From: Spinacia oleracea
Lineage: Eukaryota; Streptophyta; Magnoliopsida; Caryophyllales; Amaranthaceae
Assembly (NCBI RefSeq): GCF_020520425.1
Contig: NC_079491.1
Span: 5,939,143 to 6,003,142 of the forward strand
Direction of reading: 5' to 3'
DNA: 64,000 bases
The notes beneath the pieces were generated by a model. The model searched no databases and was not told the DNA's origin. It saw only the letters and a program-made list of their open reading frames with translations. Numbering within the stretch: the stretch's first letter is position 1; the number at the start of each line of letters is the position of its first letter. The position numbers and the translations under genes are program-made. Shown in pieces: positions 1 through 64,000 of the stretch.

Positions 1-7084
<7,084 letters not shown>

Positions 7085-7656
7085 ACGACCAAACCGAAAC
7101 TGATCTTTTTGCCTATATCATCATGCTGCACAAGTCCCCCTCAAATTTGGATCACCTTTTGTCGGTGTGTTAAAGCAACTGAATGAAGGGTAGATCATCT
7201 CATCTTATAGATGATATACAAGTTACAAACTTGCAATACAGAGTATCAGGATTTAGAAGAGGTCAATAGAGAGTATATCAGGATTTCAGGAGAGGCCGAG
7301 TACTCGTTTTTCTGCTGGGTAGATGCTGATATGAAATCATATGACGACAACACTTTCCGGTGTGTGTCATTATACATATACCCTACTAGTCAAAAGATAA
7401 AATGGCTGATATTTGTATTTTGTCTAGTTAGAAAGATTAGGGTTTACTCAGTGATGTAGAGGGTAGCTGGAAATTTTATCTTGTTGTAGGGGATTTAGTG
7501 TAATGCACTGTTATTTATTTTGCACTTGCTTATGTTACTGGGTTTTGTTGAATAGTTCCGGTTTTTGTATGAACCCATTAATTATACGATCTGTGGCGAC
7601 CAATCTGGGCTTTTCTTTGATAATGGCTGATATTCATGTAATTGTGTATGTAACAA

Positions 7657-7983
7657 CAAAAGGTCTTGCGCGCACAAGGTGTACAATAAATTTATTGTAC
7701 ACCAAGATAACTTTTATGCAGTTTTTTGTAACTTTAACCTATTTTTCTGTAACTTTTATATTATAAAATTAAAAAGTTGATAGATAAACATTTTAAAGGG
7801 TTAAATGATTAATTTATACATTATTAGTGATTTTGAAGAAATAATTTTTATTCAAATGAAAGAATTTATCATTAAAAAATAGATAACTTTTACATATATA
7901 AATGTAACTTTTAAGCATTTTTAGTCAACTTTTACTCTGGTATACAATATTTATTGTACACCCATTATAAGTAAGAATTTGTG
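7657..7983. mobile_element. Mutator-type MITE with palindromic ends, copy 1
   Basis: A 327-bp element flanked by a perfect 9-bp duplication ATGTAACAA (7648-7656 and 7984-7992), the length typical of Mutator-like elements. The termini are imperfect inverted repeats of roughly 45 bp sharing the block GGTGTACAATAAAT. Each terminus is also a palindrome by itself: 7678-7703 is a perfect 26-bp palindrome and 7939-7962 a slightly imperfect one. There is no coding capacity. A second full copy lies at 47205-47535 and a truncated one at 48252-48441. Confidence 0.8.
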
Positions 7984-8408
7984 ATGTAACAAATCCTCTG
8001 AAACTGGAACTGTGCTTTTTCAAATGGAGCAATTGTTTTCCCAGAATTAAGTAACCCCTACATAAATAACACTGTTATTATGAAAATAATTAAGTGACCT
8101 TTACATACCCACAGAGTACTCATTATTACTCGTACCTTACTATTAGTTTCATATGCACGCGATGCACTATTGCAAGGATCTTAACTAATATCAAAATGTT
8201 GTCCTCTTATAGTAATACTACTGTATTTGATATTTAACTTTGAGACTATAATATTATAGCAAAATATTTCATGGTATTGCTCGAAAAGACTTTAGAGAAG
8301 TTTAATACGAGTATATTTTAATGTTTTGGAGTTTAGATTGATAATCATTATACATAAGTTACGAAAAAAATTAAAATAAAACTGCATAACCTTTGTAAAA
8401 ATGTACAA

Positions 8409-9470
8409 CCCGTCTTTTGTGTGACCGGTCACACCATCCACTTGATGGTGTGACCCATTCACATTGAAGATTTGCTAATTTCAGATCAGTAGGTGTAAGC
8501 TTCTTCTCCAGGATTAACTTGACATCACTCAAGTCTTTAAACTCCATATTATTGGTGTTGATGTGTTGACGCAATAATTCCAACACTTGATCATATGAAT
8601 GACGACGATCTTGTTCTGTTTTTAATTTCTTGGGGATGGAACGTCTGATGGGCGGATTATAAAAAGAAGTAACTGAAATTATAAAAAGAAGTAATCACTT
8701 AGTAACTCTACTAATATTTTCTAAAACTGTTAAAGTAATAATTACTACTAATATTACTATAAATAAAGTAACAGATCTAAACTATAGAAGTAACATACCT
8801 AAACTAAAAAAGGATCTCCTCTAAAACTACTCCGTATAAAAAAAGTGATACGTCTAAACTATAGAAGTAACATACCTAAACAAAAAAGGTACCTCCTCTA
8901 AATTATAAAAAAAAGTAGCATGTCTAAACTATATAAGTAAAATACCTAAACTTAAAAGGTACATCCCCTAAAATTAATCCGTATAAAAAAAGTAACATGT
9001 CTAAACTATAGAAGTAACATACCTAAACTAAAAAGGTACCTCCCCTAAAACTATTCCGTATAAAAAAAAGTAACATGTTTACTTTTTCTTTTTTTACAAG
9101 TACAGTAAACATATTGTTTCTAATTTTCCTATTCATTATCTCTTTATTGCTTAGTTTACCTTGGCGAGTCCAGTGACATATTAGCTAGAAATTAATCCAA
9201 CGTAATCGAAAATGTTCTTAGGATTATTATGTGTTTCCATAAGAACATTTGAAGCTACATCCAGAAAGGAGTCGGTTTAATTAATGCAGAGTATATAAGA
9301 GTAGAATTTCAAATGTTCTTTACGGGAGAAGATGCATGGTGATATAGAAGGGATGTGTGATAGTTTGGTACTCTTGGTCACCTTTCAGGTTGTTTTAATA
9401 ACCAAGGTCAATCCATACAGTGTGAACACGTCACACCATCAACTTGATGGTGTGGACGGTCTCATACAAG
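8409..9470. mobile_element. inverted-repeat element with internal minisatellite (ends approximate)
   Basis: Sequences near 8409-8462 and 9416-9470 are inverted copies of each other over about 50 bp. Both contain the dyad CACACCAT followed by ATGGTGTG, and both read outward to a GTCTT block. The interior carries a four-copy tandem array (8766-9080). On the minus strand from about 8660 to 8450 there is an open stretch of some 65 codons (including LILEKKLTPTDLKLANLQ) that may be a captured exon; I do not recognise it. No clean TSD was found, so the family is unassigned. Confidence 0.5.
8766..9080. repeat. tandem repeat, about 77-bp unit, four copies
   Basis: Four diverged copies each contain the order GTCTAAACTATAGAAGTAA, CATACCTAAAC, a GGTACCTCC-like block, CTAAAA and CCGTATAAAAAA. 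Units begin near 8766, 8845, 8915 and 8990. The array sits within the inverted-repeat element spanning about 8409-9470. Confidence 0.75.
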
Positions 9471-9775
9471 ACTTGAGGAAAAATGTATTGTCGTAACTCG
9501 TATGATCATACTACCCCATAGTTTGTAAACCAATGCGAATGCACAAATTGCGTAATAATAAGCTATTATAAGATTGATCTGATAATATGTGCTTTATAAA
9601 ATTCTTTTGAAACCACTTTTACATTGTTTCCTATGATATCACGAGCAATTTGCAATATTTAGATACTTCGTAAGTTCGTAGTTAATTTGTAGTAATTTTT
9701 GTTCTTTTAATTAAGTTTACTTCTGTTATGATGTTTTTTTTATATCAATGTATTGAATTTGTTATCAATTGATTG

Positions 9776-9910
9776 TGGGCTTGGACTTCTGTTTGAATAA
9801 AACGAAGGCCCAAAAAACGTAGCCCAAAAAGAAGAAACCCTTAAACATACTCCATATATATAAATCAATCCTCAAACATCAGTCCCCCTCTCATTTGACA
9901 AAACCCTAAA
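9776..9910 (+). promoter_or_regulatory. RPL4 promoter: site II elements, TATA box, telo-box
   Basis: Three site II motifs (TGGGCC/T core) occur at 9776-9781 (TGGGCT), 9807-9812 (GGCCCA, reverse) and 9821-9826 (AGCCCA, reverse). A TATA-like stretch lies at 9855-9864 and a telo-box AAACCCTAA at 9901-9909. The combination of site II with a telo-box is well known in promoters of plant ribosomal protein genes active in dividing cells. The RPL4 start codon is 54 bases past the telo-box. Confidence 0.75.
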
Positions 9911-9963
9911 TCCCTCATTTCTTCTTCCGCCTCTCCCTTCTCCATTTCCACTCTCCTCCAACA

Positions 9964-12072
9964 ATGGCTTCCGCCGCCGCCCGCCCTCTGGTGTCGGTCC
10001 AGGTTGTCGAATCCGACATGTCCACCGACTCAACCCCCACATCTCACCTTCCCGACGTCATGAAAGCCCCAATCCGCCCTGACGTCGTCACTGAAGTCCA
10101 TTCCCTCATGTCTAAAAACTCCCGTCAAGCCTACGCCGTCTCCAAGAAGGCCGGTCACCAGACCTCCGCCGAGTCCTGGGGTACCGGACGGGCCGTTTCT
10201 CGTATCCCCCGTGTTCCCGGTGGTGGTACTCACCGTGCCGGACAGGGAGCTTTCGGAAACATGTGTCGTGGTGGTCGCATGTTCGCTCCTACCAAGATCT
10301 GGAGAAGGTGGCACAGGAAGATTAATGTTAACCAGAAGAGGTACGCCGTCGTCTCCGCCATTGCCGCAACCGCGATCCCTGCCTTGGTTCTCGCACGCGG
10401 TCACAAGATTGAGACAGTTCCCGAGCTTCCTCTTGTCGTTTCCGACTCAATTGAAAGCGTGGAGAAGACCTCTGCTGCTTTGAAGGTATTGAAGTCTATC
10501 GGAGCTCTTCCCGATGTTGAGAAGGCGAAGGACTCCATTGCTATTCGTGCTGGTAAGGGTAAGATGAGGAACAGGAGGTACATTTCTCGCAAGGGTCCAC
10601 TCATCGTCTACGCAACTGAAGGTGCTAAGCTTGTGAAGGCATTCAGGAATCTTCCTGGTGTCGAAATCTGCCATGTTGACAGGCTCAACTTGTTGAAGCT
10701 TGCTCCAGGAGGTCATTTGGGTAGGTTTGTTATCTGGACCAAGGGTGCTTTTGACAAGCTTGATTCAATTTACGGGTCGTTTGACAAGGCTTCTGAGAAG
10801 AAGAACAAGTACTTGCTACCTAGGGCGAAGATGTTGAATGGTGATCTTGCTAGGATTATCAACTCTGATGAGATTCAGTCTGTGGTTAGGCCTATTAAGA
10901 AGGATTATGTTAGGGCTCCATTGAAGAAGAACCCATTGAAGAATCTGAATGTTATGTTGAAGTTGAACCCATATGCCAAGACCGCTAAGAGGATGGCTAT
11001 GTTGGCTGAGAAGGAGAGGGCTGCTTCCAAGGAGAGCAAGATCCAGAAGAAGAGGAAGGTTCTATCAAAGGTATATTTCTCTATCAAACTCGTTAATTTT
11101 TATCAATATTTTTATGAATGTATTGAATTTGATGTAGGTACTTGACTGTGTATTATGTGTGTATTGTTTATTTGTGATGATAATACGTGATTCTCTGTTG
11201 AAAATAGTCTTGGTATAGAAATTTCGATGTTTGTTTTATTTCAGTTTTTGATGTAGAGTTTGTCGTTATTAGGGCTAGATATGAAATGGAGGCGATTACT
11301 TATTTTTAAAACCCTAATCGAATTTTTAATGCTTGGTATACCCTAATTAAACAAAAAGTTCTAAACTTTGTGTATCATAGTTGGCTCCTATATAATCTGG
11401 TTGCTGAACTTGTTTGTTTGTTTGTTGTGAATCGCGCTAATGTAGATGAATATCCAGGTTGTTTTTGTTTATAATTGTCATGGTTAAACTCATTTATTTT
11501 TATTTTTATTTTTATGGAAGATGATGTTGTGTAGATTTGGAATTTGGCTGTGTAACAATTATATACCCTGCTGAAATGAATTCATGTTGATTGTTTTCTT
11601 TTATATTTGATCTGATCATTTGCCATATTGCCATATCTTTGTTCTGAATTCAAGCTGATTACAGTTAGAACCTTACAAATCATTATAATGTGATACTATG
11701 GTACAAATGGGTGTTAAATTGTGTCCCTTTTTGTTAATTGTTTTACCTGTTTGCAATCTGATTGTTCTTCTAGACTGCGACTTCATTCGTTTGCTTTTGA
11801 TGTTTTAGAGTAATTTTGTGATTGTACTTGTCCTTTTACTGAATGTTCTTGTAGAGTTGTAGTTTGAACATTGTTTCTGAGTTTATTGTGTTCTCTGAGT
11901 ATGTATAGTCATATGATGATCTGAATTGCTGAGCCATTTGCTTCATTAACTTGTGCAGGAGGAGCTTACCGCCATCAAAGCCTCCGGAAGGTCTTTCTAC
12001 AAGACGATGATATCAGATTCAGACTACACAGAGTTTGAGAACTTCACTAAGTGGCTTGGAGTTTCACAGTAA
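9964..12072 (+). CDS. RPL4: 60S ribosomal protein L4 (uL4)
   Basis: Structural protein of the cytosolic large ribosomal subunit. Two exons, 9964-11070 and 11959-12072, joined in phase 0 by an 888-bp GT-AG intron, give 406 residues, the usual length of plant L4. The start follows a pyrimidine-rich leader and is the first ATG in frame, giving [13 protein letters not shown]. Diagnostic segments are the [17 protein letters not shown] loop region, [17 protein letters not shown], and a lysine-rich C-terminal tail; the last 37 residues, ending FTKWLGVSQ, come from exon 2. Reading past the exon 1 donor soon meets a stop. Exon 1 is rich in C-ending codons at its 5' end, as expected for a highly expressed gene. 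Identification is firm. Confidence 0.96.
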
Positions 12073-12731
12073 TTTTGTCTTTTTTAGATCAAGTTTTGTT
12101 AGACATATTTAAGCTTCAATCATCTGTGTTTTGGATTTCGAAGACATTAGACTTGAAAATTATAAGCTGTCGTTTCAATTTTGTGCCTGTAGCCCTTGTA
12201 GTTGAAAGGCTGTTTACTGATATTTTACCTTCTCTCTGGTATTTGCTGCACTAGTTTTATTGTCTCTCTGAAATTTGCTGCTCATCATTCTCTTGTTTGC
12301 GTTTTGCTTTCATTGTATTTGTGTATTTGTCGATGATGTTGAAGCTCTAGCTTTCGTTTGAATGCTTTACTGGTTATACTTATGTCTGCTACGATATGAT
12401 TGCAGTGTTGGGTAGACTGGTGTATGATCTCACTGCATTGCGACAGTAAGAGCAAACATATCAGATACAAGATGCTGTAGCTAGATTATGAACATGTTTA
12501 ATTCAGTTTCTACTAAAATCAACTGAACATAAATCTAACAGGAAAGAGACTGTCCTTATTCTTGTGGTTATTGCAAACTATAAAGGAGAGATTTCCCCCA
12601 ATATTGCTTAAAGAACTGATAATTTCCAAAATACGTTACTTTCTAACTTAATTTTCACCATACTGTCCACGCTAGCATGATAAACTGTCTTTTTAGAAAA
12701 AATACAATCAGCGCAAAACCGCCAAAAGAAG

Positions 12732-12817
12732 TAGCGGTTTATATGGGTTAACCGCTATCTCAGATATCGGTTTGATCTTATATGGGTTAACTGCTATCTC
12801 CAATAGCGGTTTACCTC
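12732..12817. repeat. short tandem/inverted repeat with AGCGGTTT motif
   Basis: The motif ATATGGGTTAACCGCTATCT and a variant with ACTGC recur about 42 bp apart, each followed by ATCGGTTT or AGCGGTTT. A complementary AAACCGC lies just upstream, so the block can fold back. No function is apparent. Confidence 0.5.
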
Positions 12818-13139
12818 TCTCGGCTGCTGTGATCTGAGGTATGGAGGTTTACACTACATCTTCAACATTTCATTGTCCAAATCAGGTATGTTTTACGTTA
12901 GGTTATTTATGCTTTGATGAGGAATAATTATGGTTTGAGTGTCAACTTTCAAACTATTCTCTCTAGATATATGTTGAGCAACAAATGAAGAATTTGGTGA
13001 GAACCTTTTTTTGTTTCAATGTCATCACCTTCTAACTTTGTTCTCTTTCATCATGTTAATTTAAATCTTGTTTTCACTCGTTATTTTCTAATTGCAATTT
13101 AGAAAACGAGTATATTAACCTGACCTCACTCAAAATGAG

Positions 13140-13225
13140 GAGAACAAAAAGTAAAGATTGACGGAATTCGAACCCACGTCTTTTGTGCATTTGCACAATT
13201 CTCTACCTATTGAGCTAGTAGGATA
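13140..13225 (-). mobile_element. tRNA-derived relic (SINE head or tRNA pseudogene)
   Basis: Read on the minus strand the sequence has a box-A-like TAGCTCAATAGGTAGAG and, about 35 bases later, a box-B-like GGGTTCGAATTCC. The anticodon arm cannot fold normally: the centre forms a TGTGC/GCACA hairpin with a four-base loop. I therefore do not call a functional tRNA. A degraded SINE head is the likelier reading, but no poly(A) tail or TSD was found. Confidence 0.4.
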
Positions 13226-13559
13226 GCGTTTTTAAATAGAATCAAATTAGCGAAATAAATTTTAAATAAATTTACTCATTTGTGTAGATGAGCAAATAAA
13301 GTTTTAAATTTTTGCTCATTTGATCAGATGAGCAGAAAACTAAATATACATAATTGGTTGTTAAGTAATAGACAAATCTCTGTAGGAGCTACAAATTCTC
13401 CCCTTAATCATTGGCTAAGTCAAGGACTCTGAGGTCTAATCTACCAATGTCAGTTATCTTGACTAAACAACAAATCAAAATCTATCATAAACAATACAGT
13501 AATTTAGTGAGTTCCATAATCTCAAAAAGAGACGACTCAACAACAAGATGAGAATCACA

Positions 13560-14080
13560 TTAGTGAGGATCAAGATTCAAGAGTCAAGACCTAGCCTCAC
13601 CTGCCTGGCTTCCATTCTCGGTCACCTGCCATGGAATCTATTTCCTTTGGTTCTTTTGTGGGTACCGGAGCAGTCGTTCCGTTGTCTTTTGAAATGCTAT
13701 TCACATCAGCTTTAGGCTTCACCTACTCTGGAAAACCGTCTTGTTTCTCAACTTTAGAATTATCTTCTCCCACTGTGTTCTTTTCTTGAGTAGTAGTTAC
13801 TTAAGAAGGATCCCCTGCTTCCTTATCCTCAATACTACTTGCATTTGTTAGCAATGAAGCTCTAATTTGTCATTCACAAAACACCTAGAAATCCCAGCAA
13901 GCTCCCTATGCATTCGAATCATTATCAATTCATCATCTTTGATATATGTTTCTTGTACTGATGCCACTGTGGAATACTTTGTTAAGCAAAACAAACTACA
14001 ATCTGCCATAGCATGGAAATTATTCGAAGACTTGCATATACTTTGCCACATATTTGTGGCGAACCAAAGAAGATAATGTC
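13560..14080 (-). pseudogene. decayed coding sequence, family not recognised
   Basis: On the minus strand an open stretch (includes ETYIKDDELIMIRMHREL and ISRCFVNDKLEL) runs from about 14051 to 13850. After a frame change it continues as a hydrophilic segment (TNASSIEDKEAGDPS, stop, VTTTQEKNTVGEDNS) that holds two in-frame stops before about 13600. The composition resembles real coding sequence, not random AT-rich DNA. The breaks indicate a pseudogene or exon remnant. It may be the downstream part of a minus-strand locus whose CT-rich leader lies at 17819-18110, now split by a hAT element and a solo LTR; that link is inference. Confidence 0.35.
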
Positions 14081-14371
14081 ACATGATAGAAGGAAACAAC
14101 ATTCTCCCTATAATGAGTCAATAAAAAGAAGATAATGATGGCAATAACAATGACAGTAAAAAGTTTGATAACAGAACCCTGCTATGACCACAAGTGTCCT
14201 CATTTAGTAACCAGACATTCTCAACATTAGGCATCTCATTGCTATGAAGAATAAACAAAAGAGTTGATCAAGATAAACCCCAAGTTCCAATTAGGAATAA
14301 CCCAAAGATGAGAGCCTCAGACACCAGATAACAAAAATAATTATTGAAAAATTACACAGCAGGATTGAACT

Positions 14372-14928
14372 CAGGCCCGGCCATTGGGCGGCCCAATCGG
14401 ACATAATTTTAGGGCCCAAAAGAAATATTGTCGGCTAAGTCCCCCAGAAAATTAATACAAATGCTTTTAGTTGCTCTACTAAACCGTATATGAATCTTGT
14501 CTTAGTTGGTAAGGGACATAATGTGCCTAGTTGACATCCAGGGTTTGAATCTTTGCCACATTCCCTTTTCTTTTCTTTTTCTCCTTTTTTTTCTCAAACT
14601 AATCCACAATAAACCATATTATTATTTTAACTCTATATTTTGTATAAATAAAACAATATTAATATATTAATTCTATGTTTTACATTAAATAATTGTTCGT
14701 AAAAATTTATAGGTCCCTAATACCTCTTTTCTTTTTCTCCTTTATTTTCTCAAACTAATCCACATAAAACAATAACCTATATTATTATTTTAACTCTATA
14801 TTTTGTATAAACAAAACAATATTAATACATAATTCTATGTTTTATATTAAATAATTGTCTGTAAAAATTTACAGGGGCCTAATATCTGTGTTTAGCACAG
14901 GGCCTCCAAATTGCCGGAGACGACCCTA
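14372..14928. mobile_element. hAT non-autonomous element with 8-bp TSD
   Basis: The 557-bp element is bounded by an exact 8-bp duplication ATTGAACT (14364-14371 and 14929-14936). Its ends are CAGGCCCGGCC on the left and TAGGGTCGTC when the right end is read inward, similar to known plant hAT termini. Inside are a tRNA-like segment (about 14492-14560, with box-A-like TTAGTTGGTAAGG and box-B-like GGGTTTGAATC) and a tandem duplication of about 157 bp (14568-14724 and 14725-14886). There is no transposase frame. Confidence 0.8.
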
Positions 14929-15980
14929 ATTGAACTAACCCACTGTAAATCCAAACTAAAGTCCCCCCAAAAATACAACCTGGAATGAAGACTTGGGCTC
15001 CATGGTACCTATTCAAGGATTTCTTTTCTGATCGGGAGAATAAGGTAAGTAACAAACTATGCATTTTAAACTACATTCTCCTTATTATTGACAAATTTCT
15101 TCAACTGAGACGTTCTCAGGGACGGGATGAGTGTCGGGTACAAGTACTCAAGATACGCTAAGGACTGAGGTTAAAATTTCCAGACACTGCATTCATGAAT
15201 ATATCCCTCATTCCAAAAGACTTTAGCATGTGTTTTCACATTATGGATACACATACAATATACATTTAATTAACTTGTTTGCCAATTTTGGTTAAATTCA
15301 TATCTCAAACCATTGCATGACTTTCACTTTATTTTCCCTCTTTTTTTTAGTAGTTTTTATTTCTCAAACCATTTGTGCAAATGAGTAAGTTTATTTTGCT
15401 CGTTTGCAAAAATGAGCTGATGGTCTAACATCAAGCCTCTAGCTTGATAAATTTACATTAAAGGAAAATAATGCTAAAATCAGGGAACAAAAGAAGGAAC
15501 TAAGAAAAGAGCGAGAGGACATGAAGTACCTTACCACATGATGTCTTATACACTACCCAGAACAACAAACCTCAATTTATAAATAAATTTACAACTTAAA
15601 ACCCTTAATTTTGCATTCAACCAAACATGAGGACATATATTGTAACATGAAACTCACTAAAATATACTACCCCCTCCATTCTCAGTTGAAAATGGTGCAA
15701 TAAACATTATCTGCACAACTTTCTAAAAAAGAAAGTACGGTACATTTAAACCCTGGCCTTAGCTTATAGGTCTGGAACCATTATTGATGTAGTTTTGGAA
15801 CAGAAAACACATGTTCATAATTTATTGTGGAATCTGGTATATAAGTTAATAATGGAGACTCATAACCATGTACCAATTGGGGATAATATATCTTTCAAAC
15901 AACACTGTAATTATCAACACAAATCACAGGAAAGAACTATCAACAACCTACTCAACTAGGTCAATAGCAGCTTAAAGTTC

Positions 15981-17439
15981 TGACAGGATCAATCGCGCTC
16001 CTATCAAGGATAAACCTAACTTTCACCGACTAAAATATAGTAAGGGAAGTAGGGATCGTATCCACTGGGAAACAGGCGTTCTTTCTACTATTAAAACTAA
16101 GTTCTAGACTATCGGGAAACATGAAATTGGTTTGGTTTGAGTAATTAAACTAACGACAATAATTAGATAGGGATAAAACAATTAATAAAATACCTAGGGC
16201 ATAGGTTCACCAATGAAAATAATCTGGGATGATAAACAATCACTATTAATCAATAAAGCGGTTAATCAGACTAGCATGCTCTCTCGAATCGATACTAATC
16301 ATAGACTTGGAATTAACAGGCTCTCGCTGTGTATTAACCCCAATTCTACCTATTGACACAAGCCTAAACATCAAATTGCATCTCTCAAATCTTAACTTGA
16401 TGTTGCTAGACTAATACAATTAAATCTGCGCAAATCTAATCGCTTAGTAAATAAAATCAATCAATAGGAAATCAACCAACAATACCAGCAATTAACAATA
16501 CTAGTTCATCCCTTCATATTTAGTTCATGGATTCCCAAAATCCTAGATTAAGACTACTCACGCATAATTGAAGTAAGAAAAACAATAATATTGAATACAA
16601 ACATGATTTAAAGCAATTAATAAAACAAAGAAACGAATTGAAATCGAATATTAAAATTAAGAAACGAAATAATACCTAAACGAAGAACGAGGAAATAAAT
16701 GAAAGATTGAAACTTTAATTGAAAATAAAACTAAGTATTTGACAATAATTGAAGGAATAAAACTAGGTGCAAAAATAAACTAAGGGTTTAAAACTAGATA
16801 GTAAGATCTCAATAAAAAAAACTAAGGGCTTATATTTATAGTTTTGCCCAAAAACAAAGTAGAAAAACGGAAATAAACTTAAGAATCCGCGCCCAAGGTT
16901 GTTGTTGCCCGATCGGGCAATGGGCCGCCAGATCGGGCGAACAACTCGTAACCCGCTCGATCGGGCAGGCATCCGCCCGATCGGGTAGCCATTCGCCTGA
17001 TCGGGCCCACGTACAAACTGCACGATCCCGTATCTTCAAAACGCCATATCTCCTTCGTTATTCGTCGAAATTAGGCGACTGACCACTCGTTGGAAAGCAT
17101 TGAAGTCTAAAATCCAACTAAATTGAAATCACTTCATTTGGATTTGTAGAACTTGAGTTATGATTAAAATAGTGCACTACAGTCAATTTTCTATTTCTTT
17201 CGTTTGCTTCAAAACTATTCCAACTCAATGTTCGTGCTCTATAAAGTACATCACCTCTTGTAGTGGTTCAAATGAGTAGGAAATGCATTCAAATATGTCA
17301 ATTCCTACAATGATAAACCTGAAACAACAAACATACTACAAGGAGCACATTAGTACTAAAAATGGCTACGAAGAGCTCATTTGAGATCGAAAAGTACTAA
17401 GGGACGGCGGTAAAAACACTATAAAATATGAACATATCA
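15981..17439. mobile_element. solo LTR, 1459 bp, with 5-bp TSD
   Basis: The sequence begins TGACAGGATC and ends GAACATATCA, so it has TG...CA borders. It is flanked by the direct repeat AGTTC (15976-15980 and 17440-17444). No internal retrotransposon domain is present on either side, so it is best read as a solo LTR left by recombination between the two LTRs. Length and lack of coding sequence fit a Ty3/Gypsy or large non-autonomous element; the lineage is not determined. It contains a GC-rich palindrome cluster (16905-17010) that contrasts with its AT-rich surroundings. Confidence 0.75.
16905..17010. repeat. cluster of CCCGATCGGGC palindromes
   Basis: The palindromic core GATCGGGC or GCCCGATC occurs six times within about 105 bp, spaced irregularly at 16-27 bp, inside the solo LTR. 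The block is strongly GC-rich and would form alternative hairpins. It is followed by a long plain stretch containing CCATATCTCCTTCGTTATTC. Confidence 0.7.
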
Positions 17440-17818
17440 AGTTCCCGTAACTAATGTACTGTGCAAAAAAAGTAAATTCTAGGATCGATAGATACAAGCA
17501 CTGGTTTCAATGAAAAACAAATAAACAAAACTTCAAATCATAAAAAAATTCAACCAATTGAAGAACACAAATAAACCATCAAAAGATTATGCTCGTGAAA
17601 TCGACCCAACTCTCAAATTTTATAAATTACAACATACAATCATAAAAAATACGAGGGAAGGAGAAATTCATTAGCATAGTAACTAACAAATAATCAAAAT
17701 ACGCTAAGTCGAAGAAAAGAAAACCCTAATTCATAAACCTCAATCGAAAAATCAGAAGAAGAAAAACAAATCAAGACAAAAATTCAATTTAAAAACAAAA
17801 GAAATAAAAATCAAATAC

Positions 17819-18110
17819 CTAACATGGAAAATCAATCAAAGTAACTGGGAAATAGATCTCCAAAATTGGGGGATGAAGATGGCTCGCTGAATCGCAGGAG
17901 AGGAGAAAATAAAATAAAAGAAATCTCACAAATTGTAGTAGAGGAGACGACGCGTGGATGATGGCATCGTGGGAGATGGTGACGACGCGGTGATTGCAGC
18001 AGGTGAGGAGACGGTGGTGGTGAGGAGAGAGAGTCATGACGGAGAGCAAAAATGGAGGAGAGAATAAGGAGTAACTCGGGAGGAGAGAGAAAGAGAGCAC
18101 CAGAAGTAAG
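17819..18110 (-). other. gene-leader-like CT-rich stretch
   Basis: On the minus strand a CT-rich run is followed by an open stretch of up to 93 codons with ordinary base composition. It looks like the 5' leader and first exon of a plant gene. No protein family is recognisable and no downstream exon could be joined. It may belong to the decayed locus at 13560-14080 or be non-coding. Confidence 0.25.
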
Positions 18111-18224
18111 GAGAGAGAAAATACTTGTTTTTTTGTTTCATAATTTGGTTGATTGCTTTTTGCAATATTTACGAGTATGCCATTACTAAAACACGGTAGG
18201 TAAACATTTAAGAGATGTTAGATC

Positions 18225-18800
18225 CGATCTAATAAGATTTCTAATTTTTTTTGAATTAAAAAAGTCGAGTGTCACGAAGATAAATAATTAGGTGCCAGAT
18301 AGATATATTTTAATTAATTAATTAATTAATAAATAATATATAAAACTCCATCCAAAATCAAATACTCTAATAATTAAAAAATGAATCTAAAATAAAATTC
18401 AATCTAAAATTAAACACTAATCTAATAATAACAATATATATAAATGAGGCATATTTGCTGAATTATTAGAGCGCAACGTAAGAAATCTAATGATTTCGGC
18501 CTTAATGAAAAATAAGATTTCTAATATATTTTTGAATTAAAAAAATCAATTGACACGAAGATAATTAATTAGGTGCCACATAAATATTTTAATTAATTAA
18601 TTTCTAATTTATACAACTTCATCCAAAATAAAACACTCTAATAATTAAAAGCTAAATCTAATATAAAATTCATCCAAAATCAAAGACTAATCCAATATTA
18701 GAGCGCCACGTAGAAAATGTTTAAAACTAAATCTAAAATAAAATTCATCCAAAATCAAACATTAATCCAATATTAAAGAACCCGTAGAAAACCCAGTGGT
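18225..18800. repeat. duplicated AT-rich units with GAGCGCCACGTAG motif
   Basis: A block starting GATTTCTAAT, then TTTGAATTAAAAAA, GACACGAAGATAA and TTAGGTGCCA occurs near 18227 and again near 18512. Each is followed by AAACTAATCTAAT-type tracts and a GAGCGCCACGTAG or similar motif, which recurs at about 18700 and 18982. This looks like local amplification of one dispersed repeat whose class I cannot name. Confidence 0.5.
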
Positions 18801-18845
18801 TTCAGCCAATGAAAAAAAAATCAAAATTATTTTCGAATTAATTAA

Positions 18846-18956
<111 letters not shown>

Positions 18957-19049
18957 AAGGGGTGTTTTTTGGAGAGCATTCGGAGCGCCACGTAGGATTT
19001 CCATGTCATCAAACAATAATATTATTAAGATTTATTAAAAAAAAAAACT

Positions 19050-19370
19050 CCATAAATAAAGACCGATAAAAGATAACTAGAGATAAAGATAAACAAAACT
19101 CCGTAAAAGATAATAAAAGATAAATAAAAACCGATAAAGATAATAATAGATAAAGATAAAGATAAAGATAAATCAGTAAAAGATAATAAGAGAAAAATAA
19201 AAATAGATAAATAAAGAATCGGTAAAAGATAATAAGAGATACGTTTTGAAATTTTTAAAAGATAAATAAAACTCAGTAAAAGATAATAAGAGAAAAATAA
19301 AAATAGATAAATAAAGACCCGATAAAAGATGATAAAAGATAAATTTTAAATTTTTTAATAGATAAATAAC
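19050..19370. repeat. GATAAA-rich minisatellite-like array
   Basis: Variants of AAAGATAATAAGAGA and GATAAATAAA recur irregularly across about 320 bp, with AGTAAAAGATAATAAGAG seen three times. The array is purine-rich on the plus strand. Confidence 0.6.
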
Positions 19371-19555
19371 TACTCGTTAAAACGGTCATACTCATCGATT
19401 ATAAAAACAATCACTATTCTAACTATCACTTACATTTGTAAAAAAATCTCATACAAAAAAAAAGAAAAATTAAACTGTGCAAATCTAATTACTAATATTA
19501 CACATATACAACTTTATCCAAAATCAAACATTATAATAATTAGAAAATAAATCTA

Positions 19556-19645
19556 AAATGAAATTTAATCTAAATCAAAAACTAATCTAATCTTATCTTA
19601 AAATGAAATTTAATCTAAATAAAAAACTAATCTAATCTTATCTTA
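19556..19645. repeat. 45-bp tandem duplication
   Basis: AAAATGAAATTTAATCTAAA and the following AAACTAATCTAATCTTATCTT occur twice in direct succession, with one base difference and a one-base length change. Confidence 0.7.
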
Positions 19646-19962
19646 TTTTTATATAGATAGGAGTTTTATTTGAAGTTAATAATTTAATAGAATTATTGAT
19701 TTAAGGTAGAAGCCAGTCCAAAAGACCGAGTCTGTAGTACAGTCTGTGTACACTTGTGCCACTCCTCCCCCCTTCGTCTTCTTCGCTCCCTCCCCCGCAA
19801 TTTGCACATTAAAAATTCAATCTTTTTCTTCACCATTCTTAACTTTAGACGATAAATTTAAACTACAGGACAAAATATTGAGATCGTGTGCATGTCAATT
19901 GATTGTTCGACGGCCAAATTCTACGGCGGAGAGAGAGAAATTGAGTTTTGGAATCCCTTACA

Positions 19963-22900
19963 ATGGCCGCAATTTCGGAAAAAACGACGCCTTTGATGGC
20001 TTCTGCGGATGATCCTGATGGTAAACCTATGGCGGAAGTGATCAATTCTGAACTTGATCATTCAACATTGTCTACCAAAGGTTGATTTTCCCTCTCTACT
20101 TGATTTTTAGTTTGATTAATTTATCAAAAGTTCGGAAATTTTGTGATCATCTGATGTTTTTTTTGTTTCTTGTTATACGTGTGAAATATCCAATCCCTAA
20201 TTTCAAAAATATGACGCTTTCTTACCACTTTTTTTTGGATGATTTTTTTTTAATTTTTTTTGGTTTGAACTCTGGACTTCCAGTTGAATTTTACAGCATG
20301 AGAAAGTATTGTATGAATTTTGTTTTTATCAAAAAAATTTGAACTTATTTTACAGAAGAGTTATAATCCTGCCACAATTTTGTGCTCGTTTGATTTTACA
20401 AAGTGTGCCGACTCCCCTGTTTTCCAGTTGTAGTTCCAGGTTATTGACTTCTTGCTGTGGCATGAAATTGAGTAAGGATTATTGTTCAAACAGGTTGATT
20501 ATCCCTAGTTTAGATTATTTCTTTTTCCCCAAGGTATCATCTGATATCGAGCGAAGGGGAATTCTCGAATGCTACCTCCATCCGGATTTAGTTGTTGCAT
20601 TGCTAGTATCAATTATTTGCATTTTCACAAATAAGTGTTCCTATTGGATATTTGGAAGTATGGTGCCATGGTGATACTACTTTGTGATGGAGAACCTTCA
20701 GCCACTATTGGCAATAAGTCTTGTAATGCAGAATTGTGATAGGACAATCTGATATACTTGTGTAAGTTGTTTTTGTTTTTGTCCTATAGAGTCTCAATCG
20801 CCTTTCACTTGCAATAACAATAATAAGCACACCATACTAATAATTTTCGTACACAAATAAGTTTATTTCAGAAAAATAATTTTTTTCCAGATAAAATAAG
20901 TTCATATAGTTCAGTTAAGTTTAGATAAGTTCAGATAATATAAGTTCAAATAAAATAAGTCGAATAGAACGGAGCCTAAGATATGATGCGTGGATATCAT
21001 TTTCAAAATTTCTTTTCATGAATCCCCGCCCTTGTCATGGCTTTTTGGTTGTAGGGTCATCTCTTTGTGTTATTTGTTACTTGTATGGTAGTTGATGTGT
21101 CCTCTCTGATCTTTATTGCGTGACCTGTACTTAGTAACAACCGAAACATACTAAAAATTGTTGGGTTGTCATGTTTGTTTAAAGTATAAAACCCTGCTAC
21201 AGGATGTGCTTGCCTAATAGATGCAAGCAAACTTATCTCATTGTCAATTATTTGTTTGCTTGATAAGATCCAACTTATTCCAACCTGCTTATCAAATCAT
21301 TTAATTTACACTTCTTTAGAAAACCAGCATACGGAAGTTTTACCTTAGGCTGGTTATTGTTTGCATTCACTTGATTGATCCGGAAACCTTATTGGTTTAC
21401 CCCTGCAGGCACCCATATTATGTCAAAAGCTTGGACCACCCACCCTCTGGACCCTCTATCTGCAGCTGAAATCTCAGTTGCAGTAGCAACTGTGAGGGCA
21501 GCCGGTAAAACACCCGAGGTTGGTTGTTAGACATTTTTCTTTGATTGAAAGTTGTTTAATTCTGCTTACTAAGAAAAAGAAAAGTCTTTGGAAATTTCCT
21601 ACTGATCCCTTTATGCTTGCAGGTTAGAGACGGAATGCGGTTTATTGAAGTGGCTTTGGTTGAACCAGAAAAACACATTGTTGCATTAGCTGATGCTTAT
21701 TTCTTCCCTCCTTTCCTTCCATCATTAATTCCAAGAACGAAACGTGGACCTTTAATTCCTAGTAAGCTGCCTTCAAGAAGGGCTAGACTCATTGTGTACA
21801 ACAAAAAAACAAACGAGACAGGTGTATGGATTGTAGAGCTGTCAGGAGTACATGCAGTGACTCGAGGCGGTCATCATAGGGGAAAAGTTGTCTCATCAAA
21901 TGTTATCCCGGAGGTGCAACCTGCAATGGTATATTTGCCTCCAACTCCTTCATTGAACCTCTGCTTTGCTTGGTTCTTACATTCTTTCTTTTTTATTCTA
22001 GGTTGAAAACGTGAAGAGCTACTCAACAAAATGAAGATCAATTTGAACTTCTGCAAAATTTGTTGGCGTAGCTCATGATCTGAGTTTCTACTGTGCTTAT
22101 TTTTGTATGAAGACTATGTTTTTAGCTGGTATTTTATCATCTTGAGGCTATATCTAGAAATTCTGTGTTAATCAAGTACCGTTTGTTTGTACAAGCTTAA
22201 GTACTTGGGGCCATGATACTGTTAGCTCTTAAATATGCAAGATGTCTGTTCTGTTAATTTTGGTTGTTTTAAGATTCATTGTCTGGGATAAATTGCTAAG
22301 TTCATGCCATTGTTTTAAATGTTTTGGCGAATTGATTGTTCATTTCATCTTATATTTGATCATAGTTAGATACTTCAATTTATTTCAGCATGCGTCTGTA
22401 TTCATCCTCATACATACATAACATTGCATGGGGGTGGCCAAAGCCTATTCCAGAATCTATGTTTACTCGTTTTTGCTGCAGCGCAATTTCGCTTACTAGT
22501 CTTAACAGTAGAAGATTTGTGCATGCTCAAACTTCTGTTATGTCCTTGCAAGACTAAATTTAATGTTTTAAACGGATAATATTTACATATTACCAAAAAT
22601 TGGTCTCGTCTGTCATTATTGTTGTTAGTCTTTTGCACTGCTCTTACAATTTAGTCCCTAGTAACTAGTGATGGTTGTGTGCTATATGTGAAGGTTTTGA
22701 CGTACTGAAATATCCGTACTTATTGAACTTTGACTTGAGTGTTATCAACTGTTCGAACTTCAAATATCTAATAAAGCAAAAGGAATTTTTTTGTATCTTC
22801 TTTGAGATACAAATTCCATAAATTTTGTTTCATTAGTGAATACCCTGATTTCACTCCAGATTTCTAACTTTCAACTCTAGATGGATTTTATAACAGTGTT

Positions 22901-25900
22901 AAATTGGTTAGCTGGATTGTAAGTTAAGTCAACTACCTTTAGATTTTGAGCAGGAACCGAGCTTCTTAGTGAAAAGCTCTGGTTTGATGTTTTCCTTTAG
23001 TGACCTAGCTCTAGAATCTAGATCATGCTTTGACTTTTATGTTATCTTTTCTTTTCTATGTTAGGATGCTGCAGAGTATGCAGAATGCGAAGCTGTAGTG
23101 AAAGACTATCCTCCTTTCATTGAAGCAATGAGGAAGAGGGGAGTTGAGAATATGGATCTAGTGATGGTAGATCCTTGGTTAGTTGAAATTTCACATCATT
23201 TCTTTGTTGTATATAAATTTGGAACTTTGGCTGTATCTCTTTCTTTATCCTTATGCTTGAAACTCTATTATAGGTGTGTTGGATATCACAGTGAAGCAGA
23301 TTTACCAAGTAGGAGACTTGCGAAACCACTTATATTTTGTAGAACGGAGAGTGAATGCCCGATGGAGAATGGCTATGCACGACCTGTTGAGGGCATTCAT
23401 GTTCTTGTTGATTTGCAAAACATGGTAATTCTTGAGTTTGAGGATCGCAAATTTGTCCCCCTCCCATCTGCAGATCCTTTGAGAAACTACACGTCGGGTG
23501 AGACTAGAGGTGGAAATGATCGTAGTGACGTGAAGCCCCTCCATATACTTCAGCCCGAAGGCCCAAGCTTTCGTGTTGATGGGTACTTTGTTCGGTGGCA
23601 GAAGGTATATATGTCTGTGTATTTCCTATCTATGAACTGTTCTATACCAAAAATTGACACATGCTATTCTTCAATTGATTGTTTGCAGTGGAATTTCCGT
23701 GTAGGTTTTACTCCTAGAGAAGGCTTGGTTTTATATTCTGTGGCATATTTAGATGGTAGTCGAGGTCGGAGGTCTGTAGCTCATAGACTGAGTTTTGTTG
23801 AGATGGTTGTCCCGTATGGGGACCCACACGAGCCACATTACAGAAAAAATGCATTTGATGCTGGTGAAGATGGCCTTGGAAAAAATGCTCATTCTCTTAA
23901 GAAGGTAAAGAACCTCTTTTCTACCTACTATTCCCCTAATATAGGTGCCAACTTACTCACCTCCGACCATTTTTTCTCTGACATACGTGTTTTACCAGGG
24001 ATGCGATTGCCTAGGCTTTATTAAATACTTTGATGCTCACTTCACAACTTTCACTGGGGAGGTAGAGACAATCGAAAATTGTGTTTGTCTACATGAAGAA
24101 GATCATGGGATTTTATGGAAGCATCAAGATTGGAGAACTGGTTTAGCAGAAGTTAGGAGATCCAGAAGGCTCACTGTTTCTTTTATTTGTACAGTTGCTA
24201 ATTATGAGTATGGGTTCTATTGGCACTTTTATCAGGCAAGTAGACATTGTCTTTGTTGTTCAACTGTGTCCAAATAGCTAGGTTTCTTTGTTCACTCTTA
24301 GTGATGCATTACCACAAGGATTCTTTGTTATTTTGATGACCAAAAATCCTCCTTTATGTGATAATATACTGGATTAGTTATTGAAAGGTTTTGTTTACAT
24401 TATACTTGTCAATTTTGGAGCTTGCTATTCCTAGTTTCTATTTCTTTTCCATGTGGATTCCAGTTCTCTTCTGGTACTCTGTTAACAGCAGGTAGTTAAA
24501 GCTATTTTCTCATGGTTCCATTCACCTGTTTTCTGACTTTGAATTTTTCGTATATAGGATGGAAAAATCGAAGCAGAAGTTAAACTCACCGGAATTCTCA
24601 GCTTAGGTGCCATTTCACCAGGAGAGTCCCGAAAGTATGGTACAGTTATTGCCCCTGGATTGTATGCACCTGTCCACCAACACTTCTTTGTCGCTCGTAT
24701 GGACATGGCAGTTGATTGCAAGCCTGGGGAGGCACTTAATCAGGTATGCTGCTGTCAGATATTTCAATTCATTGCTTAATGGATGGGTGCATGAATTTTG
24801 TTGATGCAGTTACTGGTAGTCATTGGATGGTCTCGAATTACATGTAATGGCAAGACGTGAAAAATGCATGTTTAAACTTTGTTGCTCGAGTAGAGTACTT
24901 CAGTTCTCTATGATGTACTTTGTGACGGTGATATCATTTCAGCTTCCTTAAAGTATTATCCTCTTCAAGTTTAAATAAGAAGAAAATAAAAAACCTTTTC
25001 TATTTAGGCCTTTTCCTTATCTGTAACTTTTGCGTGTGTGTGCGCGCAGTAGAATAAATGTAACACCCCAACCCTTAATTTGGGTGGAGCCAATTGTCAC
25101 GAAATGAGCATCTTGGACCAATAACTGGCCCCACATACCACCACAAGTTCTTCCAGCGCATTTTGTCCTCACTCATGCGCACCCCGGAAAACTTCTTAGG
25201 AGGTCACCCATCCTAAGATTACTCCCAGCCAAGCACGCTTAACTGTGGAGTTTCTTGGAATACGGGCTCCCTAAAAGAAATGTGCACCTTGGTGGTATAA
25301 GTATATAGAACATTGAGTCCTTTCAAAGCAAAGCAAGGGGATTATGATCACCCCCACTTAGGATCGCAACAGCCTGGAAACTGAAATCCAGCCTTAGGTT
25401 GGAAGTTGCGCTAGGTGACTAACCTTGGATCATAAATCCACAGAATCAGTTCACTGATGCAGAGCTATAGGTTTTAGTACTAAATTGGTTAAGGTTAAAT
25501 AAATATTAGGATCTTTAAAATGAATTAATTAGGAATTAAAACTTGGAAAAGCCGGTAGTGAGATTGAACAACGTTTATCATGCTTTTATGTGCTATCTAT
25601 TTTGGTATTTTATTATGTATTTACATGTTAGTATTTTGTGTTGTAGATGAGTTCTATTCCCTACTTGCCTAGTTACGAGAATATACTTGAAGAATTTGAT
25701 GCTTGGGTATAGGGAGAAGAAGTATGGTTAAAATACATAAAAGATTCATATGTATTACACTCGTTAAATACGAAGTATATGAAGGAATTAAGATAGAGCC
25801 TATGTCCCCTCATGCATCTACAAGAAACCAAGAAGAGTACCTAGAAATAAAGGAAATGCCACTACCAGATTTGTCTAGTGTAATTGAATGCTTTTGTGCT

Positions 25901-28900
25901 TTCTGTTAAGGGGAAAAGATTGATGTAGTGTTGAGTGACAATGAGGAAACCCTCGGCAAATGCCCTCTTTTGGGGGAGGAAGTTAAGGGAATTTTTAATT
26001 AGGAATTGTTTTGAGTTATGTTAAAGAACCATGAATCGAATTATAGTTTGAAATGTTAAACGTATACTTACTCTAAAATAAAATTTAAATGATGGTTGTT
26101 ATTTGTGATGAATTTGAATACCTCTGTATGATTTTATTTTGATTTATATGTGATGATTATATGTTTAGAATTCGTAATAATGGGGTAAGGGGGGTAAGTA
26201 ATTAGTGGATTCTTTTCTTGTGGTAGATGGAGGATCACCCAATGTACCCCTACAACCTAAGAATGGAAGCACATGAGGACATAGGAGACTACGTAGAAAG
26301 AATAGGAGACCGTTGTGATGATTGGGGAAATCACATAGGAGGCTTCAACAACTATAACATATCCTCTAGAAGAATAGACGTCCTACTTAAAACCATCCCA
26401 CGCTATGAGCCTTGGGTCCCCATTATTGAAATGTACAGCGATGTTCTCACAAAGGAAGGGGAGACCAACCCAACCAAATATAGATATGAGGGTAGATGGA
26501 TCCTTAATCTCGAGTATGTGGCAACGAGATTGATGGAAGCTTGGTCGGAGTGGGAATATGAGGACGAGATGGGGGAAGTGATCGATGTGGAACCACCTAT
26601 GCTAGAGGATAAAGAAATGGGGGTGAGAGGGATGAGGTGGAAGAGGATATGCTAGAAGATCCCCCAATAGAAGAAGTACCCCTAGCCGAAGAGGAAGACC
26701 CTGAAGAGGAAGACCTCGAAGAGGATATGACTACATATGTTTCATGAGTGACCACATGATCTCACTAATTGTTCACTTGTCTTCAAGTCTCTTCGAAATC
26801 TCACTCATCGAACTCTTCTTCAGGGTCTTCTTATTCGAGGTCTTCCTCTTCGTAGTCTTCAGGGTCTTCTTATTCGAGGTCTTCCTCTTCGTAGTCTTCC
26901 TCTTCAGAATCTTCCTCTTCTCTTTTGCTAGGGGTACTTCTTCTATTGGGGGATCTTCTAACATCCTCTTCCACCTCATCCCTCTCACCTCCCGTTTCTT
27001 CATCCTCTGGCATAGGTGGTTCCGCATCGATCACTTCTCCCATCTCGTCCTCATATTCCCACTCCGACCAAGCTTCCATCAATCTCGTTGCCACATACTC
27101 GAGATTAAGGATCCATCTACCCTCATATCTATATTTGGTTAGGTTGGTTTCCCCTTCCTCTGTGAGAACATCACTGTACATTTCAATAATGAGTACCCAA
27201 GGCTCATAGCGTGGGATGGTTTTAAGTAGGACGTCTATTCTTCTAGAGGATATGTTATAGTTGTTGAAGCCTCCTATGAGATTTCCTCAATGATCACAAC
27301 GGTCTCCTACTCTTTCTACATAGTCTCCTATGTCCTCATGTGCTTCCATTCTTAGGTTGTAGGGGTACATTGGGTGATCCTCCATCTACCACAAGAAAAG
27401 AAGACACTAATTACTTACCCCCCTTACCCCATTATTACGAATTCTAAACATATAATCATCACATATAAATCAAAATAAAATCATATAGAGGTATTTAAAT
27501 TCATCACAAATAACAACCATCATTTAAATTTTATTTTAGAGTAAGTATACGTTTAACATTTCAAACCTACGTTACTCCGACACTTCGTCTGACGGCGTGT
27601 GTCGGTGTCGACACGACCCGACCCGCGACACGACACTCGACACGTGTCCGGGGAGGTGTCGACACCGGTGTCGAAAAAGAGTCCGGAATGCAGTGTCGGA
27701 ATCGGGTGGAGAGAAGAAAAGAGTAAAAAATTTCAAAACCCTAGATCTAGCAATTGGAGGTCGGGGAAGGCGGGAGAAGAAAAAATATATTAGGGCTTTT
27801 GTTGGTTAAGAAAAATCGACCAACATGCACTCTTTTATTCTTGTTTTCATCGATTATTCACTTCTTGTATCAGCCATGGATATTGGTGTCTTCTTCCTTC
27901 TTCCCGTTAGTTTTTCCGTTTTGTGCGAGTGGTGGTTGACTGATTGAGTGATTGGGCTTTGTACCTTTTTTCTTTTTTTTCTTTTTTTTTTACCCTTAAT
28001 AAATAAACTACGGAGTAGGTTGTGGGTTTTGTGGGGAAGTGGAACACCCACGTGATATCTTTACCAAAAAATCTCAACTTTCCGCTTTTCTGATTTTTAT
28101 TTATTATTATTTATTTTTAAATTTTTTTTTTAACTTTTAAACCCTCTAGGACTGTTCAATTTTATCCATTTTTAAACCCTTTTAATGATCTTCTATCGTA
28201 ATTTTAAACGTTATATTTTTTTTTATTATTTTAACTTTTGATCTTCAATTTTTTTTATTTAATAACCATTTTATATTTTTATAAAAAGTGTCGATTTTTT
28301 ACCCGACACTTTATAAGGGACCCGTGTCTAAAAAATAAGTCAAGACACTCCTTTGACCGTGTCGGAGTGTCGGTAAATATTTGGATCGGAGTGTCAGATA
28401 CTCCGACACCCGTGTCCGACACGACACCGACACCCGTGTCTGAGCAACATAGTTTCAAACTATAATTCGATTCATGTTTCTTTAACATAACTCAAAACAA
28501 TTCCTAATTAAAAATACCCTTAACTTCCTCCCCAAAAAGAGGGCATTTGCTGAGGGTTTCCTTATTATCGCTCAACACTACATTAATCTTTTCCCCTGAA
28601 CAGAAAGCACAAAAGCATCCAGTTACACTAGACAAATCTGGTAGTGGCATTTCCTTTATTTCTAGGTCCTCTTCTTGGTTTCTTGTAGATGCAGGAGGGG
28701 ACATAGGCTCTATCTTAATTCCTTCATATACTTCGTATTTAACGAGTGTAATACATATAAATCTTCTATGTATTTTAACCATACTTCTTCTCCCTATACC
28801 CAAGCATCAAATTCTTCAAGTATATTCTCGTAACTAGGCAAGTAGGGTATAGAACTCATCTACAACACAAAATACTAACATGTAAATACATAATAAAACA

Positions 28901-31900
28901 CCAAAATAGATAGCACATAAAATCATGATAAACGTCGCTCAATCTCATTAGCGGCTTTTCCAAGTTTTAAATCCTAATTAATTCATTTTAAAGATCCTAA
29001 TATTTATTCAACCTTAACCAATTTAGTCCTAAAACCTATAGCTCTGGATCAGTGTACTAAAACCTATAGCTCTGGTATAAGTAGTACATTGAATCCTTTT
29101 AAAGCAAAGCAGGGGGATTACATTAAAATCCTCCCCTCCTGTAGGGTTTTGTTACAACCTTTCCACCTCCTATAAGTATTGAACCCCTGACACTAGTGAT
29201 GGAGATGTAGGTACTAACTGGTGCTCCAGCCTCCACTTCTTTACTCTCAATGATCTATAGCTGCCTCTTTTGAATTGTTGCTGGCCTCTCCATGTATATT
29301 GGATGGAGATATTCTCGACCTTTCTTCTTTACTTCATTCAGATTATTTTTATTGGTAAAGTTTGTATAAAAAGAAATAAGAAAGAAGTGTACGCAACTAA
29401 ATGAACATTTTTGATTCATTATATTATAATCTAAAGCTAAAAAAAACCCGAGGTATTTGGCTCCAGTGGATATGGGTGAGGAATGAAAGGTGATTGCTTA
29501 TGGGAATTGGCAATGAGCTTCCATTTTTCCTTTATTAAGTCATTCTAAAGACCTCCATGCCCTTGTTTATTGTGCGATCTCATGTTTGCAAAATCAGTAC
29601 ACTGCATAAGTTTTCTGGGATAGATTGTTGCAAGCAGGACAGATTCAAGCTGAAATTTCTGCTGCCAAGTGATATGCTCAAACTTGATCCTGCATCAGAT
29701 TAAGAATTTAAGATATAAATGTGAAATGGTTGAGTACACACTCTGATGCAGTGCTTTGATTCCTCTGCATTATTTCTCCCTCCACTTTAGCAAAGTACTA
29801 TTCTTTTTCTTGCTTCAGTAACTTTTTATGTTTAATTTTTTGAAAAATAAATAAGGGAAAATAAATTTATCATTGCTAATACACCAAACAAAAAAAAAAA
29901 TCTACCCTAATAAAAAACAGTTCTAGACACCATTACAAATTTCAACTTCTATTTTACTAATGGCTTTACTTCCATTCGGCTTTAACACCATGCCACATTT
30001 TTTTACCATGAATTATCATTGATGGAAAAACATCTTCCAGCTTTTCAATTTTGCAAACACGCAAAATTCTCACAATAGGGGAGACAATGATTCTCATCAT
30101 AGAGAAACAAATTACTCTCAGGAGATATCTTATAGGTCAAACAAATAAAATAAATGGAAGAACAATAATAGTAAAAAAAATTAGCCACTCCAAAGGAGAT
30201 ATCTTATGGCAACAGGGTTTGGTGAAGAGACGAGGGGCCAAGAAAATGTAAGTGAAGGCTTGCTAGACTAAGTTATATGCTAGTATTTATTTATTTAATA
30301 TGAAACGCAAGATATAAGTATGATAGACACTGAATGCCTTATGGCTTATTCTTCTACAGGTTGTTGAGGTGAATGTCAAAGTTGAAGATCCAGGTCAGCA
30401 TAATGTCCATGATAATGCTTTCTATGCTGAGGAGAGTATTCTGAGATCTGAATTAGAAGCAATGCGTGATTGCAATCCTTTATCTGCTCGGCATTGGATT
30501 GTAAGGAACCTAGACTTTGTATAGTTTATTGTTATTGTGTGTGCTCATGATCTGGCTATCTTTTCTTTCAAATTGCAAGCCCGAAAACTTCTTGTTTGTC
30601 TGACCTAGTATTTCATTCAATAGTTGTTTACTTTTCTGTCACTCCATTCCCAACACATAGAGATGATTCCAACGAACTAATTCTTAGCTAGCTTTGTTTG
30701 AGATACTAACTATAAGAAGAAGTGAAGAGGGAAAAGAAAAGCAGGAATGGGAAACAGAAGTTCAAAACCACTCTTCTATATTATAGTAGCTAGGGACCTT
30801 GCTTTGGTAGTACTTTTTATTTTATAGTTAATCTTTTTCTTCTAAATTATTTTTAGGTGCGGCGGGTAGAAGCTTTTGATGATATGTTTAAGTGTATAAC
30901 ACTAGATCAGATTTTATAGTTCTGACGGGTTTTGGTTTCTGTTCTGACGGGCTTTCGTTTTGGTTTCTGACGGGTTTTCGTTTTGGTTACATTCCTTTAG
31001 CACTTTGGTCACTATATGTTTTGGAACATATACCATGGATTCAACCCTCACTCTCTTTTGCTTGAAAATGCTTTTTCTTTTTTTCCGGACAGAGTGGAAA
31101 AGGATTATGTTAGTACTTTTTGTTGAATGTTTTAGTTTGGAACCTACTTCATAAGCTTAATTGACCTTCTTCCCCCTTGTAGGAGAGAAAATCCACTGGG
31201 ATATTTAATCATTCACAGATATAAATTTATCAATGTTATGCTTAAATGACAGATTGTTACATTTGCCTCTTTGTAGGTGAGAAATACTAGGACTGTTAAT
31301 AGAACAGGAGAGCTGACAGGATACAAGCTGGTACCTGGTTCGAATTGTTTGCCCCTGGCTGGTTCCGATGCTAAATTTTTGAGAAGAGCTGCTTTCTTGA
31401 AGCATAATCTTTGGGTTACAGAATATGCTTCTGATGAAATGTTTCCTGGAGGAGAGTTTCCAAATCAGAATCCACGAGTTGGTGAAGGATTGGCCACTTG
31501 GGTTAAGAAGAACCGGTCTCTGTCTGAAAGTGACGTAGTGCTTTGGTTAGTTCTTTTTCTTTACTTTCAAGGCGAACATTTCATTATAATAAAAATAAAA
31601 AATAAAATCTTTCAGCCTAATCCTTGTATTGGAGTATGCGTGTATATTCGTTCTGTTGGCATTGCACCCAATTTGAACACATCTTCTCTGTTCATTAATT
31701 AAAAAGGTAAATGAGCCGGAACTTTGTGCACACGTTTAGCAAATCAACTGCTATATGGTAGGAAGTTTTAAAGCTAATGGTAACTATTAGTTTGAAAATG
31801 TGTGGAACAGGATACCAAATTCACAAAGTGAACCAGCTTAGCTACATTTTGCATTGAACCCTTTTTTGATAGGACAGTGATACATGTAGCCAGCAATTGA

Positions 31901-33487
31901 TCCCAGATTTTGGATATCAATCCCCTAGACTTTTTCTAATGAAACCTAAAAAAAATTAGAACATATTGTTACAAGTCAATGCATGAAATTTATTCAGGAT
32001 TTTGAAGAATGTAAAGGAAATAAAGACTACAATGAGTAGAATTGCCACGCGCAAAAAAAGGTCCTAACTCATAAGCTTGCTTCACTTTGTTTTTAGTTTA
32101 GGTAAAAAAAATGACCATCATTCTTGTAATTCATGTTGGAGCTGTGATTGTTCTCATCCATTCTAATTCTTGGGGATGTAGATAATATTATAGCTGTTTG
32201 TGCTTTAGGCTCCGTTTGGTAGGGCGTAAAACATTTTCGGGGAAAACAGTTTTCTTCTATTTTCAATTTTACATTGTTTGGTTTTGCAAATGAGTATAAC
32301 CATCTTCCCTAGGAGTAAAATTGTTCTCGCAATGATGGAAAACCATTTTCCCTTCAAAATGAAGGGAAAATTGTTTTCCTTCCTTTTCTTATTTCTCTTG
32401 TACACTCCTCTCACTACCTCTTTTCATTTTCCTTTTGTTTCATCATTTTTCTTACATGGAACCAACAACGGAAAACTAATTTTGAATTTGTCTTTTCCAT
32501 GAAAAAATTTTACACTGAAAATGTTTTACACCTAATCAAACGGAGCCTTAGTTGCAATGTAACATGATAACATTTCAGTTGTCTGTTCTGATTTCTCGCT
32601 CTCACTCTCTTGCTTCATTCCGAACTGTAACATATTTTCATTTGCTATTTCTAAGAGCACATGCTGGCTTTGTAGGTACGTTTTTGGACTCACGCATGTC
32701 CCTCGCTCAGAAGACTGGCCTGTAATGCCAGTGGAGCACATAGGTTTTATGCTTATGGTAAATTCCGTTTTCTCCACCTCAAATGCTCTGATGCTCCTGT
32801 CTTTCAATGTCTGTAATGTCTTAGCACTACTTTACTCATAGAGTTGAGTCCATACAATTTTTTTCAACTTGTATATCAGTAGTTCTGGAACTGAAATATG
32901 ATTGAGAAAATTAATAAAATTAGCATCAATGAACTCAAACTCGCGTTCTATGTCTTGACTTTAGTGGACAAAAGTTCATTGGCCTTCCTAGGAATCCTAT
33001 GAATTGGATTATTACTGAAAATATTATGAAACAATCCCTCAATTCTGCCACACAGGTTCCCGTCCCTTTGGACTGCAAGATATGGTATTCAGTCTATTTA
33101 TTTGACATGCTTCTTTAACTTTACAATTGTTTTTCTGTCTATTTTGTTCATTTTAGCTAGAGATATGTAAGACACTTATAATAGAATAGACCAATGGCAG
33201 GTCAGGGATTGAAAAATTAACAAAATAGGCAGAAAAACAAAATAATGAAAAGATATAGTGAAATTATAATTTTTCCTAGTTGAATTCTTTAGCTACATCC
33301 GCGAGTGAACCTGTTAGTGTTATTTTACTGATGCTGATTATTTTGGTTGCAGCCTCATGGATTCTTCAACTGTTCTCCCGCCGTAGACGTTCCTCCCAGT
33401 TCTTGTGAACCAGCAGGCAAGCCAAATGATGTCAAAGATTATGGTGTGACAAAACCGAGTTCTCCCGGATTTATGGCCAAGTTGTGA
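19963..33487 (+). CDS. primary (copper) amine oxidase, peroxisomal type
   Basis: Oxidative deamination of primary amines such as putrescine to an aldehyde, ammonia and hydrogen peroxide. Twelve exons: 19963-20080, 21409-21518, 21623-21928, 23065-23177, 23274-23604, 23689-23904, 23999-24235, 24558-24743, 30360-30500, 31277-31545, 32676-32757 and 33353-33487. All phases agree and give 747 residues, normal for the family. Key residues: catalytic-base Asp in [11 protein letters not shown]; the topaquinone precursor Tyr in TVANYEY; copper ligands His-Gln-His in APVHQHFF and a third His in [13 protein letters not shown]. The C-terminus AKL is a PTS1 peroxisome signal, and the N-terminus lacks a secretory signal, as in Arabidopsis At2g42490 (recalled). 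The start is the ATG giving [12 protein letters not shown]; no better upstream start was seen. Intron 7 uses a GC donor. Intron 8 is 5.6 kb and filled with mobile DNA, yet the flanking exons join cleanly. Confidence 0.93.
20845..20980. repeat. fragment of a dispersed AAATAAGTTTATTT repeat
   Basis: In amine oxidase intron 1, ACACAAATAAGTTTATTTCAG followed by AGATAAAATAAGTTCA-type blocks resembles the reverse complement of 39640-39925. The right end CGGAGCCTAA resembles a PIF/Harbinger terminus, but no left terminus was found. Confidence 0.4.
25057..25377. mobile_element. Cassandra-like LTR carrying a 5S rRNA-derived segment
   Basis: The sequence starts TGTAACACCCC and ends GATCGCAACA. In its middle (about 25192-25253) the complement matches the 5S rRNA internal promoter region: AGGAGGTCACCCATCCTA and CCAAGCACGCTTAACTG are reverse complements of recalled plant 5S blocks. 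A 5S segment inside an LTR is the hallmark of Cassandra TRIM elements. A partial direct copy lies at 29064-29156. No primer-binding site was recognised next to it and no TSD was found, so exact borders and orientation are uncertain. Confidence 0.65.
25724..25909 (+). pseudogene. unidentified coding fragment 1, left arm
   Basis: An open stretch from the ATG giving [12 protein letters not shown] runs through [10 protein letters not shown] and ends at CFCAFC followed by a stop. In the right arm the matching stop codon is TCA, and reading continues to EEVKGIFN. A second frame upstream (from an ATG at about 25648, [20 protein letters not shown]) follows an acceptor-like GTGTTGTAG and stops just before, suggesting an old frameshift. 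The family is not recognised. Confidence 0.4.
26227..26655 (+). pseudogene. unidentified coding fragment 2, left arm
   Basis: A 142-codon open stretch from [18 protein letters not shown] to a stop. The ATG follows directly on CTTGTGGTAG, which looks like a splice acceptor. The sequence is acidic and W/Y-rich and resembles no Gag, Pol or transposase I know. Near the end a frame change relative to the right arm truncates it; there the same region continues into a Glu-rich tail. It could be a captured host exon or a lineage-specific element protein. Confidence 0.45.
26822..26899. repeat. 39-bp unit, two copies, near the inverted-repeat centre
   Basis: AGGGTCTTCTTATTCGAGGT plus 19 further bases occurs at 26822-26860 and 26861-26899. 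On the minus strand it encodes acidic EEDLE-type repeats beyond the stop. Together with adjacent GAAGAGGAAGA tracts it is the main size difference between the two arms. Confidence 0.75.
26870..27181 (-). pseudogene. unidentified coding fragment 2, right arm
   Basis: This is the minus-strand counterpart of the left-arm stretch at 26227-26655. From [11 protein letters not shown] it runs to a Glu-rich C-terminus ending EEEDLE. The upstream part (to about 27385) matches [11 protein letters not shown] but has an in-frame stop at the position of Trp in DDWGN, so this copy is broken while keeping the longer tail. Confidence 0.4.
27567..28452. mobile_element. hAT-type element inserted in the right arm
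   Basis: An 886-bp insertion flanked by the exact 8-bp duplication TTTCAAAC (27559-27566 and 28453-28460). The uninterrupted left arm at about 26043-26057 shows the empty site, which confirms the borders. The ends are CTACGTTACTCCGACAC and, read inward from the right, CTATGTTGCTCAGACAC. Subterminal GTGTCGG/CCGACAC motifs are dense at both ends, as expected for transposase binding. No transposase frame is seen. Confidence 0.85.
28504..28782 (-). pseudogene. unidentified coding fragment 1, right arm (longer copy)
   Basis: This is the minus-strand counterpart of the left-arm stretch at 25724-25909. It reads [12 protein letters not shown], then [19 protein letters not shown] and on to [11 protein letters not shown] before a stop, about 92 codons from its ATG. 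Several closely placed cysteines (CFCAFC) are conserved in both arms. No family is recognised. Confidence 0.4.
29064..29156. mobile_element. partial second LTR (Cassandra-like 3' part)
   Basis: GGTATAAGTAG, CATTGAATCC and AAAGCAAAGCAGGGGGATTA align in the same orientation with the right third of the LTR at 25057-25377. The 5S-derived portion is missing. The fragment begins immediately after the right arm of the inverted repeat and ends near TTTTGTTACA. Confidence 0.55.
30920..30992 (+). repeat. short tandem repeat CTGACGGGTTTTCGTTTTGG
   Basis: Three copies of CTGACGGG(T/C)TTT(T/C)G followed by TTTTGG-type sequence lie in amine oxidase intron 9. This is a small local expansion only. Confidence 0.6.
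32208..32547. mobile_element. PIF/Harbinger (Tourist-like) MITE
   Basis: A 340-bp element in amine oxidase intron 10 with a TTA duplication (32205-32207 and 32548-32550). Its termini are GGCTCCGTTTGGT on the left and GGCTCCGTTTGAT read inward from the right; the inverted repeats extend about 31 bp through GTAAAACATTTTC. It has no coding capacity. Confidence 0.85.
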
Positions 33488-34683
33488 TGATGCACTTGGC
33501 TTGCTGTTAAAGTGTTAATGTTGATGTATATATATGGTTGGTTCAAATGTTATTTGTGGATAAAATCAGCTATACCAGTAGTTTTTGCTCATTGTTCCAG
33601 GGAATGTTTGTCACATGAACAAATAGATGTTGTAGTAATCGGTAAATATTCTTAATCTATCTTATCTATGTGACTTATCTCCTCCAAACCCTTATGTTTA
33701 AGATGTATGCTAAATAACCAGCAGTTGATCACTTGGTACTTTTAGACAAAACTGAAATTTGACCACATATTCCAGGACATACAGTATGTACCGCATCATT
33801 TTTTGTTTACAGCTTTGTAAAGTTTTTCAGTTTTTTTATGTCGGTTTTCATAATCAACAGAATTACTTTAGGTATAAGTGTATGACTATTTTTTGGTTTA
33901 TGAATCATTCTCTGTTGTCAAAATCACACAGAATTGATTGTCTGTGTTTGATCCGGGGCCCTATTGAACGGAAGAGAGTATGCACTTAAACGATATTCAG
34001 GGGATGAATCAAACTTCTTCTGTTTCAAAAAAATAGTAGCATGCTTGTCAAGATAGTACTTTGTCCCTAATTATCTCTTAATTACCTTTTACAAAAAAAA
34101 AAACTTAAAAGTTAATATTATGAAAGTATATAATGAAATTAATTCAATGGTATTTTGCTTGATGGCTTTGCTTTTAATAAATTAGTAAAAAATATATAGT
34201 CAAAGTTGGTGTATGAATAATGATAAAACTAAAAGTGTTGCAATTTTTTTGAAACGGATACAAGATACCAGGAATATGATCAAAAATTGAAATACTGCAT
34301 CAAGCTCTCACAGAATAGAGATGAGTTGTGGACAGTAATGGGACAAAAACAGGCGAAAACCGACCATAATTCGCTCTTTTCGGATCGCAATTCGCAGGGA
34401 GATTAGGGAATTATGCAACACTGGTTGTGGAACATCTACACCATAGAGAAATAAGCTAAGAAACATGTCATGAAGGTCAAATTTCAATATATTCAGTAGG
34501 AAGCCTAGGAAACAACCTTCACCTCAATGTCATGTTTTGTATCTTCTCATAATATAGTAGAGATATATACACTGAACCAAGGGGAAACGAAAAAGAATAC
34601 ACATAAAATGCTTTTGATCAGCATTTTGAACGAAATAAAATATATATATTTGTAGTGGCTTGAACCTAATTCTAAATTTATCA
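33488..34683. other. convergent intergenic region
   Basis: This is the space between the 3' ends of the amine oxidase gene (+) and the small membrane-protein gene (-), and must hold both 3' UTRs. I see no further gene, RNA or delimited mobile element. Confidence 0.6.
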
Positions 34684-37237
34684 TCACTTCATTGGAGCAA
34701 GAATGGTGTAAAGCAACAACAATGACACTATCACAATGGCTAGGCCAAGAGTAAACCTGGGGCTTGTCCACAACATGAGGTTCGATCTCTCAGTTCTCTT
34801 GATCGGATCAACCTCTTCGGACAGAGGGTAGTTTGAACGCCTCGGATTCCAAGTCACGTACTTATTTGGAGAAAACTGTGATGAGAGGCTCTTCTTTCCT
34901 TGCTTCTTGAAGCTTGACCATGCTTTGTCCCAGTCAGTAGAGGATTTGTCACCTAAAAAGATTCAAGATATATAAATAGCTGTTTAGTTCTTATTCTGCA
35001 ACTGTACTAAATTTGCAAGGTACAACAAGTCTTGAAGAATACTACATAGAAGTAGAACAATAGCCATATTCTTGATTACAGTAAATAAGTCTTTCAATCC
35101 TGCAAATATGGTTCTTTCAACCCAAAGATGGTAAGGTCCAGTAGGGTCAGATTCTTTGAAAGGGAAGCTAGAAGTTTGCGCTAAGCCTATAAGGGGGTAC
35201 TAAAGCACAAATTCTGCATGAAAAAACTTCAGAAGTGGAGAAAATAGCAAGACCAAACATATAAAAACCTGCCTATTTTTCAGAACAGGTTTTCAACGTA
35301 TGACTAATCGAGTAGTTGAAAATAAACTCCTGATCAGATACACAAACGCCAAGTTGAAAAGACCTGAAGTTCTCCATTACAGCTTTCAAGATCCTTCACT
35401 TGATTCTCGGGGGTCCCATAAAAGTCTGAATATTTCAAATTTTCAATGACAGCAATTCTTGTATGAAGAGTCTTGGAGACTTTCAAGGGTTCCACATACA
35501 GTAATAGATCTACCAACATGGGCTGACTGTACCTTTTAGGGTAACTTTAGTGCTAGGATTGCTGAATCCATTTCTAAATAGCTGTCTTACAGAATTTTTT
35601 AGGTGACAGAAGTGGATGGAAAGAAGACTTTTTTAAGCATAGGCAGTCTATTTCCATCACATCAGGTAGAAGTTCATTACCATAGTGGGCCTAGTGGCTA
35701 TGCAGTGCATGTTGAAGCACAAAATGGTAGATGAAATAACAATGGAAGGATGTGAAAGGATCTTAAGAACCTACTTTCTCCAGAAATCTTCAAATTCACC
35801 ATACAATAAATCAACAACCACTTTTTTCTTTCTGCTAACTTATGTAGTATGTGCCAGAAAATAGTAATAGTTGTGCATTAACATAAGTTACAGAACTATT
35901 CATGTTCGTTATCACAATAATTCCTCTGTATTAAACTAATCTTGCTAGAAAATTTTGATAAACAAAAAGGAAGAAAAAGGAAGGAAACAAAGAGTAGAGC
36001 CTGACGAGCTCCAGAGAAGGAACTACGTTAGAACATACCAACTTTGGGCAAATACAGAGAGGTGGCTAAAGTTTGCCTTGCTTTGAAAAGGTTTAGTTAC
36101 TAAATAAACTATTACCACAAAGAAAACATGAAAATATGATGATGCCATTAGTTACTTTCACAAAGATTATCTAAGAACAGCTTCCAGGATCTAGCAAGAG
36201 AAAAATTCCTATATGATTAACTCCCTGAATGATGCAAATACAGAAACAACTATCTGGGCATTTTAAGAAACATCAAGTAATTGTCTAGTGCTTGCTCTTT
36301 CAAATGAACTTGAGAGCAGACTTCTTATGCAGGGAACATAGGAAAGATCAACTCTATCAAGACAGGACGATAGGGAGGACTAACATCAGATCTTTTTATC
36401 CTTTCCTTTATAAAGGAAGAGCGTAGTAAGCAATCAAAGCTTCAGTTTTCTAAGTGCAAGTTTGTTACATGAAACTTCCTTACTGGAAGCAAAGCATGGA
36501 CACTATTTCTAACATGCTGTTTTCAAGTGAACGGCTTATTAATTAATTTCACTAATTTTAGTAATTAATTACATCTGATATCTAGCTTAGCCATCATTAG
36601 TAGGTACCCCCATGCTAATTACACTTCCGGCCTTGCATTAGCATTGCAAATATTCCAATACCTCAGCAGGATAAAGATGCTTGCTAAGTTTACCCCAAAT
36701 TCCGGGTTCGACACGGTATAGAAAGTATTAGACTAACTTTTATAACAACAGATTAATCCACATAAACCCAATTAGCTTAAGATCAAGACATAACAAGCTC
36801 TCAAGTTTATTTCTAAATAAAACCTCGCCCGGAAAATTTCACTGAATTTGTATTAAACGTAATGATGAAGAAAATGGCATTACCAACAGAAAACAGAAAT
36901 TCTAAGTATCATTCCAGGAAAAAAAATACAGTCAATTCAGCAACAATGTACGCATTAGACAAACAAAATTTGAGGGTAAAGGAATGTTTAATCCAAATTC
37001 GAACATAAAAACACAAAATTTGAGATGGGGTTTAACTAAAAATGTTAAATTGAATCAAAATTCGTAGACATTTTTACCGGATTTATTGTCTTTGGCATCA
37101 TCATCATCAGCGTTTGGCTGGGGTTGTTGGGAGTTCTTCCTGGAGCAGCAAGTCGTGAAAGACTTAGAAAAATTGAAGGGGTTTGATAAGAAGTTGCTGC
37201 GTCTTGGCTTTATAATTAGAATATCCATTTTCAGCAT
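34684..37237 (-). CDS. small single-span membrane protein, function unknown
   Basis: Two exons, 37078-37237 and 34684-34952, joined in phase 1 over a 2.1-kb intron (GT donor, AG acceptor), give 142 residues. Translation may begin three codons later at MDILIIKPRRSNF. The N-terminal 40 residues are rich in Ser, Phe, Arg and Lys with few acids, as in plastid transit peptides. The middle is hydrophilic (DKSSTDWDKAWSSFKKQGKK, then FSPNKYVTWNPRRSNYPLSEEVDPIKRTERSN). One hydrophobic segment near the C-terminus (LGLAIVIVSLLLLYTILAP) ends just two residues before the stop, suggesting a C-terminal membrane anchor. The exon 2 part looks like a conserved plant protein, but I cannot name it. The gene converges on the amine oxidase gene. 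Confidence 0.75.
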
Positions 37238-38300
37238 TATCTCATTGCCAATTTGCAATTACTTTCTCCCAGTGGCGGATCCAGGGATGCTGTGTCACCA
37301 TCATCCACACACCGCATAACAATCAATAATCAATATAATCAATATACTGACTACTTAACAAAACCAACTTAGAAGATAATGTGTAAAAGACCTAGATAAG
37401 GTGGGAAACTATAATACGAAGTAATTAAAACTAATAGAATATGGAACGCGCTAGGGTAGTTCCTGTAAACAAGCAAAGACCTATTTCTGCAACTGGTTGT
37501 TGTCATTCTTGTCAAAGGCAATTGGTAAATACAGTGTTAGATAATCTTGCAAGAAGACTTTATACATGGGTCATATGACTCATATCCTGTTTGGTTGCGT
37601 TGCCTCATTGCCTGTGGCATGAGCTAATTTTCATTTGTAAAGGTAAGTATTGAACTCATCCACACACACAATATGACTTAGAATTATCTTCAACATAAAC
37701 CACTTACATAATTATCAAATGAAGCTTAATCATAATTTGGTGCAGGACAAGAAATATCAAGCTAATTAAGCATATCATCAATTCTCAACAACACAGCAGC
37801 ACTAATACAGACAAACCGTAACCCCAATTCACCAAATCATAATTAATTTATGAACAAGTTAAAAACAAGAAATTAAAACACAAAACTCGTCAATTAACAA
37901 GCGACTAAAGATTTATAGCACACAATTCATCATGGATAAGAAATTAAAATTTAATTTGGAAAGGAATGTATATACCCTAAGGTTGAACGGCTGAACTCCG
38001 GAACTTCTCCGTGAGCGGCGACGCAATAGGTGTAGGGCGGCGAGTCTCCGGAACTTCTCCTCGCACTGGTCGGCGTCGCCGTTGTTGTGATGAGTCTATG
38101 GCTAGTCGGCGGTGGTGGTCGGTGGCTGGCCGGCGATACTGAGGTGAAATCGGCACTGATGTTTGTGGCTTTGTGTGTGCGCTGAAGTTTCTTCTGTTAC
38201 TACAAACCACACCTTCTCCATCAAACAAATACTCCGTACATTCTTTCTTGCTTTGCCTATTACCACAGCCACTCCCTTAAATTTTCAAGAAAAAAAAGAA
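37238..38300 (-). promoter_or_regulatory. upstream region of the small membrane-protein gene
   Basis: Just upstream of the start, 37268-37290 (CAGTGGCGGATCCAGGGATG) matches the terminus type of the hAT element at 52297-53149, but no partner end was found nearby. At 37975-38228 a GC-richer stretch on the minus strand ends in a donor-like GGGTATAT and could be a 5' non-coding exon. Both points are tentative. Confidence 0.3.
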
Positions 38301-39010
38301 AAGAAAAGATTTACAAGTAATATGGTTGTGGACTTAGTGGTCGTGTTTCGTGCCGAGTCCGCATGCTTCGTGTCTCGATTGACTAGGCCCATTTCTAGTC
38401 CATTAGGTATCAGCCCACGACATTGTGTCCATGTCGTGTTGTATTTTTTCGTGCTTGTACTGTAACGTTATTTTAAAATTGTAGTACGACTATACAAGTG
38501 CAAGAAAGAAAAAAGTTCCTCTTTTATTCCTATATTTGATTATTAAGATCAACACTAGTTAGTGGCTCGGGCGATGCCCCCGAGTCTTGTATATAGTTTA
38601 AGTGTTTTTTATTCATGACAATTTCAATTATAATTTTTTGTATGTATGCGTTTAAAGAATAATATCAATTTCATTATATATGCAGTTGAAAAATAAAATT
38701 GGTTAATCAATAATCGATAGACTAAATTTTTGAGTAATTGATATTATTTGCGTAAAACTTTATTTGGTTAGCTAAATGAAAGTGAATCATTTTTTTTTCC
38801 TATTTTTTTCTCTATTAATTTTTATGTTTGATCTAAATATTTTTTTAGAAAAGATATACTACGTATAATTTTATTAATAAATGAATAAAATGGAGGGAGA
38901 TTTTTTTTTATCATAATTGTTATTCAAGTATATAAATTTGGGCATTAAAGTTTTATACATTCATAAGAATGGGTTTTGTCTTTTTTAATAGTTTTAGAGT
39001 CATAAGGTGT

Positions 39011-39495
39011 ATTGTTGGTGACGCAGTCGGAATTACCGAAGAAAAGCAAGCGCTAATCTTTAGAACAAACGAACAGATTTACAAGTGATAAATCTGTAAA
39101 AGCTCTAGTGGCTCCGAAATCCACCAGAAAAGAGATAAACTCTCATAATTTTATTATCAAAAGAATAGTTGATTTCTAATGACGAAAATAAAGTGTCTAA
39201 ATAGTTAACACAAAACCCTAACACGAAACGGAATTAAAAACAAAAGTCGGAAATAATTAAACTGCAGTTTTCGAGCCCTAAACGAACACCGATGGCCTAA
39301 AAATCCCTAAACGAACTCGTGGGCCCGTTTCCTTTCCGAAAACATATTCTATTAAGCAATCGGACACCGGAGGCCCGACTAGTAAAAATCATTTCAGCAA
39401 TTTTCGACGATTTGCTTCTTTGTCGAATCGTGCAGCCATCCTTCCTACGTCAGTTAGAGTGATAGATAAAACTTTGTGTTAACATACAAGAGGTT
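39011..39495. mobile_element. possible LTR remnant
   Basis: The stretch from TGTTGGTGACGCAG to TTTGTGTTAACA has TG...CA-like borders and a composition unlike its neighbours (GTCGG, CCGGAGGCCCGAC). No 5-bp duplication was found, so this may be a truncated LTR or another element. Confidence 0.3.
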
Positions 39496-39718
39496 ATGAA
39501 TTCGAGGATGAATATCAACATTTTTACGAGTAACTAGTCAGACTAAGTACTTCGCATAAGTAATGACAAACTAAAAAAAATATTAGCCTGACCAAAAGCT
39601 GATATTTGACCACATATTTCGACAAACAAAGTATTATTAAGACTCGATTTTATTTGAATTATTTTTCCTTACCTTATGTTATCTGAATTTATTTTATCTA
39701 AAAAAATTAATTTATTAT

Positions 39719-39856
39719 ATCTGAAATAAACTTATTTGTGTGTGAAATTTTTTAAAAATAACTTATTTTTTCTAAACTTATTTGAATGTCTGGAATAAAC
39801 TTATTTGTGTGTGAATTTTTTTAAAAATAACTTATTTTTTCTAAACTTCTTTAAAT
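39719..39856. repeat. 69-bp tandem duplication
   Basis: Two adjacent units (39719-39787 and 39788-39856) share AATAAACTTATTTGTGTGTG and AACTTATTTTTTCTAAACTT with few differences. They lie in a larger A/T-rich repeat (39640-39925) related to 20845-20980. Confidence 0.75.
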
Positions 39857-40051
39857 TTGTTTTATATTATCTTGTCAACTTTGCTTGAAATAAGTCAAAA
39901 TAAGTCTAACATATCAAAGCCTAAGTTTCTGTTTAGCATGTTGCTCTGATAGTTGCTATTCCATATGTTTAGTAATCTCCGGATAACTCCACTCAAGATC
40001 TACCTACAATAACCGGTTAATTAGTGTGAGAATATAATTACAAGAAATGTA

Positions 40052-40205
40052 CCAATTGTTTGTTGGTTCAGTGGTAATTGGGGCTGAACTTGGTAGGAGG
40101 GACCGTGTTCGATCTCCCGCAACAACAACTGGGAGGGAACTGGAACCTATTCACCCAGAACTCGTCATGAATCCGGATTAGCCTTGAGGGTGAACCGTGT
40201 GCAAA

Positions 40206-40229
<24 letters not shown>
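40052..40229 (+). mobile_element. tRNA-derived SINE with 27-bp poly(A)
   Basis: The head begins CCAATTGTTTGTTGG with box-A-like TGGTTCAGTGGTAAT and box-B-like GTGTTCGATCTCC. The body ends in 27 adenines (40203-40229). A short direct repeat AAATGTA flanks it, partly overlapping the tail. The intact long tail suggests a recent insertion. Confidence 0.75.
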
Positions 40230-40236
<7 letters not shown>

Positions 40237-40702
40237 GAATTTGAGTCCATGAATCGAATTTGAGTTGTGTGATTTGTATTAGTCAATAGCTGTGTATTGA
40301 CTTTCTTGACCTTTTGCGAGTCCCATAAATGGGAATTCAGGAGATTGCCGTGGAAAATAATAGTCTCCAAAGACTTGAAGGACCAAAGTCTTAATTGCCA
40401 CAAAACACTTCTATTGCCTTACACTGTCAAACGATGTTTATTTTAAAATATTATCAAGCCAATGGAAATATTAAATTTGAATTTGATGATATTATGTGTT
40501 TAATTTTATTTAGTGTTAAAAATAAAAAAATTGTGTGGAAGGTAATGAAATAAAACCATGTCTTCTCCACCGACTTATGTTGGTTATTTGATATCAATAT
40601 GTAATAAGAAGTACGCCTATGTTTATAATTTGATCACTCTACTTCTTTGATATGCTTATTCCCCTTTCCAATCTCCACCTTCTATTTTTGGTCAAGTTGT
40701 TA

Positions 40703-41086
40703 CTCCATCCGTTTTCTTTTTTAATGCATCATTTACAAGAACACATATTTTTAGTAGACCAGTGCGAAATTATTATTAAATGGTCTAAATGAAAAAATAG
40801 ATAATTTATTTATTAAAGAAAAACAACAATGTGATTCATGAAAGTTATAGCATATGAGATATGATGGAACCATGAAAGGAGGAAGTATTTTCGGATATCA
40901 GATATACCATGAAAGAGAGAAACAATATACCACTCCTTACGTAATATTTTGAGTGATGATTAATAAAATAGAGACAAATAATAAAATATGGTAGAAACTA
41001 GAAAGTTATTAAATATAAAAGTGATGCATTTACAAAAACACATCTATAAAAGACAAGTGATGCATTTTAAAAAAACCCAGAGGTAG
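40703..41086. mobile_element. Stowaway-like MITE, 384 bp
   Basis: TA dinucleotides flank the element (40701-40702 and 41087-41088). The left end CTCCATCCGTTTTCTTTTTT and the right end read inward, CTACCTCTGGGTTTTTTTAA, continue into a shared AATGCATCA block. Confidence 0.7.
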
Positions 41087-41123
41087 TACTTTGTAACCTC
41101 CAAATAAAAAGTAAAGATAAATA

Positions 41124-41322
41124 CTCCCTCCGTTTCGAAATAATGGGGACAGTTTACCTTTTTAAGTTTGCCGATGTAAATGTTTGGACAATTGGACATT
41201 AATATCTGTAATTTTGTATTCGTGAAATTATAAAAACTTGATATTCCGAAAGTACATATCGAGACGAATCAAACAAAACCCCACACGACTATATTTTCCC
41301 TAGTATTTCGAAACGGATGTAG
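41124..41322. mobile_element. Stowaway MITE, 199 bp
   Basis: TA duplication at 41122-41123 and 41323-41324. The termini CTCCCTCCGTTTCGAAATA and, inward from the right, CTACATCCGTTTCGAAATA are the classic Tc1/mariner-Stowaway ends. Confidence 0.85.
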
Positions 41323-42040
41323 TATGAATTAGAAGTATATTTACCCTTCATCCCAAGTAGGAGTATTCAACTAGTCACCCATCTTTAGACATTTCACAAT
41401 TTCAGCCAATTCTTGTGAGGTGTGAATGAATAAGAAAGTCAAGGCATGTGATATTATGAAATGTGAATATGAAAGGTCAAAGGTAATGTATAGTGTGACA
41501 AAGTCAAGTCAACTTGGGCACATTTAATTATCATTTCCAAGCTTTAAAGAAAGTCATCCTTTTCCTTTACTTTTAATCTTTAAGCTGTCTCTTTTCTTGT
41601 TGCATCTTTTGGCCAAAAACGATGGCATTAACTATTTTTCTTGCTCATAAAGTTCATCGATTGAATCGGACCTGGATTCATAATTACTTCTTCTCAATTT
41701 CTTATTGTTGTTATTCCAGCTGTCTAGACTATAGACTTTTCAATGATATAAAAAAATACGGTGTACAATACTACATAATTAAATCCAATACGGAGTATTA
41801 ATACTTTTTTTCATAAGGTAAGACAAATAAATTAGGAGACCCTATGTGTTTTGGATAAACCATTTTACTAAAACGAAATATTAACGTGATTGGTACAAGT
41901 AGTTTATTAAGTGTCGTTTTATAGTAATGTGGTTGGTACGTGTAGTTTATTACACTTAAACAAGAGAGTGTACGAAATCATATAATGAAATATCATACCA
42001 CCAAGCATCTACTTAGAATTGCCTCCTCACTTCCTCATCA

Positions 42041-42247
42041 GTAATCAATTACACAAGTTAGCGGCGTTAGTGAGTAACTTACATTTTGACTTGGAGGTCA
42101 CAATTAAGGCTGATCCCTATCAATTGTATTATATTTGAGAGTGGCTTAAGAGCTAACCTACGTACCTAAACTGACTAATATGAAATAGATGTTGGTTCAA
42201 TAGAATCTTTTTTATTTTTCTTACTTTCTTAAAAAAAAAAAAAAAAA
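42041..42247 (+). mobile_element. degraded SINE, same family as 56873-57058
   Basis: Blocks AGTTAGCGGCGTTAGTGAG, ACTTGGAGGTCACAA and GAGAGTGGCTTAAGAG align in order with the SINE at 56873-57058. A poly(A) tail precedes ACTTTCTCATCA (42248-42259), which repeats the upstream ACTTCCTCATCA (42029-42040) with one change. Confidence 0.65.
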
Positions 42248-42408
42248 ACTTTCTCATCAATCCTCAACTCCTCATACAAGTACTCCTCTTTTCCACTTTG
42301 CTTACAACGTACTTTCCACTCAACAAATTTTTTTCTTAATACATTCCACTTTTTCCATACTTATTCCTTACTTTCCTATCATTTATATTGGTTTTTGTGA
42401 TTTATGTA

Positions 42409-43696
42409 TGTTATTCCAGTAGGAACACGCACAAGGGGGGGGGGTGAATTGTAATTGGAACTTTGGTAAAGTTTCTTGCGGAACTTAGAAACAATCAAGG
42501 AACTGAGAATAGAAAAGACAATAACAATAATTGTGAAAACTTCTTGACACTAGTCAAGAAGAGAATTCCTTTTATTATAGTAATACCTCGATTACGATAA
42601 TCTCTCAAACACAAGTTCCTCTCAAACTTGTGTTCCTCACAGTAATCTACTCTGATTACAACTCTTTTACTTCTCTCTCTCAGACTTAAACTCTAAGTCT
42701 AAACAGGATAACTCTATCCTCACTAATACAAAATACAATTCGTGTTTGGATAACTCTAGATATTAATGGTGCTTTTGTGTGGATATAGGGCACTTAGGAA
42801 CTTTGAATTAACTAGGACACAAACTGTTTTTAGAAAATCTTTGACAATACGTTTTTAGGAAAGCAAGAACTCTTAGAATGTTTGTGTGATTTTTCAGAAA
42901 ACATACTTGCCCTTTTATAGATTTATCCCTAGGGTTAGTTCCCTTCAAAACCTCAACTGCCAACTGCCAGTGCTTTGTTCTTCACGTCCCTTGACTTGAG
43001 GAACAAGGGGAAGACCACTTCCCACGTTTCAACAACAAGGCAGTTAGTGGTTTGACTCAATCAAACCCTAAAAGATTTTCTTCAACAGATTTTATTTGTT
43101 TACAAAAATTGTGGCAAATTTTTAGGAAAATAAGTTTTGATAAAATAACATAAAACGTAAATCTATTTTATATTAAAAACTTATTTTTATTTAATTACAT
43201 GTTTTCATAAAAATTTCTTCCAGTAAAATAAATGACCTAATTAAATCACAAGTTCCTTGAGTACCCTATATATCTTTTGCAAAATTAATATTTACATAAA
43301 ATTCTAAGTACAGTAGACTACCTAGACTTTTATGTCTTCCTTTTGTCTGGAACTTGCAACTCAGAAGCTTCAGACGTTCCAGCTCAGGAACAATGATGAG
43401 TTCCTCTCTGTCTATCAAAGGAACTCGTGGCCATGAGTCTGTAATAGTTCTTGTGAGTATTTGGAACTCTTGATATGTAACTGTGTTGCTCCTCTTGTGA
43501 CTTCAAACTGAAACAGATACAACTTCCAGCTCAGGAACTCCAGTGACTGTTCCAAGTGCACATCAGGAACTTCACCATCTTATTCAAGTTCCTATCCTAA
43601 TAGAAACTTGGGCATTTACCTGTCCAAAGTCATTAGCAACCATAATCAGGAAGTTTGCAATATGTGTGTGTCATCAACCAAAACTTAGGAACAACA
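42409..43696. mobile_element. solo LTR, 1288 bp, with 5-bp TSD
   Basis: It starts TGTTATTCCAGTAGGAAC and ends CTTAGGAACAACA, with the exact 5-bp duplication ATGTA on both sides (42404-42408 and 43697-43701). Length over 1 kb and the terminal TGTTGTTCCTAAG read from the right recall SIRE/Maximus-type Copia LTRs, which would place it on the minus strand. No internal domain is present, so it is a solo LTR. Confidence 0.8.
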
Positions 43697-44063
43697 ATGT
43701 AAGTATCTCATTATTTCGAAACAGGGAGATTACGTGTGTAAACGCATAGGCTATGAATTATAATATGCCAAATTATTTACTTGGCCTCTAATTGTGTCTA
43801 ATTTGTTAATTTCTGCATGAATTTGTTGGATTGCATTAGCCGACGTGCTCAATTGTACGTAAAAGCTCGGGACTTCTTCAAAAATTTGGCTCATAGAAAA
43901 ATACAAAGATGGATGATAAATAAATTGATACGAGTAATAGGGACAATTTTGGAGACAAATTTTTGTAACACGTACCTCCCATATTTTGCCCGAGCCAGCT
44001 ATCAGTTTTTTGTTTTATTATTTTGAAAATCATATGATTTGAATTGGATCATGAATTTTAAAA

Positions 44064-44402
44064 AAGGTCCAGCTCGATGTCCAGCTCGGATAAAGTGCGG
44101 CACGACTCGAGCTAGTTCGGCTCGAAAGCTCATGAATAAGCTCGAGTTCTTTTTAATACATGTATTTTTTATAATATAAATTTTTTGCGTAATTAAGTTT
44201 TAATAGATATTTGTAAAATATAAAACATGGAAATTTGACAAACATATTTCTTAATTAAACATCTAATGATCAAACCTCGAATGAGCCGAGTCGAGCTCGA
44301 GCTCAAGCTTGAGCCTCACGAGCCTATCGAGCTTGAGCTTGAGCTCATGAAGTTCGAGCTCCAGCCATACCTATAAAGGCTCGATCTTTGCTCAACTTGT
44401 TA
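44064..44402. repeat. GAGCTCGAGC-rich element fragment
   Basis: Overlapping GAGCTTGAGCTC/GAGCTCGAGCTC words occur at both ends of this block (44064-44150 and 44278-44360), separated by AT-rich DNA. The right end GTTAACCCCTAG resembles a hAT terminus, but the left end is missing. Confidence 0.45.
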
Positions 44403-44810
44403 ACCCCTAGTTATACCTACATTAATCATGTTGATTTTGAAATCAGCAATAAAAAATTGAAAATTATTTTTTTAATTTTTTTAGTTTCAAGTACATTTTG
44501 TTTTATTTTTCTACAAAACAGGGAAAAGGAAACCAAAAACGATAATGAACGGAAGGTGAAGTACAATATTTTTTCAACTCGTCCTTTTCTTTTTGAAAGC
44601 AACTCGTCCTTAGTACTAATATGTAATGAAGCTATAATGATATGGTGTTCAAAAAGATTAAGACATATTCTATATTTTGAGACTCCGAAATTGCGAAGAA
44701 ACAACCTTATATGGCAAATATATGAATCTTAATTTTGTCAATTCCTTGTCATTTACTCTTACTTATATTGACCACAAAAACCAATTGCAAATTGAAAGTG
44801 GTGATAAGTA

Positions 44811-45020
44811 CTCCCTCATTTCTAAAAGATCGTCCAACTTTTTTTGGATGATTTTTAACAGATTGCTCCATTAATTATTAGTCTTCAACATGGTTCCATC
44901 TCTCTCTATTTTATTTACCACCACACATCCTGAATGACAAATTTATCGTATTACTGAATATAACTCTCAACAAAGTAAAATTAAGGATCGAATAATGTTT
45001 AAAGGTCGAAATGGAGGGAG
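44811..45020. mobile_element. Stowaway MITE, 210 bp
   Basis: TA duplication at 44809-44810 and 45021-45022, with ends CTCCCTCATTTC and GAAATGGAGGGAG. No coding capacity. Confidence 0.85.
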
Positions 45021-45754
45021 TAGTTGATAAGAGCATCTTTTTTTGAGTGCGATGATAAGAACATTTTTAATGATTAGCTAATACCACAGGTAGATATGTA
45101 TGTCACGTCAGATTTTCAAACAACACCATTTTCTAGCACCAGTTGCTTGACATTTTTTTACCTTCTTTTTAATTTTTTAATTCACACGATACATACCAAA
45201 TAATAAAAAATCTTTCTAATCTTTTTCACGAGCTAGGTAATTATTTTGGTAGAGATAATTTGCTTCGTCTAGCTAATTCCACAAAAATGCTTCAATTGCT
45301 CAGCTTCTTGCTTGAGATTTTTAGAAATGGCAAGCAAGTTCCAAAAGCAACCACTGGATTTTGGAGCTTCTCTAACATAATGAATAAGTTTTCTTGCATA
45401 ATTTTGGCTTACTCCTTTATTTTTTCATTCAGCACATAAGAATAGGGTATAAGTATCTCGCGAATGTCAGGGTTTGAATCTAGTAGATAAAACTAATATT
45501 TGCAATCGATAAAGGGTAAGGTGGGGAGAAATAAAAACTTAGGAGATTGTCCGTTCGAGATCCTAATAAAATTTACTATCCCTTTTGGTAGCTGATAATA
45601 AATGGTGGAAATATGAGTAAATTTAAGTGTTATTTTGTAAGAAAAATATATATTTGGTAATGAGACCTTATCTAATTTTTGGTGTTTTTCATCATAAATT
45701 TACATTCGCATTCAATACCACTCTCCAAATAGTAATGAATGGTGATAAAATTTT

Positions 45755-46992
45755 GGGAAATTCTCAATGGTAGCATTATACTTTTGCAAATTCTCAATGG
45801 TAACAAAAAATTTACCACTTTCTCTAAAATAGCATTAATAATATATATTTTCTCTAATCTAGCATTATTTCAATAATTTCAACATAATTAACCAATATAA
45901 TACTGACTATGGTTAAATATCAACAAAATTAAATAACCCTCATTTTACTAATATTCCCAACCAAAATACTCCTCCAAATTTCGGGTAAGTCCTCTGCCTG
46001 CAGCCCCTCATTCTTCCCCTGTATGTTCTTCGTCTTTTCCTCAAACCCACCAAAATGAAACCTCAAATTTGCGTCGACTGAAGTTGAATCGTGATTGTTA
46101 AAGCTCAATTTCGCAAAAGATTATTGATTGATTCATTTTCTGTATAGATTATCATCTCGCTTATTTTCGCCCAAATTTGTCGACCTAAGTTATGCTACTT
46201 TCAGTCGATTAATTCTTTGTTTGTTCATTCACTCGATTCGATTAGCCTGATGATTTCCAGGTTATGTGCAGGGAACTTAGCCTTGATTGTCCTATGTTCG
46301 TATTGGAAATTACTATCAATCTACCCCATTTTAGCTTAATTTTGATGTCAAGTTTTGTTATCAATGGACTTAATATTAATTTCGCCTCTGCCGATAATTT
46401 CTTGTCTGTCATTGTTTGACATGATAGTTTTTACTTTTTCTATATTCTAATCCATCTACATTAAAAGTCAATGTAAATGGAAAGTTCAGTTCTCTTTTAT
46501 TATCCTTTGCTGCTGCTTTTCTTATGTTTGGTTATGTTGGGAAATGATTGATACTGCTGAAGGTACCAAGCTAGATACTCCGTATTAAAACCTTGATTGT
46601 TTTGATTCAGTTGGTCTTTTTATTACTTCCATTTTCTCCCATGGGCAGCCCAAATGTGGATTTCTTCCATCTACAAGCTTTATAACTGATGAAAATACCA
46701 TCAAGAAGAATGTACGTAACTCTTTTTAAAATGCACCAAGTCCTCAAATTGCAACAACTTAAGGTAGCTCTCAGTTATCGATTAATGTAGCTATTGTAAA
46801 ATGAGGGTTATTTAGTAATTTTGCTGATACTTAACTATAGCTAGTATTATATTGGTTAATTAGGTTGAAATTATTGAAATAATGCTAGATTAGAGAAAAT
46901 ATATATTACTAATGCTATTTTAGAGAAAGTGATAAAAAATTTGTTACCATTGAGAATTTGCAAAAGTATGATGCTACCATTGAGAATTTCCC
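45755..46992. mobile_element. Mutator-like element with ~195-bp termini (Pack-MULE candidate)
   Basis: A 1238-bp element has inverted terminal repeats of about 195 bp (45755-45950 and 46795-46992), roughly 92% identical by eye. They start GGGAAATTCTCAATGG and end near CCTCATTTTAC. A near-perfect 9-bp duplication flanks it (TAAAATTTT at 45746-45754, TAAAATTTA at 46993-47001). The 850-bp interior is not repetitive in this window and has the look of a plant gene 5' end: CT-rich stretch, a short ATG frame (MKPQICVD, stop) and intron-like T-rich DNA. No transposase is encoded. Confidence 0.8.
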
Positions 46993-47204
46993 TAAAATTT
47001 ATAAAGAAAAAAAAACTCTGTAGATAATTTTTAAGTGTACTAGCATGATTATAAGAATATATATTGATTTTTCTTTTAAATATACATATGAATTCATTAT
47101 CACAAACACCATTTGTACCAAACGGGACGTGAAGGGAAAAAGAATTTTGACGACCCGGTCAGTGAGTAGAAATTTTTAAAAATAGAGAAGCCACTAATTC
47201 CATA

Positions 47205-47535
47205 CAAAAGGTCTTGCGCGTACAAGGTGTACGTACAATAAATTTATTGTACACCAAGATTATTATTAAGCAGTTTTTTGTAACTTTGAACTATTTTTCT
47301 GTAACTGTTATATTATAAAATTAAAAAGTTGATAGATAAACATTTTAAAGGGTTAAATGATTAATTTATACATTATTAGTGATTTTGAGGAAATAATTTT
47401 TATTCAAATGAAAAAATTTATCATTAAAAAATAGATAACTTTTACATATATAAATGTAACTTTTAAGCATTTTAAGTCAACTTTTACTCCGGTATACAAT
47501 ATTTATTATACACCCATTATAAATAAGAATTTGTG
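47205..47535. mobile_element. Mutator-type MITE with palindromic ends, copy 2
   Basis: A 331-bp copy of the element at 7657-7983, more than 90% identical by eye. The flanks are AATTCCATA (47196-47204) and ACTTCCATA (47536-47544), a 9-bp duplication with one change. A four-base GTAC insertion interrupts the left palindrome. Confidence 0.8.
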
Positions 47536-47689
47536 ACTTCCATATTACTCCGTACGCTATACAGTTTTTTTTTTCTTTTTAAAAATAAAAAAAATTAACA
47601 GCATAGCTACACTTAATCATACAGTATTCTCCATAATGTGGAGTGGACTTATCTCCATATTACTGTAGTATACAGTTTCTATCATAATT

Positions 47690-47955
47690 AATGTCGACTT
47701 AATATGTTAACATTATTTGGACTTATCATAAAACCGAGAACTGATCATAAATAAATGTCGATTAAACGAACTTATTTCTTCATTTCTAAACAATTACTCC
47801 GTATCATTTTTATTGCCGACTTAACAAGTTAACATTATGTGGACTTATCATAAAACCGACTACTAATCATTTATTATAATCCATTTGTTCATAAATAAAT
47901 GTCGCTTTAACTAATTTCTTCATTTCTAAATAATTACTCTGGATCATTTTTATAA
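47690..47955. repeat. tandem duplication of about 130 bp
   Basis: GTTAACATTAT(T/G)TGGACTTATC, AAACCGA, ATAAATAAATGTCG and TTCTTCATTTCTAAA occur in the same order twice (from about 47695 and 47825). Confidence 0.65.
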
Positions 47956-48251
47956 CATTAATGTAACTTCCACATTGATAAATTAAATAACTACACAAAT
48001 ATACAGATCGTTATTAATAATATAATAATTGTCTGAAATTATAAAAGTTATAATATTATTTCCAACCAGAATATATTATATTTAGAAGAAATAATTATTT
48101 TCAAAAGAATTTCAAAATTATTATGCATCGAAAATGAATGGAGTACTTAATTACGATTAAAGAAAACGTTATATTTTGCTTCTTCTAAACCACTGTAGAA
48201 ATGCTAAAACGACAATGACATAAGAACAAACAGAGTAATACGGAGTATATC

Positions 48252-48441
48252 AAAAGGCCTTGCGCGCATCTGGTGTTCAGCAAATTTATTGTACATCAGT
48301 ATATTTTAACCCCTTTTTTTTTGGTAACTTTTAACATCCTATTTTGTTTAACTTTTTATATGATGAAATATTTTTTTATGGATAAACTTGTTAAATTGTT
48401 ACATGAATAACTTTATACATTATTAATGATTCTGAAGAGAT
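48252..48441. mobile_element. truncated third copy of the Mutator-type MITE
   Basis: It begins CAAAAGGCCTTGCGCGCA, diverged from copies 1 and 2, and follows them through TTATACATTATTAATGATTC. It then breaks off at an AT microsatellite (about 48443-48461). It lies about 350 bp upstream of the armadillo gene start. Confidence 0.65.
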
Positions 48442-48801
48442 AATATATATATATATATATATACTTCATTCGTTTTTTTTTTAAATGACACATTTAAACT
48501 TTTGTCACTATTTATTTAAACTATTTGACTATCAATTGTGATATTTTAAGAAAAAATATAGTCACGTGGAGTCTTGTTATAAACGTCTCATTGTATAGAT
48601 TTATAATGTCAATTTATTGACCAATTGAGTTGACTCTACATTTATCTTACAATATTATTTGTAAATCGACCTTAAATAAGAGTTTGTGGTAATATATTTC
48701 AATTATTAATACACAAAACACAAAAAACATTCCTTCTAAAAATACCCCATTCCGCGATCCACGCCCATAATTTCTCTCTCCTCCTCAAACCCCCCAAAAT
48801 A

Positions 48802-50709
48802 ATGGCAGCATCCACTGCTCCAACTGCAACCACTACCACAGACCGAGAGAAGACACTCCAAGATGAACTCGCTTTCCCCATCCTTCTCACTGACCGACTC
48901 ATCAAATCCGCCGGCGAAGCCGAGTCATCTCGCTCCGAGTGCGTCGATATTTCCCGCCAAGCCGACGAACTCTCCCACAAGCTCCGGGCAGCCGTCCGGT
49001 TAACTTCCTCACCGTCGTCGTCTTCCTCCATCTACGACCGTCCCATACGCCGTATCGCCGCTGATGTGGCGAAGAATCTAGAAAGAGCGTTAACCCTAGT
49101 TCGGAAATGCAAGCATACTGGTCTTCTTCGCCATGTCTTCCTCACTATAACTTCTTCTGCTGCGGATTTCAAGAAGGTTACGAACCTTCTACAGTCTTCG
49201 ATTGGCGATTTTAGTTGGCTTTTGTCGATATACAGTGATGATGAAGGCGGCGCTAATTTGGCGATTCCACCGATTGCGAGGGATGATCCGATTATTGCTT
49301 GGGTTTGGTCTTCAATTGCGTCTTTGCAGATTAATCGGCAGGTGAAAGACCGAATTGATTCGGCGAATTATCTCGCTTCGTTGGCTGGCCATAATCAGAG
49401 GTATCGGAAGGTGATTGTGGAGGAAGGAGCGGTTTCTCCGTTGTTGAGGCTTTTGAAGGATGGAGGAGGTTCGCCGGAAGGTCAAATTGCGGCTGCCACG
49501 GCATTATATTTGTTGGTGGATGAGACGGAAAGGTCTGGAATTGTTACTAATGAGGGAGGGATACCGATTATGGTACAGGTGTTTGCGGAGTCGTGTATGA
49601 GTGTGCAGATTGCGGTGGCGGAATTGGTTGCAAAAGTTGCAGAGATCGATCCGGTTGCCAGGGAGGTGTTTGGGAAGGAGAATGTGTTGAAGCCATTGAT
49701 TTCTTGCTTGATCTTGGACGTGGATATGGAGGATTACAAGCGGCTTTATGTGGGTGGAGGTAAGAATAGTATTCATTCTATAGTTCAGAAGGAATTAGCT
49801 GCTAAAAATTATCCGAATTATACTAATCGTGTTCTTAATCACGGTAATAGTAGTAATAGTTATCATAAGGTTCATTCGTGTTCTTCGTTTGATTCGAGGA
49901 CTGGTGGGAGTTCTAGTAGAAAGGAGAGAGAGAATGCTTCGACTGAGGTTAAGCTTAAACTTAAAGTCAATAGTGCTTTGGCATTGTGGAGATTATGTGA
50001 AGGGAGTGTTTTCAATAGTCAGAAGGTTGCTGAGCCTAAAGGGTTGTTTTGCTTGTCCAAAATTATTGAAACCGAGAGAGGAGAGTTGCAATACCATTGT
50101 CTAATGGCGATTATGGAGGTTGCGAAAGTGGCTGAGGATAATGCAGACCTTAGGAAAGTGGCTTGGAAGCCGAGTTCTCCACCTGCTAAAGCAGTTTTAG
50201 ACCAGCTTCTTAGAGTGATTAAGGAGGAGAGTAACCTGGATATTCAAATACCTGCTATCAAAGCAATCGGGTGTTTAGCGAGGATTTTTTCTGCTAAGGA
50301 AACAGGGATAGTTAGTTCATTGGTTGGTCAGCTTGGGAATAAGGATATTGGTGTAGCCATTGAAGCTGCTATTGCATTGGCAAAGTTTGCTTGCCCTGAT
50401 AACCATAACTGTGTTTCCCATTCAAAAACAATAATTGAGTTCAATGGAGTTCCTCCATTGATGAAATTGTTGAGTGCTAGTGATCGCTCTAGGAAGCAGG
50501 GACTTGTTCTGCTCTGCTACTTGTCCATGCATGTTGGCAATAGCAAGGAACTTGCAGAAGCTAGAGCTTTGAAAACACTTGAGAGTGCAGCTAAGTCAGG
50601 GATGGCTCAAAATCCTGAAGTAAGAGAGATATTTTCCAGAGCTTTACATCATCTTATGTTGTATCAAGACGGGAGTCATCCTCACAACCATGGTTTTGCG
50701 GTGGTTTGA
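48802..50709 (+). CDS. armadillo-repeat protein, ARO4-like
   Basis: A single-exon gene encoding 635 residues. The family (ARMADILLO REPEAT ONLY) is plant-specific; members studied in Arabidopsis act in polarized cell growth. Residues about 15-150 form the N-terminal helical domain (LLTDRLIKSAGEAESSR, YDRPIRRIAADVAKNLERAL, VRKCKHTGLLRHVF, SSIGDFSWLL). Armadillo-type helices follow, for example DSANYLASLAGHNQRYRKVI and EEGAVSPLLRLLKDGG near residues 195-225, then further repeats to about 610. A Ser/Asn-rich low-complexity insert (about 340-375) separates two repeat blocks. The start is the first ATG after a CT-rich leader; the 5' coding part is GC-rich. Assignment to the ARO4 (At3g26600) branch is from recalled sequence and is likely but not proven. 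Confidence 0.85.
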   Translation: MAASTAPTATTTTDREKTLQDELAFPILLTDRLIKSAGEAESSRSECVDISRQADELSHKLRAAVRLTSSPSSSSSIYDRPIRRIAADVAKNLERALTLVRKCKHTGLLRHVFLTITSSAADFKKVTNLLQSSIGDFSWLLSIYSDDEGGANLAIPPIARDDPIIAWVWSSIASLQINRQVKDRIDSANYLASLAGHNQRYRKVIVEEGAVSPLLRLLKDGGGSPEGQIAAATALYLLVDETERSGIVTNEGGIPIMVQVFAESCMSVQIAVAELVAKVAEIDPVAREVFGKENVLKPLISCLILDVDMEDYKRLYVGGGKNSIHSIVQKELAAKNYPNYTNRVLNHGNSSNSYHKVHSCSSFDSRTGGSSSRKERENASTEVKLKLKVNSALALWRLCEGSVFNSQKVAEPKGLFCLSKIIETERGELQYHCLMAIMEVAKVAEDNADLRKVAWKPSSPPAKAVLDQLLRVIKEESNLDIQIPAIKAIGCLARIFSAKETGIVSSLVGQLGNKDIGVAIEAAIALAKFACPDNHNCVSHSKTIIEFNGVPPLMKLLSASDRSRKQGLVLLCYLSMHVGNSKELAEARALKTLESAAKSGMAQNPEVREIFSRALHHLMLYQDGSHPHNHGFAVV

Positions 50710-52296
50710 ATTTTGAAGGGCTAACGATTGACTCCCAACTCCCAAGTACTTGTCGTTGGTGGGTACGTTGAAGCCCCGCTCTGTACATTGTAATCGTCAG
50801 AAACAAGAGGGTAAATTCTTGTAGTAAAATTCTTCGTTCTCAATCTTGTATGGCAACCTTTAATGAGTTTGCATATATGTGCTCAAAGAGTTGGGCTTGA
50901 TGCAGTTCTGCCGTTGGTTTCAGAAATGTAAATTAGTGTTTTTTCATTGTTAATAACATTATTATTTATTTTCCCACATTTGTTGTTTGAGTTTCCAATC
51001 ATCAAATAACTGCACACGTATCTACTAATAGTTTCCTGGAGTTAATAAGTGATATTTACATTTCATAGAATTTTAATGGATATATTCTGTTCATTATTTC
51101 TGCATTTTCATAGCCTTGTATTGTGTAGGATACTAAGGTCGTCTTTTTTCTTCTGGAATGTCATCTGGTTTATTTTCTGCACTTACAGCTTAAGGTTCTG
51201 AGTTCTAACTTTGGTACTGCAATAGTAAGTTGTTGATTGTCTTAGTTTATGTCTACCTACATGTCTAGTTACTCTTGCTTGATGTATGGAAACAACAAAG
51301 TTTTTATTGAGAAGATCTGATGTTCAAAAGGAAAACCTGAAATGCTATCCAGAGCTCAAGGTTAGGTGTGTTGTTTCAAGTTTATGGTACTTGCGTGCTT
51401 ATCTCATGTGCACCGTGCTATATCAATCTTGTAAATTGTTAATTTGATCACCTCCCTGTGTTTTTCTGTTCCTGCCATTTTGCTCTGCTGTTCAGTGATC
51501 AATGAACATATTATATGAAACTTTGTTGTCAACCCCCCTCCTGAAATGGCCAACTGAAATGGAAACTTGGAAAGTAGGGAAGATAAAGGCTTCTCCCGTG
51601 TCTTTTGAACAGAAACATTATATAGCATCGACTAGCATATTGACGCTTGCTATTTCATGTGTATTGCATATTTGCTCACGTGGCCCTTGAAAGGCTGTCA
51701 AAATACAGTTGAAAGATCTAGCAATGGGTTATCTGCGAAGTTTGCCCCTCTTCATTGCCGGATATATTACTCAAGTTTCTTCTCATTTGTGTTACAGGAT
51801 ACGCATCTTCGGACAGTACACCGTTACGTTATATGTGCCCTTAACTTTGACTTAGTTAATAGCTATTAGGAGGTTATCTATAGAATGAGCATTATGATAA
51901 TGAAGCAAAAATTGCATTTTGCTTCCTTTTATTTTGTCTTCTTCACATGCATCCTGTATTCTCACTGTACAATCTTTTTTGCGGACAACTTTAACTGCCT
52001 TCTTGCTTGCAGACAAAACAGCGAGTTCAAGCTGAAAACATGATGAAGTTGTCAACATGGTAAGAACGGTGAATTATTGGCGTCGCTGAATTGTTGGGTA
52101 CACTCCTTTTTGTATAACCATCTTTAGCTTTTTCGTTACTGCATTAACTTAGAGTGAACATCTGCTGCTTATTAGTTGTTCTGCAAAAATTACAAGTTTT
52201 ATGTATATGTACTTATTGCATAATATATTTCCATCTTTCAATATCTAATGTCTATCAGTTATATAATTGCCTCATTACGGTTTAAACACCTGCTGG

Positions 52297-53149
52297 CATG
52301 GGCGGACCCCCATTATTTTCCAAAAAAATTTACTTGACCCCGGAGGGGTTCAAAGGGACCCCATTATTTTCCAAAAAAATGTAGTAAATTAATATTGTGG
52401 TAATTAATTGCACTTAAAATAGTTAAAATATATCTAATAAACCTGCAATAATGACAATGAAATATTTTTGGCTTAGTGGTTCATTGATTTATATTGTACC
52501 CAGATAATTTGGGTTCAAATCCTCATAAAGGATATTTTTTAAAATTTCTTTTAACTTTATTCGTCTTTGGTTAATCCTCTAAATTCTTCATTTTTTTTTC
52601 CTTTGTATGTCGTTTTTTCTTCTTCACTTGTTTTTGTTTTTGTTTGTATAATAATTCATGATTTTGCTTTATAAAAACACAAAAAATAAATAGTAGTGTT
52701 ATTTTTTCTTCAAAAAGTTTTCGAAATTTGCATAAGATATACTTCTAATAATGTATGTAATATTTCACTTTTATACACTTATAGTTGCATGTTACTTTGA
52801 ACTTTTTAGAGGTCTAATTAATTACTTCGTATATAGATTTATAATGCCCCACAAGTGTCTTTGTGTGCTATTTGTTCAATGGCAATTATTTTAATAAAGT
52901 ATCTCCTTCAAAGTATGAAAAACCCGTTTTCATTTTAAATTGAAATCGCGCCAAGTTTTTGTTGTAATTTGGATTAGGTATTGAGTTTTATTGTTATGAA
53001 AATCTAAAATTAAAGTTCTTAAATTCTCTACATATTGTATTAAGGCGTTTATAATAATTCGATTATTACTTTCAACTTTAAGCCACTAAAAGGAAAGAAA
53101 ATCATAATTTTTTTGGACCCCCATATATAAATTCCTGGATCCGCCCCTG
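52297..53149. mobile_element. hAT non-autonomous element, 853 bp
   Basis: An exact 8-bp duplication CCTGCTGG flanks it (52289-52296 and 53150-53157). The ends are CATGGGCGGACCC and, inward from the right, CAGGGGCGGATCC, which is a common plant hAT terminus. Inside, at about 52468-52530, is a tRNA-like segment with box-A-like TGGCTTAGTGGTTCA and box-B-like GGGTTCAAATCC. No transposase frame. Confidence 0.85.
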
Positions 53150-55553
53150 CCTGCTGGTCATAAACTATCTGTACTAATCTTAAATACTACTTTCTTATTC
53201 CTCCCCCTCCCCCTCTCAGTCTCGAGCATTTAGTTGTCCTACAGGATACTCAATCACTTGTCTTTTTATGCAGGTGCTTGGATTTAACATTAAAATGACA
53301 ATAGCTGCGATTTTCTGAGGCAGTCATGCCCGAAGTGTAGTTTGTGAGAGGTTTGCTATTGTGCCTACTCTTAATCATGCTTCTTACTTCCATCGAATCA
53401 CTATTCATGTAACTTAGATTACGATGTACATCCATTGCGGATGAAGTTTGAAGGAGGCTGCATTGCATGAAAGACAAGGTCAGATTTGAATCTATGGTCA
53501 TTTGTGTTCAAAACAAGGAGAATAGCATGTCCACAGTTGAAATACAGCTCAATTGTCAAAGTGAACCTTGACCATAGCAATAGGGTGGTGCTCCTAAAAG
53601 GAAAACAACTAGCTAACTTTAAATGAGAATTAGAAATATCAGGCAGTTTAATGAGTCATTTTATTTAATTACTGTTATCCAAAGTTGAAAACTTGCCTAC
53701 AAATCTTTTACAGCTTTGCTTAGAATGAATGGAAGCAACCTTCGCCATACTTCAGAGGATTTATCATTGGATCTCATTGATTGCCTTTCTTAAAAGGCAC
53801 ATATCTTCTAATTAATATTGTAGATGATCATATCATTTTACCAAGTTAAGTAAGAAATGAGTATGCATGAGGCTGACGTTTTGCTTTTGTATTTTATTCA
53901 ATTGCATATGAAGCGTACCTTTCATTAACCTTGTCTCTTGTGCTTTTTGTGTGTTTATGTATGCGTTTGTTTGTGTTTTTAGGTTCATCTTATAGTTAGT
54001 TGATTTTTTGTCTATCCTCCGTTATTGATACCACAACAGACTTGCATTCTGATGGTGAAATTGAATTCCGTCCCTTCATTTTTCGAACTATTTTAGATCT
54101 TGATGCTGAATGCTTTATTGTTAGTTATACTTGGCTTTTACTTCAACTTTGCATTTAACATCCAACTTGTTAATTTAGTTGTGGTTGTTGAGGGTGCCTT
54201 TGGCTGGAAGCTACTTTGAGAAGTAGTGACAACTATGAGATAGACAATAATAGCTCAACTGCTGCAGGGTTCTAGTGATCCATTTTCTCTCATGCATTTT
54301 ATTCCTAATGTGCAGAGTAAGACTGTAAGTTTTTTTTACTCCATGTCAACTTGCGTGATGGTAAGTATTGCAGGAATATGCACTTAATGGCTGGTTGCGT
54401 TCTTGCTTCAGATATATTTTCCCTTGATAATTGAATATAATTGCCAAATGTTACAGTATGTTGGGAAACTATTTGGTCAAGAGACCAATCGAAAGATTTA
54501 CTGATCACCTAATAGACTTTGCAACTTTCGGACTGTGACAGGCTAGAACATTTTACAAACTTAAAATGGCATGCAGAAGATCAGCAATTTGGATGGGAGA
54601 ATACATTTTCAAGCAGGGTGTAGAAAACATCATTAAGCTGGATACTTGGATTCGGCGTAGTTTTTCATGTTCTATAAACATGCCAGATTGTCTCATAGGA
54701 TGTACATGGTAACCTCTGCAGTCTGCACCTTTCACTCTAGGTAATACACTGCCCTTTCTCTCAGGTAACTCAGGTAACTCAGGTCAGTAGTTCTTCAGTC
54801 CAGTTCTCGTCTTTGGTGTTCCACCATAACTCCAATGCTAATTAATCAACATTGTTACCGGGAATAGAAAGGCTGTTGCTGGCTAACAGGGATAAAAGTG
54901 AGTCAATAGGAGCTAATCAATCATTCAGAGGAAAGTAGCTGGCCACTAAAAAGGTTACTGTACATGCTTATTTTCTGGATTCTTCTTTTGAGTTTTGGCA
55001 GAATTTACTTGAGTGGTTTTCACAAGCTAGGCCATATTCGTTGCACCTTTTTCTGTGCGTAGGTGATATATATGATGTGCGTTATATTACCCAGAAAATT
55101 GGTCCAGCAATTAGCTGAAAAGGCGGTACCCGCCTACCTAGGTTGGTGGGGAGTGAATGGTAGACCCAACTAGTTGGTTTGGTGAATATGACTTGAACTG
55201 TTGCCTTTTTTTATTATTAAACCAAGGTTTTTGTATGGAAGTAACCTGAAGTTGAAACTTATTACAGCTCCTTACAATACAAACTTCATTGGCAGATTCG
55301 TGCAAGGATAGTTACTGGTGTTATTGGGGAAAACTGACCTATGTTTTATCCCTTTATGGAGGTTGTTTCATGTAGATTGACAAGTTTAATTTATTTTTGT
55401 TTTCTGTCCTTTGTGTTGTTGTTTTTCAATAAGAAAAATCCAATAATAATAATTATAAGTCTCTCCGTACGTAGTCCTATCTGTTTGAACATCTTATCTT
55501 CATCAACAGAGAGGCAGTGGAGAAACTATTGGTTCGAGCATGAATGTACGGTA

Positions 55554-55738
55554 CTCCTTCCATTCCTAAATTTTCTTCACATTTTTCAATTTGGGTTGTC
55601 CCAATTCTATTTTTGGTTGATTACCAATCGACGTTATTACTCGTTTTCTCTCAAATTCCGGCACTCTACTTATTTTCTTCTTAATTTCCATGTCGAATCC
55701 AGGTACAAACTACAAAGTAAAGTGGAAAACAGAGGGAG
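55554..55738. mobile_element. degenerate Stowaway-like MITE
   Basis: The left end CTCCTTCCATTCCTAAATT follows a TA; the right end ACAGAGGGAG is followed by CA instead of TA. Size fits the family, but the ends have decayed. Confidence 0.4.
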
Positions 55739-56872
55739 CACGGAGTACTTAATACAAATGATGCGGATTAATGTACCGAATATGGAGTATGTACGAGCCA
55801 TACTAGAACTACGCGATGTATGAATTACAATCTATCCAAGATTCCAAGGTAATACTTGCAATAGTACTTTGTGAGTACGATAATTCGACACCCAACCGAA
55901 GGACTAATACGGGGATACTATTGTGGTTATTAGCAGCCCTACGAAGACTGACTTGAATAGGAAGCTGGCATCTTCAAGATTTCAACCACACACACATTTG
56001 TACTGTTGTTTTCCAGAATTCTGCATAAATACAAAGGGACCATAGAATTAAGGTCTAGACAACGTCTAACTCATTCCATGATTAAGGGAATGGACCTTTG
56101 TAATACTATGAGAATGAGACGCATCTTTCTCTGGTCCTCCATGTGCGTATCTCATTTCTATCCATTGATTTTGATGTTCACCTAATAACCTATATGTATA
56201 TATTTATCCGGAAACATTCAGATCAGACCAAATCATAAACTAGAAAAATCAGACCAGAACAGGTGAAGAGAACAAAACTTAAATCGGATGAGACTGAATT
56301 GAACTTTGCTAAAGTCTATACCCGTTTCAAATTTTATGTATTTATAATTTTATATGTATGTCTGTACTTATAATTCCTTTGCACATATTTGTAATATGAA
56401 CAATGGAAACTTATGATGAAGTTATGAGACGGTAAACAGATGGAAGATAGAATTAACCTAGTACAATTTACGTGGTTTTTATATCTAGTTTGGATTTACA
56501 TAATACCTTCTCATTGTATGAAATAGAATTATCTAGTTATTAACCTAGTCTGGATTTACATAATACTCACATATTAACCTTCTATGTATTAAAATACTGT
56601 CCTCGAGTCATTCTTCATTCTTGGGATATAAATGAAGCTACATGTACAAGTTAATTGTAAAGTGTGGCAATCATTGCCCGTTGCTAAAATGAATCAAATT
56701 AGTGAGTACACAAGCCAAGCTGTCATCATAATTTATACATGATCCTTGAAAAGTAGGAAAATGTTATCTGGATTATTTTTAGGGTGGGCGCCATAGCCCA
56801 TACTACAAATGTACAACTCCTAAAACAAATATCACTATAATTACTACAGTATGTACATGTATGATAAATGAT

Positions 56873-57058
56873 AACCAACATAAGTTGGTGGATTAGTGGG
56901 GAACTCACCTTGTTACTTGGAGGTCACAAGTTCGAGGGCCATCATCTGCAAAATGATTGGGAGTGGCTCAAACGAAGACCTGCGAAGCTGGGCTGGTTAA
57001 CCTATAGGTGGTGGTTTAGTAGGGTTCCTTCTTCTTACCTTTAGAAAAAAACAAAAAA
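56873..57058 (+). mobile_element. tRNA-derived SINE with 16-bp TSD
   Basis: An exact 16-bp duplication ATGTATGATAAATGAT (56857-56872 and 57059-57074) flanks a body that starts with ACCAACATAAGTTGG, has box-A-like GGTGGATTAGTGGGG and box-B-like AAGTTCGAGGGCC, and ends in an A-rich tail. A degraded relative lies at 42041-42247. Confidence 0.8.
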
Positions 57059-57299
57059 ATGTATGATAAATGATTAAATGTGCTGCCCTAACTAAGTTTC
57101 GTGTACCTTTCCCTTTTGAAAAACATAATGTATAAACAATGTTTTGTTAAAAAAGATAAAGTGATCTCATAGTGCAGATATAGCTGTAGCTCCAAATCCT
57201 TGAAAGTTCTTCAGAAAATGTGTACGAAGTTGAGTACTCCGTATTATTTTGATTATGCATGTATTGTTAGATGTTAGAAGGGAAATCCAGTCATGCACA

Positions 57300-57665
57300 T
57301 CTCATATTGGATTTTATTCTACGGGGTAGATGCCTAGATGGGTCTCTTAGAAAAGGCTATGCTAGGATAGTAGGACGTGAATCGTGATTGAGGTCGATGT
57401 ATATGACAAAATTTAAGTGAACCGTATGTTATGTAATGCATGGTCGGTTATGGTACTATTCCTTACCTTTTAAAAAAAAACTAAGCTTTCATATTGGATT
57501 TATTGTACGGAATAAAGTCTCTTAGAAAAAGGCTATGCTAGGATAGTAGGACGTGATCGAGGTCGAGGTCGATGTGTATGACAAAATTCAAGTGATTGTA
57601 TATTCATATATGATATGTTATGCATGGTCGGTTATGGATATATTCCTTACCTTTAAAAAAAACAA
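57300..57665 (+). repeat. tandem duplication of a poly(A)-ending unit
   Basis: Two units of about 185 bp (57300-57488 and 57489-57665) share CATATTGGATTTTATT, AAAAGGCTATGCTAGGATAG, TAGGACGTGA and ATGCATGGTCGGTTATGG, and each ends with TTCCTTACCTTT plus A7-A9. The unit end resembles the SINE tail at 57025-57057. Confidence 0.7.
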
Positions 57666-58591
57666 AACTACTCGATAGTAATAATTATTTCTATCTCGAT
57701 ACTGCAATTGTATGACTAAACTAGATGACATCCAACCACTGCACATTCAGGCTCGTCGAAATTGAATTCGAATTGCCCAACCAAACAAGACACAAGTCCA
57801 AGGGACCTAGAAAATGGATTATTATTTAAGGAATAAAATCCATGGAGAAAACAGCAAGTTATGATGAACACAAAAGCAAAAGCCAATTAGATTAGGCTAA
57901 TCAAGAAAACCATATCCTAAGCACAGATCAGCAATAATAGACATATAGCTTAATCCAGCTAGACTACTATACCTTATACCAATCCAAATTTGCTTTTTAT
58001 ACAGTCAATTTCAAACGAGGGAAAAAGTTCAAAACAAAGTTGTTTTTATCCCTCTTTTCATTTACTGTATGTACACAGAATAATAAAATCAATGAAAGGT
58101 AACTTTTAGGGTTTTGAATTTATGTTAATCACACATAACATAACACCCCTCCTTTTTCCCCGGTCCCTTTGTCTGTACGGGTTTAGACGAGGGTGTAATT
58201 TGTACTCTGTATCTGTTTTTAGTATGTTGCATGGTGGTTTTCATTTATGTGGTTAACTTGAATGAGTTTTGCTTTAGCTTATTTCTTACCAGAAAAAGTA
58301 ATATACCAGTGCGGGTTTTTACAAGAAAAAGTATCACGATCAATCGTCTTTACTCTTTAATTAAGCAAGTTCCAAGACTTGCAACTACATACAACGTAAT
58401 TGAGGATCGAAATCATGTCAAATATCATATAATCATTCATAGATCGAGTTAATTAGACAATTAGTTACCTTATTCTGTTATTCGCGTATTAAGTCTTTCT
58501 CTATTAGTCGCTCTAACAATGTTAAGAATGGTGCATTTATCTTTCATAGATTAAGTTTTTGACTTTTTGTATTCAAAAGGGTAGACTCCCA

Positions 58592-58870
58592 CACTACAAG
58601 AATTTGTATCTTTAACGACAACCTAATTACGACGGGTCAAAAATCCCGTCGCAAAAGCCTTTTGCGACGGGGCAAACAACCAAACAATGACGGGAATAAC
58701 CGTCGCAAATGTCTTTTACGACGGGTTTACGACGGATTTACGACGGGATTTCTATTAACGACGGCCCCCTTTTATGACGGGTTCGCGACAGGAAATCCCG
58801 TCGTTAATCAACGATTATTGGCCTTTCGCGACGGGATTTCTCGTCGTTAATAGTACAATTTCTTGTAGTG
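58592..58870. mobile_element. CACTA (En/Spm) miniature element
   Basis: A 279-bp element starts CACTACAAGAA and ends TTCTTGTAGTG, flanked by the 3-bp duplication CCA (58589-58591 and 58871-58873). The interior is packed with GCGACGGG/CCCGTCG motifs in both orientations, typical subterminal binding repeats of CACTA elements. No coding capacity. Confidence 0.92.
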
Positions 58871-58902
58871 CCATCCAACTTTATGTAATTTGCTTACACG
58901 TT

Positions 58903-58960
<58 letters not shown>

Positions 58961-58982
58961 TAAATAATAATAATAATAATAT
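58903..58982. repeat. (TAA)n microsatellite
   Basis: About 26 units of AAT/TAA with one interruption near 58961. Likely polymorphic. Confidence 0.95.
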
Positions 58983-59610
58983 TTTAATATATGAAATATA
59001 GCCGTTGTAATAGGAGTTTTATTTTAACTTAACAATTTAATATAATCTGTGCATTGTATGGGCTAAAATCTAATTAATTAATAATGGAGTAAATAACGAT
59101 AACAATTTTAAACAAGTTGCAACTACTAGTCTACTAATAATGTGACTGAGAATCAAAACCATGCAAATAATTTCATAATATCATTCACCGACCGTTTAGA
59201 TGATTAGTAATGAATGTAAAACAATAAAAAGAGAATATAAAGCTACTTTTGATTTCCCATTAACGTTAAAGGATTGTTTTAATTTGGTCTCCTTATTTTC
59301 ACTTATATCAAAACATATTAAGGGAGTAAGGGTGGTGTGTACGTTTTATTCACTTATTTTTCATTTATATTTAATTTTTTTTGTAAACTTGTTTTTCTAA
59401 AATGAGTGGAAATAAGGTGAACAGAACAAAAGTCTTAGTCCACCTAATACTTCGATCCGTAGTAATGAGTTTAAAGAAGTCGGCTAAGTGTTGATAAAAG
59501 TTAATTAAGTAATAAATATCCCTTACAATTTATAACTAGTATTAAAAAGTCCACATATAAAAATTCAGATAAGTTCAAATGAATTCAGATAAGTAAAATT
59601 AGGTGAATAT

Positions 59611-59797
59611 TTTTTTTTTGGTTCTACTACGAGGAGTTCCCACCGCCTTCGGCGAGGTAATCTCCCGTGGGAGTTTGCATGGGTACCTCAATGGGCAGCA
59701 TCCCTCCCAGTTGAGATTTTTTCCATTCCCAAGGCTCGAACCCGAGACCTTGGTTAAGGAGCAAGAGGCCCTTAACCACTCATGCTAACCTCAATTG
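59611..59797 (-). mobile_element. tRNA-derived SINE, minus strand, 18-bp TSD
   Basis: The exact duplication GTAAAATTAGGTGAATAT (59593-59610 and 59798-59815) flanks it. On the minus strand the head reads CCAATTGAGGTTAGCATGAG with box-B-like GGGTTCGAGCC; the poly(A) appears as T's at 59611-59619. The perfect TSD implies a young insertion. Confidence 0.88.
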
Positions 59798-60486
59798 GTA
59801 AAATTAGGTGAATATAACATACTCTCGCTTAAATAAATTAAAAGAAGTGAAATAATGGGAGGCAGAAACATACATGGACCACAATAATGGCTTGGTACAT
59901 TCAATTTAAAATATTAAGTTGTTACACGTACATTTTTTTGGAAATCAAATAATTATTTTATATGGACCACAAAATTAGTTTCCCTCAATTTAAAACTTTG
60001 TACATTCAATAACATCATAACACTATTCTATTCACCATTTTTCTCACTGAATAAATTGCAGAAACTAAATCAATCACAAAACCACCTTGACTAAGAATTT
60101 TGCACCCCCTAATAATTAATTTGTCAAAATCACACCCCAAAAAAAAAATTGACAAAGAAAGAATAACAAATTAAAATGATCAATCATTAAAACAAAAAAA
60201 TTCTTCAACTCACATTTTTTTCTTCTCATCTTTAACTTTTCAATGAGCAATGTATATGCTCTTTCAGCTACTTTTGGTGTACTTGTTTGATACCTTTTCA
60301 ACCTATATGCTGCCAAGCTGAATAGCACGTGGTTTCATCCCAAAACCAATTAATCAGACATAAAAGGTTAAGCCCCGTAAAGTTGACAAGGGTATGACCC
60401 GTTGAGCCAAAATGGGGCAACCCATTGGAAAGCGGATCATATACTCCGTACAGTGTAACAGGACGAACGAAAAAGAGTCGCCTATC

Positions 60487-60593
60487 CGGTTTTTTTTTTA
60501 TGCGAATGAGCTAGCCACAAGGGCGGTGATGAGAATTGACCCCATGATCACTTGAAACCGGGATAGAAGCTCTAACCAACTGAGCTATCCCTC
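60487..60593 (-). mobile_element. short tRNA-derived SINE, minus strand
   Basis: A 13-bp duplication AGAGTCG(C/T)CTATC flanks it (60474-60486 and 60594-60606). On the minus strand it starts GAGGGATAGCTCAGTTGG, very close to a real tRNA 5' half, with box-B-like GGGGTCAATTCTC and a nine-base A run near the end. It has no full cloverleaf, so it is not a tRNA gene. Confidence 0.75.
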
Positions 60594-60653
60594 AGAGTCG
60601 TCTATCAGTCAACACACACTTAATGACTTTAATAACAATAATAAGTTTCTCAT

Positions 60654-62322
60654 TCAAGAAATGTGTTGTAAGAAATAATCAAGGTTTCCTGCTGCTGCAG
60701 TTACTAAATCTTGATCTTCCTCCCATGGACTTGTTTGATCAGCTTCCATTTTAATCATCCCTCCAAAATTAACAGGAAACTGGAAAATTTCAGACTGATC
60801 AAACTTGTTCTGCTGTTGATGATGATCTGTACTGCAACTTTCCCAGGAAAATCTTCCATTATTATTATTAGAATTAACCATCATATTATTATTACTAGTA
60901 TTATTCGAACTGCTACTCGAACACTCTTTCCCTTCACTGAATATCACAGAATCTGACCCCAAATTCTGGCTCTCGAAATTATTATCAGTAAAACAACTCT
61001 GCTGCAGAAAATACTGCTGCGACTGTAACTGAGACTGCGACGACTCCATCATCGGTTTAAGCAGACTCAGATAACTCTGAGACGACGACAACCCAGTAAA
61101 AACAGGCTGTATTAAACTGAATTGGTGGGAACTCAATGAGGATGAGAATGAACTTGTGTTTGTTGTTAACTCTGCAGTGTTGCTGAGAGGAAATGGTGGT
61201 TGTTCCATTTTGACAGCTCGCAATACATTCTGGGTTTCAGCTGCGGTTTTAAAGCCATTGTTGCAGATGATGTTGATGTTATTATTAGGCTGCAGTTTAG
61301 TTAACAGAGGTTCATGTGTTTGTGGGTTAATCCCTTGTTTCATCAGCTTCTTTTTCAGACATGAATTCCAGAAGTTTTTTATCTCATTATCTGTTCTTCC
61401 TGGTAATTGTGATGCTATTTGTGCCCACCTGTACAATTATATATAATTTTCATCAGCAATAATTCCACAATAAACCATTTTTGGGACTGGTTTTTTTTTG
61501 TTGTTATTGTTGTAATAATTCCACAATTAAGTTTTGACAGATGGAAGAAAATGGAGTATCTTTTACTGTTGATGAATAAAAAGCAGAACCAATGAACACC
61601 CTTTTTTTTTTACATAATCATCATGAATACCAAAACAGTCAAACTTTTAAGTAATCTATTGCAACTTTTTAACAGTTATTTGTACTCCACTTCTGTCCGG
61701 AATTAGTTGTCACGCTGATAGTGTAATTGAACCGGAGTATATGTTGATTTGTTACAATTAAACTCGGAAAAACTAGTTCAGATTATACTATCAACGTGAT
61801 ATTTCATAAACGGACTGAAAAAGTTCATGTTTATACCTTTTAAGGAAAGGAACTTTCAGAATAATTTCATTAAAAATAAGGGAAAATGAGAAAATCATAC
61901 CTATTTCCTAGAATTTGGTGAAGACTAACAATAAGATCTTCTTCTTCCTTAGAGAACACTCCTCTCTTAAGATCTGGTCTTAAGTAATTAATCCATCTCA
62001 ACCTACAACTCTTTCCACACCTTTGCAAACCTGCAAATAATAATAAAATCATATGTTATGTTATCATACCATTAAATTGAGCTATTTTCAAAAATGAAAA
62101 AAAATGAAAAAAAACTTCATCTTTTATTTTTAGAAAAGGAAATAAATAGATAAATGTTTGAAGAAAAGATGAACAAGTATATGGTATACCAGCAAGCTTA
62201 GGGACAGAACTCCAGCAACCGACGCCGAAACGAGTAATGTGATTAAAGAGCTTCTCATCTTCTTCAGGAGACCATAACCCTTTCTTCAACTTTGGTTTTG
62301 TACAACAAGAATGGCGCACCAT
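60654..62322 (-). CDS. R2R3-MYB transcription factor, MYB61/MYB86-like
   Basis: Nuclear DNA-binding regulator. Three exons (62190-62322, 61901-62030, 60654-61428) with introns after codons 44 and 87, the positions common to most plant R2R3-MYB genes, give 345 residues. R2 spans about residues 14-64 ([15 protein letters not shown]...[27 protein letters not shown]) and R3 about 67-115 ([45 protein letters not shown]). The extension [19 protein letters not shown] is shared with the group containing MYB50, 55, 61 and 86, which act in secondary wall and carbon allocation. The C-terminal half is Gln/Asn/Ser-rich and acidic near the end, as expected of an activation region. The second residue is Val where this group usually has Gly (MGRHSCC). 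Group placement is by recalled motifs. Confidence 0.9.
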
Positions 62323-64000
62323 ACTTTTTTTTTTTTTGTAAAAAAAATATATATTTTTTGAATTATGAATGAATAATAATAAATAGAAATGAAGTGTTTA
62401 ATTTCCTTTTATGTGTAGAAAATATTTGATGGAAAGAAGAAGAAGTGATGAGCTAGGCTAGCTTAGCTTAGCTTAGCTTAGTTTAGTTACTCGTACGATA
62501 ATGAGTTAGCAAGAGATCAAACATATGACAAGTGTTGCAGGTTTATATATAGTACTACTATATTTATCATCAAGCACTATTAATAGAAAGTAAAATTATT
62601 ACTTGCCAAAAAAACATTATTATTTTCACTATTCACTATTGTAATTTTCTTAGGATAAAAAATGTATTACGTACCATAAATTCCATAAATGACTCTGGCA
62701 ATTAATTAGTAAATTATCAGACCACGTGTCACTGAACCCATCCCTATCCAGTTTGCATTAGGCCTGGTTATTGGATAATGTAACCTAATGGATTTAGGAT
62801 TAGGGTCAAGTTAGAGGTCTTTTACTGGACATAACTCTTATATATTGCACAGGTTATTGATCAAAGTCAGTATATGGTCAAACTAATAGTCTAATAACTT
62901 TAGAAATTAAAATAATTATGTTCTAAACAATCATCGATTTACGGAGTATACCTTTTTATTCCCTTGTAATAACCTTTTGTCTAATTTTTTTCGATGCTCG
63001 TTTATCGACCTGCTATTGACCGTCCAATATCGACATGTTTTAAAGAGACCAATTGGTGATCAGACTCACTTTTAAACTTGTGTCGATATTGAATTGACCC
63101 GCATAACAAACAGGTTTAACAGGTATACTATTGAGCATGGTCTGGTATAGTTAAAAAATCAAGCATCAGTCGATCTGATAGGAGATTAATTGAAAAATCT
63201 AATCATACTTAGAATTTAAGATAAAGGGTATGAAAGAGAGAGAGGAAGAGGAGATGAAGGAAGATGAAGCAATCAAGTGGGTTTTACGCAAGTAATGCTT
63301 TTTTAAGTTAGAATAAAAATAAATTAAAATATTGATTGGGTTTTAAGATATCTCATTTCCTTCCTAATTAATTCACTAATTATTAAATAAATACAAATAA
63401 TTATGTGAAAGAGAATTGAAGAAGAAGGGTGCAAACGTGTGAATTAAATAAAAATAATTAGGAGTAGGAATACAGTGAACATTGGGACATCTTACGTAGT
63501 AGCTGTGTTTTGGTCCACAATAATGGGAGAAGTAGTAATTCGTACAAACTTACAATTTGTTTAGTTTCGTTTCATTTCATTTATTTATTTTATATTTCAA
63601 ACATAATAATTAATGTGAAGTGTATTTAAAGATGAAGTTTTTAAATTAATGTTTAGACCATAACATGTCTTATATGACTATTTTTAAAGATGGAACTTAA
63701 TTACTAATTTTTTTTAAAATACACTTTTTTTTTTTTTGATATAGAGTGGCCTATGAGAGAAAAATTTACAGCCATATTTTTTAGGCAATTTTGTCAAAAA
63801 TGACCTTTTATAACTCAAATTTTGCGATAAAGAACCTTATATAATTTTTTTTGTGAAATCACACCTTAATGTAAATTTTCTTGCGAAAAAGGACCTAAGA
63901 GACATTTCCGGCATTGACTGAGCTTTTCCGCCATTGACTTGCACGTGAGCAGCATGTGTGGCTTAAGTTGGCTATAGACACTGATTTTTCCGAGTCTTGA
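62323..64000. other. MYB upstream region and right edge
   Basis: On the minus strand a TATA-like stretch lies near 62543-62550 and a run of five GCTTA units at 62460-62484 falls in the presumed leader. Beyond about 62700 the DNA is AT-rich without a gene. From about 63780 the words GTCAAAAATGACC, TTTTGCGATAAAGAACC and TTGCGAAAAAGGACC recur, like the end of a dispersed repeat cut by the window edge. Confidence 0.45.

What the first reader, a model, noticed from the sequence alone, without database searches (positions are those of the whole stretch)
25057..29156. Long inverted repeat with unknown coding sequence between 5S-bearing LTR sequences, inside an amine oxidase intron
About 4 kb in intron 8 is an LTR with an embedded 5S rRNA segment, then a left arm, a spacer of about 90 bp, an inverted right arm, and a partial LTR in the same orientation as the first. 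Cassandra elements normally have a very short interior without genes, so an inverted-duplicated interior with conserved reading stretches is unusual. It may be a new non-autonomous element type or a captured gene duplicated during abortive repair.
Basis: partly seen in the sequence, partly recalled or inferred. Interest (0 to 1): 0.85.

Follow-up and report, generated by a model that had tools for sequence, protein, structure and literature searches.

The report
Chimeric Cassandra with inverted chromovirus leader
In an intron of a plant amine oxidase gene sits an old jumping-gene chimera: a miniature 5S-bearing retrotransposon (Cassandra) whose inside was filled by a back-to-back copy of the front end of an unrelated, much larger retrotransposon, which hints that the two were once copied together in one particle.

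Summary
Window 25059-29122 is one Cassandra-flanked unit on the minus strand, inside a copper amine oxidase intron. It has a full 3' LTR with exact 5S boxes, a polypurine tract, a two-armed interior and a 50-bp 5'-LTR remnant; candidate 5-bp target duplications match at 4 of 5 bases. The arms differ at about 4% of sites. The right arm also carries an 886-bp insertion with an 8-bp duplication.

The arms are not a captured host gene. They are the primer-site-to-leader segment, with two small accessory ORFs, of a Ty3/gypsy family here called X. X has its own ~2-kb LTRs and other copies in the same genome. X homology starts at the tRNA-Met primer site in both arms; neither the turn at 26725/26726 nor the left junction was crossed by any other match scored.

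Best reading: template switching between Cassandra and X in one reverse-transcription event, with a fold-back, then integration. Later DNA repair is the main rival. Some Cassandra and most X copies read share 11 bp at the LTR end; 3 of 40 other primer sites sampled have it too, so X-like elements are candidates for Cassandra's unknown partner. One copy found: a new variant of a known kind, moderate interest.

The parts
25054..25058 (.). candidate target-site duplication, left (ATAAA)
   Evidence: Sequence read directly; 4 of 5 bases equal 29123-29127; chance of at least 4 of 5 at fixed positions about 1.6% (own arithmetic)
25059..25346 (-). Cassandra 3' LTR (reads ...GGTTGGGGTGTTACA at its end on the minus strand)
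   Evidence: 27 non-self LTR-side matches in the same genome, 75-95%
25202..25244 (-). 5S-derived box A - N18 - box C (pol III promoter motif of Cassandra)
   Evidence: exact match, only one in the window, 0.02 expected
25347..25459 (-). 3' part of Cassandra's short interior with polypurine tract AAGTGGGGGTGAT
   Evidence: interior piece also in L009-L012; the tract before an LTR in L009 and L010, lost in L011 and L012
25460..26725 (+). left arm: X leader from primer site through two accessory ORFs; X sense on the + strand
   Evidence: 82-88% to X copies; 19 of 22 non-self arm-side matches start at 25457-25463
26726..26815 (-). 'spacer': end of the longer right copy, X sequence beyond accessory ORF 2 (right border approximate)
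   Evidence: aligned to 3 X copies up to 26727; 7 X places start at 26725/26726
26816..29047 (-). right arm: same X leader segment, X sense on the - strand; interrupted by 27567-28452 (left border approximate)
   Evidence: 95-96% to left arm, 81-89% to X copies
27567..28452 (.). 886-bp insertion in the right arm with short imperfect inverted ends (CTACGTTACTC / CTATGTTGCTC) and 8-bp duplication TTTCAAAC (27559-27566 / 28453-28460)
   Evidence: left arm holds the empty site
29048..29072 (-). short second copy of the X primer-site start (AGAGCTATAGGTTTT) plus a 12-nt piece mirrored at the left junction
   Evidence: (D3, I11)
29073..29122 (-). Cassandra 5' LTR remnant (TGTAATCCCC...TATACC); 5S, LTR end and half of the primer site are missing
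   Evidence: 86-98% to LTR starts of Cassandra loci L009-L020
29123..29127 (.). candidate target-site duplication, right (TTAAA)

Best explanation
An old chimeric retrotransposon insertion, one copy found. Shown: Cassandra ends flank an inverted duplication of the leader (primer site plus two accessory ORFs) of a Ty3/gypsy element, X. Inferred: the chimera arose when both RNAs were copied in one particle. The nascent plus strand began as Cassandra LTR plus primer site. At the shared tRNA-Met primer site it moved onto X's minus-strand cDNA and copied ~1.4 kb. It then folded back at 26726 and copied X in reverse to the primer site. A 7-nt match (GTGTACT) let it rejoin Cassandra cDNA, and it ran through PPT and LTR and was integrated. 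Later: neutral decay of both arms, loss of most of the 5' LTR, and the 886-bp insertion in one arm.
For: Arms begin at the X primer site in both copies: 19 of 22 non-self arm-side matches start at 25457-25463, the other 3 are shorter and start later, none earlier. No X LTR sequence was found in 25059-29122: upstream 1990 bases of 10 X stretches and the LTR start of one gave no match at E 1e-3 but a 23-bp one inside the 886-bp insertion. LTR-then-X-leader order at the right end is what a plus-strand transfer at a shared primer site would give. The turn is a clean breakpoint: 7 X places start and 4 non-self places end at 26725-26726, none of 44 non-self matches crosses. Left junction: none of 54 non-self matches crosses from Cassandra side to X side beyond a few bases. 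TSD 4 of 5. Arms were one sequence once: 26 of 597 and 19 of 559 sites differ, 23 changes assigned to the left and 20 to the right arm, 2 unresolved; both share 67 states against every X copy with a letter there (10 copies in block 1, 8 in block 2).
Against: TSD is imperfect and the 5' LTR is broken, so one-step integration is not proven. Fold-back plus two switches is a complex path. A DNA-repair path could leave the same final structure. Arms are only 81-89% to the X copies compared, so the donor lineage was not found. The primer site of the composite itself is no better than chance and only 4 of the 10 X copies have the exact 12-mer. The 7-nt match is between the right-hand copy and some Cassandras; the left junction itself reads GTGAACT, and the stretch is near-palindromic.
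Confidence: 0.55

Rival explanations
1. Post-insertion DNA repair: a plain Cassandra inserted first; later an X leader fragment was patched in during break repair and copied back on itself, with loss of part of the 5' LTR.
For: Broken 5' LTR, a 28-bp tandem duplication and a mirrored 12-nt piece at the right end look like repair scars; the TSD is compatible with either path.
Against: Both arms start at the X primer site, a natural end point of reverse-transcription intermediates, and no X LTR was found in the unit; a random genomic patch has no reason to start there.
Confidence: 0.3
2. A propagating family of composite elements with arm-spacer-arm interior.
For: The unit has two Cassandra ends and a possible TSD.
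Against: No other match scored crosses either junction (40 candidates scored in each); 10 of 10 arm copies read at length have X-type sequence before the primer site, seen repeated at the other end in 6 of the 10 stretches.
Confidence: 0.04
3. Assembly artefact (false inverted join).
For: Only one assembly was available.
Against: Arms differ at about 4%, with changes spread evenly over both arms, and only one arm holds the 886-bp insertion; a false duplicate would be near identical.
Confidence: 0.03
4. Present-day effect, not exclusive of the origin: transcribed with the host gene, the intron forms a long hairpin whose small RNAs act on X elements, as proposed for Mu killer of maize.
For: Inverted duplication of part of an autonomous element within reach of host-gene transcription is the Mu killer layout (PMC3440606, start of abstract in the listing); 537 of 1247 left-arm 21-mers are exact in the right arm, and 115 of 1247 (left) and 139 of 1381 (right, spacer included) are exact in at least one of 10 X copies.
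Against: No RNA data; X copies with 99-100% alike LTR stretches show X was not fully silenced; only about 10% of 21-mers still match.
Confidence: 0.15

Closest known systems
Cassandra TRIM retrotransposons (5S-bearing LTRs)
   Same: LTR with exact 5S box A/box C, TGTAA...TTACA ends, polypurine tract, LTR and part of the interior as in Cassandras of this genome
   Different: Interior is about 2.8 kb (3.7 kb with the later insertion) and mostly inverted Ty3/gypsy leader instead of a short non-coding piece; 5' LTR and primer site are broken. PMC10853983 reports no remains of coding regions in any Cassandra of its set (passages seen)
TRIMs carrying gene fragments (GmaRetroS15 and others, PMC4717578, sections 13 and 18 read)
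   Same: A TRIM whose interior holds foreign coding fragments, between LTRs with TSD
   Different: There host exons, mostly two or more copies, no inverted duplication described in the sections read; here part of another retrotransposon, inverted, one copy found
Recombinant centromeric retrotransposons of grasses (PMC4079200, passages seen)
   Same: Chimeras between LTR retrotransposons, explained there by copackaging and template switching or by illegitimate recombination
   Different: Those join related subfamilies and proliferate; here a TRIM and a Ty3/gypsy element with unrelated LTR bodies, one copy found
Mu killer of maize (PMC3440606, start of abstract in a search listing)
   Same: Inverted duplication of part of an autonomous element near host-gene transcription
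   Different: DNA transposon; silencing reported there, untested here

Membership tests
Cassandra | 5S box A - N18 - box C in the LTR | tested here: met
   exact match at 25202-25244 (-)
Cassandra | Two LTRs | tested here: inconclusive
   one full (25059-25346), one 50-bp remnant without 5S (29073-29122)
Cassandra | tRNA-Met primer site TGGTATCAGAGC after the 5' LTR | tested here: not met
   only TTATACCAGAGC with 3 mismatches at 29069-29080 (37 such matches in the window, 37.6 expected by chance); exact in L010 and L012, one base off in L009 (first unit) and L011
Cassandra | Polypurine tract before the 3' LTR | tested here: met
   AAGTGGGGGTGAT at 25347-25359 (-), as in L009 and L010
Cassandra | Short interior without coding sequence | tested here: not met
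   interior holds two inverted, decayed copies of X accessory ORFs
Cassandra | 5-bp target-site duplication | tested here: inconclusive
   ATAAA / TTAAA, 4 of 5
Ty3/gypsy chromovirus (source of the arms) | Gag, protease, RT, RNase H, integrase in X | tested here: met
   Pfam on pieces of one copy, L027
Ty3/gypsy chromovirus (source of the arms) | C-terminal chromodomain in X | tested here: inconclusive
   PF00385 E 5e-4, 20.4 bits, cut-off 25.1; clade (Tekay or other) not tested
Ty3/gypsy chromovirus (source of the arms) | pol genes in the window element itself | tested here: not met
   X homology in the arms ends past accessory ORF 2 and before the gag-pol frame
Inverted-repeat silencing locus (Mu killer type) | small RNAs made from the hairpin and loss of target activity | not testable with these tools
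   no RNA data

The most novel reading that the evidence does not exclude
The chimera is a fossil of copackaging: Cassandra, whose autonomous partner is described as unknown (PMC7215508; PMC10886601, passages seen), is copied and integrated in this plant by X-like Ty3/gypsy elements that share its LTR end (GGGGTGTTACA), primer site and TGTAAT start, though not its LTR body. The same locus may act as an intronic hairpin against X.
Probability: 0.3. Interest if true: 0.62.

Novelty: new variant of a known kind. Interest (0 to 1): 0.4.

Why it matters
Which element moves Cassandra, a TRIM described as widespread in vascular plants, is an open question in the passages read. A joint between a Cassandra end and another element's primer-site-proximal leader is the kind of trace that could name the partner, and it gives a concrete test: look for more Cassandra/X-like joints and for Cassandra RNA in X particles. 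If the origin is DNA repair instead, it is a well-resolved example of a fold-back patch inside a TRIM. Either way the locus itself looks like a decayed one-off.

Tried and rejected
Rfam gathering scan of the window gave nothing and the 5S match is below threshold. Pfam on five arm ORFs gave only two matches far below cut-off. Viral contigs and genome-contig scans with the second accessory ORF, a viral-contig scan with a 5S pattern and a plasmid search with the left arm found no relative. AlphaFold on the second accessory ORF (window sequences only) was useless, pLDDT 40, so no fold search was run. The idea that 29126-29240 is a second Cassandra interior was dropped: score 26 against a shuffle median of 20 and maximum of 40. 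The idea that the arms encode gag was dropped: gag-pol is a separate downstream frame in X. Codon-position counts of arm differences (4,5,6 in the second ORF, 4,5,5 in 300 nt of the first) show no bias, but numbers are small; the overall identity figure of that call is not used because the join there was off by a few bases. Control for LTR ends: the first 40 listed exact primer sites, all on C1, were read of 6513 counted (333 for the reversed motif): 3 of 40 have GGGGTGTTACA before the site, 4 TGTTACA, 7 TTACA, and 17 by eye belong to one family ending like CATAACCTAACAG. So the ending is a minority type but not unique to X. Nor is it in every copy: 8 of 10 X stretches, and 3 of the 7 Cassandra LTR ends read before a primer site or its remnant (L009 twice, L012; not L010, L011, L014, L015).
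Full report
What is there. The window lies in an 894-Mb genome of 242 contigs; the matches seen lie on C1-C6. Inside an intron between copper amine oxidase exons (PF01179 at 24558-24743 and 30357-30521; the second match is below the curated cut-off) two inverted arms are confirmed: 606 nt at 95.5% and 686 nt at 95.0%.

Orientation and ends. The Cassandra 5S boxes match exactly on the minus strand at 25202-25244. Four Cassandra loci printed (L009-L012) show the order LTR (TGTAATCCCC...TTACA or a variant) - primer site - short interior - LTR; the primer site is exact in L010 and L012 and one base off in L011 and the first unit of L009; L009 and L010 are tandem, L011 and L012 have a shortened second LTR. 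Read against them, 25059-25346 is a complete 3' LTR, 25347-25459 the end of the Cassandra interior with its polypurine tract, and 29073-29122 the first 50 bp of the 5' LTR. Flanks ATAAA and TTAAA agree at 4 of 5 bases.

What the arms are. A search of the own genome with 25057-26000 gave 57 matches (40 of 124 candidates scored): 3 in this locus, 22 to the arm side, 27 to the Cassandra LTR and 5 to the Cassandra interior piece. Of the 54 non-self matches, those on the Cassandra side end at query 406 or before and those on the arm side start at 401 or later; 19 of the 22 start at 401-407 (window 25457-25463), 3 shorter ones later. Ten copies were read at 10 kb each (L021-L030 of the 22). Before that point all 10 have related sequence ending near TTACA (9 of 10; 8 of 10 GGGGTGTTACA) and a tRNA-Met-type primer site, exact in 4 of 10 and with small changes in the rest. 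In 6 of the 10 stretches the upstream sequence recurs at the far end at 99.1-100% (L025-L030); in L021-L024 it does not within the stretch. For L027 the LTRs are ~2.0 kb, identical over the 1479 bases compared and over 1025 bases at the start, with CCTAT on both flanks. Its long open frame matches Gag, protease, reverse transcriptase, RNase H, integrase and, weakly, a chromodomain. Between primer site and gag-pol lie two short ORFs of about 114 and 172 aa without Pfam match; both are recognisable in the arms. So the arms are the leader of a Ty3/gypsy family, here called X, and not a host gene. No X LTR sequence was found in the composite.

The turn. X homology runs through the 'spacer' to 26727 in three X copies aligned. 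In the search with 26680-26860, 7 X places start at query 46/47 and 4 non-self places end there; none of 44 non-self matches crosses (40 of 161 candidates scored). The longer query (77 matches, 40 of 177 candidates scored) likewise shows only the own locus running through. The composite therefore appears once, within the limits of these searches.

History. The arms differ at 26 of 597 and 19 of 559 sites. With X copies as outgroup (10 in the first block, 8 in the second), 23 changes fall in the left arm, 20 in the right, 2 are unresolved, and both arms share 67 states seen in none of those X copies. Each arm has decayed on its own since the duplication, with no visible codon-position bias, and the donor was an X lineage not among the copies read. 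The LTR piece on the right is 87% to the left LTR over 46 positions, too short to date. The 886-bp insertion came later, in the right arm only. With plant substitution rates recalled from general knowledge (about 0.7-1.3e-8 per site per year) 4% between arms means very roughly 1.5-3 million years.

Mechanism. Shown: the borders, the order and the lack of detectable X LTR sequence. Inferred: Cassandra LTR followed by X's primer-site-proximal leader is what results if Cassandra plus-strand strong-stop DNA transfers to X minus-strand cDNA at the common tRNA-Met primer site; a fold-back gives the antisense arm; the return to Cassandra lies at GTGTACT, present at the end of the right copy (GGATCAGTGTACT) and in the interiors of L010 and L011 (CGTGTACTGAT; L009 and L012 differ by a base or more), while the left junction now reads GTGAACT. 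The rival, patching by break repair, explains the broken right end better and the primer-site start worse.

Partner question. The LTR ends of one Cassandra (L012) and one X (L027) share GGGGTGTTACA, AAA and the primer site in one alignment; LTR starts are TGTAATCCCCC and TGTAATAACCC; LTR bodies show no other match beyond 9-11 bases. The shared ending is in 8 of 10 X stretches and 3 of 7 Cassandra ends read. In 40 tRNA-Met primer sites from the start of C1, 3 have the same ending and 17 by eye belong to one other family; the 3 were not identified and may be other relatives of X or of Cassandra. So the ending is a minority type, compatible with X or a cousin as partner, but not proof. PMC7215508 speaks of '(unknown) autonomous retrotransposon partners' and PMC10886601 of no indication of the responsible family (passages seen). 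My literature searches showed no named partner in the listings; Maiwald 2021 on Amaranthaceae Cassandras is not held and could contain relevant rearranged forms, so no claim of priority is made.

Verdict. A real, well-delimited chimera, most likely an old one-off, interesting mainly as a pointer to who copies Cassandra.

Noticed in passing
L027:2189-3300, also other X stretches L021-L030: X elements carry two short ORFs (about 114 and 172 aa, the second with an acidic EEDPEEE tail) between primer site and gag-pol, without Pfam match; open to different extents in different copies; function unknown.
   Followed up: partly
window 27567-28452: 886-bp insertion with imperfect inverted ends (CTACGTTACTC / CTATGTTGCTC) and 8-bp TSD TTTCAAAC, hAT-like by TSD length only.
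   Followed up: partly
L009:408-1597 (C4:147333907-147335096): Tandem Cassandra: three LTRs and two interiors in a row, as PMC7215508 describes for other plants.
   Followed up: partly
window 7656-7984, 47204-47536, 48251-48444: A repeat of ~330 bp in two to three copies (94.6% between the first two).
   Followed up: no
window 29126-29240: Sequence right of the element has a faint tRNA-like (A-box/B-box) look on the minus strand; could be a SINE remnant; judged by eye only.
   Followed up: partly
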